Shown: piece after piece, positions 1 through 64,000 of the stretch
Position numbering within the stretch: position 1 is the first letter of the stretch
Layout: the number at the start of each line of letters is the position of its first letter
Assembly: GCA_001724275.1 (NCBI GenBank)
Contig: MEDZ01000019.1
Span: forward strand, 1 to 64,000
Direction: 5' to 3'
From: Gemmatimonadetes bacterium SCN 70-22
GTDB lineage: Bacteria > Gemmatimonadota > Gemmatimonadetes > Gemmatimonadales > Gemmatimonadaceae
Length of the DNA stretch: 64,000 bases
Notes under the pieces: model-generated
Database searches by the model: none
Seen by the model: the letters and a program-made list of their open reading frames with translations, nothing else
Told to the model about the DNA's origin: nothing
Program-made: the position numbers and the translations under genes

Positions 1-70
1 GATGCGCGTCGCCTGATGCGCGTCGCCTGATGCGCGTCGCCTGATGCGCGTCGCCTGATGCGCGTCGCCT
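1..70. repeat. 14-bp tandem repeat, five perfect copies
   Basis: The unit GATGCGCGTCGCCT is repeated head to tail five times without a mismatch, and a sixth partial copy (GATGCG) begins at 71. The array starts at the window edge, so its true length is unknown. It lies downstream of the oxidase operon, beyond its terminator. The period is not a multiple of three, so it does not look like coding repeat. No spacers are present, so it is not a CRISPR array. Confidence 0.9.
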
Positions 71-127
71 GATGCGGCGCGGCGACGGGAACACCGCGCT
101 CGTGCACGACGCGCCCCAGACGCAAAC

Positions 128-158
128 GGGGGGTGGCTCCGTGCTGGAGCCACCCCCC
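128..158 (-). terminator. Hairpin terminator of the caa3 oxidase operon
   Basis: A perfect 13-bp stem (GGGGGGTGGCTCC against GGAGCCACCCCCC) closes a 5-nt loop, 24 bp downstream of the subunit IV stop codon. On the minus strand it is followed by GTTTGCG, a weak U-run. Position and strength fit an intrinsic terminator for the four-gene operon. Confidence 0.75.
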
Positions 159-181
159 GATGCCTGCCGCTGCGTCGCGCC

Positions 182-517
182 CTACGCCGCCCCCGAGGCC
201 AGGCGGATCGCCAGCTTCGAGAAGAGGAAGAGGAGCCCGATGATCGTCACGATGGCGACCATGAGCGGCCCCGTGAACAGGGCGCGGAAGATCTTGTGGT
301 CGTACTTGAGGTGCATGTAGAACATCACGACGATCGCGAACTTCACGGCCGACATGATGAGGAGCGACGGGACGAAGGCCTTCGTGGCGACGAACTCGGG
401 GATGTAGTAGACCCAGACCTCGACGACCGTGATGAGGAACAGGATGAGCGCCACCCACTTGTACTCCTTCCACGTCGGGTGGTAGGGCTCGGCGTGTGCG
501 TTCGAGTGCGACGACAT
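182..517 (-). CDS. ctaF: Cytochrome c oxidase subunit IV (caa3 type, CtaF-like)
   Basis: This is a small membrane protein of 111 residues with three predicted transmembrane helices. It belongs to the prokaryotic cytochrome oxidase subunit IV group that accompanies caa3/quinol oxidases and helps assemble or stabilise the enzyme. The hydrophobic segments begin near residues 22, 48 and 80, and a His-containing MHLKYDHK motif follows helix 2. The ATG at 517 is chosen because it lies 8 bp after the subunit III stop; a longer frame upstream would overlap that gene. It is the last gene of the operon, followed by a strong hairpin. The family call rests on size, topology and position, which together are convincing. 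Confidence 0.85.
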   Translation of the reverse strand: MSSHSNAHAEPYHPTWKEYKWVALILFLITVVEVWVYYIPEFVATKAFVPSLLIMSAVKFAIVVMFYMHLKYDHKIFRALFTGPLMVAIVTIIGLLFLFSKLAIRLASGAA

Positions 518-525
518 GTGGGGGC

Positions 526-1203
526 TCAGTCCGGAATGAGGTAGAGGAGGGTGAAGATCGCGATCCACACCACGTCGACGAAGTGCCAGTACAGCGCGGC
601 GATGTCGACGTTGAGGGCGTCGGACGGCTGCAGTCCGCGCTTGTAGTCGATGGCGAGGAGCGTCCCGAGCCAGATGACCCCGGCGGTGACGTGCGCGCCG
701 TGGAAGCCGGTGAGCGTGAAGAAGGTCGAGCCGAAGAGGTTGCGGCGGATGGTCAGCCCTTCATGTACGAAGGAGGTGAACTCGTAGGCCTGGAAGGCGA
801 GGAAGCCGGCGCCCAGGAGGCACGTCATCCACAGCCACAGCTTGCTCGACGTGAGCGCCTTGTCCCACCAGCCGGCCCCCGGGGGGAGCGGCTTTCCCCT
901 GTTCTCGACCGCAGACAAGGCCAGCACCATCGCCAACGACGACATCAGGAGGACGAACGTCGAGGCCGAGGTGACGGGGATGTTGAGGATGGCGGGGTAG
1001 ACCTTTCCGGAGGAGGGATCGGTCCACGGCGAATGGGGGAAGGGGCCGACGAGGCTCTTCCCCTTGTAGATCAGGTACGTGGAGATGAGCGAGGCGAACA
1101 GCATGCACTCCGACCCGATGAACGCCCAGATGGCGATCTTCCGGTTGTCGAGACCGGTGGTCGTGTAGTGGTGGCCGTGGGCTGCTTCAGCGCTGTGAGA
1201 CAT
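526..1203 (-). CDS. ctaE: Cytochrome c oxidase subunit III (CtaE)
   Basis: This 225-residue integral membrane protein is subunit III of a haem-copper oxidase, which stabilises the catalytic core and carries no redox centre. The sequence shows the family hallmarks LTGFHGAHVTAG and YWHFVDVVWIAIF near the C-terminus, and about five transmembrane helices. The start MSHSAEAAHGHH at 1203 is preferred over an upstream start at 1248 that would lie in the intercistronic hairpin. It sits between subunits I and IV in the usual ctaCDEF order. A 12-bp hairpin in the 63-bp gap before it may alter expression relative to subunit I. Confidence 0.93.
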   Translation of the reverse strand: MSHSAEAAHGHHYTTTGLDNRKIAIWAFIGSECMLFASLISTYLIYKGKSLVGPFPHSPWTDPSSGKVYPAILNIPVTSASTFVLLMSSLAMVLALSAVENRGKPLPPGAGWWDKALTSSKLWLWMTCLLGAGFLAFQAYEFTSFVHEGLTIRRNLFGSTFFTLTGFHGAHVTAGVIWLGTLLAIDYKRGLQPSDALNVDIAALYWHFVDVVWIAIFTLLYLIPD

Positions 1204-1233
1204 TCGATGAAGAGACGGGAGACAGGAGGCGGG

Positions 1234-1260
1234 GGACGGGAGTGGCATCCACTCCCGTCC
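1234..1260 (-). terminator. Intercistronic hairpin between ctaD and ctaE
   Basis: A 12-bp perfect stem (GGACGGGAGTGG against CCACTCCCGTCC) with a 3-nt CAT loop lies in the gap between the subunit I stop and the subunit III start. No U-tract follows on the minus strand. It could be a leaky terminator, an mRNA-end stabiliser or a processing site that sets subunit ratios; the sequence alone does not decide. The stem is embedded in a purine-rich tract resembling the other intergenic purine repeats of this window. Confidence 0.6.
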
Positions 1261-1266
1261 GCTGGG

Positions 1267-3201
1267 CTAGTGGTGATCCTCGAGCGGGGTCGTGAGCCAG
1301 GCGTACAGGTAGCCGACCCACATGGCCGTCCCGCCATACATCAGCAGGTACGCCGGGACCTTCATCCCCTTGGGGAGGAAGATCAGTCCCGCGAACATCA
1401 GGGTGATGCCTAACGCCACGAAGAACGGCTTGATGGTCGAGGAGGGCATGGCGATGCCCAGCTCCTTCGCCGTCTTCGTCTCCGTCTCGATGTGCACGGG
1501 CGCCATGTCGTGCTCACCCGTCTGCCGCATCGCGTCGTCCCACCCGGATTGCGTGTGCGGGATGTCGGACGTGCGCTCGGGGTGCGTCAGGTCCCACAGC
1601 GGGTAGCGCGAGGTGACCATCGGGATCTTGGCGAAGTTGTACTCCGGCGGCGGCGAGGGGATCGACCACTCGAGCGTCGGCGCATCCCAGGGGTTCGGCC
1701 CCGCGACTTCGCCGTGCTTCTTGGACCTGAAGAAGTTGTAGATGAAGATCAGGGTGGCCGGCGCCAGGAGGAACGCGCCGAGCGACGACAGCAGGTTGAA
1801 CGTCTCCCACCCCTGCCCGGCGTCGTACGTGTAGATGCGACGCGGCATCCCGAGCATCCCGGAGAAGTGCATCGGGAAGAACGTGAGGTTCATCGCGATG
1901 AGGTTCAGCCAGAAGTGCCAGGTGCCGAGGCGCTCGTCCATCTTCCGGCCGTACATCTTGGGGAAGTAGTGGTAGATGCCGGCGAAGATCCCCATGATCG
2001 TCCCACCGAACAGCACGTAGTGGAAGTGGGCGACGATGTAGTACGTGTCGGTCTGCTGCAGGTCGGACGGCGGCGACGCGTGCGTGATCCCCGAGATGCC
2101 GCCGATGGTGAACATGGCGATGAGGCCGATCGCGAACTTCGTCGCCGCGGTGAAGCGGATCGAGCCTCCCCACAGCGTGAAGATCCAGTTGAAGATCTTC
2201 ACGCCGGTGGGGATGGCGATGAGCATCGTCATCAGGCCGAAGACGGTGTCGGCGACCGGGCCCATACCCACCGAGAACATGTGGTGCGCCCACACGCCGA
2301 AGCCGAGGAAGCCGATCAGGATCCCGGAGTAGGCCATCACCGGGTAGCCGAACCGGGGCTTCCTGGCATTGGCCGGGAGCACCTCGCTCACCAGGCCGAA
2401 GGCCGGGAGGATGAGGATGTAGACCTCGGGGTGCCCGAAGATCCAGAAGAGGTGCTGCCAGAGGAGCGGGTCGGCACCGGCCGAGATCTGGTAGAACGTC
2501 GTCCCGAAGAAGCGGTCGAACTGCAGGAAGACGAGGGCGATGGTGATGACCGGGAACGACAGGATGATCAGGAACTGCGTCACGAACGACATCCACGTGA
2601 AGATCGGCATGCGCATCATGTTCATCCCTGGCGCGCGCATGTTGATGACGGTCGTGGCGAAGTTGAAGCTGGCGGCCAGCGACGAGATGCCCAGGATCTG
2701 GATGCCGAGCACCCAGAAATCCATGTTCATCCCCGGCGAGTACGTGCGTCCGGAGAGCGGGGCATAGCCGAACCAGCCGCCGTTGGGGGCCACCCACGCG
2801 AAGATGGGGAGCGTGATGAACAGCCCGCCCAGGAGGTAGACCCAGTAGCTGAACGCATTCAGCCGCGGGAAGGCGACGTCACGCGCCCCGATCTGCAGCG
2901 GGATCAGGTAATTGAAGAAGGCCGCCGAGAGGGGCATCAGCGCGAGGAACACCATCGTCGTGCCGTGCATCGTGAACAGCTGGTTGAACTGCTCGGCGGT
3001 GACCACGGTGTTGTTCGGGCGCATCAGCTGCCAGCGCATCAGGATCGCCTCGAGCCCGCCGAACACGAAGAAGAAGAGCGACGTGTGCAGGTACAACGTG
3101 CCGATCTTCTTGTGGTCGGTGGTCGTGAGCCACTCCATCAGCCCGGTGCGCGCCTTGGGCGCGCTGGATGCATAGGTCGGACTTGCAGCGACAGTTGCCA
3201 T
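1267..3201 (-). CDS. ctaD: Cytochrome c oxidase subunit I (CtaD)
   Basis: This is the catalytic subunit of a haem-copper oxygen reductase, 644 residues. It holds the low-spin haem, the haem-CuB centre and proton channels. Diagnostic motifs are TMHGTTMV (low-spin haem His), HPEVYILILP (CuB His with the cross-linked Tyr), WAHHMFSVG (CuB His pair), PTGVKIFNW (K-channel) and VAHFHYVLFGG (haem ligands). Twelve or more helices are followed by a soluble stretch and two further C-terminal hydrophobic segments near residues 580-640, as in long caa3 subunits I. The ATG at 3201 gives the expected N-terminus and is followed by the WLTTTDHKKIG family start motif. A GCCTAACG octamer lies inside at 1408-1415. 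Confidence 0.96.
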   Translation of the reverse strand: MATVAASPTYASSAPKARTGLMEWLTTTDHKKIGTLYLHTSLFFFVFGGLEAILMRWQLMRPNNTVVTAEQFNQLFTMHGTTMVFLALMPLSAAFFNYLIPLQIGARDVAFPRLNAFSYWVYLLGGLFITLPIFAWVAPNGGWFGYAPLSGRTYSPGMNMDFWVLGIQILGISSLAASFNFATTVINMRAPGMNMMRMPIFTWMSFVTQFLIILSFPVITIALVFLQFDRFFGTTFYQISAGADPLLWQHLFWIFGHPEVYILILPAFGLVSEVLPANARKPRFGYPVMAYSGILIGFLGFGVWAHHMFSVGMGPVADTVFGLMTMLIAIPTGVKIFNWIFTLWGGSIRFTAATKFAIGLIAMFTIGGISGITHASPPSDLQQTDTYYIVAHFHYVLFGGTIMGIFAGIYHYFPKMYGRKMDERLGTWHFWLNLIAMNLTFFPMHFSGMLGMPRRIYTYDAGQGWETFNLLSSLGAFLLAPATLIFIYNFFRSKKHGEVAGPNPWDAPTLEWSIPSPPPEYNFAKIPMVTSRYPLWDLTHPERTSDIPHTQSGWDDAMRQTGEHDMAPVHIETETKTAKELGIAMPSSTIKPFFVALGITLMFAGLIFLPKGMKVPAYLLMYGGTAMWVGYLYAWLTTPLEDHH

Positions 3202-3207
3202 GACTAT

Positions 3208-3247
3208 GGAAGACGAGAGGACGGGAAGACGAGAAGACGAAGACGGC
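3208..3247. repeat. Purine-rich GAAGACGAG-type interspersed repeat
   Basis: Degenerate copies of an 8- to 9-bp purine motif (GAAGACGA) fill the gap between the subunit II stop and the subunit I start. A 25-nt block of it (3209-3233) is identical to one at 40496-40520, upstream of the cyclophilin gene. The tract lies where the ribosome-binding region of ctaD is expected. Confidence 0.7.
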
Positions 3248-3255
3248 CGGCGTGG

Positions 3256-4515
3256 CTACTTCAGGCTGAGCAGGTACGCAGTGATGTCGGCGATCTGTTC
3301 GTCTGTCAGGCCACCGGCCGCCACCGTGATGTTCATGATCGGATCGTGCTCGCCCTTGCCCAGCGTCTGCATCAGCGAGCCGGGCTTCATGGCCCGCGCG
3401 TTCTTGATCCAGTGGGCAAGGTGCTTGGCATCGTTGGGGAAGAGTCCCGCCGCGATGGTGTAGCGCGATCCGACGTGCGTGAGGTCCGGGCCGATGATGC
3501 CGAGCGAGCTCGGGTTGCCGCGGATCTTGTGGCAGCCGATGCAGGCCGAGCGCGAGTAGGTCGTGAAGCCGCGCTGGGCGTCGCCAGCCGCGATCACCGC
3601 ATCGTCGATCATGACTCCCGCCGGAATTGGCGTCCGCGGGACGATGTGCGGGGGGATCTTCTCGGCCGGGAATTGCCAGGGGGTACTGGCCGCCGCCGGA
3701 GCGGGGGCCGGCGCGGCCTGCGCCGGGTTGCTCACCTGGCGGACCGTCGCCGTGTCGACGGCGGGCGCCGGGGGCGGGAAGACCGCGTTGGCCGCCTGGT
3801 GCGTCGCCCAGGTCTCGAAGTCGGACGGGGCGACGGTGAAGACACGGAACTTCATGTTCGCGTGGCTCGCCCCGCAGTACTCGTTGCAGCTCCCGTTGAA
3901 CGCCGCCTCACCCGTCGAGTCGGGGGTGAACCAGAGGTAGTTCGTCCGGTTCGAGATGAGGTCGCGCTTCCCCGCCAGCGACGGAATCCAGAACGAGTGC
4001 AGCACGTCGGCCGTGCGCAGCGCGAAGTTCACCGGCCGACCCTGCGGGAGGTACAGCTCGTTGGCCGTGGTCACGCCGTACTGGGGGTAACGGAACTCCC
4101 ACCACCACTGGTGCCCGATCACCTCCACTTCCAGCGAACCGGCCGGCGCCTTCGCCTGCGTCTTGAAGATCGTGCGCACCGTCGGCACGGCAATCAGGAC
4201 GAGGATGAGGACCGGCGCCAGCGTCCAGGTGATCTCCATCAGCGTGTTGCCGTGCACGTGGCGGGGTTCGGGCCCCCCCGGCCGGCGACGATACTTCAGG
4301 ATGGTATAGATGAGGAGGCTCTCGACGATCACGAACACCACGGTCCCCCAGAACATCATCCGATTCCAGAGCGCGGTGACGTCGCGGTTGTTGTCCGTAG
4401 TGGGGAGGAACGTCGAGTTGGGGTAGTCACCGCCTGAACAGGCGGCCAGGGCCAATAGGGCGACGGCGGCAACAAAGACCGTGGCCCCCCGACGCGAGCG
4501 GAGGTTCCGTAGCAT
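3256..4515 (-). CDS. ctaC: Cytochrome c oxidase subunit II fused to cytochrome c (caa3, CtaC)
   Basis: This 419-residue subunit accepts electrons and passes them to subunit I. The N-terminus is a lipoprotein-type signal ending LAAC near residue 25, followed by a second transmembrane helix (about 50-75). The periplasmic cupredoxin domain carries HSFWIPSLAGKRD and the complete CuA site CNEYCGASHANM. After a Pro/Ala-rich linker comes a cytochrome c domain with the haem motif CIGCH, so this is the fused caa3 form. The start at 4515 is chosen because it gives the lipoprotein signal; the longer frame upstream has no signal. It is the first gene of the operon, so the promoter should lie in 4516-4615. 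Confidence 0.95.
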   Translation of the reverse strand: MLRNLRSRRGATVFVAAVALLALAACSGGDYPNSTFLPTTDNNRDVTALWNRMMFWGTVVFVIVESLLIYTILKYRRRPGGPEPRHVHGNTLMEITWTLAPVLILVLIAVPTVRTIFKTQAKAPAGSLEVEVIGHQWWWEFRYPQYGVTTANELYLPQGRPVNFALRTADVLHSFWIPSLAGKRDLISNRTNYLWFTPDSTGEAAFNGSCNEYCGASHANMKFRVFTVAPSDFETWATHQAANAVFPPPAPAVDTATVRQVSNPAQAAPAPAPAAASTPWQFPAEKIPPHIVPRTPIPAGVMIDDAVIAAGDAQRGFTTYSRSACIGCHKIRGNPSSLGIIGPDLTHVGSRYTIAAGLFPNDAKHLAHWIKNARAMKPGSLMQTLGKGEHDPIMNITVAAGGLTDEQIADITAYLLSLK

Positions 4516-4615
4516 TCGGATTGGAATGTGGGCGGGGAACACGCACCCCGGCCTGACCGGTCGGGGCGTGGAAAGGGACAAAGTACGGTTGGGCCCGGGG
4601 GAGGGCAAGAAGAAC

Positions 4616-4639
4616 GCGCCGCGCCCAGAGGCGCGGCGC
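4616..4639 (-). terminator. Hairpin downstream of the 4691 gene
   Basis: A perfect 10-bp GC stem (GCGCCGCGCC against GGCGCGGCGC) with a 4-nt loop lies about 50 bp past the 4691 stop. On the minus strand it is followed by GTTCTTCTTG, a moderately U-rich stretch. It separates that gene pair from the oxidase operon. Confidence 0.65.
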
Positions 4640-4690
4640 CGCAATGAGTTAAGCCGCGTTCATCGTGGAGCGAGGCCGCGAAATCCGGGC

Positions 4691-5062
4691 TCAGGCCTCG
4701 GTCTTTTCGGCCACGATCGCATGCTTCTCCTTGACCTTCGTGACCGCGATGTCGAGCTGCATGCGGACCTGCGCGACCGATTCCCGCAGTCCCCGCACCT
4801 TCGTCTGCTCGCTCCCGCCGCGAGAGGCGACCAGCAGGAAGCTGCTCACCACGTCGGCGATCACGCTGAACTGCGGCTTGAGCAGTCCGTGGAGCGGCGT
4901 CGCGGTCCGCGTGAGCTGCTGCCGGAACTGCCCGGTCTCCGACTGCGTCCGCACCGCCATCGCGTATCGCTCCACCAGGGCGTGCAGGCGCTGCAGCTGC
5001 AGCCCCGCCTCGTCCAGCGTCGCCAGCTTCAGCTGCCCCGCCCCATCGAGTTGGCTCGCCAT
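4691..5062 (-). CDS. Hypothetical helical protein, 123 aa
   Basis: I do not recognise a family. The 123-residue product is soluble, predicted almost wholly helical, and rich in Leu/Val/Gln/Glu heptad-like runs, with no signal peptide, membrane helix or Cys. It begins 9 bp after the aspartase stop on the same strand and is very probably co-transcribed with it. A hairpin follows about 50 bp downstream. A role tied to the fused aspartase is possible but is only context. The frame is supported by its operon-like spacing and clean ends. Confidence 0.6.
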   Translation of the reverse strand: MASQLDGAGQLKLATLDEAGLQLQRLHALVERYAMAVRTQSETGQFRQQLTRTATPLHGLLKPQFSVIADVVSSFLLVASRGGSEQTKVRGLRESVAQVRMQLDIAVTKVKEKHAIVAEKTEA

Positions 5063-5071
5063 CCCCCGCTC

Positions 5072-6931
5072 CTACTCTCCGACCATCGCGGCCGGATTGA
5101 GGACTTCGTCCAGCGCCGCGCGCGTCATCAAGCCGCGCGCCTGGACCACGTCGTACACCCCGCGTCCAGTCTCCAACGCCTCCTTCGCGATCTCGGTGGC
5201 CACCGCATACCCCAGCACGGGGACCAGCGCCGTCACGATCCCGATCGACTCCTCCACGAATCGCTTCATCCGGTCCGGGTTCGCCGTGATCCCGTCCACG
5301 CACCGCGTCCGCAGCACGTCGCAGGCGTTGCGCAGGGAATCGATCCCCCGCAGGAGCCGATAGGCGATCACCGGCTCGAAGGCGTTGAGTTGCAGCTGTC
5401 CCGCCTCGGCGGCCATGGTGACCGTCATGTCGCCGCCGATGATCTCGAAGCACACCTGGTTCACCACCTCGGGGATGACCGGGTTGACCTTGCCGGGCAT
5501 GATGGACGAGCCGGGCTGCATCGGCGGGAGGTTGATCTCACCGAACCCGGTCCGGGGCCCGGAACTCAGCAGGCGCAGGTCGTTGCAGATCTTGGACAGC
5601 TTGGTGGCGCATCGCTTGAGGACCCCCGACAGCTGCACGAACGCGCCGGTGTCCGAGGTCGCCTCCACCAGGTTGGGCGCCGTCACCAGCTCGAGCCCCG
5701 TGATGGCCGACAGCTCCCGCCGCACCGCCTCCGTGTACCCCGGCGGGGCGGTGATCCCCGTCCCGATCGCCGTGGCCCCCATGCTGATCTCGCGGATCAG
5801 CGAGAGCGACTCGCCCAGGCGGTCGACGTCCTCGAGGATGGTGTGCCCGAAGGCGCTGAACTCCTGGCCCAGCGTCATCGGAACGGCGTCCTGCATCTGG
5901 GTGCGCCCCATCTTGAGGTAGGGGGCGAACTCCTCCCCCTTTCGCTGGAAGGCCTGCGCGAGCTCGCGCATCGCGTCCCGGAGCGTCTCGATCTCGCCGT
6001 GCAGCGCCACCCGGACGGCCGTGGGATAGACGTCGTTGGTGGACTGCGAGAGGTTGACGTGCGAGTTGGGATGGAGCCGGTCGTAGTCGCCGCGCCTGCC
6101 CCCCAGCAGTTCGAGGGCGCGATTCGCGATGACCTCGTTGGCGTTCATGTTGGTCGAGGTCCCCGCTCCCCCCTGGATCACGTCCACCAAAAAGTGCTCG
6201 TGATGGCGCCCGTGCCGGACCTCGCTCGCCGCCTTCACGATCGCGTCGCACCGCTCCTGGTCCAGGAGCCCCAGCTCGGCGTTGGCCTTGGCCGCCGCTT
6301 CCTTCACCGCCGCCAGCGCCGCGAGGAGGGCCGGGAACTCGCGGATCACGACGCCGGTGATCGGGAAGTTCTCCATCGCCCGCAGCGTCTGGATGCCGTA
6401 CAGCGCGTCGTCCGGGAGTTCGCGCGTTCCAAGGAGGTCCTTTTCCGTACGCGTCACCGCGCCCGCGAAGCCCAGGCGGCGCCCCCGCCCGATCATCGTG
6501 GCGTCGGTCGCCGCGAGGCGCCGGGAGATCGAGCTCGCCGCCCGCGCCACCAGGGCGGCGTAGAGCGTCGGATTCTCCTTCAGCATGGCCTCGGTCCTCT
6601 CCCGGGTGAGGACGAAGGCGGTGGTGCGCTCCAGCGTGCGTGCCGTGGTCCCGTGCGGGCTGTCGTCGAGCAGGATCCCCTCGCCGACCGCCTCGCCGGC
6701 TCCCAGCGTCGCCAGGCGCACGGGACGCGCGTTCTGGGTCTTCTCGATGCTCACGCTTCCGTGCACCAACAGCGCCAGCATCTTGCGCGGTGCCCCCTCG
6801 GCGAAGAGTGAGTGCTCGGCGGGGAACTCCTCCACGCTCACCTGCTGCGCCAGCTGGTGCAGGGCGGTGTCGGTGAGCCCCTGCAGGAAGGAGAGGAGGC
6901 GAAGCTGTTCGCGGATGGTCGAGAGGGTCAT
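5072..6931 (-). CDS. aspA: Aspartate ammonia-lyase with N-terminal cyclic-nucleotide-binding-like domain
   Basis: The C-terminal part (about residues 150-619) is an aspartase/fumarase-superfamily lyase that would release ammonia from L-aspartate to give fumarate. It has the aspartase-type entry EKDLLGTRELPDDALYGIQTLRA in parts and the signature GSSIMPGKVNPV. The first ~130 residues form a Crp-like beta-roll (LSFLQGLTDTALHQLAQQV, then GEGILLDDSPHGTTAR where the phosphate-binding cassette should be). The cassette keeps the Gly-Glu, but the usual Arg position is His, so ligand binding may differ. The ATG at 6931 begins the beta-roll directly; frame further upstream is Arg-rich and unlikely to be translated. 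Ordinary aspartases have about 470 residues, so the extra domain is clear. Fumarase activity cannot be excluded. Confidence 0.88.
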   Translation of the reverse strand: MTLSTIREQLRLLSFLQGLTDTALHQLAQQVSVEEFPAEHSLFAEGAPRKMLALLVHGSVSIEKTQNARPVRLATLGAGEAVGEGILLDDSPHGTTARTLERTTAFVLTRERTEAMLKENPTLYAALVARAASSISRRLAATDATMIGRGRRLGFAGAVTRTEKDLLGTRELPDDALYGIQTLRAMENFPITGVVIREFPALLAALAAVKEAAAKANAELGLLDQERCDAIVKAASEVRHGRHHEHFLVDVIQGGAGTSTNMNANEVIANRALELLGGRRGDYDRLHPNSHVNLSQSTNDVYPTAVRVALHGEIETLRDAMRELAQAFQRKGEEFAPYLKMGRTQMQDAVPMTLGQEFSAFGHTILEDVDRLGESLSLIREISMGATAIGTGITAPPGYTEAVRRELSAITGLELVTAPNLVEATSDTGAFVQLSGVLKRCATKLSKICNDLRLLSSGPRTGFGEINLPPMQPGSSIMPGKVNPVIPEVVNQVCFEIIGGDMTVTMAAEAGQLQLNAFEPVIAYRLLRGIDSLRNACDVLRTRCVDGITANPDRMKRFVEESIGIVTALVPVLGYAVATEIAKEALETGRGVYDVVQARGLMTRAALDEVLNPAAMVGE

Positions 6932-7059
6932 GCGCCGGTGAACGGGAAGGAGGAACGCGCGTCGTCGCGGCGTGCGCCGCGCTGGAATATCGACAGGTCG
7001 GGGTGACCTCTCGCAACGCGTCCATTCAATATGGCTGGCGCGCGCTCCGCGGGAGAAAC

Positions 7060-7092
7060 GGCACGCCCGGCGCGCGAGGCGCCGGGCGTGCC
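7060..7092 (-). terminator. Hairpin terminator after the zinc-ribbon gene
   Basis: A perfect 14-bp stem (GGCACGCCCGGCGC against GCGCCGGGCGTGCC) with a 5-nt loop lies 20 bp downstream of the 7113 stop codon. No real U-tract follows. It is the only strong structure in the gap before the aspartase gene. Confidence 0.7.
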
Positions 7093-7112
7093 ACGCCACG
7101 GGAGGGTGTCGC

Positions 7113-7586
7113 TCAGGCCGGGGTGACGGTGCCCCGATCGCGGAGTCGCGGCGGACTCGGGGCATCGTGCTCGGCGCGGGAGCCGCCGAGCCCGCGCTGC
7201 TGCTGCTGGTGGTGCTGGTGCTGGTGCTGCGCGATTCGGTCCACTTCCGAGGCGATGGCGTCGATGGCCTGCTCGATCCGGTCGAGGCGGATGTCGGGGG
7301 CGGTCACGGGACGCGCCTCTTCCTCGCGCGCCGGCGGTCGCCCTGGGAGCCACCCGGCCGAGCGCCAGGCGCGTGCCAGCGGAGCGTCGCCGGGGATCAA
7401 CTGCGCGTGCCCGCACGTCGGGCAGACGGTGCGCCGCATGGTGTAGCGCCACACCGTGTACACCAGCCCCGGAATCACGAAGGGGACGGCGAGCACGAGG
7501 GCGACCCAGGGGCTCCCCGGCGGGAGCTTGAGCGGGGCGCTGGTCTCTGCGCCACACTGCGTACAGAGAAGGTGTCGTGGCTGCAT
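7113..7586 (-). CDS. Zinc-ribbon membrane protein with His/Gln tract
   Basis: Function is unknown. The 157-residue product starts with a CxxC knuckle (Cys8, Cys11), then one hydrophobic segment (about 28-48), then a second CPTC knuckle. This split zinc ribbon flanks a membrane hairpin, as in LITAF-like or envelope-associated zinc-ribbon proteins. The C-terminal half holds a short helical repeat (DIRLDRIEQAIDAIASEV) and then a low-complexity His/Gln run made from CAG/CAC trinucleotides. The ATG at 7586 gives the zinc ribbon at the very N-terminus; frame upstream of it looks non-coding. It stands alone between two hairpins and the S9 peptidase gene. Confidence 0.65.
   Translation of the reverse strand: MQPRHLLCTQCGAETSAPLKLPPGSPWVALVLAVPFVIPGLVYTVWRYTMRRTVCPTCGHAQLIPGDAPLARAWRSAGWLPGRPPAREEEARPVTAPDIRLDRIEQAIDAIASEVDRIAQHQHQHHQQQQRGLGGSRAEHDAPSPPRLRDRGTVTPA
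7197..7229. repeat. CTG/GTG trinucleotide tract (His/Gln run)
   Basis: A run of CTG and GTG triplets on the plus strand encodes the mixed Gln/His stretch near the C-terminus of the zinc-ribbon protein on the minus strand. Such triplet tracts can change length by slippage without shifting the frame. Confidence 0.7.
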
Positions 7587-7615
7587 GCGGCGAGTGTTGC
7601 TGGCGTGTCGAGGGA

Positions 7616-7649
7616 TGCGGTCGCGGCGTCTCGCGACGCCGCGACCGCA
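7616..7649 (-). terminator. Hairpin terminator after the S9 peptidase gene
   Basis: A perfect 15-bp stem (TGCGGTCGCGGCGTC against GACGCCGCGACCGCA) with a TCGC loop lies 8 bp downstream of the 7657 stop codon. No U-tract follows. Confidence 0.75.
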
Positions 7650-7656
7650 CGGTAAG

Positions 7657-9762
7657 CTACTGCAGCACCTTGCCCTGGAGCGTGAACTTCGCGATCCACT
7701 CGTACTCGCGCTTGAGCTTGTCGGCCTGGTGGTAGTACTCCGACAGGCCGTGCCCCTCACGCGGGTAGAAGACCAGCTCGACCGTCTTTCCGCGATCCTT
7801 CAGGTTCCGGAAGTACTCCATCGGCTGCCCGATGGGGACGCGCTCGTCGCTCCCGCCATGCAGCATGAGGAGCGGGGTGGTGACCTTGTCGGCGTACTGG
7901 ATCGCCGAGCGCGAACGGTAGAACTGGAGCGACTTGTTGTTGAGCGAGCCGTCCAGCTGCGGCATCCCGTCGTAGAAGGTCCCGATGTAGCCGGGGATGT
8001 CGGTGGTGCCGTACATGCTCTCCATGTTCGCCAGCCCGGCACCCATCATCGCCGCCTTGAAGCGTCCCGTCTGCGAGACGACCCATCCGGTCATGTAGCC
8101 GCCGTAACTCCACCCGGTGATGGCCAGCCGGTCGGCGTCGGCGATGCCGCGGCGCACGAGATCGTCGACGCCGGTCATGATGTCGCGATAATCGCCGCCT
8201 CCCCAATCCTTGATGTTGCCGCGCATGAACTTCTCGCCGTACCCCGTGCTGCCGCGGGGGTTGGGATAGAGCACCGCCCACCCGCGGCCGGCCCAGTAGT
8301 GTCCCGCGTTCCCCCAGCTGGCCTTGAAGCCGTTGGTGTGCGCCCCGGTGGGGCCGCCGTGAACGTCGACGAGAAGGGGGACGCGCTGCCCCGGCTGGTA
8401 GCCGACGGGCTTGAGGAGGATCCCCTCCACGTTCCACCCGTCGCTGCTCTTCCAGGTGACGACCTCGGTCTCCCCCAATGCGATCCCCGCCAGCTGCGGG
8501 TTCGTGCTCGTCAGGCGCGTCGGCGCGGAGAACGAGGCGTCGGTGGCGTAGACCTCGGCCGGCGACGAGGGCGTGTCCATGGCGAAGGCGACGGTGCGCC
8601 CGTCGGCCGAGTACGAGGGAGGACGGACCATCATCTCCTTCGTGATCGCCGTGATGCGCCCGCTCGCGACGTCGAACGAATAGACGCTGTTGTATACCCG
8701 CTCCTGGACGCTGAAGGTCACCGCCTTGCCATCCGGTGTCCAGCGCGGTGCCCCGACCGAGTTGTCGAGCTGCGCGCTCGAGACGTCGCGCGCGCTGCGG
8801 CTGGCGACATCATACAGCACGAGGTTCGTGTTCTTGAGCGAGCGCGGGGCGATCCCGTCGCCGTTCGGCTTCCAGGTGTCGACCAGTGCCCCGAAGGCCA
8901 GGGTGCGCCCGTCGGGTGACCAGGCGGGCGTCCCCTGCGCGACCATGGAGGGGGGTGGGGCGACGCGCTGACGCTCGCCGGTGGCGATGCTGACGATCCA
9001 GGCCTCGCGCCGCTCGTCGCGGATGAGCGGGGTGGGCGAGGTGAGGATGGCCAGCTGCGTGCCGTCGGGAGACCAGCTGGGAGCGCCGCGCACCGTGAAG
9101 GCGCCGCTCGTCACCTTGGTCGCCTTCTTCGTGGCGACGTCGACCACCCAGACGTGCGACAGGCGAAGATCGCCCTCGAACGGCTTGGGATCGTCGCGCC
9201 GGCGCACCCTGGCCTCGGCGTCGCGAGTCAGCGAGTCGGTCGTGAGGTAGGCGATGCGCGCGCCGTCGGGCGACCAGGTGTAGCCACTCACCCCGTCGCG
9301 CGCGGTCGTCAGCTGCCACGCCTCGCCGCCCGCCGCCGGCAGGAGCCACAGCTGCGGGCGCGGCCCCTCGTCGCCCGAGGCGGTGCCGCGGGCGGCGATG
9401 AAGGAGAGGTACGTCCCGGCCGGCGACCACTGCGGCGCGGTCTCGCCACGCTCACCAAAGGTGAGCTGTCGCTGGTCGCCGCCGCGGGTCGACACCATCC
9501 AGAGGTGCGACCGCATGTCGTGACGATCCCCCTTGCTGGTGTCGCGCGCGGCCGGGTGCTCCCACGCGCTCACGGTGTAGACGACACGCGCGCCGTCGGG
9601 CGAGATGGCCACGGCCCCCACGCTCCGCAGGTCCATGACGTCGTCGACGGTCATGGGGCGGGACTGCGCCTGGATGGGGGTGGCAACGGCGAGCAGGGCG
9701 AGCAGGGCGAGCGCGCCCCGCAGCCTGTTCGTTGGTCGAAGTGTGGACACCAGCGTGCGCAT
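7657..9762 (-). CDS. Secreted S9 family serine peptidase (acylaminoacyl-peptidase/DPP-like)
   Basis: This 701-residue exported enzyme should cleave short peptides from the N-terminus or after proline. An N-terminal signal peptide ends near AQS (about residue 33). A WD/TolB-like beta-propeller follows, with many WSPDG repeats. The C-terminal alpha/beta-hydrolase domain has the nucleophile motif GWSYGGYM (Ser near 550), the Asp in LMLHGGSDERVP (near 638) and the His in PREGHGLSEY (near 670). Length and order match the S9C group. The ATG at 9762 gives a standard signal peptide. A related S9 gene lies at 58643-60718, so the genome carries paralogues. Exact specificity cannot be read from sequence. 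Confidence 0.92.
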   Translation of the reverse strand: MRTLVSTLRPTNRLRGALALLALLAVATPIQAQSRPMTVDDVMDLRSVGAVAISPDGARVVYTVSAWEHPAARDTSKGDRHDMRSHLWMVSTRGGDQRQLTFGERGETAPQWSPAGTYLSFIAARGTASGDEGPRPQLWLLPAAGGEAWQLTTARDGVSGYTWSPDGARIAYLTTDSLTRDAEARVRRRDDPKPFEGDLRLSHVWVVDVATKKATKVTSGAFTVRGAPSWSPDGTQLAILTSPTPLIRDERREAWIVSIATGERQRVAPPPSMVAQGTPAWSPDGRTLAFGALVDTWKPNGDGIAPRSLKNTNLVLYDVASRSARDVSSAQLDNSVGAPRWTPDGKAVTFSVQERVYNSVYSFDVASGRITAITKEMMVRPPSYSADGRTVAFAMDTPSSPAEVYATDASFSAPTRLTSTNPQLAGIALGETEVVTWKSSDGWNVEGILLKPVGYQPGQRVPLLVDVHGGPTGAHTNGFKASWGNAGHYWAGRGWAVLYPNPRGSTGYGEKFMRGNIKDWGGGDYRDIMTGVDDLVRRGIADADRLAITGWSYGGYMTGWVVSQTGRFKAAMMGAGLANMESMYGTTDIPGYIGTFYDGMPQLDGSLNNKSLQFYRSRSAIQYADKVTTPLLMLHGGSDERVPIGQPMEYFRNLKDRGKTVELVFYPREGHGLSEYYHQADKLKREYEWIAKFTLQGKVLQ

Positions 9763-9880
9763 TGCGGCCTCGATGCGAAGGTGATACGGTCACGGCGCCG
9801 CCGGGCGGCGCGCGATGTACGGGATCGTACGCACGACCCCGCGCCGGCGCTACACGACCACCATTCGTGGGGGAGGGACG

Positions 9881-10732
9881 ATGCACAGGCGACGCTTCGT
9901 CGAGCGGTTGGGGCTCGGCATGCTCGGGCTCGCCGCGGGGGCGAGGGGAGGCGGCCGGGTGCCCCCGGGCGCGCGACGCCTCACCCGGATCGGACTCGAG
10001 CTCTACTCGGTCCGCGATGCCATGCGCCGCGATCCCGAGCGCACGCTGGCCGCGGTTCGCGCGATGGGCTACACCGATGTCGAGCTCCTCTGGACGTTCG
10101 GCAACTTCGGGAGGTCTCCGGCGCAGGTGCGAGCGGCGCTGGACAGGGAAGGGCTGCGCGCGCCGTCGGCCCACATCTCGCCCGCGGCCGTGCTGGTCGG
10201 GTGGGAGCGGTCGCTCGACGTCGCCCGGATGCTGGGGCACGAGACGCTCGTCGTCCCCAGCTTCACCGTCGACACCTCTCGCACGCTGGACGACTGGAAG
10301 GAATGGGCGGAGCGCTTCAACCGCGCGGGGGAGGTGGCCCGCCGGCACGGGATCTGGCTCGCCTTCCATAACGAGCCCGGGCACCAGCAGCCGCTCGAGG
10401 GGCGCGTCCCGATCGACTTCTTCGCCGAGTCGACCGACCCGGCGGTCGTGCGATTGCAGCTGGACGTCGGGAACATGGTGATGGGGGGCGGAGACCCGCA
10501 CGCCTTCCTCGAACGCCACGCCGCGCGCTGCTGGAGCTTCCACCTCAAGGACGTGGTCGCCGATCGCACCCGTGACACCGAGCTGGGGACGGGGAGCGTC
10601 GACCTGCGGCGGATCCTCGCCGCGATTCCCGACGTGGACCAGAAGTCGTTCTTCGTGGAACAGGAAGGCGCGAGGGATTCGCTGGCGAGTGCCAGGGAGG
10701 ACCTGGCGTACCTGGCACGCCTGGAATTCTAG
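9881..10732 (+). CDS. Sugar phosphate isomerase/epimerase-like TIM-barrel protein, TAT-type signal
   Basis: The 283-residue product belongs to the xylose-isomerase-like TIM-barrel group (AP endonuclease family 2 fold). Recognisable strands and metal-site motifs are TRIGLELYSVRD at the start, LAFHNEPGH, VRLQLDVGNMV and FHLKDVV. The N-terminus RRRFVERLGLGMLGLAAG resembles a twin-arginine signal, so the protein is probably exported. The ATG at 9881 follows a strong GGGGGAGGG ribosome site; frame starting at 9815 has none. The substrate is not evident. The last codons, Glu-Phe-stop, lie inside a purine-rich interspersed element shared with the kup gene end. Confidence 0.8.
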   Translation: MHRRRFVERLGLGMLGLAAGARGGGRVPPGARRLTRIGLELYSVRDAMRRDPERTLAAVRAMGYTDVELLWTFGNFGRSPAQVRAALDREGLRAPSAHISPAAVLVGWERSLDVARMLGHETLVVPSFTVDTSRTLDDWKEWAERFNRAGEVARRHGIWLAFHNEPGHQQPLEGRVPIDFFAESTDPAVVRLQLDVGNMVMGGGDPHAFLERHAARCWSFHLKDVVADRTRDTELGTGSVDLRRILAAIPDVDQKSFFVEQEGARDSLASAREDLAYLARLEF

Positions 10733-10782
10733 AAGACGAGAAGACGAGAAGACGAGAAGACGAGAAGACGAGAAGACGAGAG
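10724..10782. repeat. 8-bp purine tandem repeat with GAATTCTAG boundary
   Basis: The element begins GAATTCTAG, which supplies Glu-Phe-stop of the preceding gene, and continues as six perfect copies of AGAAGACG. A near-identical 25-nt head (24 of 25 positions) lies at 24166-24190 on the other strand, where it ends kup in the same way. It fills part of the gap before the glycosylasparaginase gene. Confidence 0.8.
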
Positions 10783-10878
10783 GCTCACGTATGGCGGCGC
10801 ACGGGTTCCAGCTCGTCACCGCGCCTGCGGCGCCGTAGAATTCGCGCGCTCCCCTTCCACTTTCACCCCCCCCCCGTC

Positions 10879-11952
10879 ATGCCCATCTCTCGCCGCGATT
10901 TTCTCGCGAGTGGCGCCACCACGGCCGCCGCACTCGCCGTGGGCGCGTCGCGCAGCGACGCCCTCCCGTCACCCGCCTCCCGTCCCTCGTCGCCGCGCGT
11001 CCCCCGGCCGGTGGTGGTCGCCAGCGCCAACGGGCTCCGCGGCGTGAAGGTGGCCTACGACCAGGTCGTCGCGGGGGGTGATACCCTCGATGCCATCATC
11101 GCCGGGGTGAACATCCAGGAGCTCGACCCCGACGACCAGTCGGTGGGGCTGGGTGGGCTGCCTAACGAGGAAGGGGTCGTCCAGCTGGACGCGTCGGTGA
11201 TGCACGGCCCCACGCGGCGCGCCGGGGCGGTCGGCTGCATCGAGGACATCGCCACCCCGTCGCTGGTGGCCAAGGCCGTCATGGATTACACCGACCACAT
11301 CATGCTGGTCGGCGCCGACGCGCGCCGCTTCGCGGTGAACATGGGGTTCACGCCGCAGAACCTCCTCACCGAGAAATCGCGGCAGGACTGGCTGCGCTGG
11401 AAGTCGCGCCTCAACCGCGGCGATGCCTGGCTGGACCACGACGACGACATCCGCATCAAGTTCACCACCGGGACGATCAACATGAACGCGGTGAACGCGG
11501 CGGGCGACGTCTCGTCGTGCACCACCACCAGCGGCATGGCGTGGAAGGTGCCGGGGCGCGTGGGCGACTCGCCGATCATCGGGGCGGGGCAATACTGCGA
11601 CAACACGGTGGGCGCGGCCGGCTCGACGGGGCGCGGCGAGGCGAACATCAAGGTCTGCGGCGCCTTCCTCGCCGTCGAGTTGATGCGCAATGGCGCCTCG
11701 CCCGAGGCCGCGCTCATGAAGGTCATGGAGCGGGTCATCGCCATGACGGAGGCGCGACTGCTCGACGGCAACGGACGCCCCTACTTCGACCTCAACTTCT
11801 ACGCCCTCACGAAGGACGGGCGCTACGCCGGCGCCTCGGCGTACGAAGGGAGCACCTTCGCCGTGTGCGACGAGAAGGGGGCGCGCATCGAGCCGTGCGT
11901 GTACCTGTTCAGGAAAGAGCAACGGCCGCGGGCAGTGCCGCGGGATTCGTAG
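10879..11952 (+). CDS. N4-(beta-N-acetylglucosaminyl)-L-asparaginase family (Ntn hydrolase), TAT signal
   Basis: This 357-residue protein belongs to the glycosylasparaginase/asparaginase-2 family, which cuts N-glycosyl-asparagine or related amide bonds after autoproteolysis. The N-terminus RRDFLASGATTAAALAVGA is a clear twin-arginine signal. The mature enzyme shows GAVGCIEDIATPSLVAKAVM and, at the expected cleavage point, TTGTINMNAVN, where the Thr of GTI would become the N-terminal nucleophile. GSTGRGEANIKVCG is the downstream substrate loop. The gene follows the purine repeat, and its last 44 bp overlap the convergent chemoreceptor gene. Members act in periplasm or lysosome, which fits export here. 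Confidence 0.88.
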   Translation: MPISRRDFLASGATTAAALAVGASRSDALPSPASRPSSPRVPRPVVVASANGLRGVKVAYDQVVAGGDTLDAIIAGVNIQELDPDDQSVGLGGLPNEEGVVQLDASVMHGPTRRAGAVGCIEDIATPSLVAKAVMDYTDHIMLVGADARRFAVNMGFTPQNLLTEKSRQDWLRWKSRLNRGDAWLDHDDDIRIKFTTGTINMNAVNAAGDVSSCTTTSGMAWKVPGRVGDSPIIGAGQYCDNTVGAAGSTGRGEANIKVCGAFLAVELMRNGASPEAALMKVMERVIAMTEARLLDGNGRPYFDLNFYALTKDGRYAGASAYEGSTFAVCDEKGARIEPCVYLFRKEQRPRAVPRDS

Positions 11953-13297
11953 CCGGGGCGTCGACGGCCGCCGTGCGTCCCGGAACCTCGAGTCGCACGG
12001 CGGCGAGCGACGCCGCCCCCTTCTGCGCCGCGCGCGCCAGCGTGGCCGCCAGCGCGGCCACATCCTGTGACTTCGCCAGCTGCACGCCGGCCGCCAGGTG
12101 CGCCTCGTGCACTTCGGCGGTCGCCGCGTCGGCCTCCTGCGCGAGGCGATGCAACCGGTCGGCGAGCGATTCGGCCAGCGGGGCCGCCGAGACGGGGTCG
12201 AGGCGTGCCGCGTCGCCGGCTGCCGATTGAATGGCCTGCTCGTGCTCGCGCAGCGCGACGATGGCCGCCAGCAGGCGGCTGTGGGCCCCTTCGAGCGCCC
12301 CACTCCCCTCCGCGGCGCGGAGGCGGGAGCGTTCGGCCCGGGCGAGGACGTCGCCGACCAGCGCCTCGGTGCGATCGGCGGCGTCGGTGGAGCTCATGGC
12401 CAGGCGCCGCACCTCCCCCGCCACGACGGCGAAGCCGCTCCCCTGTTCTCCGGCGCGCGCCGCCTCCATCGCCGCGTTGAGCGCCAGCAGCTTCGACTGG
12501 CGCGCCATCTTGCGCACCAGCGTGGCGAACTCGCGAATCTCGTCGGCCGACCGCGTGAGCGCCTCCAGGTCGCCCAACGCCTCGCGAAGGACGATCGCCA
12601 CCTGCTGGACCTGGTCGGCGTGCGTGGCCAGGTCCGCCGCCGAATTGCGCACCGCGGATGCCGACTGTGCCCCCCGACCGGTCGCGTCGCGGAATTCCCG
12701 TACGAGGGCCAGCGCCGCGTCGCGCGTGCGGGTGGCGTCGGTGTGCGCGGCGCGCGCGGACTCGGCCAGGGCGGTCATCTGGTGCCCGGCGAGGGCGAGA
12801 TGCTCGTTGGCGTGTTGGGCGGAGGGGGCGAGCGTGGAGGTCTGGAGCTGCAGGTCGGCGGCCCGGGCGGCGACGTCGCGTGTCTGGTCGCGCACCCCCG
12901 TCAGCAGGTTGCGGGTGTTGATGGCGGACTGGCGCACCCCCCGGGCAATGGGGGCGAAGAGTCCCGGAATGGGCTGGGGGACGGCGCTGACGAAGTCGCC
13001 GCGGGCCGCCGAATCGAGGGCGTCGAGCAGCCGGCGCGCTCCCTCGCCGGTGGCGGGGGCCGCCATCGTGGCCACGGCGAGCGAGGCGAAGACGAGCGCT
13101 GCGCCGATCGCCGCCCCGAGCAGGGCGAGCAGGGTCAGCGTCCCGGCCCCGGCGAGCTCGCGCCGGACCAGCCAGACGCAGACGGTCAACACCAGGCCAC
13201 CGCCAAGCCCGCTGACGAGGGCCGCGTTGGAGAGATCCACCCCACGGCGCCGGGGGGCGCCTTTGAGGGCCTGCTGCGTGCCGCTAGATTCCGTCAC
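11909..13297 (-). CDS. Methyl-accepting chemotaxis-like protein without a periplasmic sensor
   Basis: The 462-residue product has two adjacent transmembrane helices near the N-terminus with almost no periplasmic loop, then long coiled coil with the MCP signalling hairpin ALNAAMEAARAGEQGSGFAVV. The next residues read AGEVRRLA where most receptors have ADEV. It would relay a membrane or cytoplasmic signal to CheA/CheW, if these exist elsewhere. The GTG at 13297 is chosen because GGAGG sits 7 nt before it; the longer frame to 13369 would overlap leuS. Its last 44 bp overlap the end of the glycosylasparaginase gene. No che genes are nearby. Confidence 0.82.
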   Translation of the reverse strand: MTESSGTQQALKGAPRRRGVDLSNAALVSGLGGGLVLTVCVWLVRRELAGAGTLTLLALLGAAIGAALVFASLAVATMAAPATGEGARRLLDALDSAARGDFVSAVPQPIPGLFAPIARGVRQSAINTRNLLTGVRDQTRDVAARAADLQLQTSTLAPSAQHANEHLALAGHQMTALAESARAAHTDATRTRDAALALVREFRDATGRGAQSASAVRNSAADLATHADQVQQVAIVLREALGDLEALTRSADEIREFATLVRKMARQSKLLALNAAMEAARAGEQGSGFAVVAGEVRRLAMSSTDAADRTEALVGDVLARAERSRLRAAEGSGALEGAHSRLLAAIVALREHEQAIQSAAGDAARLDPVSAAPLAESLADRLHRLAQEADAATAEVHEAHLAAGVQLAKSQDVAALAATLARAAQKGAASLAAVRLEVPGRTAAVDAPATNPAALPAAVALS

Positions 13298-13359
13298 TCC
13301 ACGTCCTCCAGCTTGGGGGGCGAAGAGGCGCGTAACGCGCCGTGTTCCAATGACTTGCG

Positions 13360-15828
<2,469 letters not shown>

Positions 15829-15850
15829 CCCCCCGCGTCCGCGGCGAACG

Positions 15851-15882
15851 ACGCGGGGCCCGGCGCTCGCCGGGCCCCGCGT
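15851..15882 (+). terminator. Hairpin terminator after leuS
   Basis: A perfect 14-bp stem (ACGCGGGGCCCGGC against GCCGGGCCCCGCGT) with a GCTC loop lies 22 bp past the leuS stop. It is followed by GCATTCTCTGGTGTG, which has no U-tract. Confidence 0.75.
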
Positions 15883-15909
15883 GCATTCTCTGGTGTGCGA
15901 GGGCCGCTG

Positions 15910-15933
15910 GCGGGCGCCGCAGCCGGCGCCCGC
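15910..15933 (-). terminator. Hairpin terminator after the cupredoxin lipoprotein gene
   Basis: A 10-bp stem (GCGGGCGCCG against CGGCGCCCGC) with a CAGC loop lies 4 bp past the 15938 stop codon, facing the leuS terminator. Confidence 0.65.
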
Positions 15934-15937
15934 TCGC

Positions 15938-16792
15938 TCAGCTGACCGTCAGCTGCTTGATCATCCCGTGCGCCAGGTGCGGCTGCCCGTCCTTCGCGTC
16001 GGGGAGGAAGCAGACCAGGAGGTACTCGCCCGCCGGCAGGTCCACCGGCAGGTAGCCCACCTGCCCGGTCGCCATCCCGGAGATCCCGCCCATCGGCTTC
16101 CCCGGCGGCGGCCCCTCATAGGTCTGGCCCCACTTCATCACGTCCTCCGCCGTCTTCCCCGGCGCCAGCTGCATGATGAACATCTCGTGCGGCTGCGAGG
16201 CGGCGTTCTCGATCCGGATCACGTGCTTCCCCGCCGAGAGCGCCGGGGTGATCTCCCACGCATAGTCCGACATCGTCACCGTGATGTCCGCCGTGGGGGC
16301 GGCGGCCGACGGCATGTTGTTGGGAAGGATCGTCAGCGGCTTCACCATCCCCTTGGCGATGTGCGGCACGTGATCAGGCGTGTCGATGAAGCAGGTCAGG
16401 GCGTACGTTCCCGGCTGGAGCTCCTGCGTCAGCGACGACTCGCCGCCCGGGAGGGGGGAATTGGGGCCAGCCACGTCGATGATCCACGCCGGGGGCGCCA
16501 TCCCGGGCTTCATTTCCTTCAGCGCCGCCAGGAACTCCTCGTAACTCCGCCCTTCCCTCAACCGCACGAGCTGCACGTGGTGCAGGTTCGGTCCCTCGTT
16601 CACGAGCTTGAGGGTGGTCATGCCGGCATGGATGGTGTCGGGCGCCTCGAAGGCGAAGTCCTTGGCGACAATCGTGACCACCGGCGGTGTCGACGGCGCA
16701 GACCTGGCCGTGGCGGGCGCGCCCTTCTCCGCGCCGCCGCCGCACGCGGCGAGCCAGAGCAGGGGGAGGGCGAATATGGACTTTCCGTGCAT
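15938..16792 (-). CDS. Lipoprotein with two cupredoxin-like domains
   Basis: The 284-residue product has a lipoprotein signal ending LLWLAACGGG, so it is probably anchored in the outer or inner membrane. Two homologous halves follow (about residues 38-155 and 167-284). Each has a possible copper set: a His in the first half of the domain (LHHVQLV; QPHEMFIM), then Cys in TCFIDTPD or VCFLPDAK, then PHIAKGM or PHLAHGM, an H-x4-M pair like plastocyanin. A duplicated periplasmic copper or electron-transfer protein is likely, but copper binding is inferred. The Cys-to-His spacing is longer than in classic type 1 sites. It stands alone, with terminators on its 3' side. Confidence 0.72.
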   Translation of the reverse strand: MHGKSIFALPLLWLAACGGGAEKGAPATARSAPSTPPVVTIVAKDFAFEAPDTIHAGMTTLKLVNEGPNLHHVQLVRLREGRSYEEFLAALKEMKPGMAPPAWIIDVAGPNSPLPGGESSLTQELQPGTYALTCFIDTPDHVPHIAKGMVKPLTILPNNMPSAAAPTADITVTMSDYAWEITPALSAGKHVIRIENAASQPHEMFIMQLAPGKTAEDVMKWGQTYEGPPPGKPMGGISGMATGQVGYLPVDLPAGEYLLVCFLPDAKDGQPHLAHGMIKQLTVS

Positions 16793-17073
16793 GCGAGGCT
16801 CCAGAGGTGAGAGTCCACCGCCGGCACCACGGGGTGCACGCGCGGGGGCGCGTCGATCTTAGATTGGGGAACGGCGCACGGCAAGCACCACATTTCCCGG
16901 GGCACGGGCCGCCGCACGCGGCATGGCGTTTCGCACATGCCGGTGTTCGACCATGGGCTTCGCTCGACCTTACGCCGTGACACCAAGCGTGACAGAATCG
17001 CGCGGTCGCGCCGGAGGCGCATGGGTCACACGACCCAGCCCACCGGCGAGGCAGCGCACCCTCCTCGAGCCCC

Positions 17074-18081
17074 ATGGCAGACGCCCGTACGCTGATCGTC
17101 CCCCACGCCGAGGTCGAGCGCCTCCTCCCCATGGCGGAGTGCATCGACGTCATGGGCGAGGCGCTCGCCGCCGCCACGCGCGGCGAGGCGCTCCTCCCCC
17201 TTCGCCAGGTGCTCCGCCTCCACTCGGGGCGCGATGCCTTCGCGCTGATGCCCGCCATCCTCGGCAGCGCGATCGGGGCCAAGGTCATCACCGTCTTCCC
17301 GGGAAACGACGCCACACCGTACGAGTCGCACATCGGCGTCATCCTGTACTTCGACGACACGCACGGCCGCCTCCTCGCCATCATCGACGCCAGCTCGGTG
17401 ACCGCGATCCGCACCGCGGCCGTGTCCGGACTCGCCACCCGACTCCTCTCGAACCCCGGGGCATCGCGCCTGGCCCTGCTCGGCGCCGGCGTACAGGCGA
17501 TGACGCATCTCGAGGCGATGTGCGCCGTGCGCCCCATCCAACAGGTGGCCATCTGGAGCAGGAGCACGGACCGTCGCGCGCACTTCGTGACATGGGCGCG
17601 CCAGCGATTCGCCCTCGAGGTCGTTGCCTGTGACACGGCCGCGGACGCCGTGCGTGGCGCCGACGTGATCTGCACCGTGACCGCGTCGCGTTCGCCGGTG
17701 CTGCAGGGCGCCTGGGTCGCCCCCGGTGCCCACGTCAATGCCGTCGGGGCGTCGATCGCCTCGGCGCGCGAGCTCGACACCGAGGCGGTGGAGCAGTCGC
17801 TGCTCTTCGTCGACCGGCGCGAGTCGGCGATGAGCGAGGCGGGAGACTTCCTCATCCCGCGCGACGAGGGAGCGGTGGACAATGCGCACATCCGCGGCGA
17901 GCTCGGTGAGCTCGTCCTCGGGCGCGTGGCCGGGCGCACCGACCCGGCGCAGCGTACCCTCTTCAAGTCGCTGGGGCTCGCGGTGGAAGACGTGGCCAGT
18001 GCGCGCCTCATCTACGAGCGTGCGCTCGCGACCGGGGCGGGCACGTGGATCGAACTCGGCGGACTGCGCCCGGTCCCGTGA
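17074..18081 (+). CDS. Ornithine cyclodeaminase / mu-crystallin family protein
   Basis: The 335-residue product belongs to the NAD(P)-dependent ornithine cyclodeaminase/alanine dehydrogenase (mu-crystallin) family. It carries the N-terminal substrate part (AFALMPAILGSAIGAKVITVFPGN), the linker SSVTAIRTAAVSGLATRLL and the Rossmann dinucleotide motif LALLGAGVQAMTHLEAM, followed by GADVICTVTASRSPVLQG. Whether it deaminates ornithine, makes alanine or reduces an imine is not resolved. It begins a four-gene plus-strand operon; its stop overlaps the start of the dehydratase gene (GTGA), so translation is probably coupled. The pairing with a Thr/Ser dehydratase suggests catabolism of hydroxy- or diamino acids. 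Confidence 0.87.
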   Translation: MADARTLIVPHAEVERLLPMAECIDVMGEALAAATRGEALLPLRQVLRLHSGRDAFALMPAILGSAIGAKVITVFPGNDATPYESHIGVILYFDDTHGRLLAIIDASSVTAIRTAAVSGLATRLLSNPGASRLALLGAGVQAMTHLEAMCAVRPIQQVAIWSRSTDRRAHFVTWARQRFALEVVACDTAADAVRGADVICTVTASRSPVLQGAWVAPGAHVNAVGASIASARELDTEAVEQSLLFVDRRESAMSEAGDFLIPRDEGAVDNAHIRGELGELVLGRVAGRTDPAQRTLFKSLGLAVEDVASARLIYERALATGAGTWIELGGLRPVP

Positions 18082-19040
18082 CACTCCCGCCCATCATCCC
18101 GCTCGACGCGATCCTCGCCGCCCGCGAGCGCCTGCGCGGGACCGCGATGCGCACCCCCGTGGTGCGGCTGCGCCACGACGCACCGCACCCCGACGTGCGC
18201 CTCAAGCTGGAGAACCTGCAGCCGATCGGCTCGTTCAAGCTGCGCGGGGCAGGCAATGCGCTGCGGCGCCTGTCACCCGATACGTTGGGCGGCGGGGTCT
18301 GGACGGCGAGCGCGGGGAACATGGCGCAGGGGGTGGCGTGGTGCGCGCGCGAGCTTGGCGTCCCGTGCACCGTCGTCGTCCCCGACCACGCCCCGGACAC
18401 CAAGGTGCGGGCGGTGGAGCGGCTCGGCGGGCGCATCGTGCGGCGCTCCTTCGACGCATGGTGGCAGCTGCTCGTCGACCACGGCTCACCCGACATCCCG
18501 GGGCGCTTTGTCCACCCCGTGTCGGACGCCGACGTGATGGCGGGCAACGCGACCATCGCGCTCGAGATCCTCGAGGACGTCCCCGACGTCACCGCGATCG
18601 TCGTCCCCTATGGTGGCGGGGGGCTCAGCTGCGGGATCGCCTCGGCGGTGCGGCAGCTGGCGCCGCACGTCAGGGTCCTGGCCGCGGAGGTCGACACCGC
18701 GGCGCCACTTGCCCCCGCCCTGGCGGCGGGGCGTCCCGTCCCGACGTCGTACACGGCGAGCTTCGTCGACGGCATCGGGGGGCGGAGCGTCCTGGACGAG
18801 ATCTGGCCGCTGGCCTCCACGCTCCTCGCGGGGTCGCTCGTCGTGTCGTTGCCGCAGGTGGCGTCGGCGCTTCGGCTCCTGCTCGAGCGGAACCGGGTCC
18901 TCGCCGAGGGGGCGGGGGCGGCCGCCGTGGCGGCCGCGTTGACCGGGGACGCGGGCGACGGGCCGGTGGTCGCGGTGGTGTCCGGAGGGAACCTGGACAG
19001 TCGCACGCTGGTGGCGCTCCTACAGGGCGAGGTACCATGA
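18078..19040 (+). CDS. Threonine/serine dehydratase family PLP enzyme
   Basis: This 320-residue fold-type II PLP enzyme shows the Schiff-base lysine in IGSFKLRGAGNAL (Lys54), the Asn loop TASAGNMAQGVAW and the phosphate cup YGGGGLSCGI. It would eliminate water from threonine or serine, or act as a racemase or 3-hydroxyaspartate dehydratase; these relatives cannot be told apart here. The GTG at 18078 overlaps the preceding TGA by 4 bp and is preferred over a longer upstream frame. The C-terminus is at the expected length without the ACT domain of biosynthetic IlvA, which argues for a catabolic enzyme. Its stop overlaps the next ATG. Confidence 0.88.
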   Translation: MTLPPIIPLDAILAARERLRGTAMRTPVVRLRHDAPHPDVRLKLENLQPIGSFKLRGAGNALRRLSPDTLGGGVWTASAGNMAQGVAWCARELGVPCTVVVPDHAPDTKVRAVERLGGRIVRRSFDAWWQLLVDHGSPDIPGRFVHPVSDADVMAGNATIALEILEDVPDVTAIVVPYGGGGLSCGIASAVRQLAPHVRVLAAEVDTAAPLAPALAAGRPVPTSYTASFVDGIGGRSVLDEIWPLASTLLAGSLVVSLPQVASALRLLLERNRVLAEGAGAAAVAAALTGDAGDGPVVAVVSGGNLDSRTLVALLQGEVP

Positions 19041-19981
19041 CATCGATTTCCGGTCGGCCGCTGGGCAGCCGCGTGTGGATCGCCGTGGCGATCGCCTCGC
19101 TCGTGATCATCCCCCGCGAGGTGCAGGGGCAGTCGCCCCCGCGAGGCCGCACGCGGGTCGTGATGCTCGGGACCGGGACACCGAATGCCGACCCTGACCG
19201 CTCGGGGCCCGCCGTGGCCATCGTCGTCGATGGCCGGCCGTATCTCGTGGACGCGGGGCCAGGCGTCGTGAGGCGGGCCGCGTCGGCGGTGCGCGCGGGG
19301 GAGAAGGCGCTTGCGGTCGAGCGGCTGGACATCGTCTTCCTCACGCACCTGCATTCCGACCACACGGTGGGGCTTCCGGATCTCCTCTTCACTCCCTGGG
19401 TGCTGGAGCGCGCCGTGCCGCTGCGGATCTTTGGACCCCCGGGCGTGAGCGCCATGGTCGGCCATCTCGAGTCGGCCTGGCGCGAGGACGTCCGCGTGCG
19501 CCTCGACGGACGCGAGCATGCCAACCGCACCGGCTACCAGGCGCGGACCACCGTGGTGCGCCCCGGCGTCGTCTATCGCGACGACAAGGTGACCGTCAAG
19601 GCGTTCGCCGTCCCGCACGGCGACTGGAAGTACGCCTTCGGCTACCGGTTCGAGACGCCGGACCGCGTGGTCGTCGTCTCCGGGGACACCCGGGCGAGCC
19701 GCGCCGTGGTCGAGGCGTGCAATGGCTGCGACCTCCTCGTGCACGAGGTGTACTCCACCGCGCGCTTCAGGACGCGTCCGCCGAAGTGGCAGGCGTACCA
19801 TCGCAACGCGCACACGTCCACGGTGGAGCTGGCGGCGCTGGCGCGGGACGCGCGGGCGAAGTCGCTCCTCCTCTACCACCAGCTCTACTGGGGAGCGACC
19901 GACGCCGACCTCCTGCGCGAGGTGCGCGAGGCGGGATATCGCGGCCCGGTGGCGTCGGCCCTCGACCTCGGAGTGTACTGA
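19037..19981 (+). CDS. Exported metallo-beta-lactamase-fold hydrolase
   Basis: The 314-residue product has a signal peptide (about residues 1-30, ending near VQGQ) and then an MBL-fold domain beginning VVMLGTGTPNADPDRSGPA. It carries the zinc motif THLHSDHTVG near residue 102, the Asp of VVVSGDTRAS, and AYHRNAHTS near the C-terminus. The GTGTP start and overall shape resemble the RNase Z/arylsulfatase-type branch, but export argues against tRNA processing; a secreted ester or lactone hydrolase is more likely. ATGA overlap with the preceding gene places it in the four-gene operon, and TGATG joins it to the next gene. Confidence 0.85.
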   Translation: MTSISGRPLGSRVWIAVAIASLVIIPREVQGQSPPRGRTRVVMLGTGTPNADPDRSGPAVAIVVDGRPYLVDAGPGVVRRAASAVRAGEKALAVERLDIVFLTHLHSDHTVGLPDLLFTPWVLERAVPLRIFGPPGVSAMVGHLESAWREDVRVRLDGREHANRTGYQARTTVVRPGVVYRDDKVTVKAFAVPHGDWKYAFGYRFETPDRVVVVSGDTRASRAVVEACNGCDLLVHEVYSTARFRTRPPKWQAYHRNAHTSTVELAALARDARAKSLLLYHQLYWGATDADLLREVREAGYRGPVASALDLGVY

Positions 19982-20397
19982 TGTCGTCATCCACGCCTCC
20001 AATCATCCGCAGCGTCATCTCGGTGGCGGCCGGGATCTTCATCGGCGGGATCGCGACCTACGGCGTGGAGGCGCTGGGGCACGTGCTGGTGCCGCCCCCG
20101 GCGGGGCTCGACGTGAGCGACCCGGCGGCGGTGAAGGCCGCCATGCGCACGCTCCCGGCGGCGCACTTCCTCCCGCTCCTGTTCGCCTACCTGGTGGGGC
20201 CGTCGTTAGGCGCGGCGCTGGCGGCACGGATGGCGCCCGCGCGGGCGCGGCTGCACGCCGCCATCGTGGGAGGGTTCTTCGCGGTCGGCGGCGCCGCGAA
20301 CTTCATGGCCATCCCGCATCCGCAATGGTTCGTGGCGCTCGCGATGCTCGCCTTCCTCGCGGCCCCGCTCATCGGGTCGCGCCTGGCCGGGCGCTGA
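19981..20397 (+). CDS. Small membrane protein, four helices
   Basis: I do not recognise a named family. The 138-residue product has about four transmembrane helices, with a short soluble loop after the first (LDVSDPAAVKAAMRTLP). Its start overlaps the MBL stop by one base (TGATG), so it is translationally coupled and is the last gene of the operon. There is a GCCTAACG octamer (reverse orientation) at 20204-20211, read as Leu-Gly. Its role within an amino-acid catabolic operon is unknown; transport or anchoring is speculation. Confidence 0.7.
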   Translation: MSSSTPPIIRSVISVAAGIFIGGIATYGVEALGHVLVPPPAGLDVSDPAAVKAAMRTLPAAHFLPLLFAYLVGPSLGAALAARMAPARARLHAAIVGGFFAVGGAANFMAIPHPQWFVALAMLAFLAAPLIGSRLAGR

Positions 20398-20482
20398 GCC
20401 GGGTGGTCGGGTTCGGCGGCGGGGGTGGTAAACCCCTTGCCGCCTCGCCGGTGACAGACGGGGTGAACACAACCCGACGACC

Positions 20483-21688
20483 ATGAAGAACCGACACCTC
20501 CCCGCCGTCCTGCTGGCGCTGGTTGGAGCGTCCGCCGTGCTCCCCGCCCAGGCCATCACCATCCCCCGCGCGCGTCGCGGGCTCATCACCATGGCTGGCG
20601 ACGCCAACCGTCCCCGCCTCGGCATCTCGATCGAATCCACCGGCGCCAGCGATACGCTGGGCGTGCTGGTCGCCGACGTGTCGGCCGGAAGCCCGGCCGA
20701 CAAGGCCGGGATCAAGGCAGGCGACCGGCTCGTCGCCGTCAATGGCGTCAACCTCCGACTCGCGCCGGCCGATGCCCAGGACGAGGAGATGCAGGGAATC
20801 GGCGCTCGCCGCCTGACGCGCGAACTCGCCCGCCACGAACCGGGGGACGAAGTGGAGGTGCGGCTGATGCGCGACGGACGGGCGCAGGCCGTCAAGGTCA
20901 AGACGGCGCGTGCGGCCGAACTCGAGAGCGCCCGGAGCTCCTGGGCCTCCAGCGGCCGCGGCAGCGGGACGCGCGCATCGCTCGGGATCGGGCTCGGCGC
21001 CACCGGCAGCAAGCGCGACACGTTAGGCGTCCTCGTCGCCAGCCTGGCCAGCGATGGTCCGGCCGAGAAGGCGGGGCTCGAGGAGGGCGACCGGATCGCG
21101 GCGGTCAACGGCGTCGACCTGCGCGTGCAGCGCGAGGACATCGGCGACTGGAACGCGAGCACGGCCAGGGTCAACCGCCTCTACCGCGAGTTGGAGAAGC
21201 TCACGCCCGGTGACGAGGTGGAGTTGCGCATCTATCGCGCCGGGCAGCCTCGAACGGTGAAGGTGAAGACGGTGGCGGCCAGGGAGCTGCAGCGCACGCG
21301 CCGCGCGATGTTCATGACGGGCGACGCCCCGTTCGGCTCGTTCCGCTTCGAGGACGCCCCCGTCCCGCCGGTGCCTCCTGTTCCGCCGGCTGCCGGGGTC
21401 GCCCCGGTGCCACCTCGCCCTCCGGTCGCACCACGCGTCATCTGGTTCGATGACGACGGTGACGGGGGCGTGAGGCTGCGAATCTCCCCCCGCGTCCAGG
21501 ACGAGGTCCGCGAGATGACACGGCAGGCGCTCGAGGAGGCGCGGGCCCGGGCGATGGAAGTGGCACCGCGCAGGCACCAGCGAATCCGCGTCGAACTGGA
21601 GGGAGATCGGACGCCGGGCGACGTCCCGTCCCGCGCACCGCGTCGGGCTGCATCGATGCTGCGGATCGCCGCCCCGCCAACGACGTAG
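20483..21688 (+). CDS. Exported protein with two PDZ domains
   Basis: The 401-residue product has a signal peptide (ending near AQA, residue 24) and two related PDZ domains, about residues 44-140 (SAGSPADKAGIKAGDRLVAVNG) and 165-265 (DGPAEKAGLEEGDRIAAVNG). A Pro-rich linker with PVPPVPPVPP follows, then an Arg/Glu-rich helical tail. No protease domain is present, so it probably binds protein C-termini in the periplasm, perhaps as an adaptor for an HtrA- or Ctp-type protease encoded elsewhere. It is a single gene with its own 85-bp upstream gap. A GCCTAACG octamer (reverse orientation) lies at 21021-21028. Confidence 0.85.
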   Translation: MKNRHLPAVLLALVGASAVLPAQAITIPRARRGLITMAGDANRPRLGISIESTGASDTLGVLVADVSAGSPADKAGIKAGDRLVAVNGVNLRLAPADAQDEEMQGIGARRLTRELARHEPGDEVEVRLMRDGRAQAVKVKTARAAELESARSSWASSGRGSGTRASLGIGLGATGSKRDTLGVLVASLASDGPAEKAGLEEGDRIAAVNGVDLRVQREDIGDWNASTARVNRLYRELEKLTPGDEVELRIYRAGQPRTVKVKTVAARELQRTRRAMFMTGDAPFGSFRFEDAPVPPVPPVPPAAGVAPVPPRPPVAPRVIWFDDDGDGGVRLRISPRVQDEVREMTRQALEEARARAMEVAPRRHQRIRVELEGDRTPGDVPSRAPRRAASMLRIAAPPTT

Positions 21689-21772
21689 GCGTCCGACGCA
21701 CGGACCAGAGCGGGGCGGGCGTTCCCTCGGGATCGTCCGCCCCGTCGCCCATAGCGTGAGAGGCTCCCTTGA

Positions 21773-21808
21773 TTAGTATTGCCTAGTCTGTAGTTTAGGC
21801 AATACTAA
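21773..21808. promoter_or_regulatory. AT-rich inverted repeat upstream of the TonB receptor gene
   Basis: The arms TTAGTATTGCCTA (21773-21785) and TAGGCAATACTAA (21796-21808) are perfect 13-bp inverted repeats 10 bp apart, 19 bp before the receptor ATG. The right arm with its flanks also reads TTTAGGCAATACTAAA, itself a TTTAG-N6-CTAAA palindrome of the DtxR/MntR box type. Arm centres are 23 bp apart, close to two helical turns. A metal-responsive repressor operator is the likeliest reading, but no regulator is encoded nearby. A transcript hairpin is an alternative. Confidence 0.65.
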
Positions 21809-21827
21809 ATTCAGGGGATGGCATCGC

Positions 21828-24131
21828 ATGCATGGATGGCGACGGCTGACGGTCACCGCACTGCTCGCGGGTCCGGGCATGGCAGGGGGACAGGAGGAGG
21901 GCGGGCGACGCGCCTCCGCCCCCCGCACCGCGGTGACGACCGGGACGATCGGAGGCACGGTCCGATCGGCCGACGGCGCCGCCGTTCGCAATGCCACGAT
22001 CCTGCTCGACGATGCTGAACACGGCCCAGTCAGCAGCGGCAGGGACGGGCGCTTCGTGCTGCGCGCGGTCCCCGCCGGCGAGCGGCGCCTGCTCTCGACC
22101 GCCCGCGGTTTCACCCCGGCGCGCGTGGCGGCCACGGTCGTCGCCGGAGAGAGCACGCATGTGGAGGTGACGCTCCAGCGCACGGCGGTGCAGCTCGCGG
22201 GGGTCACCATCGACGCGACGCCGAGCGGGCGTGACCCGCTGGCGGTGGCCCAGCCGGCCGCCGTGCTCGGTGGGCGCGAGCTGGAGCGCTCGATGGCGGC
22301 AACCCTGTCGCAGACCCTCGCCTGGTCGCCCGGCGTGACGGTGCGTTCGCAGGGACCCGCCGCGAGCATGCCGGTAATCCGCGGGCTGACGGGGGAGCGG
22401 ATCGTGGTGCTTCACGACGGGCAGCGTGCCGGCGACCTGGCCGGGAGCGCGCCGGACCACGGCGTCACCATCGACCCGCTCGCGGCGCGCGAGGTGGAGA
22501 TCGTTCGCGGGCCGGCGGCGCTGGTTCACGGGAGCACGGCGCTGGGCGGGGTGGTGAACGTCGTTGCCGACGACATCGCCCGGATCGTTCCGTCGCAGCG
22601 CCTGTCGACTCTCACCCTGAATGCCGAGAGCGTCAGCGGAGGGGGCGGGCTGCTGGTGGACGTGGTGCAGCCACTGGGGCACACGGGGGTGCTCCGGCTC
22701 AAGGCCGGGGGGCGCTCGCATGGCGACCAGCGCGTGGGGAGAGGCGACCTACGGGGGGTGCTGGACAACACGAGCTCGCGCAACCGGCAGGCGGTGATCG
22801 GGCTCTCGCGCGTCGGAGACGATTCACTGGGGGAGACGAGTGGCGGGGTGGCCGTTCGCCGCTACGATTTCGAGTTCGGCCTCCCCTGGCGCAGCCGCGC
22901 GGCGGACGGGGTGCGACTGCGCGGGGCCCGGAACGAGGTATCGATGCGCGCCGAGCGCGGCACGCGCGGCGTCGTGTCGCGCGTGCGGGTCGAGGCCACG
23001 GCGCAGTGGTATGCGCACGATGAGGTGACGTCGGGCGGCGAGGTGGCCACCGCCCTGGCGCTTCGCACGCAGCAGGGGCAGGTCATGGCGCGCACCCGCC
23101 CCGCCGGCGTGCTGGGTGAGGGGGTGGTGGGGGTGTCGGTGCTCTCGCGCCGGAACGGGGTGTCGGGGGCACAGGCCCTCACGCCGCCTAACGACAACCT
23201 GACCATGTCGGCCTTCGCCTACCAGGAGGTGGCGCCGTGGCGGGAACGGGAGGCGGGACGGGGCGCGCCGCGATTCCCCGTCGCCCTGCGCCTCGACCAT
23301 GCCATGTTGCGACGCGACGGAACGGACGCCTTCGGCCCGGCCCTCACGCGCCGCTTCACCAGCCTCTCGGCCTCGGCGGGCGTCGCGGTTCCCCTCACGC
23401 GCGTCGCGTCGGTCGCGGTGAACGCCGCGAGCGGGGCGCGGGTCCCGTCACCCGAGGAGCTCTTCTCGCGCGCCGGGCACGCCGGCACCGGGGCGTTCGA
23501 GATCGGCAATCCTTCGTTGGCGACGGAGGTGACGCGTGGGGTGGATGCCGTGGTTCGCGTCGAGCGGCACGCCATGCGCGCCCAGGTGGCGCTGTTCGCC
23601 TCGCGAGTCGACGGCTGGATCGCGCTCTACCCGACGGGGCGGGACACCATCGCGGCCGTCCCCGGGGGGGGAGAAAAGGTGCTGCCCCTGATGATGGTCG
23701 CGCAGCGTGACGCCCGCGTGCGCGGCGGCGAGGTGAGCGTGGAGGGCGCCGTGGCGCGCCACGTCGTCGCGACGTTCAGCGCCGACGTGTTGCGGGCCTC
23801 GGACGATCGGGGCGATCCGCTCCCCTTCATGCCCCCCGCACGGTTCTCGGGGGCGGCGCGCTGGGATGACGGGCGGTGGCAGCTGGGCGGGGGGGTCCGT
23901 CGGGTCCTGGCACAACGGCGCGTGACGAACGGCGAGTATCCCACCGACGCCTTCACGGTGATCGAGGCGCATGCCGGCGTGCGCCTGCTGGCCGGCGGCC
24001 ACGTGCACGCGCTGCTGCTGCGCGGCGAGAACGTGGGCGACCGGCTGTATCGCGACGCGACGAGCCGCGTGAAGGACTTCGCCCCTGCCGCCGGGCGCAA
24101 CGTGTCGCTCCTGTATCGCCTCACCTTCTGA
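21828..24131 (+). CDS. TonB-dependent outer membrane receptor with carboxypeptidase-like N-domain
   Basis: The 767-residue product would import a chelated metal, vitamin or other ligand across the outer membrane. A short signal is followed by a CarboxypepD_reg-like beta-sandwich (about 40-115, TIGGTVRSADGAAVRNATILL), the plug domain (SQTLAWSPGVTVRSQGPAASMPVIRGLTGER in parts, ending REVEIVRGPAALVHGSTALGGVVNV) and a 22-strand-type barrel closing in aromatic YRLTF. The ATG at 21828 follows AGGGG by 10 nt; an ATG at 21818 is in another frame. The dyad just upstream suggests metal-controlled expression. The ligand cannot be named. A GCCTAACG octamer at 23186 encodes Pro-Asn. Confidence 0.9.
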   Translation: MHGWRRLTVTALLAGPGMAGGQEEGGRRASAPRTAVTTGTIGGTVRSADGAAVRNATILLDDAEHGPVSSGRDGRFVLRAVPAGERRLLSTARGFTPARVAATVVAGESTHVEVTLQRTAVQLAGVTIDATPSGRDPLAVAQPAAVLGGRELERSMAATLSQTLAWSPGVTVRSQGPAASMPVIRGLTGERIVVLHDGQRAGDLAGSAPDHGVTIDPLAAREVEIVRGPAALVHGSTALGGVVNVVADDIARIVPSQRLSTLTLNAESVSGGGGLLVDVVQPLGHTGVLRLKAGGRSHGDQRVGRGDLRGVLDNTSSRNRQAVIGLSRVGDDSLGETSGGVAVRRYDFEFGLPWRSRAADGVRLRGARNEVSMRAERGTRGVVSRVRVEATAQWYAHDEVTSGGEVATALALRTQQGQVMARTRPAGVLGEGVVGVSVLSRRNGVSGAQALTPPNDNLTMSAFAYQEVAPWREREAGRGAPRFPVALRLDHAMLRRDGTDAFGPALTRRFTSLSASAGVAVPLTRVASVAVNAASGARVPSPEELFSRAGHAGTGAFEIGNPSLATEVTRGVDAVVRVERHAMRAQVALFASRVDGWIALYPTGRDTIAAVPGGGEKVLPLMMVAQRDARVRGGEVSVEGAVARHVVATFSADVLRASDDRGDPLPFMPPARFSGAARWDDGRWQLGGGVRRVLAQRRVTNGEYPTDAFTVIEAHAGVRLLAGGHVHALLLRGENVGDRLYRDATSRVKDFAPAAGRNVSLLYRLTF

Positions 24132-24166
24132 CGTTCCCGGCGCGGGAAGCCGGAACCGGGAACGTC
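24130..24166. terminator. Bidirectional hairpin between the TonB receptor gene and kup
   Basis: GACGTTCCCGG and CCGGGAACGTC pair as an 11-bp stem with a 15-nt loop that itself can form a small stem. It lies between two convergent genes and overlaps the receptor stop codon by two bases. Confidence 0.7.
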
Positions 24167-24190
24167 TCGTCTTCTCGCCTTCTAGAATTC
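24166..24190 (-). repeat. Purine-rich element supplying the kup stop codon
   Basis: Read on the minus strand, this 25-nt element begins GAATTCTAG and continues with purine-rich AAGGCGAGAAGACGAG. It matches 10724-10748 in 24 of 25 positions. The first nine bases are the Glu-Phe-stop end of kup. Confidence 0.75.
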
Positions 24191-26197
24191 GATTTGCGTC
24201 CCCAACTCGACCACCCGGTTGGCAGGGATGCCGAAGTACTGTGTTGCCGAGCGGGCGTTGCGGGCCATCACGGCGAACAGCTTCTTGCGCCAGCGTGACA
24301 TCCCGACGCTGTTGGCGCAGATGAGGTCCTCGCGCCCCAGGTAGTACGTCGTATCCATCCGCTTGGTCTTGATCCCCGCCTCCCCCAGCCGGGCACGGAT
24401 GTCCTCCACGTTCGGGGTCTCCATGAAGCCGTAGTACGCCCGCACGCGGAAGAGCCCCTGTTGCAGCGGTTCGACCGTGATGCGCTCGCCGCTCGGGACC
24501 TCGGGAACCTCGCGGGAGATGATCGAGAGGAGGATGACCTTCTCGTGCAGCACCTTGTTGTGCTTGAGGTGGTGCAGGAGCACGACCGGGGTCCCCTCGG
24601 ACTCCGACGTCATGAAGATCGCCGTCCCCGGGACGCGCACCGGACCGCCGTGCTGCAGGCTCTCGACGAAGGAGGCGATCGGGAGGGTGCGGTCGAGGAG
24701 CTTGATGCGCAGCAGGACGCGCCCGCGCTTCCACGTGGTCATGAGGGTGAACAGCGTGGCCGCGATCGCGAGCGGGACCCACCCCCCGTGCGGGATCTTG
24801 AGGAGGTTCGAGGCGAAGAACGCCAGGTCGATCCCCATGAAGAAGGCGAGGAAGCTCCCGGCCTTGAGCGCCGACCAGTTCCACTGCCGCCGGGCGACGA
24901 CGTAGAACAGGATGTTGGTGATGGCCATCGTCCCCGTCACCGCCACGCCGTAGGCGGCGCCTAACGCGGTGGACGAGCGGAAGCCGACGACCAGGAGGAG
25001 CGTCCCGATCGCCAGCGCCACGTTGACCTCGGGGATGTAGATCTGCCCGGCCTCCTGCTTGGACGTGTGGACGATCGTCACGCGCGGGGTGTAGCCCAGC
25101 TGCACCGCCTGCTGCGTGAGCGAGAAGGCGCCCGAGATCAGCGCCTGCGACGCCACGATGGCGGCCAGGGTGGCGATGACGATCAGCGGAATGAGGGCCC
25201 ACTCCGGCGCCAGGAGGTAGAAGGGGTTCTCGACCGCGCCCGGATCCCGCAACACCAGCGCGCCCTGCCCGAAGTAGTTCAGCAGGAGCGCCGGGAGGAC
25301 GAGGGCGAACCAGGCGACGCGGATCGGCCGCTTCCCGAAGTGCCCCATGTCCGCATAGAGCGCCTCGCCCCCGGTGATGACCAGGACGACCGCCCCCAGG
25401 ACGATGAACGAGCGCACGGGGTGCGCCATGAAGAACGTCACTCCATACCAGGGATTCACGGCGGCGAAGATCCCCGGATGGTTCACGACCTCACGAAGCC
25501 CCACGAACCCGATGCTCACGAACCAGGCGAGCATGATCCAGCCGAACGTCCCGCCCACGCGCGCCGTCCCGTGGTGCTGGAAGTAGAACAGCGTGGCGAT
25601 GATGATGACGGCGAGCGGGACGCCGACGTACGAGAACTGCGGGGCGACGACCTCGAGCCCCTCCACGGCGCCGAGTACGGTGATGGCGGGGGTGATCACC
25701 CCATCGCCATAGAGGAACGCCCCCCCCACGAGACCCAGCATCACGAGCACGATGCGCCGCGTCCGCCACGTGCCATCGTCGGGTTGTTGGAGGATCAGGG
25801 CGAGGAGGGCGAGCACGCCTCCCTCGCCCCGGTTGTCGGCGCGCAGGATGAAGGCGACGTACTTGATGCTGACGATGAGGATCAGCGCCCAGACGATGAG
25901 GGAGAGGAGGCCGAAGACGTTCGCCTCGTTAGGCGTGAGCCCGTATTCGGGCTTGAACGCCTCCTTCATGGAGTAGAGCGGGCTCGTCCCGATGTCGCCG
26001 TAGACGACGCCGAGCGCCGTCAGCGTCAGCAGCGCCAACCGCTTGCCGGTGGGGTTGGCTGGCGCGTGATGCCGTTGCATCGGCACGGGTGCCTCGACGG
26101 TCATGCTCCCGGTGGTGGCCACGGGAGGGGGAGTACCGCCGCTGGTCCTGCTACTTTCGCCTTCCGCGGGTTGGGCGGGGGCGGAATCTGCACTCAT
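24182..26197 (-). CDS. kup: Low-affinity potassium transporter Kup
   Basis: This 671-residue inner-membrane K+/H+ symporter is recognised by LTALGVVYGDIGTSPLYSMKEAF and by PKMVSL-family features: about 12 helices to residue ~460, then a soluble C-terminal domain (about 200 residues, ending ANRVVELGTQIEF). About 60 residues precede the first helix, with Ala/Pro/Thr-rich composition. The ATG at 26197 is chosen because upstream frame is Arg-rich and lies in the PadR terminator. Two octamers lie inside: 24959 (Leu-Gly) and 25927 (Pro-Asn). Its final Glu-Phe-stop lies in the purine element. It is a single-gene unit. Confidence 0.95.
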   Translation of the reverse strand: MSADSAPAQPAEGESSRTSGGTPPPVATTGSMTVEAPVPMQRHHAPANPTGKRLALLTLTALGVVYGDIGTSPLYSMKEAFKPEYGLTPNEANVFGLLSLIVWALILIVSIKYVAFILRADNRGEGGVLALLALILQQPDDGTWRTRRIVLVMLGLVGGAFLYGDGVITPAITVLGAVEGLEVVAPQFSYVGVPLAVIIIATLFYFQHHGTARVGGTFGWIMLAWFVSIGFVGLREVVNHPGIFAAVNPWYGVTFFMAHPVRSFIVLGAVVLVITGGEALYADMGHFGKRPIRVAWFALVLPALLLNYFGQGALVLRDPGAVENPFYLLAPEWALIPLIVIATLAAIVASQALISGAFSLTQQAVQLGYTPRVTIVHTSKQEAGQIYIPEVNVALAIGTLLLVVGFRSSTALGAAYGVAVTGTMAITNILFYVVARRQWNWSALKAGSFLAFFMGIDLAFFASNLLKIPHGGWVPLAIAATLFTLMTTWKRGRVLLRIKLLDRTLPIASFVESLQHGGPVRVPGTAIFMTSESEGTPVVLLHHLKHNKVLHEKVILLSIISREVPEVPSGERITVEPLQQGLFRVRAYYGFMETPNVEDIRARLGEAGIKTKRMDTTYYLGREDLICANSVGMSRWRKKLFAVMARNARSATQYFGIPANRVVELGTQIEF

Positions 26198-26277
26198 GAG
26201 GATGCGTCGATCGCGGCGCGAGGCCGGAGACACCGGACGTTCGGCCGAGTCCACGCCGCCCCGGTGACGAGGCGACG

Positions 26278-26308
26278 AAAAAACGGGCCGCGACATTCGC
26301 CGCGACCC
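26278..26308 (-). terminator. Intrinsic terminator after the padR-like gene
   Basis: On the minus strand GGGTCGCG pairs with CGCGGCCC (one G-U pair) around an 8-nt loop, followed by GTTTTTT. This is the best classical Rho-independent terminator in the window. It separates the PadR gene from kup. Confidence 0.9.
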
Positions 26309-26372
26309 GGCCCCAATCTAGCCCCGTGCCTCCCAGCGTCTAGCCGACTCCCCCCCAATCGGATGGGGGCTT

Positions 26373-26963
26373 TTACCCGCCGCCGCGCCCCACGATTTCG
26401 TCGATCTCGCGTGCGGCACGCTCGAGGATCTCGCGAACCTTGGCGACCTTCTCCTTGTCGCGGAAGTAGCGACCGGCCGGGCCGTATGCCGCTCGGCCCA
26501 CACCGGCCATCGCCCGGTTGATCTCCGTCATCCCGTCGCTCAGGAACGACGCGCCGAGTTCGGCGATGCGCTCGAAGATGTCGTCGACCGAGGAGCGATT
26601 CTGCTCGAGGTAGCGACGCCCCTCGTCCGTGATCGTGTAGGTTTTCCTTCCCCCTTCCTCGGGGGTTACGGTGGCGTACCCCAGATCCTCGAGGAGTGAA
26701 AGCGTCGGGTAGACTGCCCCGGCAGAGGGCGCGTACGCCCCCCCGAACTTCTCCTCGAGCTCCTTGATGATCTCGTAGCCGTGTCGGGGCTTCTCGGCCA
26801 GGAGCTGGAGGATGACGTACTTCAGGTCTCCCTGCTCGAAGATGCGGCCACCGCGCGATCCGCCACGCTTGCGGCCGCCGCCCCCCCACACGAAACCATA
26901 GACGTCCGGGCCGAAGCTCCACCGCGCTCGCGACGAGCCTGGGGGATCACAGTCGAACCACAT
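26373..26963 (-). CDS. PadR family transcriptional regulator
   Basis: The 196-residue product has the PadR winged-helix domain at about residues 45-120 (LKYVILQLLAEKPRHGYEIIKELEEKFGG, then PSAGAVYPTLSLLEDLGYAT, in parts) and a C-terminal helical dimerisation part. About 40 Gly/Arg-rich residues precede the winged helix, longer than usual. The ATG at 26963 is preceded by GGAGG at proper spacing. Four copies of a 12-bp GATATATCGCAA-like repeat lie just upstream and are very probably its own operator. A U-tract terminator follows the gene. The regulated target beyond itself is not evident; the efflux operon immediately upstream is insulated by a terminator. Confidence 0.88.
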   Translation of the reverse strand: MWFDCDPPGSSRARWSFGPDVYGFVWGGGGRKRGGSRGGRIFEQGDLKYVILQLLAEKPRHGYEIIKELEEKFGGAYAPSAGAVYPTLSLLEDLGYATVTPEEGGRKTYTITDEGRRYLEQNRSSVDDIFERIAELGASFLSDGMTEINRAMAGVGRAAYGPAGRYFRDKEKVAKVREILERAAREIDEIVGRGGG

Positions 26964-26973
26964 GGCGACCTCC

Positions 26974-27026
26974 GATATATCGTAAGATACATCGCAAGAT
27001 ATATCGCAACCTCTGATATATCGCAA
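26974..27026. promoter_or_regulatory. Four-copy PadR operator-like repeat array
   Basis: GATATATCGTAA (26974), GATACATCGCAA (26986) and GATATATCGCAA (26998) are contiguous at a 12-bp period; a fourth copy, GATATATCGCAA, lies at 27015 after 5 bp. Three of the four contain the palindrome GATATATC. The array overlaps the region where the padR promoter must lie, 11 to 63 bp before its ATG. PadR proteins often bind AT-rich palindromes in their own promoters, so autoregulation is likely. Confidence 0.8.
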
Positions 27027-27064
27027 GTACCGTCGCCGCAGGCCCCATCCAGGGGCGAAACAAA

Positions 27065-27093
27065 TGGGGAGGCGCTCTCGTCGCGCCTCCCCA
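27065..27093 (-). terminator. Terminator of the ECF sigma/efflux operon
   Basis: TGGGGAGGCGC and GCGCCTCCCCA form an 11-bp stem with a 7-nt loop, followed on the minus strand by TTTGTTTC. It lies 37 bp past the permease stop. Two and a half copies of a 12-bp direct repeat, CCCGACTCCGGT, separate the stop from the stem (27097-27126). Confidence 0.8.
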
Positions 27094-27129
27094 CGTCCCG
27101 ACTCCGGTCCCGACTCCGGTCCCGACCGC

Positions 27130-28353
27130 CTACTCGTAGCGCAGCGCCATGATCGGGTCGAGGCGAGCCGCCCGGCGCGCGGGCCAGACCCCGAACAGGA
27201 CCCCGATCAGGGCGGAGAAGCCGAAGGCGAGCAGGATCGACGTCGACGAGATCTGCGTGTTCCACTGGAATGCGGCGCTGAGCCAGGTGGCCACACCACC
27301 GCCGAGGACGATGCCGAGGAAGCCACCCAGCAGGCAGAGCACCACGGCCTCGATCAGGAACTGGAACAGGATGTTGAACCGGGTCGCGCCTAACGCCTTG
27401 CGCACGCCGATCTCGCGGGTCCGCTCGGTGACCGACACCAGCATGATGTTCATGATCCCGATCCCGCCCACCACGAGCGACACCGCGGCGATGCCGGCCA
27501 GCAGGTACGTGAAGACGACGGTCGTCTCCGCGAACGTCGACAGGAAGTCGGCCTGGTTGCGGATGCTGAAGTCGTCCGGACGCCCCTGTCGCAGCTTGTG
27601 CTCCCGCCGAAGGATCTTCTGGATCTCCGCCATCGTCTCGGGGATCTGCTGCTCCGACTTGGCCAGCACCGAGATGGAGCGGATGCGATCGCTGCCGATG
27701 ACGCGGAAGCGCGCGGTGTTGATGGGGATCAGCACCTGGTCGTCCGGGTTCATCCAGGGTTGCGCCTGGCCCTTGGACTTGAGGACGCCGACCACCGTGA
27801 ACTGGATCCCGCGGATGCGGATCGGCTCGTCGAGGATGGCGTAGGGCGACTCGAGGCCAAGGTTCTTCACCACCTCCGGACCGACCACGGCGACACGCGC
27901 CTTGGAGTTGTCCTCGGCGGAGGTGAACATCCGCCCCGCCTCCAGCTGGTACTTGCGGACGTCGAGGTAGTTGGCGGTGGTGCCCGTGATGCTGGTGTTG
28001 GTGTTCTTGTTGAGGTACTGCACCTGCAGGTTGCGCGACATCTCCGGTTGCACGGCAAGGAACGTCGTGCCGCGCTCCTCGAGTGCGGCCGCATCCTTCA
28101 TGACCAACCGGGCGCGATCGGCCTCGGAGCTGACCCCGCCGCGCCCGAACATCTGTCCGGGCGAGACGGTGAGGAGCGTGGTGCCGAGGGCCGAGATGCG
28201 GTCCTTCACCGCCTGCTGGGCACCGGTACCGAGGGCGATCATGGCGATGACCGACCCCACGCCGATGACGATGCCGAGCATGGTCAGGAGGGAGCGCAAC
28301 TTGTTGGCGCGCAGGGCGCCTAACGCTACCTGGAAGATTTCGCCGAGAAGCAT
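27130..28353 (-). CDS. MacB-type ABC transporter permease (no ATPase domain)
   Basis: This 407-residue inner-membrane protein has the MacB/FtsX permease layout: one N-terminal helix (LLTMLGIVIGVGSVIAMIALG), a periplasmic MacB-core domain (about 55-285) and three C-terminal helices beginning near VVGGIGIMNIMLVSVTERTREIG and the FtsX motif RKALGAT. Unlike E. coli MacB there is no fused ATPase, and none is encoded in this operon, so a partner must come from elsewhere. It would couple to the MFP and TolC genes directly upstream in the operon. The gap to the MFP stop is 13 bp. Octamers at 27388 and 28318 encode Leu-Gly. Confidence 0.9.
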   Translation of the reverse strand: MLLGEIFQVALGALRANKLRSLLTMLGIVIGVGSVIAMIALGTGAQQAVKDRISALGTTLLTVSPGQMFGRGGVSSEADRARLVMKDAAALEERGTTFLAVQPEMSRNLQVQYLNKNTNTSITGTTANYLDVRKYQLEAGRMFTSAEDNSKARVAVVGPEVVKNLGLESPYAILDEPIRIRGIQFTVVGVLKSKGQAQPWMNPDDQVLIPINTARFRVIGSDRIRSISVLAKSEQQIPETMAEIQKILRREHKLRQGRPDDFSIRNQADFLSTFAETTVVFTYLLAGIAAVSLVVGGIGIMNIMLVSVTERTREIGVRKALGATRFNILFQFLIEAVVLCLLGGFLGIVLGGGVATWLSAAFQWNTQISSTSILLAFGFSALIGVLFGVWPARRAARLDPIMALRYE

Positions 28354-28366
28354 GCGACGCTCGGGG

Positions 28367-30178
28367 TTATCGACGCGGCGACGGGGCGGCCCCGCCACCC
28401 TGCTGGGCGCCACCCTGCTGGGTGCCGCCCTGCTGCTGGCGCTGCATGCCCGGCATCCCGCCACCCGTCATCTGGCGGAACCGCGCGGCGCTGGAGTCGC
28501 GGGACACCTGGATCGCGGCGGCGCCGAGGAGGGCGACCTCGTCGCCTTCCTCGAGTCCGCCCACCACCTCGGTGTAATCGAAGTTGCCGAGACCGAGTCG
28601 CACCACGCGAACCTCGAACCCGGTCCCTCCCTTCACGAAGACGACGCCCGGGCGGGTGCGCGCGCGCGAGGGGAACTCCCCTTGCGCCTGCGGGACGGCG
28701 GCGCCCCCCTGCGCAGCGCGTCCCGACGGCACTCCGGCGCCCTGCGCCGCCCGGCTCGGCCGACCCGCCGCCTGTGCCGTCCCGCCAGCCGCAGCGGCTG
28801 GCGCGGGGCCCGGCGTCCCGGAGCGTTGCTGGCATGCGCGCGCCACCATGGGATCCACGCCAAGGGCCGCGTACGCCTTCTGCGACTCCTGGCGCAGCGC
28901 CGCCATGTCGATCTCGCCGCTCTGCATCTTCTGGCGCAGCGCCGCGAGCTGCCGTGCGACCTCGGGCTTGGCCGCCATGGCGTCGCTCACCTTCTTGCAG
29001 TCGGCATCGCCGACGGCCGGGAGTTGCCCGCGCCCGCCCTGCTGGGGTGGTTCGGGGGCAAGCTCCACCTCGCCGCGCATCATGCGGCGCATCTCCCGCG
29101 GGGTGGCGATGTTCATCCCGCCTTCACCGTTGGCCCCGTTGCCGCGTCCCATCCCGCCGAACGACGCCATCTGCGCCTGGATCTGCGCGCTCACGCTGTC
29201 CTGGTCGAGCCCGAGCGACTTGGCCAGCATCGGCGCCTCGCGCGTCGTGCGCACGGCGTCGTTGGGGACGGCGAGGACGTTCTCGCGACGGTCGACCAGG
29301 ACCGACGCCTCGCCGTTCATTCCCGGCTTCAGCAGCCCCTCCAGGTTGGCGAGGTTGATGAGCACCGGGAACATCGTCACGCTCTGCTGTACCACCGCCT
29401 GGGGCTCGATCTTCTCCACCGTCCCGCGAAACGGGCGGTCCGGGTACGCATCCACGGTCACCGTGGCCTGCTGCCCGCCCTGCACGCTCCCGATGTCGGT
29501 CTCGTTGAACAGGGCGCGCATCCGCACCTTGCTGAGGTCCGCCATCTTCAGGAGCGTCGTGCCGCCGCCGAAGGCGCTGGTGGCCGACGTGATCACCTGG
29601 CCGAGCGAGACGGTCTTCTCGATCACCGTTCCGGCCACGGGGGCGCGCACGGTCGCGTCCTCGAGACGCTGCTTGGCGAGGTCGAGCGAGGTGCGGGCGC
29701 GGATGACGGCGGCCTGGGCGTTGGCGTAGTCGAGTTGGGCCGTCTCGTTCTCCTGGGCCGTGATGATGCGCTGCCGGAACAGGTCGTCGGAGCGCTTCCG
29801 CTGCGCCTCCGACACCTGCAACCGCGCGTCGGCCGCCTTGAGGTCGGCCTCGGCCTGGTCGTACTGGTTCTGCACGTCGCGCGTATCCAGCTGCACCAGG
29901 AGGTCTCCCGGGCGGACCTCCGACCCCGTCTCCACCGGCATGCTGGTGATCTGTCCCGAGGACTTCGACTTTACCTCGACGACGTTGATCGGTTCCACCG
30001 CCCCGGAAGCCGTGGCGTCGAGGATGATGGTACGCCGCGCGACGGTGGACGTCTGGATCGTGAGCTTCTGCTCCTCCTTCCTGGCGCAGGCGGCAAGGGA
30101 AACGAGGGCCAGCATCGTCAGGAGCGAGCCGAGGGACGAACGATTCACCAGAGTTCTCTCGATGAGGGGCAGTCGCAT
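28367..30178 (-). CDS. Periplasmic adaptor (MacA/RND-type membrane fusion lipoprotein) with long insertion
   Basis: The 603-residue adaptor starts with a lipoprotein signal (LVSLAACARKEE). It then has the usual order: barrel/lipoyl strand (SGAVEPINVVEVKSKSSGQI), coiled-coil hairpin (about 95-170), second lipoyl half (VRAPVAGTVIEKTVSLGQVI) and beta-barrel. MFPs are normally 350-450 residues. Here about 200 residues, roughly 315-515, are inserted before the final strand (VRVVRLGLGNFDYTEVVGG); they are Met/Gly/Gln/Ala-rich with two Cys. The C-terminus is a Gln/Gly tract. It should bridge the permease and the TolC protein of this operon. The insertion may be a substrate or metal-sensing part, which is speculative. 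Confidence 0.88.
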   Translation of the reverse strand: MRLPLIERTLVNRSSLGSLLTMLALVSLAACARKEEQKLTIQTSTVARRTIILDATASGAVEPINVVEVKSKSSGQITSMPVETGSEVRPGDLLVQLDTRDVQNQYDQAEADLKAADARLQVSEAQRKRSDDLFRQRIITAQENETAQLDYANAQAAVIRARTSLDLAKQRLEDATVRAPVAGTVIEKTVSLGQVITSATSAFGGGTTLLKMADLSKVRMRALFNETDIGSVQGGQQATVTVDAYPDRPFRGTVEKIEPQAVVQQSVTMFPVLINLANLEGLLKPGMNGEASVLVDRRENVLAVPNDAVRTTREAPMLAKSLGLDQDSVSAQIQAQMASFGGMGRGNGANGEGGMNIATPREMRRMMRGEVELAPEPPQQGGRGQLPAVGDADCKKVSDAMAAKPEVARQLAALRQKMQSGEIDMAALRQESQKAYAALGVDPMVARACQQRSGTPGPAPAAAAGGTAQAAGRPSRAAQGAGVPSGRAAQGGAAVPQAQGEFPSRARTRPGVVFVKGGTGFEVRVVRLGLGNFDYTEVVGGLEEGDEVALLGAAAIQVSRDSSAARFRQMTGGGMPGMQRQQQGGTQQGGAQQGGGAAPSPRR

Positions 30179-30224
30179 CGGATGTTGGACGCCGATGGAC
30201 GTGGGGTGTTAGTGGGCGCGGCGA

Positions 30225-31532
30225 TCAGGGAAGGTCGCGGCCCACGAGGGCCTCGAGCTGTGCCTTCGCGACGCGGGCGTCGTAGCGTGCCTGGATGAGG
30301 GCGAGGCGCGCCGAGTTGAGCTGGGCCTGTGAGGTGAGGACATCGAGGAGCGTCGACGACCCCAGGGCGTACCGCTGGTTCTGGACCCGCAGGTCTTCCT
30401 CGGCCGCGGCCACCGAGGCGAGTTGGATCGACGCCCGCTCCTGGGCCAGCCGCAGGGCCCCGAGGTACTGCGTCAATTGCTGCTGCGCGGCCAGGCGCGC
30501 ATCGCGCAGCTGCGCCTGGGCGTTGGCCTCGGCAACGCTCGCCCGGGCGACGTTCTCCTCGCGGGTGAAGCCGTTGAAGATCGGATACGACAGGGAGAAG
30601 CGGAGGGCGTTCGCGCGCGCGTAGGTCCCCCCCGTCAGGTCGAACGTCTTGTCGGTGCGGCTCCCCGAGAGGCTGTAGCTGACGTTGAGGACGGGAAGGT
30701 ATGGCGTCTTCGACGCCCGAAGTGCGGCGCCGGCGGCGGTCAGCTCGGCCCTGGCCTGCATCACGGAGGGCGCCGACTCGATCGCGTCGTTGAACTCCGC
30801 GCTGTCGAGGGCGAGCTGCGGGATCGGGGCGCCGTCGACCTCCTCGGCCGTGACCTCGAACGGGGTCGCGACGAGGCGCGTGAGGTTGGCGTTGCTGACG
30901 CGCAGCGTGTTCTCGGCGGTCGAGAGGGCGAGCTGCGCATTTCCGACCTGGATGACCGAGCGGAGCGAATCGGAGACCGTGGCCGCGCCGGCGCGGACAC
31001 GTGCGGTGGCCGACTTCAGCTGTTCCTCGGCCTGGGCCAGCTGCGCCTGGGAGGCGGCACGCGACTCGCGGGCCGCGAGCACGTTGAAGTATTGCTGCTT
31101 GACGTCGAGGGCGACGCGGAACTTCTGCAGTCGTTCGTTGGATTCGGCGGCCGACAGGTTGGCCCTGGCGCTACGGAGGTTGAACAGGCGGCGCCCGCCG
31201 TCGAAGAGCTCGAGGTTGGAGCTCACCCCGCGGCTGAAGTTCCACGGGTCGCCGCGGAACGGGACGAGCTGCCCCTGGAAGAAGGTCTCGCCCCCCTGCC
31301 GGTTGCTGCCGTAGTTCAGGGAAAGCGAGGGGATGAAGCTCCCGTAGGCCGACCGGATGGCGGCGTCGGACGAGCGGATCTGTCCCCGCGCCTGGACGGC
31401 CGACGGGGCGTTCTGCTGGGCGAGCCGGACGGCTTCATCCAGCGAAATAGGTCGGGCGCCGCCACCGGCGGCGCCCTGTGCATCCAGGCCCAGCGGAGTC
31501 AGGAGGGCGAGGACGAGGAACCTGCGTGGCAT
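30225..31532 (-). CDS. TolC-family outer membrane efflux protein
   Basis: The 435-residue product has a signal peptide (MPRRFLVLALLTPLGLDAQG) and two OEP repeats, each with long helical coiled coil and short barrel strands. ISLDEAVRLAQQNAP starts the first and LRFSLSYPIFNGFTREENVARA the second. It forms the outer-membrane channel of this operon's tripartite pump. The ATG at 31532 overlaps the preceding TGA by one base, so the much longer open frame upstream is not used. It is one of two TolC genes in the window; the other is at 36740. Confidence 0.93.
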   Translation of the reverse strand: MPRRFLVLALLTPLGLDAQGAAGGGARPISLDEAVRLAQQNAPSAVQARGQIRSSDAAIRSAYGSFIPSLSLNYGSNRQGGETFFQGQLVPFRGDPWNFSRGVSSNLELFDGGRRLFNLRSARANLSAAESNERLQKFRVALDVKQQYFNVLAARESRAASQAQLAQAEEQLKSATARVRAGAATVSDSLRSVIQVGNAQLALSTAENTLRVSNANLTRLVATPFEVTAEEVDGAPIPQLALDSAEFNDAIESAPSVMQARAELTAAGAALRASKTPYLPVLNVSYSLSGSRTDKTFDLTGGTYARANALRFSLSYPIFNGFTREENVARASVAEANAQAQLRDARLAAQQQLTQYLGALRLAQERASIQLASVAAAEEDLRVQNQRYALGSSTLLDVLTSQAQLNSARLALIQARYDARVAKAQLEALVGRDLP

Positions 31533-31909
31533 CAATCTCTGCCGTCGTTGCGCGTTGAATCGTTCAGTTCCGTGAGTAACGCTTCGAACTGGCGGCGTTG
31601 TTCCTCGTTCAGGACGCGCCGGATCTGCTCGCGAGCGTTGAGCTTGATGGCCTCCATGCGGGGCCGGAGGGGTTCGACCTCGATCATGTACTGGCGGCTG
31701 CGCTCGTCGAGGATGGAGTCGACGGCGTGCTGCTGCTCGGCCGACAGGCGGAGGCGCTCGGAGAGGATGCCCCGCAGGCTGGCGGTCCCGGTTCCCGATG
31801 TGCAGACCTGGTCGCGGTTGATGTACCGGTTGGCGGTGAAGCCGAGGACCCCCCCCGTGAGAAAGGCGCCCAGCAGGAACATCAGCGCGAGGTTCTTGGA
31901 GTCTCTCAT
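31532..31909 (-). CDS. Membrane-anchored Spy/CpxP-like (heavy-metal sensor-like) protein
   Basis: The 125-residue product has one N-terminal membrane anchor (LALMFLLGAFLTGGVLGF) and a helical periplasmic domain. RLRLSAEQQHAVDSILDERSRQ and LNEEQRRQFEALL resemble the LTxxQ helices of Spy/CpxP/ZraP-like proteins. These act as periplasmic chaperones or stress sensors. It lies between the putative anti-sigma gene and tolC in an ECF operon, a good place for a stress-sensing partner. Sequence similarity is modest, so the family call is tentative. Confidence 0.7.
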   Translation of the reverse strand: MRDSKNLALMFLLGAFLTGGVLGFTANRYINRDQVCTSGTGTASLRGILSERLRLSAEQQHAVDSILDERSRQYMIEVEPLRPRMEAIKLNAREQIRRVLNEEQRRQFEALLTELNDSTRNDGRD

Positions 31910-31920
31910 GACGGGCGCAC

Positions 31921-32301
31921 TCAGTCGTGCGTGATGAGGTACCGCAGCGTCGCTTCACGCTCGGCGTTGCGCTCCCCGCGTTCGGATTCGGTGAGGAGGG
32001 GGATGTCGCCCGACGGACCGAGGAGCCGGTCGGCTGCCATGCGCTGCTGGGCGTCACGGGTCTGCCAGGAGGCGAGGGCGGCGATGAGCGCGGCGGCGGC
32101 GGCGGCGGTGAGGCCGATGCGCACCCAGCCGGGGAAGTAGGACCACCACTCGCGGGCGCGCTCGGCGGCGACGACGTCCATGATGCGCCGCTCGAGGGTC
32201 GTCCAGTACGAGTCGTCGGCAGGGGGCGCGTAGAGCTCGCGCAGGGCGCCCTGGATCTCGTCGTCGTTGGGGTCGCGGCCGTCACCGCGTACGATCTTCA
32301 T
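31921..32301 (-). CDS. Putative anti-sigma factor, single-pass membrane protein
   Basis: The 126-residue product has a cytoplasmic N-terminal helical part (EIQGALRELYAPPADDSYWTTLERRIMDVV), one membrane helix (about 58-78) and a short periplasmic tail. It has no zinc-finger HxxxCxxC motif, so it is not a ZAS anti-sigma. Its start overlaps the sigma gene stop (ATGA), the standard arrangement for sigma/anti-sigma pairs. The role is assigned from position and topology. Confidence 0.72.
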   Translation of the reverse strand: MKIVRGDGRDPNDDEIQGALRELYAPPADDSYWTTLERRIMDVVAAERAREWWSYFPGWVRIGLTAAAAAALIAALASWQTRDAQQRMAADRLLGPSGDIPLLTESERGERNAEREATLRYLITHD

Positions 32302-32933
32302 AACTGGCTCCGTATCGCACTCAGTGCCTGGCGCAGCCGGGCACGGGCATGGTGAAGGTCGGACCGGGCCGTTCCCTCGGGAATTCCGAGCATCCGCCCG
32401 ATCTCGGCGTGCTTGTAGCCTTCCACGTCGTGCAGCACGATGACGCTGCGCTGCCGCTCGCCTAACGATTCGAGGGCCCGGGTCAGGCGGCGCTTCAGCT
32501 CGTCCGCTTCCGCCGGGTCGCGGAAGGGCGAGGCAATGGTGTCGGCCAGCGTGTCGGCGTCACGCACCTTCTTGCGCCGCGTGATGTCGAGCGCCGCGTT
32601 GGCGACGATGCGGTGCAGCCAGGCGCCGAAGGCCTGGTCGGGGAGGAAGCGATGCAGCGCCTTGAAGGCATGCAGGAATCCTTCCTGCACCGCGTCCTCG
32701 GCATCCTCGTGCGTGAGGACGATCGAGCGCGCGACCGCGTAGGCGCGCCGCTGGTGCAGGCGCACGAGGACGGCGAACGACTCGCTCTCTCCGCGCTGCG
32801 CCGCCACCACCAGCGCGTGCTCGTACTCGCGGTCAGCGCGCTCGGCGGCGGACATGAACCGGCGGGGCGATGAGTCCGCGGGTGGAGCGAGCGGAGTGGG
32901 GATGAGCGCAGTCGTCACGGGGGCCCTCGACAT
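32298..32933 (-). CDS. ECF RNA polymerase sigma factor (RpoE-like)
   Basis: The 211-residue product has sigma region 2 (HEDAEDAVQEGFLHAFKALHRF; about 45-110) and region 4 with its helix-turn-helix (GYKHAEIGRMLGIPEGTARSDLHHA). About 35 extra residues precede region 2, and the start might be the internal Met at residue 27. It directs transcription of a small regulon and probably of its own operon, which continues with anti-sigma, Spy-like protein, TolC, MFP and permease. The GCCTAACG octamer at 32460 encodes Leu-Gly in the region 4 entry ALESLGERQR. Confidence 0.93.
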   Translation of the reverse strand: MSRAPVTTALIPTPLAPPADSSPRRFMSAAERADREYEHALVVAAQRGESESFAVLVRLHQRRAYAVARSIVLTHEDAEDAVQEGFLHAFKALHRFLPDQAFGAWLHRIVANAALDITRRKKVRDADTLADTIASPFRDPAEADELKRRLTRALESLGERQRSVIVLHDVEGYKHAEIGRMLGIPEGTARSDLHHARARLRQALSAIRSQL

Positions 32934-32981
32934 GATTGTCCCCCGTAGAACGCGTCGGTTTGGGGCAGTGTTGAGAAATGC

Positions 32982-33581
32982 TCACGGTGCCGCTGCAGGA
33001 ACTCCGGCCAGCCCGAGGTCACCGGCGCACGCACGCATGGCGTTGATCACGAACTGGATGTGGGGCTCCAGTTCGACGCCGAGGTCCGCCGCGCCGTTAA
33101 CGACATCTTCGCGACTCACTCCGCGGGCGAAGGCCTTGTCCTTCATCTTCTTCATGACCGACCTGGCGTCGACGTCGTGAATGCTCCTCGACGGCTTGAC
33201 GAGCGCGGTCGCGGTGATGAGCCCCGTCAGCTCGTCGACGGCGAACAGCGTCTTGGCCATCCGGCTCTCGCGTGCTACCCCCGTGTACTGCGCATGGCCC
33301 AGGATCGCCTGCAGGACGTCGTCGGGGTAGCCGCGCTCGCGGAGCAACCGGACTCCCTCCGCCGGATGCTCGGCGTCCGGGGCATGGGCCGAATTGGGCC
33401 AGCGCTCGTAGTCGAAGTCGTGCATGAGCCCGGCAAGCCCCCAACGTTCCACCTCTTCCCCGAACTCGAGGGCGTAGGCACGCATGGCGGCCTCGACGGC
33501 GAGCATGTGCTTACGAAGGGATTCGCTCTGGGTGAGTTCGTGCATCAGGGCCAGGGCGTCGGAGCGGGAAGGGAGCGACAT
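32982..33581 (-). CDS. HD-domain hydrolase
   Basis: The 199-residue cytoplasmic product has an HD-superfamily core with SLRKHMLAVEAAMRAYA, the HD pair in LMHDFDYERWP, and later HPAEGVRLLRERGYPDDVLQAILGHA. These are features of small metal-dependent phosphohydrolases (COG2316-like). The substrate is unknown; nucleotides or other phosphate esters are usual. The ATG at 33581 is chosen because upstream in-frame sequence runs through the 11-bp repeat array and over emrB antisense to any coding sense. It starts near the repeat array and precedes the sigma gene by about 50 bp on the same strand. Confidence 0.82.
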   Translation of the reverse strand: MSLPSRSDALALMHELTQSESLRKHMLAVEAAMRAYALEFGEEVERWGLAGLMHDFDYERWPNSAHAPDAEHPAEGVRLLRERGYPDDVLQAILGHAQYTGVARESRMAKTLFAVDELTGLITATALVKPSRSIHDVDARSVMKKMKDKAFARGVSREDVVNGAADLGVELEPHIQFVINAMRACAGDLGLAGVPAAAP

Positions 33582-33729
33582 CGGGGATCGCGGTCCGTAG
33601 GAGGGGGAGCGTCTGGTCCGACCAGCCGAACCGATCAATTTAGCATGGGATCGAGGGGAGAGCTTCCCCGGGCGTCGCCGTGTCCCCCGGGCTGTCCCCG
33701 CCCCCCTCGTCCCCAGGCGGCGCCCCGCG

Positions 33730-33915
33730 GCTTCGTTCCCGCACCGCTCCGGCGTCCTTCCGGCTCCCCTCCGGCGTCCCCCGGCTGCTCGCCGACGTCC
33801 CGCCGACGTCCCGCCGACGTCCCGCCGGCCTCCCGCCGGCCTCCCGCCGGCCTCGCTCCGGCCTCGCTCCGGCTTCCCTCCGACTTCCCGCCGGCTTCCC
33901 GCCGGCTTCCCGCCC
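33730..33915. repeat. 11-bp tandem repeat array, about 17 degenerate units
   Basis: The 386-bp gap between the emrB stop and the HD gene start holds little but this array. Units follow RCNTCCCNCCG: for example ACGTCCCGCCG three times (33795-33827), GCCTCCCGCCG twice, GCCTCGCTCCG twice, then GCTTCCCGCCG. One unit, at 33785, is 10 bp. Divergence increases towards the left end. All three frames are open on both strands because of composition, and no product is convincing. Beyond the array, 33582-33729 shows no gene. Confidence 0.85.
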
Positions 33916-33940
33916 AACGCCCGAGGGCGCTTCGGCTGAG

Positions 33941-33960
33941 CGCGCCGGGGCCCCGGCGCG
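33941..33960 (-). terminator. Palindromic hairpin after emrB
   Basis: CGCGCCGGGGCCCCGGCGCG is a perfect 20-bp palindrome 7 bp past the emrB stop codon. It is likely the terminator of the TetR-TolC-EmrA-EmrB operon; no U-tract is present. Confidence 0.6.
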
Positions 33961-33967
33961 CCGCACG

Positions 33968-35572
33968 TCAGTGCATCGGCGGGACTGCGCCGCGAGCACG
34001 TCCGGTTCTCCAGATGAGAAGGAGGGGGAGCGCGCAGACGAGGAGGAGGCCGTTGAGGAGATAGAGGCGGGCGAAGGCGATGACCGACGCCTGCGCCCCC
34101 AGCTGCTGCGACAGGATGGCCACCGCCTGTGCCTTGGCCTGCAGGTAGGGGGCGCCGTGGGCCATTGCGCCGCGGGTCAGCATGTCGAGCCGCTCCAGGG
34201 TCAGCGGGTCGGTCGCCCCCACGTGCTCGGTCAGGATCGCCCGCTGCGTCGCGGTGATGCGGCCGAGGAGGGTGGCCATGATCGCGATGCCTAACGAGCC
34301 GCCCAGCTGCCGCATGAGGTTGAAGAGCCCGGTGGCCTGCGCCAGGTCGCGCGCGTGCACGTCGGCCATGGCCGCATTCGAGAGCGGGACGAAGATCAGG
34401 CCCAGCGCCAGCCCGCGGAGGATCAGGGGCCAGTACAGCTCGTCGGTCCCGCTCTGCAGCGTGAGGCGCGACAGGAGCCACATGGACCCGAGGAAGCCGA
34501 AGGCGCCGAGCGTGATGGTATAGCGCGCATCCAGCCTCCCCCGCATGCGGCTCATGCCCGCCATCACGAAGGCCGAGGAGAGCGCCCCCGGGAGGAGGAG
34601 GAACCCCGTCTGCTCGGCCGAGAGGCCGTGCAGCTGCTGCAGGAAGATGGGGAGGACGAAGATGCCGCCGTACAGCGAGAGGCCGAGGGCGGCGGCGAAC
34701 ATCACGCCGACCGCGAGCTGCCGGCTCTTGAGGATACGGAAGTTGATGATCGGCTCGTCGATGGTCAGCTCGCGCCAGATGAGGAGGATCCCGGAGACGA
34801 CGCACGTGACGGCGAGGGCGACGATGAAGCGCGACTCGAACCAGTCGTAGCGCTCGCCGCGCTCGAGCATCCACTGCAGCGACCCGATGCAGGCCGCGAG
34901 GAGGAAGATGCCGGTGCCGTCGATGGTGGTGGCCTTCTCCTGGTGTTCCGAGTCGCGCACGTACGAGGCGACCATGATGGCCGCCACGATGCCGAGCGGG
35001 ACGTTGATGTAGAAGATCCAGGGCCAGTTGAAGTTGTCGGTGATCCAGCCACCGAGCGTGGGGCCGATGGTGGGGCCGACCATCACGCCGATGCCGAACA
35101 TCGCCTGCCCGACCGCGATCTCCTGGGGAGGGAAGGCCTCGAAGAGCGTGGACTGGGCGGTGGAGAGGAGCGCGCCGCCGCCGATTCCCTGGATCACGCG
35201 CCAGGTGACGAGCATTCCCAGCGACGTCGAGGCGCCGCAGAAGAACGACGCCGCGACGAACAGGAGGATCGAGGTGGTGAGGTAGCGCGTGCGCCCGAAG
35301 TAGGCGGACAGCCACCCCGACATCGGGATGATGATGACGTTGGCGACGATGTACCCCACCGACACCCAGGTGATCTCGTCCACCGTGGCGCCGAGGTTCC
35401 CCATCATGTGGGGGATGGCGACGTTCACGATGGACGTGTCGATGAGCTCGAGCACGGCCGCCAGCGTGACGGCGATGGCGATGAGGTACTTGTGCCGGTA
35501 CTTGTCCTCCTCGGCGGCGAGGGCCGTCGGCGGCAGGATCGGGACGGGCGACGGGAGGACCGTACTGCTCAT
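33968..35572 (-). CDS. emrB: DHA2-family MFS multidrug transporter (EmrB/QacA)
   Basis: The 534-residue inner-membrane protein has 14 predicted helices typical of the DHA2 drug:H+ antiporters. Motifs include LAAVLELIDTSIVNVAIPHM (helix 1 with Asp), WVSVGYIVANVIIIP, WRVIQGIGGGALL and the antiporter motif C-like VGPTIGPTLGGWITDNFNW. With the adaptor EmrA and TolC genes upstream it would form a tripartite exporter of hydrophobic compounds across both membranes. It begins 4 bp after the EmrA stop, so it is translationally coupled. A GCCTAACG octamer at 34290 encodes Leu-Gly. Confidence 0.94.
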   Translation of the reverse strand: MSSTVLPSPVPILPPTALAAEEDKYRHKYLIAIAVTLAAVLELIDTSIVNVAIPHMMGNLGATVDEITWVSVGYIVANVIIIPMSGWLSAYFGRTRYLTTSILLFVAASFFCGASTSLGMLVTWRVIQGIGGGALLSTAQSTLFEAFPPQEIAVGQAMFGIGVMVGPTIGPTLGGWITDNFNWPWIFYINVPLGIVAAIMVASYVRDSEHQEKATTIDGTGIFLLAACIGSLQWMLERGERYDWFESRFIVALAVTCVVSGILLIWRELTIDEPIINFRILKSRQLAVGVMFAAALGLSLYGGIFVLPIFLQQLHGLSAEQTGFLLLPGALSSAFVMAGMSRMRGRLDARYTITLGAFGFLGSMWLLSRLTLQSGTDELYWPLILRGLALGLIFVPLSNAAMADVHARDLAQATGLFNLMRQLGGSLGIAIMATLLGRITATQRAILTEHVGATDPLTLERLDMLTRGAMAHGAPYLQAKAQAVAILSQQLGAQASVIAFARLYLLNGLLLVCALPLLLIWRTGRARGAVPPMH

Positions 35573-35576
35573 GCGC

Positions 35577-36698
35577 CTAACGCGTCCTGACGTGGACGTT
35601 CACCGACATGCCCGGGCGGAGGGGGCGGTCGGCGCCGCACCCCCGGGTGACGGCGATGCGGACCGGGACGCGCTGCACGACCTTGGTGAAGTTGCCGGTG
35701 GCGTTGTCGGGGGGGATGAGCGCGAACTTGGCGCCGGTGGCCGGGCTGAGCGAGGCGACGCGTCCCTCGGCGCTGCAGCCGGGATAGGCGTCGACGTCGA
35801 ATGCGGCCGGCTGGCCGGCACGCAACCGGGCCAGCTGCGTCTCCTTGAAGTTGGCGGAGACCCAGATGTCGCGGTCGTCGACGACGGTGAGGACGGGCTG
35901 CCCGGCCTGCACGAGCTGCCCCGACTCGACCTGCTTGCGGGAGACGAAGCCGTCGTGCGGAGCGAGGATGCGGGTGTACGTCAGCTGCAACGCCGCGTTG
36001 TCGCGCACGGCGGTGGCGGCGGCCAGCCGCGCCTGGGCGAGGCGCGTCCCCACCCGGGCGTTGTCCACGCCGGCGGTGGCGCCCGCCAGCTGCCGCTCGG
36101 CCGCCTCGACGTTCGCCGCCGAGGCGCGGACGGCGAGCTGGGCGGCATCGAGCTGCTGGCGTGACACGATCTGCTTGTCGACGAGTTCCTCGACGCGCCC
36201 CAGGTCGGCCCGTGCCTTGGTGAGTCCGGCGCGGGCGGCGCCGAGCTGCGCCTCGAGGGCGGCTCGCTGGCTGGTGGCGGAGCGCAGAACCGCCTCCGAC
36301 TGTCCGTCGACGCCGAGGCCGCCCGCAATGGCGCGGGCCGCCTCGAGATCGCCCTCTGCCTGCGCCAGGCGCACGCGGAACTCGGCGTCATCGAGGATGA
36401 GGAGCGTGTCGCCCTCCTTGACGCGCACGTTGTCGTCGACGAGGACGCGCGAGACGTAGCCGCCGACGCGGGAGACGACGGGGGTGATGTTTCCGTCGAC
36501 CTGGGCGTTGTCGGTGGAGACGTGGCTGCGGCCGAAGCTCCATGCCCGGACGGCGGTGACGAGGGCGGCGACGGCGGCGAGCGCCGCGATGACGAGGATG
36601 ACACGCCGGCGCCGGTTTCCCGCATCGGGCGTTGGTGGCGGGGGCGCGGGCGGAGCGGCGCTCGACTGGCGCAATTCGGGGGCGGCGGTGCTGGACAT
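35577..36698 (-). CDS. emrA: EmrA/HlyD-type membrane fusion protein
   Basis: The 373-residue adaptor has a Pro-rich cytoplasmic N-terminus, one membrane helix (about 33-55) and HVSTDNAQVDGNITPVVSRVGGYV, the EmrA signature entry. A long alpha-hairpin of Ala/Gln-rich coiled coil follows, then the second half YTRILAPHDGFVSRKQVESGQLV. It links EmrB to TolC. The start at 36698 lies after the preceding tolC gene; upstream frame is Arg/Pro-rich and non-coding. Its TAG stop is part of a GCCTAACG octamer, and emrB begins 4 bp later. Confidence 0.93.
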   Translation of the reverse strand: MSSTAAPELRQSSAAPPAPPPPTPDAGNRRRRVILVIAALAAVAALVTAVRAWSFGRSHVSTDNAQVDGNITPVVSRVGGYVSRVLVDDNVRVKEGDTLLILDDAEFRVRLAQAEGDLEAARAIAGGLGVDGQSEAVLRSATSQRAALEAQLGAARAGLTKARADLGRVEELVDKQIVSRQQLDAAQLAVRASAANVEAAERQLAGATAGVDNARVGTRLAQARLAAATAVRDNAALQLTYTRILAPHDGFVSRKQVESGQLVQAGQPVLTVVDDRDIWVSANFKETQLARLRAGQPAAFDVDAYPGCSAEGRVASLSPATGAKFALIPPDNATGNFTKVVQRVPVRIAVTRGCGADRPLRPGMSVNVHVRTR

Positions 36699-36739
36699 GG
36701 TGCGAGGCGTAAGGGGCGAGCGAAGCGTCGAGGGGGCGA

Positions 36740-38107
36740 TCAGTGCAGGGTGCGCGCCTCGCCCAGTGCGCGGGCGAGGGCGATGCGGGCGCCATGCCAT
36801 GCGGCCGTGGCGTCGATGAGGAGGGTGCGGGCGGCGTTGAGCGCGAGCGAGGCGGTCACGGCATCGGCGTTGCCGGCGACGCCCGCGCGAAAGCGGTCGC
36901 GGGCCTGCGCGAGCTCCTGCTCGGCGAGCGCCACGCGCTCGCGCGCGGCGTCGAGCTGCTCGCGGGCGAACGCGAGATCCTCGTTCGCCCCGCGCACCTC
37001 GAGGGCGACCTGTTGCGCGAGGTCGTGGCGGCGGACTTCCAGCTCGCGATGCACGGCCGCCTGCTCCTCGAGCCGGCCCTCGCGGCGAAAGCCGTCGAAG
37101 AGCGGGAGCGAGAGCTGCACGCCCCAGTTGTAGGTGCGGAGGTACGATCCTCCCTCGCCGGCGATGGGACCGTTGTCGCCGAAGGCGCTGAGGGTGGGGA
37201 GGCGTTCGCGGCGAACGGCGCGCTCCTGCTGTTGGACGGAGTGCAGCTGGGCGTCCAGGGAGCGCAGCTCGGGGCGGCGGGCGAGGGCCTGCTGCAGGTT
37301 GCCGGCGGAGTCGTCGGCGGCGATGGCCAGCGCGCCTAACGAATCGGCGGCGGCGACCGGGGCATCGGCGGGGAGCGCGAGGAGTCGCGCCAGCTCGAGG
37401 GCGGCGTGCGCGCGGTCGGCGCGGGCGGCGATCAGCTGGGCGCGGACCTGGGCGGCCTGCGCGCGGGCGCGCGTGACGTCGAGGGCGACCCCCACGCCGG
37501 CGCGCAGCTGCTCCTGGGCGATGACGAGCAACTCGCCGGCGAGCGCCGAGTCGGCCTGGCGCGCGGCCACCTGGGCATCGGCGCGCAGCAGTCGGACATA
37601 GGCGATGGCCGCAGCGCCGGCGGCCTGCTCGGCGGCGGCGGCGGCCTCGGTCTCGGTCGCCGACGCGGCCGCGCGGGCGGCGCTCACGCGCGCCATCGCC
37701 CCGGCGTCGAAGAGCGCCTGCGACGCGTGGGCCCGGAGGTCGGTCGTGAGGACCGGCCCCTCGACTTGACCGTCAGGATTGAAGAGGGGGACGCCGTCGC
37801 TCCCCCTGAAGGCGAAGCCGAGGGTGGCCGTGTTGAAGGTGCGTCCCGCCTGGACGGCGGCGGCGGAGAGGGAGGGGAAGAGGTCGGCGCGGCGCTGCCG
37901 GACGCGGGCCTGGGCCTGCGCGGTGCGCGCCCGGGCGGCGTCGACGGCGGCATTGCGCGATGCCGCCATCTGCACCACCTCGCCTAACGACAGGCGGCCG
38001 GCCGCGGGGGCCTGGGCACGCGCGCCCGAAGGCGCGACCATCAGGAGGGCGACGAGCATGGCGGCGCGGGGGAGGGCCCGCCACGGGAACGGGAAGGGGT
38101 CAGGCAT
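36740..38107 (-). CDS. TolC-family outer membrane efflux protein
   Basis: The 455-residue product has a signal peptide ending near ARAQA (about residue 33) and two OEP halves. RLSLGEVVQMAASRNAAVDAARARTAQ starts the first (in parts) and NWGVQLSLPLFDGFRREGRL the second. It forms the outer-membrane duct for the EmrAB pump. The ATG at 38107 overlaps the TetR stop by 8 bp, marking co-transcription. It is unusually Ala-rich in the helical parts. Octamers at 37334 and 37982 both encode Leu-Gly; the second lies just after the signal peptide. Confidence 0.92.
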   Translation of the reverse strand: MPDPFPFPWRALPRAAMLVALLMVAPSGARAQAPAAGRLSLGEVVQMAASRNAAVDAARARTAQAQARVRQRRADLFPSLSAAAVQAGRTFNTATLGFAFRGSDGVPLFNPDGQVEGPVLTTDLRAHASQALFDAGAMARVSAARAAASATETEAAAAAEQAAGAAAIAYVRLLRADAQVAARQADSALAGELLVIAQEQLRAGVGVALDVTRARAQAAQVRAQLIAARADRAHAALELARLLALPADAPVAAADSLGALAIAADDSAGNLQQALARRPELRSLDAQLHSVQQQERAVRRERLPTLSAFGDNGPIAGEGGSYLRTYNWGVQLSLPLFDGFRREGRLEEQAAVHRELEVRRHDLAQQVALEVRGANEDLAFAREQLDAARERVALAEQELAQARDRFRAGVAGNADAVTASLALNAARTLLIDATAAWHGARIALARALGEARTLH

Positions 38108-38846
38108 TGGTGCGGGGTGAGGCGGGGGCAGCGCCGGCGGGGACGACGAGGCCACGCAGCGCGAAGGCGATGACGGTGTCGCGCACGACGTCGGCGGACT
38201 CGTGCATGCTGGACTGGAACAGGTGGCGTCGCTCGTACCAGTTGGCGTTGGTGACGAGCATCGCCGTGAGGATGCGGGCCGCGGCCAGGGGGTCGACGAC
38301 GACGAACTCGCCGCGGGCGATTCCCCGGGCGATGATGCTCGCCGTCAGGCGCAACGAGCGCTCGATGACCTCGTCGCCGTAGTAGCGCATGAGGTCGGGA
38401 AAGTGGTGCAGCTCGGCCTGGACCAGGCGGTGCATCGCGAGGTACGTGGACGACCGGAGAAGGTCCCAGTGGTTCAGCATCAGGCGACGCAGCGCGTCGA
38501 CGGCGCACTCGTCGCCGGCGGCCCGCCGCGCGGCATCCTGTTCGGCGGCCTCGATGACCGTGATGACCTTGGCCTCGACCACGGCGCGGAAGAGCTCTTC
38601 CTTGCTGGCGAAGTAGAGGTAGATCGTCCCCTTCGAGACCCCGGCGCGACGGGCGATTCGGTCGAGCCGCGCCCCCTGGAGCCCCGCGTCGCTGAACACG
38701 TCGAAGGCGGCGTCGATGATCTGGCGCGGGCGCTCCTCGGGCAGGCGCCGCCAGCGAGGGGCGGGCGGCTCGGCACCGGGAGCTGATGCGTCGCCGAGGT
38801 CCGGCGCCACATCGTCGTTGGTTTGGGGGGCGTGAAAGTCAGCCAT
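38100..38846 (-). CDS. TetR family transcriptional regulator
   Basis: The 248-residue product has the TetR DNA-binding domain at about residues 43-90 (IIDAAFDVFSDAGLQGARLDRIA, then GVSKGTIYLYFASKEELF) and a C-terminal ligand domain. About 40 acidic/Pro-rich residues precede the helix-turn-helix. The ATG at 38846 is preferred to a TTG 57 bp upstream, because the latter would lie over the operator-like palindrome. It is the first gene of the efflux operon (TetR-TolC-EmrA-EmrB) and probably represses it until a drug or toxic metabolite binds. Confidence 0.93.
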   Translation of the reverse strand: MADFHAPQTNDDVAPDLGDASAPGAEPPAPRWRRLPEERPRQIIDAAFDVFSDAGLQGARLDRIARRAGVSKGTIYLYFASKEELFRAVVEAKVITVIEAAEQDAARRAAGDECAVDALRRLMLNHWDLLRSSTYLAMHRLVQAELHHFPDLMRYYGDEVIERSLRLTASIIARGIARGEFVVVDPLAAARILTAMLVTNANWYERRHLFQSSMHESADVVRDTVIAFALRGLVVPAGAAPASPRTNA

Positions 38847-38851
38847 ATTAG

Positions 38852-38869
38852 TGACTGAACGGTAAGTTA
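38852..38869. promoter_or_regulatory. Probable TetR operator
   Basis: TGACTGAACGGTAAGTTA reads as TnACTnA-N4-TnAGTnA, an imperfect palindrome with 5 of 7 matching positions per arm. It lies 6 bp upstream of the regulator ATG. TetR regulators of efflux operons commonly bind palindromes of the type TGACTGACCGGTCAGTCA, which this resembles. Confidence 0.55.
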
Positions 38870-39035
38870 CTTGCCCCGCCACCTGCACCTCTCCAGTCGC
38901 CAAGATCCTGCAAAGCGCATCGTGACAAGAGCTTGACGGCGCCGAGTGTCCTCGGGACGTTCACAGCGTACCATTGTCGCTCCCTTGGGCTCGGACCGTC
39001 GATCCCCCGCGCCACGACTCGCAACACCCCCAGTC

Positions 39036-39755
39036 ATGACCGAAGTCTCCGCCGTCGTATTCGACGTGGACGGAACGCTTTACGACACCCGGCGCATGCG
39101 GTGGGGGCTCCTGCCGCGCCTCCTGAAGGGGAGCCTCATGCGTCCCACCGAGGCGACCACGGTGCTCTCCGTCATCCGGTCGTACCGCCGGGTACACGAG
39201 CAGCTTCGCGGACGCGGTCGAGACGAGTTGGGGGGGGCGCTGGCCGACGTGCAACTTCGCCTGACGGCAGAGCTGAGCGGGGAGCGCGAGCAGGAGGTCC
39301 GCCGCATCGTGCACGAGTGGTTCGATGTCGCTCCACTCCCCGCGCTCGCCGCGGCGGCGCGTCCGGGACTTTCGGAATCGCTCGCCCGCCTGCGAGGGGC
39401 CGGACTCCGGACGGCGGTCCTCTCCGACTATCCCCCCATCCCCAAGCTGCGGGCGCTCGGCGTCGAGGCGATGTTCGACTGTGTCGCCTGGGCCCAGGAG
39501 GCGTCGATCGGCGTGCTGAAACCCGATCCTGCCGGCCTGCGAGAGGTGCTGCGCCGACTCGGCGTGGCGCCCGAGCGGGCCGTGTACGTCGGAGACCGCC
39601 CCGAGGTCGACGCGATTGCAGCGGCGTCGGCCGGGTGCAGGGGGGTGCTGATCGGGGGGAAGGGGAGTCCGGACGGACGGATTCCCGCGTTCACCGAGCT
39701 GCCGCCGCTGACCGACTGGATCCTGGACGGGGCCAGGGCTCCCGCCGAGGGGTGA
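39036..39755 (+). CDS. HAD-superfamily hydrolase
   Basis: The 239-residue cytoplasmic phosphatase has all four HAD motifs: VVFDVDGTLYD (nucleophile Asp), TAVLSDYP (motif II), GVLKPDP (Lys, motif III) and YVGDRPEVDAIAA (acidic motif IV). An alpha-helical cap lies between motifs I and II (about 20-110). The substrate is unknown; phosphoglycolate- or nucleotide-type phosphatases have the same build. The ATG at 39036 directly precedes motif I; a longer upstream frame has no conserved sequence. It is a single gene with a strong bidirectional hairpin after it. Confidence 0.88.
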   Translation: MTEVSAVVFDVDGTLYDTRRMRWGLLPRLLKGSLMRPTEATTVLSVIRSYRRVHEQLRGRGRDELGGALADVQLRLTAELSGEREQEVRRIVHEWFDVAPLPALAAAARPGLSESLARLRGAGLRTAVLSDYPPIPKLRALGVEAMFDCVAWAQEASIGVLKPDPAGLREVLRRLGVAPERAVYVGDRPEVDAIAAASAGCRGVLIGGKGSPDGRIPAFTELPPLTDWILDGARAPAEG

Positions 39756-39784
39756 GACGCGGGTCCTGTGGGGAGATGACATTC

Positions 39785-39818
39785 GGGGCCGGGCTCACAC
39801 CGCTGAGCCCGGCCCCGA
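39785..39818. terminator. Bidirectional hairpin terminator
   Basis: A perfect 14-bp stem (CGGGGCCGGGCTCA against TGAGCCCGGCCCCG) with a 6-nt loop lies between the convergent HAD gene and the small membrane gene at 39844. Confidence 0.75.
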
Positions 39819-39843
39819 GTCGATTCGGACGGAGGAACGTCGA

Positions 39844-40002
39844 CTAGTGCTTCGTCGTCGCCCCGGCCTTGCCGGCTTCGTGCGAGGCGTACTTGGCATT
39901 CGTCCACTTCATGATGCCGAAGACCATGGCGAAGAGGAGGAAGGCGGTGACGATGAGCCCCTTGAAGGCAGCGCCCTGGTCGCTCGAGTGCTGGGATGAC
40001 AT
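39844..40002 (-). CDS. Small single-helix membrane protein, 52 aa
   Basis: The 52-residue product has one hydrophobic helix (GLIVTAFLLFAMVFGIMKW) and a Lys/His-rich C-terminal tail. No family is recognised. It begins 25 bp after the cyclophilin stop on the same strand and ends before a strong hairpin, which supports it as a real, co-transcribed gene. Its topology resembles small oxidase- or secretion-associated membrane proteins, but nothing specific is shown. Confidence 0.6.
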   Translation of the reverse strand: MSSQHSSDQGAAFKGLIVTAFLLFAMVFGIMKWTNAKYASHEAGKAGATTKH

Positions 40003-40027
40003 GGGTGGGGTGGAGTCGGGGGTTCGG

Positions 40028-40486
40028 TTAGTCGACGCGCGCCGAGGTGAGCTCGTCATTCTGCTTGATGGTCGGCAGGATGTCGAGGCCCGAGGTGACG
40101 CGCCCGAAGACGGTGTGCACGCCGTTGAGGTGACGGCAGTTGTCGGGGTTCAGGACGATGAAGAACTGCGAGCCCCCCGTGTCCTTTCCGGCATGAGCCA
40201 TGGAGAGGGAACCCAGTTCGTGCTTGTGCGGGTTCCCCGCCGTTTCGCACTTGATCTTCCATCCGGGGCCGCCGGTGCCGACGGGGCCTTTCGCATGCTC
40301 GCCCCCCTTGGAATACGGATCGCCGCCCTGTACGACGAACTCGGGGATGACCCGGTGGAAGCGGGTGCCGTCGTAGAAGCCGCTGTTGGCGAGCTTCTCG
40401 AAGTTGGCGACGGTGTTGGGGGCTTCGGTGTCGTAGAGCTCCAGGGTGAGCGTCCCCTTGGAGGTGACTATCGTGGCGGATTTCAT
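40028..40486 (-). CDS. Peptidyl-prolyl cis-trans isomerase (cyclophilin type)
   Basis: The 152-residue cytoplasmic protein has the cyclophilin core: [19 protein letters not shown] at the start, [15 protein letters not shown] with the catalytic Arg, and [17 protein letters not shown]. It accelerates proline isomerisation during folding. There is no signal peptide, so it is the cytosolic PpiB-like form. The ATG at 40486 leads straight into the first strand. Its 5' region holds a purine repeat shared with the ctaC-ctaD gap. Confidence 0.94.
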
Positions 40487-40493
40487 TGATCGG

Positions 40494-40530
40494 GAGAAGA
40501 CGAGAGGACGGGAAGACGAGCAGACGAGAG
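40494..40530. repeat. Purine-rich interspersed repeat upstream of the cyclophilin gene
   Basis: Purine motifs of the GAAGACGAG type occupy the 5' region of the cyclophilin gene. A 25-nt block at 40496-40520 is identical to 3209-3233. Its placement just before a start codon, as in the oxidase operon, suggests a shared origin or role. Confidence 0.7.
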
Positions 40531-40590
40531 CGTCCAACCGGGTGGAAACTAAGCGCTGGGTGGGAAAGGCCAACTGCCCGGCCGGCGGGG

Positions 40591-41472
40591 TCAGGCGGGG
40601 AGCTGGGCGGAAGGGCAGAGGGGGGCGAGGGGGCACTCGGCGCAGCGGGGCTTGCGGGCCTCGCACAGGCGCCGGCCGTGCCAGATGAGGAGGTGCGCGA
40701 GCATCGTCCAGCGCTCGCGCGGGACGAGCTGCATCAGCGCCTGCTCCACCTTGACCGGGTCGGTCTCGCTCGTTAGGCCGAGTCGGTTGGCCAGGCGCCC
40801 GACGTGGGTGTCGACCACGATCCCCTCGTCGATGCCGAATGCATTGCCGAGGACGACGTTGGCGGTCTTGCGCCCCACGCCGGGGAGGTGGACCAGGTCG
40901 TCCATGCTGGGCGGCACCGTGCCGCCATGCCGGTCGGTGACCGCGCCGGCCATCCCGATGAGCGACTTCGCCTTTGCGCGGAAGAATCCGGTGCTCTTGA
41001 TGATCGCCTCGAGCTCCTCGGGGCGTGCGGCCGCGAGGGCGTGCGGGGTGGGGTATCGCCTGAAGAGGACGGGCGTGACCATGTTCACGCGCTTGTCGGT
41101 GCACTGCGCGCTGAGGATCGTCGCGACGATCAGCTGGTACGGCGACTGGAAGTCGAGCTCGCAGTGCGCGTCGGGGTAGAGCGCCAGGAGCTCGCGATAG
41201 ATGGCGTCGGCCGCCTCGGGGTTCGCGTTGCGGAGCGGGGTGCGGGCGTGTGCGCGCGACGGCTTCGCCGGGCGTCTGGCCCCCTTCGCCGCAGCTGCCG
41301 TCGCCTTCTTCGCGACCTTCGCGTGGCGCGTCGCCGGGGCAGCGCCCTTCGTGCGCGACCCGGCCGCCGCCGCTCCCGCGCTTGCCCGTTTCTTCGCCGG
41401 GGCCTTCCCGTCCCCGGCGGCCTTCGGTGTGCCGGCCCTGGTCGTAGGTGCCTGTTTCGTCTTCGCCGCCAT
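40591..41472 (-). CDS. nth: Endonuclease III with basic N-terminal tail
   Basis: The catalytic part (about residues 80-293) is a base-excision-repair glycosylase/AP lyase for oxidised pyrimidines. It shows [14 protein letters not shown], the helix-hairpin-helix [13 protein letters not shown] with catalytic Lys, the Asp in VDTHVGRL, and the iron-sulphur loop [17 protein letters not shown] (four Cys). The first ~78 residues are an Ala/Lys/Arg/Thr-rich tail like histone H1 or eukaryotic nuclear tails; bacterial Nth is normally about 210 residues. The ATG at 41472 begins this tail. An internal start is possible, but no better ribosome site was seen. PolX, another repair enzyme, is next upstream. 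Confidence 0.92.
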
Positions 41473-41576
41473 GCGTGAGTGGGGGTCGGGTTGGCCTTCC
41501 GGTGGAGGGGCGTGCGCGCGGGTGCGGTACGGGTACGGGTACGGGGGCGGCGAGGGGAGGGGCGTGGCGGCGTCGC

Positions 41577-43334
41577 CTAACGGGCGAGGGCCGGGCCGGC
41601 GCTCGCGTTGCGCCTGGCGGCGGCGAAGGCCAGGACACCGGCGGTGCCGCGCGCGTTGAGGACGTCGCCCGCGCCCAGCCACCCCTTGCGCGCGATGCCG
41701 ACGCCGAGCGCCACGTGATCGAGTCCGGCCACCGAGTGGGCGTCGGGACCGATCTCGACCAGGACGCCGCGCGCCTGCGCCGCGCGCAGGTGGCGCCAGT
41801 CGAGGTCCAGGCGATGCGGATCGGCGTTGAGCTCGATCGCCACGCCAGCTTCGCCCGCCTTGTCGAGCATCGCCGGGACGTCGATCGCGAACGCCTCGCG
41901 CGTCAGGAGGAGGCGTCCCGTCGGGTGTCCGACGATGGTCACGTGCGGATCGTCCATCGCCTTCAGTACCCGATCCGTCATCTGCACCTCGTTCATCCCG
42001 AAGCGTGAGTGCACCGAGGCGATCACGTAGTCGAACCGATCGAGGAGGGCGGCATCGTAATCGACACGCCCGCACGGGAGGATGTCGGCCTCGATCCCCT
42101 TGAGCACGCGGAAGCCCTGCAGGCGGTCGTTGACCTCGTCGATCTCCTCGTGCTGGCGCCGGATGGCGTCACGCGAGAGCCCGCCGGCGTAGAAGGCCGA
42201 CTGCGAGTGATCGCTGATCCCCAGGTACTCCCACCCCCGCTCGCGCGCGGCCTCGGCCAGCTCGGCGATCGTCCCGGCGCCGTCGGAGTAGTGCGAGTGG
42301 CAGTGCAGCACCCCGCGCAGGTCGCCGGCGGAGATCAGTCGGGGGAGCGCGCCTCGCGCCGCGGCGTCGACCTCGCCCGTCGCCTCTCGCAGTTCGGGAG
42401 CGATGAATGGGAGTCCGGCCAGCGCATAGACTTCTCCCTCGTCGGGCACGGGGATCGTGGCGCCGCGCGCGTCGCGCACCGAATCCGTCCCGATGGTGAC
42501 GCCACGCGCCGCGGCGGCGGCGACGACCTGCGCGCAGTGCGGAGCGTTCCCCGACGCCCACCACAGCGCCAGCGCGAAGCGATCCGGGCTCACGCAGCGC
42601 AGGTCGAGTCGCGTCCCATCCTCGAAGCGGATGCTCAGCGCCGGCCCGCCCCCGCCGACGACTTCCCGCGCGCCTCGCGCGTGGGCGAATGCGGCGGCCA
42701 CCAGCGACGGCTCCCCGCGCGTGGCGGCGACGATGTCGACGTCGCCAATGGTCTCACACCGGCGGCGGAGCGAGCCGGCCACCTCGGCGCGCACGACGTC
42801 GGGGTGTGCACGGACCAGCGCGAGGAGGCGCTCCGCGTCGAGCGCCGCATGCGGGTACAGGACGCGTGCCCCGCTCTCCCGCAGCGTGGCGATCCCGCGC
42901 AGGACCTTCCCCGCCGTGCGCTCCCCAAAGCGCGGCAGCGACGCCAGGCGCCCGTCGCGCGCCGCCTGCTCGAGTTCGTGCAGCGTCTCGATCCCCAGCC
43001 CCCCGTGGATCTGGTGGATCCTGGCCGTTCCAAGCCCCGGGACGCGCAACATCTCCAGCAGTCCCTCGGGAGTGTTCTCGCGCAGCTGGTCGAGCAGCTG
43101 CGAGTCGCCGGATGCGGCGAGGTCGCGCAGGACGTCGAGCGCCGCCGGGGCGAGTCCCGCCAGCGCCCCTTGGCTACCCTCGCGAATGAAGGGGGTGACG
43201 TCGTCGACGGCCAGGACGTGGAGCGCGCGCGACGCGGACGCGAAGGCGCGCGACGTCGCACGCGACTCGCCGCGCAGTTCGAGCAGCGTGGCAATCTCGT
43301 CGAGCACGTGGGCGGCGGCGCGCGGGGAGAGCAT
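41577..43334 (-). CDS. polX: DNA polymerase X with PHP domain
   Basis: The 585-residue repair polymerase has N-terminal helix-hairpin-helix parts ([32 protein letters not shown]), the polymerase beta-type palm [18 protein letters not shown] with catalytic Asp pair, and a C-terminal PHP phosphoesterase domain. The latter starts [13 protein letters not shown] and contains [11 protein letters not shown] and HPTGRLL. This is the standard bacterial PolX layout, linking gap filling with 3'-exonuclease activity. The ATG at 43334 lies at the family start. Its TAG stop lies within a GCCTAACG octamer (41575-41582). Confidence 0.95.
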
Positions 43335-43372
43335 GCGCGCAATATACCCGCCGCCCGGCGCGGCGTCCCCCG

Positions 43373-43828
43373 CTAGCTGGCGACGCCGGCGAAGTGACGC
43401 AGCTGGCCGACCATCTCGTGCAGGCGCTTCTCGGTCTCGTCGATCTCGGCCGCCGCCTCCTCCAGGTCGAGGAGTCCCGCCCGCATCGAGATCGCCACCG
43501 CGTTGAGGTGGCGGATGCGCGAGAGGACGTCCTCGGTGATCTGGCGCAGTCCGTGGAAGCGACGCTTGTCGGCCTGGGCGCGCTGGAAGCGCAGCGCCAG
43601 CTCGGCCTGCGACAGCTGCCGAGCGTGGGCCAGCACCTCCTCCGGCGACTGTCCCGGTATCGCGCCGTGATCACGCACCTCCTCGTCGTCCCATTCCTCG
43701 TCGGCGTACCACAGGTGGCCGATGTGCTCGACGCCGTCGAACTCGATGGCGACGGAGACGCTGAGGCGCCGTCCCTCGATCTCGACGGTCGTGACGTGCA
43801 GCTGCTCGTTCTGGTCGGTCCGCGTCAT
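43373..43828 (-). CDS. Hypothetical acidic coiled-coil protein, 151 aa
   Basis: No family is recognised. The 151-residue soluble product starts with a beta-rich part (residues ~8-50, TVEIEGRRLSVSVAIEFDGVEHIGHLWY), followed by an acidic stretch DEEWDDEEV and a long helical, heptad-rich C-terminal half. The start at 43828 lies 4 bp after the stop of the alpha/beta-hydrolase gene, so the two are co-transcribed. The polX gene follows 38 bp further along. It may be a small scaffold or regulator, but nothing in sequence shows a function. Confidence 0.68.
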   Translation of the reverse strand: MTRTDQNEQLHVTTVEIEGRRLSVSVAIEFDGVEHIGHLWYADEEWDDEEVRDHGAIPGQSPEEVLAHARQLSQAELALRFQRAQADKRRFHGLRQITEDVLSRIRHLNAVAISMRAGLLDLEEAAAEIDETEKRLHEMVGQLRHFAGVAS

Positions 43829-43832
43829 TGCC

Positions 43833-44723
43833 CTACCCCGCGCCGTCTGAGGTCTCCCCAAGGAATTGCCCGATCGCGCCGAAGAGCGCGTCCGGTTGCT
43901 CCACGTACGGGACGTGCCCGCTTGCTTCCAAGACGACGCAACGCCCGCGCATGGCACGCGCGGCAGCCAGGGTCGACTCGACCGGGATCGGGTCGGCCCA
44001 CCCATGCACGAAGAGCGAGGGGCACTGGAGCGCCGACAGGCGGGGGATGAGGTCGAAGTCGCCGAGGCTTTCCCAAACTGACTGTTGCACGCGCCCGGTG
44101 ACCCGGAACGGGGTGAGGTCATGCGCGCGGAGCGGGTCGGCGAAGTAGCCGGCCACCCCCAGCTCGAAGAGGCGCTGGCGATAGGCCGCGGGGGCGCGCT
44201 CCCTGAGTCCCGACGAGGCGAGCTCCTCGCGCAGCCGGGCGATGGCGGGGGCGGACTGTCGACGCAAGAACTCCGCCTCGAAGGCGTCGCGGTGCGGGCG
44301 CGAGAGGGGGGCGGGGTCGATGAGGACGAGGCGGTGCGGCGGGGTGACGTCGGTGCGCTCCATCGCCTCCAGCGCGTAGAGCAAGGCGAGCATCCCGCCC
44401 CAGGAATAGCCGACGATCGTCAGCGGCTCCAGGCCCAGCTCTCGCACGACGTGGGCAAGGTCATCGACGTGCACCTGCCAGGTGATGGCGGCGGGATCGT
44501 CGGTCCGGGATCGGCCACCGCCGCGCTGGTCGTAGAAGACCAGCTGGTGCCGCTCGGCCAGGGCGAGCATTTGCGGAAGGAGGTAGTCGTGGTGCGCGCC
44601 GGGGCCGCCATGGAGGACGAGGAGTGGCGAGGACGGCGCGGCTCCGTACGTGCACCAGTAGAGCGGGGCCGACGTGGTCGAGGTGGTCCCTTCGGCGCGT
44701 GGGGCAGGGATGGGGAGCGGCAT
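43833..44723 (-). CDS. Alpha/beta hydrolase, proline iminopeptidase-like
   Basis: The 296-residue cytoplasmic enzyme has the proline-iminopeptidase entry LVLHGGPGAHHDYLLPQM, then YDQRGGGRS, nucleophile motif IVGYSWGGML, Asp in FVHGWADPIPVEST and His in ASGHVPYVEQP. S33 enzymes release N-terminal proline; related hydrolases act on esters or homoserine lactones, so specificity is not settled. The ATG at 44723 is preferred to a start 84 bp upstream that adds basic, non-conserved residues. It begins a short operon with the coiled-coil gene. Confidence 0.86.
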   Translation of the reverse strand: MPLPIPAPRAEGTTSTTSAPLYWCTYGAAPSSPLLVLHGGPGAHHDYLLPQMLALAERHQLVFYDQRGGGRSRTDDPAAITWQVHVDDLAHVVRELGLEPLTIVGYSWGGMLALLYALEAMERTDVTPPHRLVLIDPAPLSRPHRDAFEAEFLRRQSAPAIARLREELASSGLRERAPAAYRQRLFELGVAGYFADPLRAHDLTPFRVTGRVQQSVWESLGDFDLIPRLSALQCPSLFVHGWADPIPVESTLAAARAMRGRCVVLEASGHVPYVEQPDALFGAIGQFLGETSDGAG

Positions 44724-44842
44724 GCGGGAAAGATAGGGAGGGCGGGATCGGGACGCCCGAGCCCGCTGGATCCCTCGCAACGGGCGGGGTATCGTCTTGG
44801 TCGACATCCACCGCCCGACGTGGCGAACTGCGAGGAGGACTC

Positions 44843-45526
44843 ATGCGACGGTCGATTTGCTCCGGGTGCTTGCTGGTGGTGCTCATCTCGGTTCCTGCCA
44901 TGGCGCAGGGCGGGGATCCCGACAAGCTCGTGCAGGACGGCGGCGTGCTGGTGAAGGGGTGGACGGGACGCATCGATCCCCAGGCGGAGAAGCAAGGGCG
45001 CAAGATCGGCGACGCCAGGTTCGTCGCGATGGGGAGCGGGTTGCACGTGACGGCGGGGCCCGCGGCGACGTACTGGAACCCGGCGGACGTGGCGAGCGGG
45101 AGCTACACCGTGCGCGCGACCTTCACGCAGACGCGCTCGCCGGCGCACCCCGAGGCCTACGGGCTGTTCATCGGGGGGACGAAGCTCGACGGCGAGGACC
45201 AGAACTACCTGTACTGCGTCGCCTTCGGGACGGGGATGTACTCCATCAAGCACCGTTTCGGGAGCGAGGTGCACACGCTGGTCGATCGCAAGGCGAGCGA
45301 CGCGCTGCACAAGGGCGATGCCCAGGGGAAGGCGACGAACGAGATCGCGTGGAAGGTGGATGCGGACCGGGTCTCGTGCGTGATCAACGGCGTGGCGGTC
45401 GAGACGTTCCCGCGCGCCGACCTCATCGGCCCCGGGAAGCTCGAGTCGACCGATGGGGTGTACGGGATCCGCGTGAACCACAACCTCGACGTGCACGTGG
45501 CCGGTTTCGGGATGACGAAGCCGTGA
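44843..45526 (+). CDS. Exported lectin-like (DUF1080-type) protein
   Basis: The 227-residue product has a signal peptide (MRRSICSGCLLVVLISVPAM, cleavage near AQG) and a beta-sandwich-like domain. VTAGPAATYWNPADVASGSYTVRATF (in parts), AYGLFIGGTKL and NEIAWKVDADRVSCVINGVAVETF resemble concanavalin-like 3-keto-disaccharide hydrolase (DUF1080) folds. Members bind or degrade carbohydrates outside the cell. No catalytic residues can be named. The ATG at 44843 follows GAGGAGGA. It diverges from the hydrolase gene, with 119 bp between. Confidence 0.7.
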   Translation: MRRSICSGCLLVVLISVPAMAQGGDPDKLVQDGGVLVKGWTGRIDPQAEKQGRKIGDARFVAMGSGLHVTAGPAATYWNPADVASGSYTVRATFTQTRSPAHPEAYGLFIGGTKLDGEDQNYLYCVAFGTGMYSIKHRFGSEVHTLVDRKASDALHKGDAQGKATNEIAWKVDADRVSCVINGVAVETFPRADLIGPGKLESTDGVYGIRVNHNLDVHVAGFGMTKP

Positions 45527-45616
45527 GCGGCCCCGCCGCGCCGGCAGCGGCAACGTGATCGGCGCCGGGTCGCTCCGGGGGCGCGGCCCGGACGCCGCGT
45601 GCCGCCCCCCCGTGCG

Positions 45617-46519
45617 TCAGGTCATGGCCGCGGCGACGCGCACGGTGCGGCAGTGCACCTCGACGGTGGTGTCGACATCGCGCCCGTATCCGCCGGCGAT
45701 GGTGATGGCCACGGGAATCCCGACTTCACGCGCCGCGTGGAGGACCATGTGGTCGCGCCGGGCGAGCCCCTCGAACGTGAGCGCCAGTCGCCCGAGGCGA
45801 TCGCCCTCGTGGGGGTCGGCCCCGGCGAGATAGACCACGAGATCGGGCGCCGAGCCGGCCAGGACGCGGGGGAGGGCCTCGGCGAGCAACGACAGGTACC
45901 GCTCGTCGCCCATGCCGTCTTCCAGCTCGATGTCGAGCGTTCCGCTCACCTTGTGGAACGGATAGTTGCGGCCGCCGTGCATGCTGAAGGTGCAGACACG
46001 GGGATCGCCGGCGAAGATGGCGTGGGTCCCATTGCCCTGGTGGACATCGAGATCGACGATCGCCGCGCGCCGGATTCGTCCCGCGGCGAGGGCTCCCCGC
46101 ACGGCCACCGCCACGTCGTTGAAGACGCAGAACCCCTCGCCATGAGAGGGGAAGGCATGGTGTGTTCCTCCGGCCAGGTTGATGGCCAGCCCCTCGTCCA
46201 GGGCACAGGCGACCGCCTCGCACGTCCCGCCGACGGCGCGGAGTGACCGCTCCACGAGCCCCGCGGACCAGGGGAAGCCGATGCGCCGCAACTCCGCCTC
46301 CGTGAGCGCCCCCCCGATCATCCGGTCGACGTAGTCTGCGGTATGCACCCGGAGCAGGTCGGCGCGCGCAACCCGCTCCGGTTCATGCAGGTGCGACGGC
46401 GGGACGAGCCCTTCGTCGATGACGCGGCGTCGCAGGCGCTCGTACTTCTCGATCGGGAAGCGATGTCCTGCGGGGAGGGGGACGACGCAGCGCGCCGACG
46501 TCCAGGCGTGGAGCGCCAT
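45617..46519 (-). CDS. Histone deacetylase family amidohydrolase
   Basis: The 300-residue zinc hydrolase belongs to the class of acetoin-utilisation/acetylpolyamine deacetylase proteins. Motifs are GGTHHAFPSHGEGFCVFNDVAVA (catalytic His pair and Asn-Asp), IVDLDVHQGNGT (zinc Asp and His), GADPHEGDRLG (zinc Asp) and AGGYGRD (catalytic Tyr). It would remove acyl groups from lysine, polyamines or a small metabolite. The ATG at 46519 starts at the conserved N-terminal region VVPLPAGHRFPIEKY. It stands alone between divergent and convergent genes. Confidence 0.9.
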   Translation of the reverse strand: MALHAWTSARCVVPLPAGHRFPIEKYERLRRRVIDEGLVPPSHLHEPERVARADLLRVHTADYVDRMIGGALTEAELRRIGFPWSAGLVERSLRAVGGTCEAVACALDEGLAINLAGGTHHAFPSHGEGFCVFNDVAVAVRGALAAGRIRRAAIVDLDVHQGNGTHAIFAGDPRVCTFSMHGGRNYPFHKVSGTLDIELEDGMGDERYLSLLAEALPRVLAGSAPDLVVYLAGADPHEGDRLGRLALTFEGLARRDHMVLHAAREVGIPVAITIAGGYGRDVDTTVEVHCRTVRVAAAMT

Positions 46520-46657
46520 GTGGTGCGAATGCTGGGAGTGGGTGCGGCGAACGATAAGGGCGCATGCCCGACGGGACCAGACTGTGTTTCGCCGCGCCCC
46601 GGGAGCGCGTCCTAGTCTCAGCGAAGATCTCCACCGACCAGCGCCATCCCATCCGTC

Positions 46658-48316
46658 ATGCCGCATCCGTCCCCGTTCGTCGCCAACGTCGCCCGGCTCG
46701 TCTGGCTGCTCACGCACCGCCCGTCGCTGGTCGGGGCGCAGAAGGAGGCGTTGCGGTCGGCGATCGCGGCGGGACGCACCGGGCGACACGTGATCTCGCG
46801 AGCGGACATCGGGCTCGCGCTGGCCAGTGGCACGGAGAACCCGTTCATCCAGGACGCGGCGCTGTGGCTTCAGGAACTCGCGGCGCGCATGGCAGGGCAC
46901 TCCGTGCGCGCGCTCGCGTTCACCCCGGCGGTGAAGGCGTCAGACCTGCTCGGCGTGGCGCGAGTCCTGGCGACGCCGCCAGTGGCCGGGGACGACGGGC
47001 AGAACTTCGACGCCCGGACGCTGGCCTTGCGCCTGACGACGGTGTCGGTGACGCTGGGTCATGGCGGCTTCGTGCGCCGGCCGACGCCGATCGCCGTGAC
47101 GCGCGCCATCGTGGCCGAGCCGACGCCGCCCCCGCGCGCGTCGGGGGACGACCGCGGAAGGGAGCGGGGGCCGAACCGCGCCATTGTGGCCGGAGACGAG
47201 CGCGAGGGCGCACGCGGGGGCGAGCGCGGGGGCGAGCGCGGGGGCGAGAGCGGCATCGACCGCGGCAGCGACCAGCGGCAGCTTGCCGAGGCCGCCTTCG
47301 CTTCGCGGAGCAGCGCCGACGCCGTGACCACGGCGCTGCGGCGCCTCGAGGGAAGGGTGACGCCGGACGAGGCGGCGGCAGCACTGGATGTGCTCCTGCG
47401 CCGGTGCGAAGACCTTGCGCGCGTCGACCAGTGGGAGGCGGTCACGCACCTGTTGCATCGCGTCGTCACGCGCGAGGCGGCGATCGCCGACGCCGACGTG
47501 AAGCGTGCCTTCGGGATTCACGTGCGTCGCGTCGCCAGCCCCTCGACCATGCGCGGGCTCGCGCGGCTCCTGGCGGTACGGCGAGAGCTGCGGCCGGCGC
47601 TGGAGTCGATCTTCGTGCGAACGGGAGGCGAGGGGGCCGAGGCGCTGGTCGAGCAGCTGATCGCGTCGAACGTCACCTCGGAACGTCGCGCGCTCCGTCA
47701 TGCCATCGCGCGGTGCCCGTCAGCCGCACCGCTCCTCATGCACCTGATGGGTGACACGCGCTGGTACGTGGTGCGCAATGCGGTGGAGCTGCTGGGGGAA
47801 CTCGGGTCCCGCGAGGCGGAGGCGGTGCTGGTCGGGGCGCTGGGCCACAGCGACGCGCGGGTGCGGCGCTCCGCCGTGGCGGCACTGGCGCGGATCGGGA
47901 CCGCGCGGGGGATGAGTGCCGTGCCGCCGCTCCTGGCCGACACGAACGCCGCGGTGCGGCTCCAGGCGGCGCATGCCATCGCCGCCGCGCGCCACCCGCG
48001 CGGCGTCCCCGCGCTGGTGCAGGCGCTGGAGCGTGAGGCCGATCCCGAGGTCCAGCATGCGCTGGTGAAGGCCTTGGGCGCGAATCCCACCGACGAGGCC
48101 GTCGAGCGGTTGGTGCGCCTGGCCCAGCCCGGGCGGCTCCTGGCGCGGCGATCGCTGGCGCTGCGCCTGGCGGCGGTGCAGGCGCTGGGGGCGGCCGGGA
48201 CGCACGCGGCGAAGGCGGCGCTCCGCCAGCTGCAGCGCGATCGCGACCGCGAGGTGCAATCGGCCGCCGAGCGCGCGCTCGCCGAACGGGCCCAGGGCGC
48301 GCTCGCCGGCCGATAG
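46658..48316 (+). CDS. HEAT-repeat protein
   Basis: The 552-residue soluble protein has an alpha-helical N-terminal part (about 1-125), a low-complexity linker with repeated GGERGGE (about 165-205, made of 12-bp direct repeats), a helical middle and C-terminal HEAT/armadillo-like repeats (about 335-530). The last include VRNAVELLGELGSREAEAVLVGAL, VRRSAVAALARIGT and LRLAAVQALGAAGT. Such solenoids are protein-binding scaffolds; no partner is evident. The frame ends cleanly before a palindromic hairpin. The open frame of the convergent serine hydrolase runs antisense over its last 619 bp. Confidence 0.8.
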   Translation: MPHPSPFVANVARLVWLLTHRPSLVGAQKEALRSAIAAGRTGRHVISRADIGLALASGTENPFIQDAALWLQELAARMAGHSVRALAFTPAVKASDLLGVARVLATPPVAGDDGQNFDARTLALRLTTVSVTLGHGGFVRRPTPIAVTRAIVAEPTPPPRASGDDRGRERGPNRAIVAGDEREGARGGERGGERGGESGIDRGSDQRQLAEAAFASRSSADAVTTALRRLEGRVTPDEAAAALDVLLRRCEDLARVDQWEAVTHLLHRVVTREAAIADADVKRAFGIHVRRVASPSTMRGLARLLAVRRELRPALESIFVRTGGEGAEALVEQLIASNVTSERRALRHAIARCPSAAPLLMHLMGDTRWYVVRNAVELLGELGSREAEAVLVGALGHSDARVRRSAVAALARIGTARGMSAVPPLLADTNAAVRLQAAHAIAAARHPRGVPALVQALEREADPEVQHALVKALGANPTDEAVERLVRLAQPGRLLARRSLALRLAAVQALGAAGTHAAKAALRQLQRDRDREVQSAAERALAERAQGALAGR

Positions 48317-49737
48317 GCAGCCGTCAGCCGGCGGGCGGCGGCCGGCGGGCCGCGGCCCGCCGGGGCGTAGACGAGATCGGCCCGCACCCGCGCCACCTTG
48401 CCATCCTTGCGCTCGAAGGTGAGGCGGGTGTCCTCGATCTCCCACGTGTCGTTGCCGATGTAGCGCAGCTCGGCCGCCGACTGGTTGCGCGGAAAGAGCG
48501 CGCGGAGCTTGCCGCTGTCGGCGGTCACCGTGATGGCGAGCCGCGCGCCGCGTCCCACGCCACCGTAGGTGCCCGTCAGCTCGGCGAGGTTGCCGGCGTA
48601 GCGTTGCGAAGGGCGCGTGGCGGGGCCGAAGGTGGCGGTGGCAAGGGCCGCGGTCACCGCATCCGCCGAGACGGGGCCGGCGGTGTTGATGAGGACCACG
48701 ATGATGGCGTCCTCGTCGGGGAAATACGCCGAGGACGAGAGGTAGCCGTTGATTCCCCCGCCGTGCTCGATGGTGCGATGCCCGGCGAAGGTGTGGAGGG
48801 CGAGCCCTTTCGCGTAGCGAAGCGTGGTCCCGTCGTTGAGCGTTCCCGGCGTGAGGAGTTCGCGGTAGGCCCGCTCCGAGAGGATCTTGCCGCCGTGGAG
48901 GGCGCGGTTCCACGCCACCAGGTCGCCGACGGTCGAGCAGAGTGAACCGGCGGCGTACGGGTACGTGTGGTCGATGTATCCCTTGTTGCGCAGCCCCCCG
49001 GGCCCCATGTCGTAGCCGTGTGCCTTGCGCGGGGTGATGGCGCTCTCCGAGCAGTAGCGCGAGTCGGCCATCCCCGCCCGGGCGAAGAGCCCCTCCTTCA
49101 CGTAGTCGGCATACGACTTCCCCGCCACCTTCTCGATCACGAGCCCGAGCAGGAAGTACGCCGAGTTGTTGTAGACCTCTCCCTCGCCAGGCGCAAAGTC
49201 GAACGGCTCGTTCTTGAAGAGGGCGACGAGCGAGTCCTTGGGGAGCTTGCGGGTCATGATGGCGCCGAAGCCGGGGAGCTCGGTATAGCCCTTGATTCCC
49301 GACGTGTGGTCCAGGAGGCGTCGGAGGGTGACGCGGTGCCCCTGCGTGGGGTAGTCGGGGAGGTACCTGGTGAGCTCGTCGTCGAGCGAGAGCTTCCCGT
49401 CGTCTTGCAGCTGGAGAAGGGCGGCGGCGGTGAACTGCTTGGTCACCGAGCCGATCTCGTAGACGGCGCGCGCCGGCGTGGCGACGTCGAGCTCGAGGTC
49501 GGCCTTGCCGTACCCCTTCAACGCCAGGGTGTCGCGTCCCTTCACGACGGCGATCGACATGCCGGCGGCCCGCCCGTCCTTCAGGAAGGCGTTGGCGATG
49601 GAGTCGATCGCGGCGACGATCTCGGCGCGCGGACGGGGGAGGGGATTGCGTTCTCCCCTTCCCTGCGCGTGAAGCGGAGGGACCGCGAGGGAGGCGGCGC
49701 CGAGCACGAGGGCGAGGGCGGGACGGGGAGCGCGCAT
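47698..49737 (-). CDS. Class C beta-lactamase-family serine hydrolase with antisense C-terminal extension
   Basis: The first ~456 residues form an exported penicillin-binding-protein-like hydrolase: signal peptide ending LHAQG, SxxK motif SVTKQF near residue 98, YxN in VYNNSAYF, and HxG in EHGGGINGYL. A lipocalin-like C-terminal domain ends about DLVYAPAGRG. Family members stop near here, yet the frame stays open for about 220 more Arg/Ala/Ser-rich residues, antisense to the HEAT gene, to a TGA at 47698. One base out of frame, a TGA occurs directly after the natural end (in CGGCTGACGG, near 48325). Either a small indel removed the stop or a true extension exists. The functional gene is reliable from about 48370 to 49737. 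Confidence 0.8.
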   Translation of the reverse strand: MRAPRPALALVLGAASLAVPPLHAQGRGERNPLPRPRAEIVAAIDSIANAFLKDGRAAGMSIAVVKGRDTLALKGYGKADLELDVATPARAVYEIGSVTKQFTAAALLQLQDDGKLSLDDELTRYLPDYPTQGHRVTLRRLLDHTSGIKGYTELPGFGAIMTRKLPKDSLVALFKNEPFDFAPGEGEVYNNSAYFLLGLVIEKVAGKSYADYVKEGLFARAGMADSRYCSESAITPRKAHGYDMGPGGLRNKGYIDHTYPYAAGSLCSTVGDLVAWNRALHGGKILSERAYRELLTPGTLNDGTTLRYAKGLALHTFAGHRTIEHGGGINGYLSSSAYFPDEDAIIVVLINTAGPVSADAVTAALATATFGPATRPSQRYAGNLAELTGTYGGVGRGARLAITVTADSGKLRALFPRNQSAAELRYIGNDTWEIEDTRLTFERKDGKVARVRADLVYAPAGRGPPAAARRLTAAYRPASAPWARSASARSAADCTSRSRSRCSWRSAAFAACVPAAPSACTAARRSASDRRARSRPGWARRTNRSTASSVGFAPKAFTSACWTSGSASRSSACTSAGTPRGWRAAAMACAAWSRTAAFVSARSGGTALIPRAVPIRASAATAERRTRASLWPSAPTSTASASRDPSSPSSSTALRTTYQRVSPIRCMRSGAADGHRAMA
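48342..48363. terminator. Palindromic hairpin after the HEAT gene
   Basis: CCGGCGGGCCG followed by its exact complement CGGCCCGCCGG makes a 22-bp perfect palindrome, 25 bp past the HEAT-gene stop. It is the likely terminator, and it lies inside the open frame of the opposing serine hydrolase. Confidence 0.6.
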
Positions 49738-49761
49738 GCGGGTCGCGGGGTGAAGGGTGGA

Positions 49762-49771
49762 TTGTATACAA
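49762..49771. promoter_or_regulatory. TTGTATACAA palindrome upstream of the serine hydrolase gene
   Basis: TTGTATACAA is a perfect 10-bp palindrome with AT flanks (ATTGTATACAAA), 24 bp upstream of the hydrolase start, and stands out in this GC-rich sequence. It matches the operator type of many FCD-class GntR regulators. A TATACA-type minus-10 element is an alternative or overlapping reading. No GntR gene is in the window. Confidence 0.45.
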
Positions 49772-49871
49772 AATGCCCCGGCCGCGCCTCGCGCGCCACC
49801 GGGGAGAAGGGGGGCGGCGGGCCGCGGGCACGCACGCGCCGCTGGGCCGCCACCCGCGATACGGCCGCTCC

Positions 49872-50957
49872 CTAGCGCGCGGTGAAGTCCGTCTCCGTCG
49901 TCACCGAGCGGCAGGCTTCCGCGATCAGTTCCGCCGTTCGGTCGAGGTCGTCGAGCGAGACCATCTCGTTCGGCGAATGCATGTAGCGGTTCGGGACCGA
50001 GACGAGCGCCGTCGCCACGCCCTCGCGGGCAAGGTGGATGAAGTCGGCGTCGGTACTGGTATCGCGCCCCGCCGCGTGGATGGTGAAGGGAATCTCCCGG
50101 CGCTTGGCCGCGTCGCGCAGCAGGCGAAAGACGACGGGCGAGTTGACGGACCCGCGCGTGAGGACCGGCCCGCCGCCGAGCGTGTGCTCCCCGACCTCCT
50201 TCTTTTCGGGGCCCGGGTGATCGGTCGCGAAGGTGACGTCCACCGCGATGGCCATGGCCGGGTTGATCCGGTGCGCCGCGACCAGGGCGCCGCCGCCGTG
50301 GAGCCCGATCTCCTCCTGCGCGGTGGCCACCGCCACCACCCGCGCGCTGCCCGGGTGCTCCGCGTAGCGGCGCAGCGCCTCGAGGACCACGAAGGCGCCG
50401 ATCCGGTTGTCGATGGAGCGGGAGGCAATCCGGTTGTTGGGGAGGTCGATCGTGCGCGAGTCGATGACGCCGGCATCGCCGATGTCGACGAGTGCCAGCG
50501 CCTCATCGCGCGACGCGGCACCGATGTCGACCCACATGTCGGCCACCTTCGTCACCTTCTCGCGCTCGTCGGGCTTCATGAGGTGGATCGGCTTCTTCCC
50601 GATCACGCCCACGACGTCGCCATTGCGCCCGGCGAAGCGGATGCGCTGCCCCACCAGCACCTGGGTGTCCCAGCCGCCGATGGGCGCGATGTAGACCAGC
50701 CCTCCTTCATCCACCCACGTCACGATGACCCCGATCTCGTCGATGTGGCCGGCCAGCATGATGGTCACCGGCTCGACGGGGGTGATGGTGGGGGCGGGAT
50801 CGACCGCGGCCAGGCTGTTCCCGGTGACGTCGGCCGAGACGCGGGCGAAGGGGGCCGCTTCGTCTCGCCAGACGCGGGCGGGCGCTCCCTCGAAGCCGGA
50901 GGGGCCGGGGGTGTCGAGGAGGCGCTTGAGGAATGCGATCGACGAGTCGGAGAGCAT
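49872..50957 (-). CDS. M42 family metallopeptidase (TET/glutamyl aminopeptidase type)
   Basis: The 361-residue cytoplasmic aminopeptidase has the M42 metal set: LAGHIDEIGVIV (His), SIDNRIGAFV (bridging Asp), ATAQEEIGLHGG (catalytic Glu pair), VDVTFATDHPG (Asp) and YMHSPNEMV (His). Such enzymes assemble into large tetrahedral particles and trim short peptides. The start at 50957 begins at the helical LSDSSIAFLKRLLD that opens the family; upstream frame is not conserved. It belongs with the peptide-uptake and peptidase genes to its right. Confidence 0.93.
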   Translation of the reverse strand: MLSDSSIAFLKRLLDTPGPSGFEGAPARVWRDEAAPFARVSADVTGNSLAAVDPAPTITPVEPVTIMLAGHIDEIGVIVTWVDEGGLVYIAPIGGWDTQVLVGQRIRFAGRNGDVVGVIGKKPIHLMKPDEREKVTKVADMWVDIGAASRDEALALVDIGDAGVIDSRTIDLPNNRIASRSIDNRIGAFVVLEALRRYAEHPGSARVVAVATAQEEIGLHGGGALVAAHRINPAMAIAVDVTFATDHPGPEKKEVGEHTLGGGPVLTRGSVNSPVVFRLLRDAAKRREIPFTIHAAGRDTSTDADFIHLAREGVATALVSVPNRYMHSPNEMVSLDDLDRTAELIAEACRSVTTETDFTAR

Positions 50958-51101
50958 GGGCGGGCGACGGGGGGCGAGAGGGCTACGTGCGCAGCAAGGA
51001 ACGCGCCGCACTCCCCAGGGAGGGGCGGGTTCCGCGTCGGTTGCCTTCCAAACGCCCGGCCCGCGCATGCGGTTCGCGCGAGATGGTGGGGCGTGCCGGT
51101 C

Positions 51102-51509
51102 TCACTCGCGCGGCGCGGGGAAGGCGAAGAAGGTGAGGACGAGGTACACGAGCCCGAACGTGTACCACTGGGAGTTCCCCGTGAGGTACCAGACCACCCC
51201 GCCCATCATGGCCACCAGCTCGCCCGATGCCCAGCCAACGATGGAGAGCGATCGCGCGCGCGCCGCGTTGCGGCTGTGGCGCAACAGCCCGAACAGGACG
51301 AGGCAGGTGGCCATGGAGAACCCCCAGACACCGCGGGCCACCCAGAGCAGCGTGGTCGCGTTGGCGGGGTCGAAGGGGGGGACGCCGCCGGAACGCCGGA
51401 TGAACCAGGTCACCGCGCCGAAGAAGAGGACCCCCAGGAGGAGGGCGGCGCGAATGAGGATTGCCGGCTTGAGACGCGCGGCCCCGGACTGCAGCTGGCG
51501 GGAGGGCAT
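51102..51509 (-). CDS. Small membrane protein, about four helices
   Basis: The 135-residue product has about four transmembrane helices (LLLGVLFFGAVTWFI, LWVARGVWGFSMATCLVLFGLL, SGELVAMMGGVVWYLTG, FGLVYLVLTFFAFP). No named family is recognised. It follows the amidohydrolase by 10 bp from the ATG at 51509; a start at 51545 would overlap that gene by 26 bp and is also possible. Co-transcription with the amidohydrolase is likely. Confidence 0.65.
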   Translation of the reverse strand: MPSRQLQSGAARLKPAILIRAALLLGVLFFGAVTWFIRRSGGVPPFDPANATTLLWVARGVWGFSMATCLVLFGLLRHSRNAARARSLSIVGWASGELVAMMGGVVWYLTGNSQWYTFGLVYLVLTFFAFPAPRE

Positions 51510-51519
51510 GGACGGGACG

Positions 51520-53067
51520 TCAGTCGTGGGCCACGGCCGTGTCATGACGATAGACCGGCTTCCCGCCCAGCCAGGTCGAGAGGACCCTGGTCTGCAGCAC
51601 GAGCTCGGGGGGGACGCGCATGATGTCCTGGTCGAGGACGACGAAGTCGGCGTACTTGCCGGCTTCCAGCGACCCCACCTCCTTCTCCATGAACGCCGAC
51701 CACGCCGCCCAGATCGTCATCGACTTCAGGGCTTCCTCGCGCGTCATCCGCTGCTCGGGAAACCACCCGCCCGCCGGCCAGTTGTTGTCGTCCTGCCGCG
51801 AGATGGCGGCGTGGAAGGAAATCAGCGGGTTCGTCTTCTCCACCGGGAGGTCGCTCCCGTTGGGAATGACGACGCCGGAATTGAGCAGCGACCGCCAGGC
51901 GTAGGCGCCCAGCAGGCGCTGCTGCCCCAGGCGGTTCCCCGCCCAGTACATGTCGCTCGTCTGGTGGCTGGCCTGCATCGAGGGGATGACCCCCAGCAGG
52001 GCGAAGCGCGGGATGTCGTCGGGGTGGATGATCTGGGCGTGCTCGACGCGGAAGCGATGGTCGGGCGTGGGGACCTCCTTCAGCGCGGCCTCGAACTCGT
52101 CGAGCACGGTGCGGTTGGCGCGGTCGCCGATGGCGTGCACGTTGACCTGGAAGCCGTTGCGCAGCGCCAGCGTGCTGACCTGCTTCACCCGCCCCGGGGG
52201 GACGAGCGCGAGGCCGGAGTTCCTGGGGTCGTCGCTGTACGGCTCGAGGAGCGCCGCCCCGCGCGAGCCTAACGCGCCGTCGGCGCTGATCTTGATCGCC
52301 TTGATCCAGAGTCGCCCCTCGTACAGGTTGGCCTGCGGGCCACGGCGCAGGTAGTGGGCAATGGTGCTGTCGTCGTTGGCGATCATGACGTAGTCGCGGA
52401 CCGAGAACTTGCCCTCGCGCGCCACTTCCTCGTAGACGTCGATCGCCTCGCGCCCGACCCCGGCGTCGTGCACGCTGGTGAGTCCCCAGCGGTTCATCTC
52501 CTGCGTCGCCGCGATGGCGGCGGCGCGCAGCTCGTCCCGGCTCGCGTCGGGGATGGCGCGCGCCACGAGTCCCTGCGCGCGATCCACGAGAACCCCGGTG
52601 GGGCTGTTGCGCGCGTCGCGCACGATCTGCCCGCCAAAGGGGTCCTTGGCGGCGGCGGTGAGCCCCGCCGCCTTCATCGCGGCGGCATTGGCGAGTGTCG
52701 CATGACCGTCGACGCGCACCAGGAAGACCGGGTGGTTCGGCACCGCGGCCGAGAGCTTCTCGTGCGTGGGGAAGCGCGTGTCGGCCCAGTCGTTCTGGTC
52801 CCAGGCACGCCCCAGGATCCACTGCCCGGGAGGGGTGGTCTTCGCGCGCTCGACGACGCGCGCGATCACCTCGTCGTACGACGTGGAGCCTCGCAGGTCC
52901 ACGGTGCGCAGCCCCTCCCCCAACCCCATCAGGTGCACATGGGCGTCGATCATCCCGGGGATCACGGTCTTCCCCTCGAGGTCGAGCACCTGGGTGTTCG
53001 CCCCCTTCATCGCGGTGATCAGGAGTGCCGGGCCGGTGGCGACGATGCGGCCGTCGCGGATGGCCAT
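51520..53067 (-). CDS. Amidohydrolase family 3 protein (YtcJ-like); N-terminus uncertain
   Basis: The 515-residue part from the ATG at 53067 is a metal-dependent amidohydrolase with DAHVHLMG (HxH metal pair), HAIGDRAN, VEHAQIIHPDD and GSDLPVEKTNPL (metal Asp). It would hydrolyse an amide or similar bond in a small compound. Upstream of 53067 the same frame continues and encodes PDLIVTNARIYTVDQNRPVVDAMAI, the missing first beta-sandwich strand (given here in short parts), preceded by a signal-peptide-like hydrophobic stretch. There is no ATG, GTG or TTG in that part, only a CTG at 53214-53212. The real start is therefore probably further upstream than 53067. Confidence 0.82.
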   Translation of the reverse strand: MAIRDGRIVATGPALLITAMKGANTQVLDLEGKTVIPGMIDAHVHLMGLGEGLRTVDLRGSTSYDEVIARVVERAKTTPPGQWILGRAWDQNDWADTRFPTHEKLSAAVPNHPVFLVRVDGHATLANAAAMKAAGLTAAAKDPFGGQIVRDARNSPTGVLVDRAQGLVARAIPDASRDELRAAAIAATQEMNRWGLTSVHDAGVGREAIDVYEEVAREGKFSVRDYVMIANDDSTIAHYLRRGPQANLYEGRLWIKAIKISADGALGSRGAALLEPYSDDPRNSGLALVPPGRVKQVSTLALRNGFQVNVHAIGDRANRTVLDEFEAALKEVPTPDHRFRVEHAQIIHPDDIPRFALLGVIPSMQASHQTSDMYWAGNRLGQQRLLGAYAWRSLLNSGVVIPNGSDLPVEKTNPLISFHAAISRQDDNNWPAGGWFPEQRMTREEALKSMTIWAAWSAFMEKEVGSLEAGKYADFVVLDQDIMRVPPELVLQTRVLSTWLGGKPVYRHDTAVAHD

Positions 53068-53233
53068 CGCATCGACGACGGGGCGGTTCTGGTCGACCGT
53101 GTAGATGCGGGCGTTGGTGACGATGAGGTCGGGGGGCTGCGCGCCGGCGTGGGGGGCCAGCAGGCAGAGCGAGGTGGCGAGGAGGGGGAGCGCGAGGCCG
53201 GCCGCTGCCGCCAGCCCCGCGCCCCGGTGACGG

Positions 53234-55423
53234 TCAGGGCTGACGGCGCCGCGCCACGAGGTACAGCGGGACGGCCACCAGGGCCACGTACATGACCATG
53301 GCGAACAGCGAGTTCTCGCCTAACGCCCCCATCGCCTCCTTCAGGTTGAACGCCCCGTCCAGGCGGCGGGCGGCGAGCGCGGCGAGGAACACCCCCATGA
53401 TCGCTCCGCCGGCGATGAGCCCCGACGAGAAGAGGACGCCGGGGCCGCTGTCGGCCTCCGGCCCCTCGCGCTCCTCGGGGGCCAGCTTGCGGTCGATGAG
53501 CCAGCGGACGATCCCCCCCATGAACATCGTCGCGGAGGTCGAGATCGGGAGGTACGCCCCCACCGCGATCGGGAGCGACGGAAGGCCGAGGATCTCCAAC
53601 GCCACGGCGAGGAAGACGCCGATCATGATGAGCCCCCACGGCAGCTTCTGCGTGAGGATGCCGTCGACCACGAGCGACATGATCTGCGACTTGGGCGAGT
53701 CGAGCTTCTCGACCTCGCGCCCGTCGGCTCCCCTGGTCTCGCGCCCACCGATCCCCGGGTCGATGAGGAAGGCGATGGCGCCGGCGTCGTCGATCAGGTA
53801 CTTCCCGGCCGGCGCGCTCCCCGTCTGCTCGTACAGGTGCCCGATGCGATACGCCTTGCCGTCGGGCCCCTTCATGGGGGACGCCTCGACGTCGCGCACG
53901 TCGACGCCGGGGAACGACCGTGCCACGATGGTGGTCTTGGCGTCGTTGAGGAAGTGGATGATTCCGCCGACGAGGATCGCCGAGGTGACCGCGCCGAAGA
54001 CCAGGCCGATCTGCTGCCGCTTGGGCGTTGCTCCCACGAGATATCCCGTCTTGAGGTCCTGCGACGTGGCGGCGGCGACGGCGGCCGAGACACACACGAC
54101 GCCGCCGATGGAGAGCGCGAGGACGCGATGCTCGATCCCGGTCCACCCCACCGCCAGGAACAAGAGGGCGGTCATGAGGACGGTGGCGACGGTCATCCCC
54201 GAGATGGGGTTCGAGCTGGCCCCGATCTGCCCGGCAACGCGGCTCGAGACGGTGGCGAACAGGAAGCCGAAGATGACGGCGAGGATCGCCCCGAACAGGT
54301 TGATCCCGATCTGTGGCAGGAGGACCATGGCGGCGATGAGCACGATGCACCCGCCGATGACGTACGACATCGGGAGGTCCTGCTCGGTGCGGCGCACGCC
54401 GGCCGATGCCGACAGCCCCTTCATGCTCCCGAGTCCGGCGGTGAGCGCCGACCAGATGGTGGGGAACGAGCGCACCAGCGAGATGATGCCGGCCATGGTG
54501 ACGGCGCCGGCACCGATGAAGAAGATGTAGTTCCCGCGGACCGCCGTCGCATCCATGTCGCGGATGAGCTGCGTGTCGTAGGGGAGGATCTTCTCGGTCG
54601 CGCTCATCCCGAAGAGCTTGATGGCGGGGATGAGGACGAAGTAGGAGAGCATCCCGCCGGCGAAGAGGTAGCCGGCGATGCGCGGACCGATGATGAAGCC
54701 GACCCCCGTGAGCTCGGGCGAGATCTCGGCGCGGATCTCGCCGAAGAGCTCGCGGGCGCCGTCGGGGCGCAGGCGTTCGAACGCCTTCCGCGGCACCTCG
54801 GCCCACAACCTCATCCCCGCGTTGAGGAACTTGTAGAGCGCCCCCAGCCCGAACCCCTGGAAGACCGTCCTGGCCTGGATGCCCCCCTTCTCGCCCGAGA
54901 TGAGGACCTCGGCGCAGGCCGTCCCCTCGGGGTACTTGAGGTTGTGGTGCTCCTTGACGATGAGCGAGCGCCGGATGGGGATGGTGAAGAGGATGCCTAA
55001 CAACGCCCCGACGAGGGCGATCGCCGCCACGTTGGTCCAGGGGAGGTTGTAGCCCATCAGGAGGATCGCCGGCAGCGTGAAGACGACCCCCGCGGCGATC
55101 GACTCACCGGCCGAGCCGGTGGTCTGCACGATGTTGTTCTGGAGGATCGACGACTCCCACCCGAACGCCTTCTGCACGTAGCGGAAGATGGTGATCGAGA
55201 GGACGGCGATGGGGATGGAGGCGCTGACGGTGAGCCCCACCTTGAGCGCGAGGTAGACCGACGACGCGGCGAAGACCAGCCCGAGGATGCACCCCAGGAT
55301 GATCGCGCCGACGGTGAGCTCGACCGGGGACTGCGACGGCGGGATGAAGGGGCGGTGCCCGTTCTCGTCCGGGGCGTCGATGTCGGTGGCGAGGGGCTCG
55401 CCTGCGGGTGCCGTGGTGGCCAT
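53234..55423 (-). CDS. OPT family oligopeptide transporter
   Basis: The 729-residue inner-membrane protein has roughly 15 predicted helices and the OPT entry ELTVGAIILGCILGLVFAASSVYLALKVGL (in parts) with KYPEGTACAEVLISGEKGG near residue 165. Bacterial OPT proteins import di-, tri- or oligopeptides with protons, or metal-chelate complexes. Here the surrounding peptidases favour peptides. The ATG at 55423 is followed by a hydrophilic 30-residue N-terminus. Its stop lies 20 bp before the CTG start candidate of the amidohydrolase, so they may share a transcript. Octamer at 53318; near-match GCCTAACA at 54994-55001. Confidence 0.93.
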   Translation of the reverse strand: MATTAPAGEPLATDIDAPDENGHRPFIPPSQSPVELTVGAIILGCILGLVFAASSVYLALKVGLTVSASIPIAVLSITIFRYVQKAFGWESSILQNNIVQTTGSAGESIAAGVVFTLPAILLMGYNLPWTNVAAIALVGALLGILFTIPIRRSLIVKEHHNLKYPEGTACAEVLISGEKGGIQARTVFQGFGLGALYKFLNAGMRLWAEVPRKAFERLRPDGARELFGEIRAEISPELTGVGFIIGPRIAGYLFAGGMLSYFVLIPAIKLFGMSATEKILPYDTQLIRDMDATAVRGNYIFFIGAGAVTMAGIISLVRSFPTIWSALTAGLGSMKGLSASAGVRRTEQDLPMSYVIGGCIVLIAAMVLLPQIGINLFGAILAVIFGFLFATVSSRVAGQIGASSNPISGMTVATVLMTALLFLAVGWTGIEHRVLALSIGGVVCVSAAVAAATSQDLKTGYLVGATPKRQQIGLVFGAVTSAILVGGIIHFLNDAKTTIVARSFPGVDVRDVEASPMKGPDGKAYRIGHLYEQTGSAPAGKYLIDDAGAIAFLIDPGIGGRETRGADGREVEKLDSPKSQIMSLVVDGILTQKLPWGLIMIGVFLAVALEILGLPSLPIAVGAYLPISTSATMFMGGIVRWLIDRKLAPEEREGPEADSGPGVLFSSGLIAGGAIMGVFLAALAARRLDGAFNLKEAMGALGENSLFAMVMYVALVAVPLYLVARRRQP

Positions 55424-55518
55424 GGTGGAGAGTCGGAGGAAAGCGGAGGGGGCGGGGTGCGCCCGCGACCATCAGTGCGAGGCCCTCTAAGCTGGGGGGT
55501 GACGGTCGCGCCGTCGAG

Positions 55519-56490
55519 TCACCCCTGCGGGGTCGCCGCCTGGCGGCGTGGGCGATGCCGGTAGCGCCGCCAGGCGGCCGCCGCGAGCCACAGGAGGGCA
55601 CCGACCGGAACCAGCGTTCCCAACGAGGCGATGCCTCCCGCGATGAACCGCACGAAGTTGCGCCACGCCTCCCGGAAGGCCTCGCCGATCACGCTCTCGC
55701 CGGGGGTGGAGCTCACCAGCGGGAGGGGCTCGTGGACGGTCACCACCAGGGTGCTCGTCGCGACGCGCGCCCGCAGGTACCGCAGGCGCCCCTCGACGCG
55801 CTCGATCTCCTCGCGCACCCGCGCCAGTTCACGCTCGACGTTGAGCACGTCCTCGAGCTTCCCGGTGCGCGTGGCGAGGAGGGCGACGAGGCGCTCCTCG
55901 AGACGGCGGCTGTTGGCGACGCGCGCCGAGAGGTCGACATACTGCTCGCCGACATCCTCGGCGGTGCTGGTGACCGTCTCCACCTTCCCGATGGGGCGGA
56001 GGCCGGCGAGCGCCTCGTCGAAGCGCGGCGCCGGGACCTTGAGCTCGATCGTGGCGCTGCGCACCTCGTGCTCGCCCGCCGAGAGCGTCGTGTTCCCCAC
56101 CCAGCCGCCTAACGATGAGGCGATGCGCTGCACCGCGGCGATGGCCGGCTCGAGAGAGTCCACCCGGACCGAGGCCACGCCGTTGCGGATCACCATCGAC
56201 GCGGCCGACGTGTCTCCCTGCCGTATCGCGGCATCGGTGGGCGGCTCCCGCCGCTCGCGTGCGAAGGGGGGCGGCAGAGGGGAGGCGACGATCGCCTTGC
56301 CGCGCGCGGCGGCGTCGGCCTGGGACAGCTCGACCGGCGCCTCCAGTGGGGGGGCGGCCGATGCGCCCGGCCCCGCGACGAACGGCGCGTCCGACGTCGC
56401 CACGGCGGGGCGCCCCTCGCCTCCGCAGGAGGTGGCGAGCAGCGCGAGCGCGAGGAGGACGGGACGGGGGAGAGGGAGGCGGCGGGACAT
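55519..56490 (-). CDS. DUF4349-type lipoprotein with coiled coil and C-terminal helix
   Basis: The 323-residue product has a lipoprotein signal (LLALALLATSCGGE), a beta-rich DUF4349-like domain (ASMVIRNGVASVRVDSLEPAIAAVQRIA and VRSATIELKVPAPRFDEALAGL, in parts), a coiled coil (about 195-245) and a C-terminal membrane helix followed by a basic tail. Function of the family is unknown; envelope stress or adhesion has been suggested for relatives. The octamer at 56107 encodes Leu-Gly. It precedes the OPT gene by about 95 bp on the same strand. Confidence 0.8.
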   Translation of the reverse strand: MSRRLPLPRPVLLALALLATSCGGEGRPAVATSDAPFVAGPGASAAPPLEAPVELSQADAAARGKAIVASPLPPPFARERREPPTDAAIRQGDTSAASMVIRNGVASVRVDSLEPAIAAVQRIASSLGGWVGNTTLSAGEHEVRSATIELKVPAPRFDEALAGLRPIGKVETVTSTAEDVGEQYVDLSARVANSRRLEERLVALLATRTGKLEDVLNVERELARVREEIERVEGRLRYLRARVATSTLVVTVHEPLPLVSSTPGESVIGEAFREAWRNFVRFIAGGIASLGTLVPVGALLWLAAAAWRRYRHRPRRQAATPQG

Positions 56491-56706
56491 GGTACGTCTC
56501 CGTGTTGGGTGGTTCGTGGCGTGATTGGCGCCGGCCGAGGGTGGCGCCCTGCCGTGGAGACGCCGGCGGTCGCGGAACTTGCACATGCGCCGCGCGCGGC
56601 TGGTTCGGCGCGGCTGGTTCGGCGCGGTGGGAAGGGCGGCCCCTTCGCCGCCGTCCGGGCGGATCCGGGGGTATTACCTTTCCGCGCTTCACCAATCGCC
56701 CCGCAT

Positions 56707-58542
56707 ATGCGCCCGCCCCTGCGCTCGTTGTGCCACGCTCTCCTCGTCCCGCTCGCCCTCGGGATCACCTCTCCCGTCGTGGCCCAGCGCGGCACCCCCC
56801 GGGGCGCCGAGGTGTCTGCCCCGGTCTCCGACCTGCGCTACGAGGTGACCTTCACGCGGGCGACGGCGGCGACGCGCTCGCTGGCGGTGACGGTGAGGTT
56901 CTCGGCCAGGGGGCGCGACCCGGTGCTCCTGTCGTTCCCGGCCTGGACCCCCGGGGCCTACGAGCTCTCGTACTTTGCCCGCAACGTCTCGTCGTTCGGC
57001 GCCACCGGCGACGGGAAGCCGCTGCACTGGGACAAGGCGGATTACGACACGTGGCGCATTGCGCCTGGCGGCGCACGCGACATCGCCGTTCGTTTCGACT
57101 TCGCCGCGGACTCGCTCGACAACGCGATGGCGTGGGCGCGGGACGACTTCGCCTTCTTCAACGGGACGAACCTCTTTCCCTATCCCGAGGGGCGCGACAC
57201 CGGCTTCGGGGCCACGGTGACGGTCGTCACCGAGCCGGGGTGGAGGGTGGCGACCGGGATGCCGTCGGCCGGCCCCCGCACCTTCTCGGCGCGCGACTAC
57301 CACGACCTCGTGGACATGCCCTTCTTCGTCGGGGCCTTCGACGTGGATTCCCAGCAGGTGCAAGGCAAGTGGGTGCGCGTGGCGTCGTATCCCGAGCGGG
57401 CGCTCGCCGGCGAGGGCCGGCGCACCTTCTGGGAGCAGGTGCAGCGCATGTTCCCGCCGATGATCGACGTCTTCGGCGAGGCGCCGTACGACACCTACGC
57501 GATCCTCGCGGTCTTCGACTCGTCGTCGGCGGGTTACAGCGCGCTCGAGCACGCCAATTCGCACCTCGGGATCTACTCGCCCTTCATCATCGGCAACACG
57601 GCGCTCCCGAGCGTCACGGCGCACGAGATCTTCCACTTGTGGAACGTCAAGCGGATGCGCCCGGCCGAGATGGTGCCGTATCGATACGACCGCGCGATGC
57701 CGACCCCCTGGCTCTGGGTGAGCGAGGGGATCACCGACTACTACGCCGACCTGGCGCTGGTGCGAGGCGGGGTGATCGATTCGTCCGGCTTCCTGGCGCT
57801 CACCAGCGGGAAGATCGGGGAGGTGCAGGAGGCGCCGCCGGTGGCGCTGGAGGACGCCTCGCTGTCCACGTGGATCCATCCCAAGGACGGCACCGGGTAC
57901 CTGTACTATCCCAAGGGGTCGCTGGCCGGCTTCATGCTCGACGTCTTCATCCGCGATGCCAGCGACAACACGGCCGGCCTCGACGACGTGATGCGCGAGG
58001 TCTACCGGAAGTCCTACAAGGCGGGGCGCGGCTTCACGGCACAGGACTGGTGGGGGGCGGTGGCGCGCGCCGCGAAGGGGAGGAGCGTGGCCGACCTCGA
58101 AGCCCGCTACATCGACGGGCGCGAGCCGTTTCCGTGGGCGACCCTGTTGCCGCTGGCGGGGCTCAGGCTCAAGGTGGACACGTTGCGCGAGCCGCGGATC
58201 GGCGTCTTCACGGCGCTGGATTCGGCGGGGCGCGTGGTGGTGACCGAGCTCACGCGCGACGGGGCGGCGGCGCAGGCCGGCGTGCAGACGGGCGACGAAC
58301 TGGTGAGCATCGGCGACATCCCGGTGACGGACGGCTTCGGGCCGCGATTCCGGGCGCGCTATGGACGCGCGGAAGGGCAGTCGATCCCGATCAAGGTGCG
58401 TCGTGACGGTCGGGACGTGACGTTGACCCTGACGGTGCGGATGGAGGTCACCACGTCGCAGCGGATCATCTTCGACCCGGCCGCGTCGGGCAAGGCCCGG
58501 CGCATTCGGCGCGGGATCATGACGGGGGCGGTCGACAAGTGA
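56707..58542 (+). CDS. M61 family metallopeptidase with PDZ domain
   Basis: The 611-residue exported enzyme has a signal peptide ending near VVAQR (residue 27), an N-terminal beta domain, and the zinc site TAHEIFHLWNVKRMRP (HEIFH near residue 307), with ligand Glu in WVSEGITDYYADL. A C-terminal PDZ domain starts near AAQAGVQTGDELVSIGD. M61 glycyl aminopeptidases remove small N-terminal residues in the periplasm. The ATG at 56707 is preferred because the upstream frame carries no signal peptide of its own. A 16-bp hairpin terminator follows. Confidence 0.93.
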   Translation: MRPPLRSLCHALLVPLALGITSPVVAQRGTPRGAEVSAPVSDLRYEVTFTRATAATRSLAVTVRFSARGRDPVLLSFPAWTPGAYELSYFARNVSSFGATGDGKPLHWDKADYDTWRIAPGGARDIAVRFDFAADSLDNAMAWARDDFAFFNGTNLFPYPEGRDTGFGATVTVVTEPGWRVATGMPSAGPRTFSARDYHDLVDMPFFVGAFDVDSQQVQGKWVRVASYPERALAGEGRRTFWEQVQRMFPPMIDVFGEAPYDTYAILAVFDSSSAGYSALEHANSHLGIYSPFIIGNTALPSVTAHEIFHLWNVKRMRPAEMVPYRYDRAMPTPWLWVSEGITDYYADLALVRGGVIDSSGFLALTSGKIGEVQEAPPVALEDASLSTWIHPKDGTGYLYYPKGSLAGFMLDVFIRDASDNTAGLDDVMREVYRKSYKAGRGFTAQDWWGAVARAAKGRSVADLEARYIDGREPFPWATLLPLAGLRLKVDTLREPRIGVFTALDSAGRVVVTELTRDGAAAQAGVQTGDELVSIGDIPVTDGFGPRFRARYGRAEGQSIPIKVRRDGRDVTLTLTVRMEVTTSQRIIFDPAASGKARRIRRGIMTGAVDK

Positions 58543-58588
58543 CGGGCAGCCGGGCATCGGCGCGTCGCCGGCCCTGCCCGGCGTGAGA

Positions 58589-58624
58589 CGCGCGTGGGGC
58601 GGCCGGCCGGCCGCCCCACGCGCG
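58589..58624. terminator. Bidirectional hairpin between M61 and S9 genes
   Basis: A 16-bp perfect GC stem around a GGCC loop (core GGGGCGGCC against GGCCGCCCC) lies between two convergent peptidase genes, 46 bp past one stop and 18 bp past the other. Confidence 0.8.
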
Positions 58625-58642
58625 CGTGTGCCCCCCCTTCCG

Positions 58643-60718
58643 TCAGCTGGTGACCTTCGGCGTCACGTACTTGCTGATCCACTGCAGGACCTCGCCATAC
58701 CAGAGGCGCGAGTTCTGCGGCTTGAGGATCCAGTGCCCCTCGTCGGGATAGAGCACGAGGCGCGACGGGACGCCCTGGCGCTGCAGGGCGGAGAAGAGGG
58801 CGACCCCCTCGTAGTACGGCACCCGGAAATCCTGCTCGCCATGCAGCACGAGCATCGGGGTCTTGAAGTGCTGCGCCGAGAGGTGCGGTGACCAGCGCCG
58901 GTACTGCTCGTCCATGGCCTTCTTCTGCCAGAAGGGGCCCCCCATTTCCCACTCCGTGAACCAGAGCTCCTCGGTGGCGCCGTACATGTTCTCGAGGTTG
59001 AAGATCCCGGCGTGCGAGACGAGGGCCTTGAAGCGGTCGGTGTGGCCGGCGATCCAGTTGACCATGTAGCCGCCGAACGACCCGCCGGCAGCCGCAACGC
59101 GGGAGCCATCCATCCACGGGTTGCGCGCCAGCGCGGCGTCGAGCCCCTGCATCAGGTCCTCGTACACCTTGCCTCCCCAGTCGCGGCTGACGCCGTCGAC
59201 GAAGGCCTGGCCGTAGCCGGTGGAGCCGCGGGGATTGATGGCGATGACCGCCGCGCCGATCGAGCCGAACAGCTGGAAGTTCCAGCGCCCCCCCCAGTTG
59301 TCGAGCCACGCCCCCTGCGGCCCGCCGTGGATCAGGAAGACGACCGGGTACTTCCGCGCCGGGTCGAAGTTGGGCGGCTTGACGATGAAGCCGTGGACCG
59401 AGTCGCCGCGCGCCCCCCGGAACCAGAAGTCCTCGGCCGGCGGGAGCGAGAGGGCGGCGAGCGCGGCGTCGTTCTCGGTGGTGAGCTGCCGCTCCGTCCC
59501 CACCGGCTCGCGCGTCCCGGGAATCTCGGTGCGCACGTACACCTCGGCGGGACGGTGGACCGCATCCCGCACCCACGCCAGCGTGCGCCCGTCGCGCGAC
59601 AGGGTGAAGCCGACGTTGTTGTGGGCGGTGATCTCCGCGTGCGGAGGGGCGGCCGCGCTTCCGTCAGGGGCAAGGGCGATGCGGAACAACTTGTCGCGCC
59701 CCTGGTCGCCGGTGCCCACGTACAGGCTGCTCCCGTCGGGGCGGAAGAAGTACGACTCCGCGTTGCGATCCCACGCCGGGGCCACTTCGCGCGCGGCGCG
59801 GGCGCGCCGGTCGAAGAGCATCAGCCGCCAGCGGTCGGACTCGAAGCCGGCCCGCTGCTGCGCGGCATAGGCGATGAAGCGACCGTCGGGGGAGTAGACC
59901 GGGTTCTGGTCGGCGCCCCGGTTGGCGGCGGTGATGACCGTCGGCGCCCCGCCTTGCACCGGCACCGTGTACACGTTGACGTCGGTCGACCACGCCTCCT
60001 CGCGCCCCGCGTCCTTGGCCGTGTAGGCCACCTCGCGCCCATCCGGCGAGAAGCTGTACCCCTCGCTCCCGCCGAAGGGCGGGACCGGGACGTCGTAGCG
60101 CGCGCCGGCGGTCAGGTCGCGCAGCCCGCTGCCGTCAGGGGCAACCACCCACAGGTGCGAGCGCATCCCCTCGTCCCACGACGTCCAGTGCCGGTAGAGC
60201 AGCTGGTCGGCGATGTGCGCCTTGACCTTGCTCTCCTCGCGCGCCCTGGCGCGCGCCGCGTTGCAGGCGTCGTCGGCGCAGTCGGGGTAGACGCTCGAGG
60301 TGAAGGCGATGCGGTCCCCGGTGGGAGCCCACACCGGTCCGCTGGCGCCGCCGTGCAACGAGGTGAGGCGCCGCACCCCCGAGCCGTCGACGTTGGCGAT
60401 CCAGAGCTGTCCCTGCGCCGTGTAGGCCACCCGGCTCCCGTCGGGAGACCACCGGGCCTCGGTGGCCTGCACCGAATCGTTGGGCCAGCGGCGCGGGGCG
60501 CCTCCCGCCGTGGCGATGAGGTAGGTGGCCGGGATCCGCCGGTTGGCGTCGACGTCCGTGGTGCGCACCGTGTACAGCACCTGGCGCCCGTCGGGGGCGA
60601 GCTGCGCGTCGGAGACCGCCCGCAAGCGCGCGAAGTCGTCCCACGACATGGGGCGCCGAGCCTGGGCCGCGAGGGAGTGGGCGCAGGCGAGCAGGAGCAG
60701 GAGTGTGTACCTCACCAT
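58643..60718 (-). CDS. Secreted S9 family serine peptidase
   Basis: The 691-residue product resembles the S9 enzyme at 7657 in build: signal peptide (YTLLLLLACAHSLAAQA), beta-propeller with repeated WSPDG/FSPDG, and alpha/beta-hydrolase domain with AAGGSFGGYMVNW (Ser near 547), Asp in LHGEQDFRVP (near 627) and His in YPDEGHWILKPQ (near 660). It should act on peptides of limited length, such as dipeptides or acyl-peptides. The ATG at 60718 is two codons inside a GTG start and is preferred for the signal peptide. The M24 gene upstream ends 69 bp earlier, so the two are likely one unit. Confidence 0.93.
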   Translation of the reverse strand: MVRYTLLLLLACAHSLAAQARRPMSWDDFARLRAVSDAQLAPDGRQVLYTVRTTDVDANRRIPATYLIATAGGAPRRWPNDSVQATEARWSPDGSRVAYTAQGQLWIANVDGSGVRRLTSLHGGASGPVWAPTGDRIAFTSSVYPDCADDACNAARARAREESKVKAHIADQLLYRHWTSWDEGMRSHLWVVAPDGSGLRDLTAGARYDVPVPPFGGSEGYSFSPDGREVAYTAKDAGREEAWSTDVNVYTVPVQGGAPTVITAANRGADQNPVYSPDGRFIAYAAQQRAGFESDRWRLMLFDRRARAAREVAPAWDRNAESYFFRPDGSSLYVGTGDQGRDKLFRIALAPDGSAAAPPHAEITAHNNVGFTLSRDGRTLAWVRDAVHRPAEVYVRTEIPGTREPVGTERQLTTENDAALAALSLPPAEDFWFRGARGDSVHGFIVKPPNFDPARKYPVVFLIHGGPQGAWLDNWGGRWNFQLFGSIGAAVIAINPRGSTGYGQAFVDGVSRDWGGKVYEDLMQGLDAALARNPWMDGSRVAAAGGSFGGYMVNWIAGHTDRFKALVSHAGIFNLENMYGATEELWFTEWEMGGPFWQKKAMDEQYRRWSPHLSAQHFKTPMLVLHGEQDFRVPYYEGVALFSALQRQGVPSRLVLYPDEGHWILKPQNSRLWYGEVLQWISKYVTPKVTS

Positions 60719-60787
60719 GGTCACCGGGTGGAGGGATGGGGGGATCGGCGTTCGCGCCGCACGCGCCGCCCCCGGCGTTGCGGGGCG

Positions 60788-62302
60788 CTACATCTTCACG
60801 CAGGACGACGGGCGCTGGTAGCGCGGCGCGGGGCGCGTGCCGTCCCCCTTGTACCAGTCCACCTTGCCGGCGTCGCGCGGCGGGGCGCCCCGATAGTCCC
60901 CGCGCATCAACGCCTCGATCTCGTCGGCCTCGCGCGGGAGCCCGCAGCTGATCCACTCCACTCCCTCTTCGGTGACGACGTAGTCATCCTCGATGCGGAT
61001 GCCGACGTCGGCGTACCGTCGCACCGCGTCGCCGACCTTCGCCGCCAGCTGCGCGTTGCGCGCCGTCCGGGGGAGGAGGTCGAGAAGGTTGCCGCGGACG
61101 TAGATCCCGGGCTCGATGGTGAAGGCGCTCCCCGGGGCGATGATCCCGGTGAAGTAGTACTGGTCGGGATCGTGCACCTCGAGGCCGATGCCATGCCCGA
61201 GGCCGTGCATGTAATAGAGTTGCACCTGCGAGCACTGGCGCGGCTGCTCGGGCGTCCCGCAATCGTACGTCGCCGTGGGCGACTCGATGAGGCCGAGGCG
61301 GGCCAGGCCGGCGGCGATCACCGCGCGCGCCGAGTCGCTCATGGCGCGCGCCGGGGCGCCGAGCGTCGCATTGCGCTCGGCCGCCGCCTGCGCGTCGCGC
61401 ACCACCCGGTAGACGGCCCGCTGCTCGGGGGTGAAGGTCCCGCTCACCGGGAACGAGCGCGTGATGTCGGCCGCGTAGCCGCGGTACTGCGCGCCGACGT
61501 CCATCACCACGACGTCCCCCGCCTTCACGAAGCGGTCGTCCTTGTTGTAGTGGAGCGTCGTGGAGTTCTCTCCCGAGCCGACGATCGAGGCATAGGCCGG
61601 GCGATCGGCGCCATTGCGCCGGAACATGTACTCCACCAGCGCCTGGATCTCGAACTCGTTCATCCCCGGCTCCACCGCCAGCATCGCCTCGCGATGCGCG
61701 TCCATCGAGACGGCGACCGCCTTCCGGATCAGCTCCAGTTCGGCCGCGCTCTTGGTGCCGCGCAGCCGCGCCACCGCCGCGTTGGCGCTGGCGATCGCGA
61801 CCCCCGGATGGCGCGCGCGGAGCGCCTGCACGAAGCGCTCGTCGCCGTTCAGCGTGTCGCCCCCCTCGGAGAGGTTGGCGAGGACGTGCATCGTCGGCTT
61901 GCCGGCGAGCGCCGAATCGAGCGCCGTGTCGAACTCCCGCGCATCGCGCGCCGGGATCCCGGTCAGCTCGCTTGCAACGCGCGCACCGTATCGCCGCCCG
62001 CTCCACACCTCCTGCGCAGGATTCTTCCCCTGCACGAACAGCGTCCAGCGCACCTCGCCGCCCGTGCTGGTCATGAGCAGGCTCGCGTCGGCCTCCCGAT
62101 AGCCGGTGAGGTACTCGAAGCCGGGGAGCTGGAAGAACGACAGGTAGTCCAGCACCGGTGCCGTCGCGCCGCGGGTGACGAAGACCCCCTCGCCCAGCAC
62201 CTTGGCCAGCGCGCCGCGGCGCGCGGCATACTCGGCCGCGGTCACCTGGGCCGACACCGGGGTGGCAAGGAGGAGCGAGAGTCCGAGGAGGATGCGGCGC
62301 AT
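60788..62302 (-). CDS. Xaa-Pro aminopeptidase (M24 family), exported
   Basis: The 504-residue product has a signal peptide (ILLGLSLLLATPVSAQV), an N-terminal creatinase-like domain and a C-terminal pita-bread catalytic domain. Metal ligands are seen in VVMDVGAQYRGYAADITRSF (two Asp), HGLGHGIGLEVHD (His), FTIEPGIYV (Glu) and GIRIEDDYVV (Glu). It releases an N-terminal residue next to proline, complementing the S9 peptidase downstream. The ATG at 62302 gives a proper signal; the acyl-CoA dehydrogenase stop lies 27 bp upstream. The last residues end in a Cys-containing tail, RPSSCVKM. Confidence 0.93.
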   Translation of the reverse strand: MRRILLGLSLLLATPVSAQVTAAEYAARRGALAKVLGEGVFVTRGATAPVLDYLSFFQLPGFEYLTGYREADASLLMTSTGGEVRWTLFVQGKNPAQEVWSGRRYGARVASELTGIPARDAREFDTALDSALAGKPTMHVLANLSEGGDTLNGDERFVQALRARHPGVAIASANAAVARLRGTKSAAELELIRKAVAVSMDAHREAMLAVEPGMNEFEIQALVEYMFRRNGADRPAYASIVGSGENSTTLHYNKDDRFVKAGDVVVMDVGAQYRGYAADITRSFPVSGTFTPEQRAVYRVVRDAQAAAERNATLGAPARAMSDSARAVIAAGLARLGLIESPTATYDCGTPEQPRQCSQVQLYYMHGLGHGIGLEVHDPDQYYFTGIIAPGSAFTIEPGIYVRGNLLDLLPRTARNAQLAAKVGDAVRRYADVGIRIEDDYVVTEEGVEWISCGLPREADEIEALMRGDYRGAPPRDAGKVDWYKGDGTRPAPRYQRPSSCVKM

Positions 62303-62329
62303 GCGGCGGATGGGGACGGAGGATGGGCG

Positions 62330-63475
62330 CTACTTCAGGACGGCCTTCGCGATGGTGTGCAGCTGCATGTTCGACGTCCCCTCGTAGATCGTCCCGATCT
62401 TGGCGTCCCGGTAGAACTTCTCGACCGGATAGTCCTTGGTATACCCGTAGCCGCCGAGGAGTTCGACGCAGAGCGAGGTCGTGCGCTCGCACACCTGCGA
62501 GGAGAGGAGCTTGGCCATCGCCCCCTCGCGCGCGATGTCGTGTCCCGCGTCCTTGAGGCGCGCGGCGTTGTACACCATCAGGCGAGCCGCTTCCACCTCG
62601 GTGGCCGCCTGCGCCACCTGGAACTGGATCCCCTGGAACTCCGCCAGCGCCTTCCCGAATTGCCTGCGCTCCTTGAGGTAGGCGGTGGCGACCCCGAGCG
62701 CCCCCTGCGCCACGCCGATCATCTGTGCCCCGATCCCCACGCGACCGACGTTTAGGGTATCGATGGCGATCTTGTATCCCTGCCCCACCTGGCCAAGGAC
62801 GTTCGCGCCGGGGACGCGGCAGTTGTCGAGAAGGAGCTCGACGGTGCTGGACGCACGGATTCCGAGCTTGTCCTCCTTCTTGCCGACCGCGAAGCCGGAA
62901 AAGTCGCGCTCGACGATGAATGCCGTGATCCCCTTGTAGCCGGCGGAGGGGTTGGCGTTGGCGAAGACGATGTAGACCCCGGCCTCGGCGCCGTTCGTGA
63001 TCCACAGCTTGCGCCCGTTGAGCACCCAGTCGCCGCCGTCACGCTCGGCACGAGCGGCGAGGGCGAAGGCATCGGAGCCGGAGCCGGCTTCCGAGAGGGC
63101 ATACGAGCCGACCGTTCCCGAGGTGAGCCTGGTCAGGTACTTCGCCTTTTGCGCGTCGCTGGCGTAGGTACGCAGCGGATATTCGACGAGGGTGTTCTGG
63201 ACATCGACGAGGATGGCGGCCGACGCGTCGACCTTGCTGAGCTCCTCGACGGCGAGCGCCACCATCATGAGCGACCCTCCGGCCCCGCCATGCGCCTCGT
63301 CGACCTCGATCCCCATGAGCCCGAGCTCGAACACCTTGGCGATCAGGGAGGGGTCGATCTTGCCGTTGCGCTCCATCTCGCCCACGAGCGGACGGACTTC
63401 CTCGTGGGCGAAGGCGGCGACGGCGTCACGGAAGAGGACTTCGTCCTCGGTGAAGGTCGTGAGGGGGGAGGTCAT
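62330..63475 (-). CDS. Acyl-CoA dehydrogenase
   Basis: The 381-residue FAD enzyme shows the ACAD signatures ALSEAGSGSDAFAL and ELLGGYGYTKDYPVEKFYRD, with catalytic Glu in IYEGTSNMQ, placing it with short- or branched-chain/butyryl-CoA dehydrogenases. It oxidises acyl-CoA to enoyl-CoA and feeds electrons to ETF, either in beta-oxidation or in branched-chain amino-acid breakdown. The ATG at 63475 is preceded by a start-less gap and gives the standard length of about 380. It lies upstream of the M24 and S9 genes on one strand, which fits amino-acid catabolism. Confidence 0.94.
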   Translation of the reverse strand: MTSPLTTFTEDEVLFRDAVAAFAHEEVRPLVGEMERNGKIDPSLIAKVFELGLMGIEVDEAHGGAGGSLMMVALAVEELSKVDASAAILVDVQNTLVEYPLRTYASDAQKAKYLTRLTSGTVGSYALSEAGSGSDAFALAARAERDGGDWVLNGRKLWITNGAEAGVYIVFANANPSAGYKGITAFIVERDFSGFAVGKKEDKLGIRASSTVELLLDNCRVPGANVLGQVGQGYKIAIDTLNVGRVGIGAQMIGVAQGALGVATAYLKERRQFGKALAEFQGIQFQVAQAATEVEAARLMVYNAARLKDAGHDIAREGAMAKLLSSQVCERTTSLCVELLGGYGYTKDYPVEKFYRDAKIGTIYEGTSNMQLHTIAKAVLK

Positions 63476-63571
63476 GGCGGGCTCGATGGCGGCGCGGTGA
63501 GGTCTGCTCCGGCGGGCGACCGCGATCCGCCGGCGACGCCCCGTAATGTAGCGTCTGCCGGCGTCGAAACG

Positions 63572-63605
63572 ACCTCGGGCGCCCCTTGAAGGAGGCGCCC
63601 GAGGT
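63572..63605 (-). terminator. Hairpin terminator after the RND transporter gene
   Basis: A 12-bp stem (ACCTCGGGCGCC against GGCGCCCGAGGT) with a 10-nt loop lies 53 bp past the stop of the RND gene. It is followed on the minus strand by CGTTTCG, which has a weak U-run. Confidence 0.7.
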
Positions 63606-63658
63606 GTAGAGTGGTCCGACCGCGCGCGGCGTCGGCCACACGAGTCGCTGGCCGGTGG

Positions 63659-64000
<342 letters not shown>

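Follow-up and report, generated by a model that had tools for sequence, protein, structure and literature searches.

The window, by which we mean the whole 64,000-nt stretch of DNA analysed from Gemmatimonadetes bacterium SCN 70-22, contains two unrelated genes whose ends look alike. One, at 9815–10732 (+), encodes a sugar-phosphate isomerase/AP-endonuclease-like TIM-barrel protein (PF01261) ending in LARLEF-TAG, and the other, kup, at 24182–26296 (−), encodes a potassium transporter (PF02705/PF22776) ending in VVELGTQIEF-TAG. As an earlier note on this DNA had described, the stretches at 10724–10748 (+; GAATTCTAGAAGACGAGAAGACGAG) and 24190–24166 (−; GAATTCTAGAAGGCGAGAAGACGAG) are identical at 24 of 25 bases, with one difference, and both reading frames terminate in Glu-Phe-TAG. 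The 12-mer GAATTCTAGAAG, searched with 0–1 mismatch, occurs twice in the window versus 0.01 times expected, and these are its only two places in the 4.70-Mb assembly. The repeat proper starts at the stop codon, with TAG followed by (AGAAGACG)n. Behind the TIM-barrel gene, the array occupies 10731–10781 (+; 51 nt, 6.4 perfect units) and overlaps the AG of the TAG stop (10730–10732); behind kup, it occupies 24165–24183 (−; 19 nt, about 2.4 units) and likewise overlaps the AG of the TAG. The coincidence of coding end and repeat boundary claimed in the note thus holds at the stop codon and not at GAATTC, what was taken for the head of an element being made up of coding sequence and the first repeat unit. 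The expansion into 8-bp units seen in one copy was correctly read, but the kup copy is itself an array.

Directly 3' of the kup array lies a strong GC hairpin (24130–24166, −; MFE −26.4 kcal/mol, z −3.4), which overlaps the end of the convergent gene and is terminator-like. At 10836–10843, about 105 bp beyond 10724–10731 (GAATTCTA) and in the same intergenic region, TAGAATTC forms an inverted copy of it, possibly by chance. A known structured RNA was rejected as an explanation, with no match in the window to an Rfam covariance model at the gathering threshold. Two further repeats were observed in the window: contig C19 starts inside a perfect 14-bp tandem (1–76; GATGCGCGTCGCCT x5.4), probably an assembly break point, and about 15 tandem copies of the 11-bp unit CCGGCGTCCCG occupy 33728–33914, with a 22-bp repeat ahead of them.

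The proposal that the element had supplied the Glu-Phe ends is contradicted by the orthologues. Kup proteins of the family and order whose genes lack the repeat end in VVELGTQIEF, GAQIEF or QIEL, those of the TIM-barrel protein in LEF, LNF, LQF or LRF, and the octamer follows the stop in none of the Kup or TIM-barrel orthologues outside the genus. Judged from these sequences, the Glu-Phe ends are native, ancestral coding sequence and not derived from the element, and the two genes share the GAATTC half of the 12-mer by coincidence of coding, as Glu-Phe ends also occur in orthologues that lack the repeat. A related suggestion, that the original stop had been replaced, fares better: both genes end in TAG here versus TGA in the congener G002, which is array-free at both sites, and therefore the stop may well have been rewritten. 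In G001, kup ends in TAG followed by a degenerate purine stretch. In other genera, different purine-rich repeats were seen directly after the kup stop in G014 (L147; the 11-mer AGAGAAACAAC) and G033 (L150; GAGAGGC-like), and directly after the stop of a TIM-barrel paralogue in G025 (L131; GGTTGGAA-like).

What the note named as a refutation, two copies only and Glu-Phe ends in orthologues without the repeat, is borne out for the 12-mer but not for the repeat: the 12-mer is confined to two places, and the octamer belongs to a large family. Searching for a 17-mer of the octamer unit with up to 2 mismatches gave 454 matches in this genome and 616 and 601 in two congeners, with 0–4 in 38 other genomes of the order and 0–4 per genome for the control, the pattern read backwards; matches overlap within an array, so that arrays are fewer than matches. 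Sequence analysed further comprised 1.65 Mb of this genome (G000), 0.40 Mb of the congener G002 and 0.40 Mb of G029, a member of another family. The assemblies are drafts, genes were called by our own codon-usage script, and gene starts are our own calls from the sequence alone. The 1.65 Mb contained 57 octamer arrays (25 of them perfect), which extrapolates to about 160 in this genome, with a median length of 35 nt or about 4.4 units (range 13–76 nt, typically 19–60 nt). Purine arrays were found in about 11% of the gaps of at least 40 nt (82/763). A few arrays extend into C-terminal codons; read from the sequence, none of the six frames of (AGAAGACG)n contains a stop. An exact search for stop plus array in 84,980 named genomes returned 16 stretches, of which 15 were from the Gemmatimonadetes MAG clean1220 and 1 was from a Burkholderiales MAG. 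The latter contig (L215) has TAG and three octamers in a less GC-rich context and may represent chance, a binning error or an independent case. In the open literature searched, we found no published description of such repeats in Gemmatimonadota.

The position of the arrays follows a simple rule. With arrays oriented by the purine strand, the 5' edge lay within 10 nt of a coding edge in 44 of the 55 placeable arrays of the 1.65 Mb, as compared to a mean of 11.5 and a maximum of 22 in 10,000 trials of uniform placement in the same gaps, and the 3' edge showed no such attraction (8/55). The corresponding figures in G002 were 8/11 and 0/11. An upstream gene on the same strand presents its stop codon as the edge (24/26 between −11 and +7), and a divergent one its start codon, at a distance of usually 3–11 nt (range 2–11) and often exactly 7 nt. 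The purine strand points away from the gene into the intergenic region. Examples in the window are the (AGAAGACG)n array at 3209–3240 (+), 7 nt outside a possible start ATG (3199–3201, −) of a divergent gene, the (AGAAGACG)n array at 40494–40529 (+), 7 nt outside the start codon of the gene at 40028–40486 (−), and a (GAGACGG)n heptamer array at 1212–1242 (+), at the edge formed by the start codon of the gene at 526–1203 (−). Convergent pairs also occur in one gap, e.g. C10 130606+/130719−, and 113804+/113897− and 198787+/198959− in G002.

The rule is not limited to the octamer. Purine arrays found de novo (tandem period 5–10, at least 80% purine) were closer to a gene at their 5' edge in 72/91, 20/21 and 26/30 cases in the three genomes, whereas low-purine control arrays in the genus gave 39/69 and 15/26, which is not significant; those in G029 had some polarity (23/30, p=0.005). 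The de novo units of the genus were AGAAGACG and GAGACGG and that of G029 was GAGACGA, the edge rule being common to all. The arrays of the genus thus constitute a genus-specific family of short purine tandems, [GAG][AAGACGAG]n, which are intergenic, begin with their 5' end at a coding edge and have outward polarity. The earlier idea of a repeat spreading at gene 3' ends is borne out in that a dispersed family overlaps stop codons genome-wide, and falls short in that about half of the arrays are at start codons, in the opposite sense. That it is a mobile element finds no support. No transposon-like ends were found. A larger mobile element around the array was rejected, as no conserved 5' or 3' flank was seen outside the tandem, and defined terminal inverted repeats or conserved ends, as in a MITE or insertion sequence, were likewise not found.

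Some DNA-uptake sequences (DUS) are over-represented genome-wide and located at gene ends. The octamer has the same two properties, which would fit a DNA-uptake or replication-orienting signal (DUS-, KOPS- or Chi-like); however, single intergenic units outside arrays are not enriched (4 vs a permuted mean of 3.3) and the 17-mer matches have no gross strand bias over the contigs (232 vs 222), making a signal of this kind very improbable.

At the stop edges, TAG is used in 19/24 genes vs 35% of all genes (p=1e-5), an excess consistent with arrays that reach the T of the stop codon (T followed by AGAAGACG, i.e. TAG followed by GAGAAGACG). The idea that the array forms a terminator stem was rejected: an inverted partial copy lies downstream of only 9/24 stop-edge arrays, and folding after the arrays was not significantly stronger than in the control (p=0.14). 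Leaders at the start edges have the form ..CGTCTTCTCGTCTTCTC-(about 7 nt)-ATG, and an SD-like motif was detected in 1/22 genes vs 30% of the others, suggesting that pyrimidine repeats stand in place of the Shine-Dalgarno sequence there. Leaders before starts are generally pyrimidine-rich (outward purine about 53–61%), and only about 30% of genes in the 1.65 Mb have an SD-like motif at all.

Comparison with relatives revealed that units can change at a site that stays. At three orthologous edges, one congener has the octamer and the other the heptamer, with place and polarity kept: the octamer at 3209 corresponds to a (GAGACGG)n heptamer at the same site and in the same orientation in G002, and the start edge at C10:49390 and the stop edge at C10:19884 carry the heptamer here and the octamer in MAG clean1220. 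The unit is unchanged at C2:175068 (vs L206), at C3:129842 (vs L211) and for the heptamer at 1212 in the window (vs G002); of the array at 40494–40529, one degenerate unit is retained at the orthologous site of G002. Outward purine content correlates between orthologous edges (rho 0.41, p=1e-4, 81 edges). Across the phylum (150 genomes), one genus has two species in which the GAGACGA heptamer is abundant and two in which it is rare. The reversed-control heptamer GCAGAGA gave 88 and 48 matches in G007 and seems to belong to another heptamer family. Array length differs as well, the L211 array of MAG clean1220 (reverse strand, about 4680–5015) having about 13 perfect octamers and the orthologous array here about three and a half.

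These observations could be taken to mean that the arrays are functional punctuation, i.e. directional binding sites at the DNA or RNA level, with site and polarity under selection and the unit drifting along with its binding protein. Purine repeats would then act in the 3' UTR after stops, and pyrimidine leaders would replace the Shine-Dalgarno sequence by binding a regulator or ribosomal protein S1. Site and orientation are indeed kept between congeners while the unit changes, the outward purine content of orthologous edges is correlated, and the start-edge genes have a spacing that clusters near 7 nt and lack SD-like motifs; translational control has also been proposed for the TAACTGA repeats before starts (MacGregor 2015, PMC4679880). 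On the other hand, arrays are present in only the 11% of intergenic gaps given above, a single RNA-level role is ruled out because the RNA has one sense at starts and the opposite one at stops, and the transcriptome of Xanthomonas, which has comparable arrays, displayed no regulatory trend (PMC4692102). We regard selection for such a function as an unlikely origin of the pattern.

The array ends are phase-locked at both ends, as GAG[AAGACGAG]n (p about 1e-10), and this bears on how the arrays arise. Repeats of this kind are known to arise by polymerase slippage, and the pyrimidine-rich leaders would offer purine-rich seeds at gene edges from which each array could have grown in situ. Local slippage by itself would not yield one octamer at well over 100 loci in the genus and other units in sister genera, nor ends locked in phase, and is improbable as the whole explanation. 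Phase-locked ends and a unit common to arrays genome-wide would also be expected if a telomerase-like reverse transcriptase, a REP-associated transposase or a similar enzyme extended the 3' DNA ends of intergenic breaks with purine repeats, with the convergent pairs in one gap as two healed ends. No reverse transcriptase (PF00078) was found in the array-rich G002 and G029 or in the 74%-complete G001, however, and no Y1_Tnp/RAYT (PF01797) in G000 or G029; the unit is not palindromic, no conserved flank is present beyond the array, and the close fit to coding edges would be left unexplained. Templating by a reverse transcriptase and RAYT were accordingly rejected as specific candidates, and dedicated writing in general appears doubtful, about as much so as slippage alone.

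We consider it the best explanation overall, with a probability of roughly 45%, that the arrays are edge-bound purine tracts spread by copying and slippage and bounded by selection at coding limits. Copying between loci is inferred because one unit at many loci, together with unit swaps, is hard to obtain from independent slippage, and the phase-locked ends also point to it. For the spread, the border and the polarity, we tentatively propose that i) array length changes by slippage, ii) arrays are copied or homogenised between loci via ectopic recombination or template switching, which would account for the few units common to most arrays of the genus and for unit swaps at a fixed site, iii) arrays may spread through noncoding DNA until they meet bases protected by selection, namely the T of the stop codon or a few nt before the start, and iv) an orientation filter would keep the polarity. 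Such a filter might work as follows: purine repeats on the sense strand before a start would resemble Shine-Dalgarno or R-loop-prone sequence, pyrimidine repeats at this position would be tolerated and may aid SD-independent initiation, and purine repeats after a stop, ahead of the terminator, would be tolerated as well. The arrays would then be for the most part selfish or neutral and affect UTRs as a by-product. Several points weigh against this scheme: the copying of discrete cassettes accounts for phase-locked ends at least as well as free slippage does, a filter on orientation alone leaves the fit of arrays to within 0–8 nt of the edge unexplained, and for arrays at stops between convergent genes translation offers no obvious reason for the purine polarity. 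We identified no donor tract and saw no copying event directly.

A wider reading, which we rate as rather unlikely, is that bacteria have a general process by which purine repeats specific to a lineage are written outward from coding edges, and are rewritten together when the unit changes. If so, the rule would be common to Gemmatimonadota, Xanthomonas and Nostoc with unrelated units, and site and polarity would be conserved, not sequence or quadruplex. In the sole detailed precedent, gene-edge polarity had been tied to G-quadruplexes; here, it is found with a quadruplex-incapable unit that switches between congeners, and G-quadruplexes do not explain the gene-edge rule, since AGAAGACG cannot form them. 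The cause of the rule can now be tested by strain comparison. The arrays also call for caution in annotation, as they can make unrelated gene ends look alike and can lengthen gene calls or blur their edges.

The STRR heptanucleotide repeats of heterocystous cyanobacteria are short tandem units that are intergenic and lineage-specific; they share with the present arrays the scattered, lineage-specific intergenic tandems and differ in unit. REP/RAYT systems are similar in being dispersed intergenic repeats near gene ends, but the present unit contains no palindrome and this genome no Y1 transposase. The TAACTGA heptamer repeats of marine Beggiatoaceae are a precedent for heptamers in place of the Shine-Dalgarno sequence (MacGregor 2015, PMC4679880). 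Like these, the present arrays consist of short tandem units that would replace the Shine-Dalgarno directly before starts and are patchy across lineages. TAACTGA repeats, however, have stops in all frames, are not purine-rich and occur mostly at starts only, whereas (AGAAGACG)n is open in six frames.

The closest parallel is provided by the GGGAATC and GGGGA(C/T)T heptamer arrays of Xanthomonas and Nostoc, which are lineage-restricted and intergenic, with about 90–190 per genome (Rehm et al. 2015, PMC4692102). Their G-rich 5' end averages 28 nt from an ORF vs 160 nt on the other side; after stops they lie on the coding strand, with overlap of the stop codon included, and before starts on the non-coding one; pairs in convergent orientation occur, and length varies between related species (PMC4692102). 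The authors considered G-quadruplexes and left the function open (PMC4692102). Both families have lineage-restricted abundance, intergenic location, a purine- or G-rich 5' end nearer the ORF in either orientation, and convergent pairs. The main unit here is 8 nt, although GAGACGG here and GAGACGA in G029 are 7 nt, and AGAAGACG has no GG, so no G-quadruplex is possible. We do not assign the arrays to the Rehm type because these two features, the heptamer unit and quadruplex-capable G-tracts, are lacking. The Rehm arrays prefer four units; the median here is about 4.4 (35 nt, range 13–76). The present arrays also differ in their tighter abutment (mostly 0–8 nt), the enrichment of TAG stops and the switch of unit at orthologous sites.
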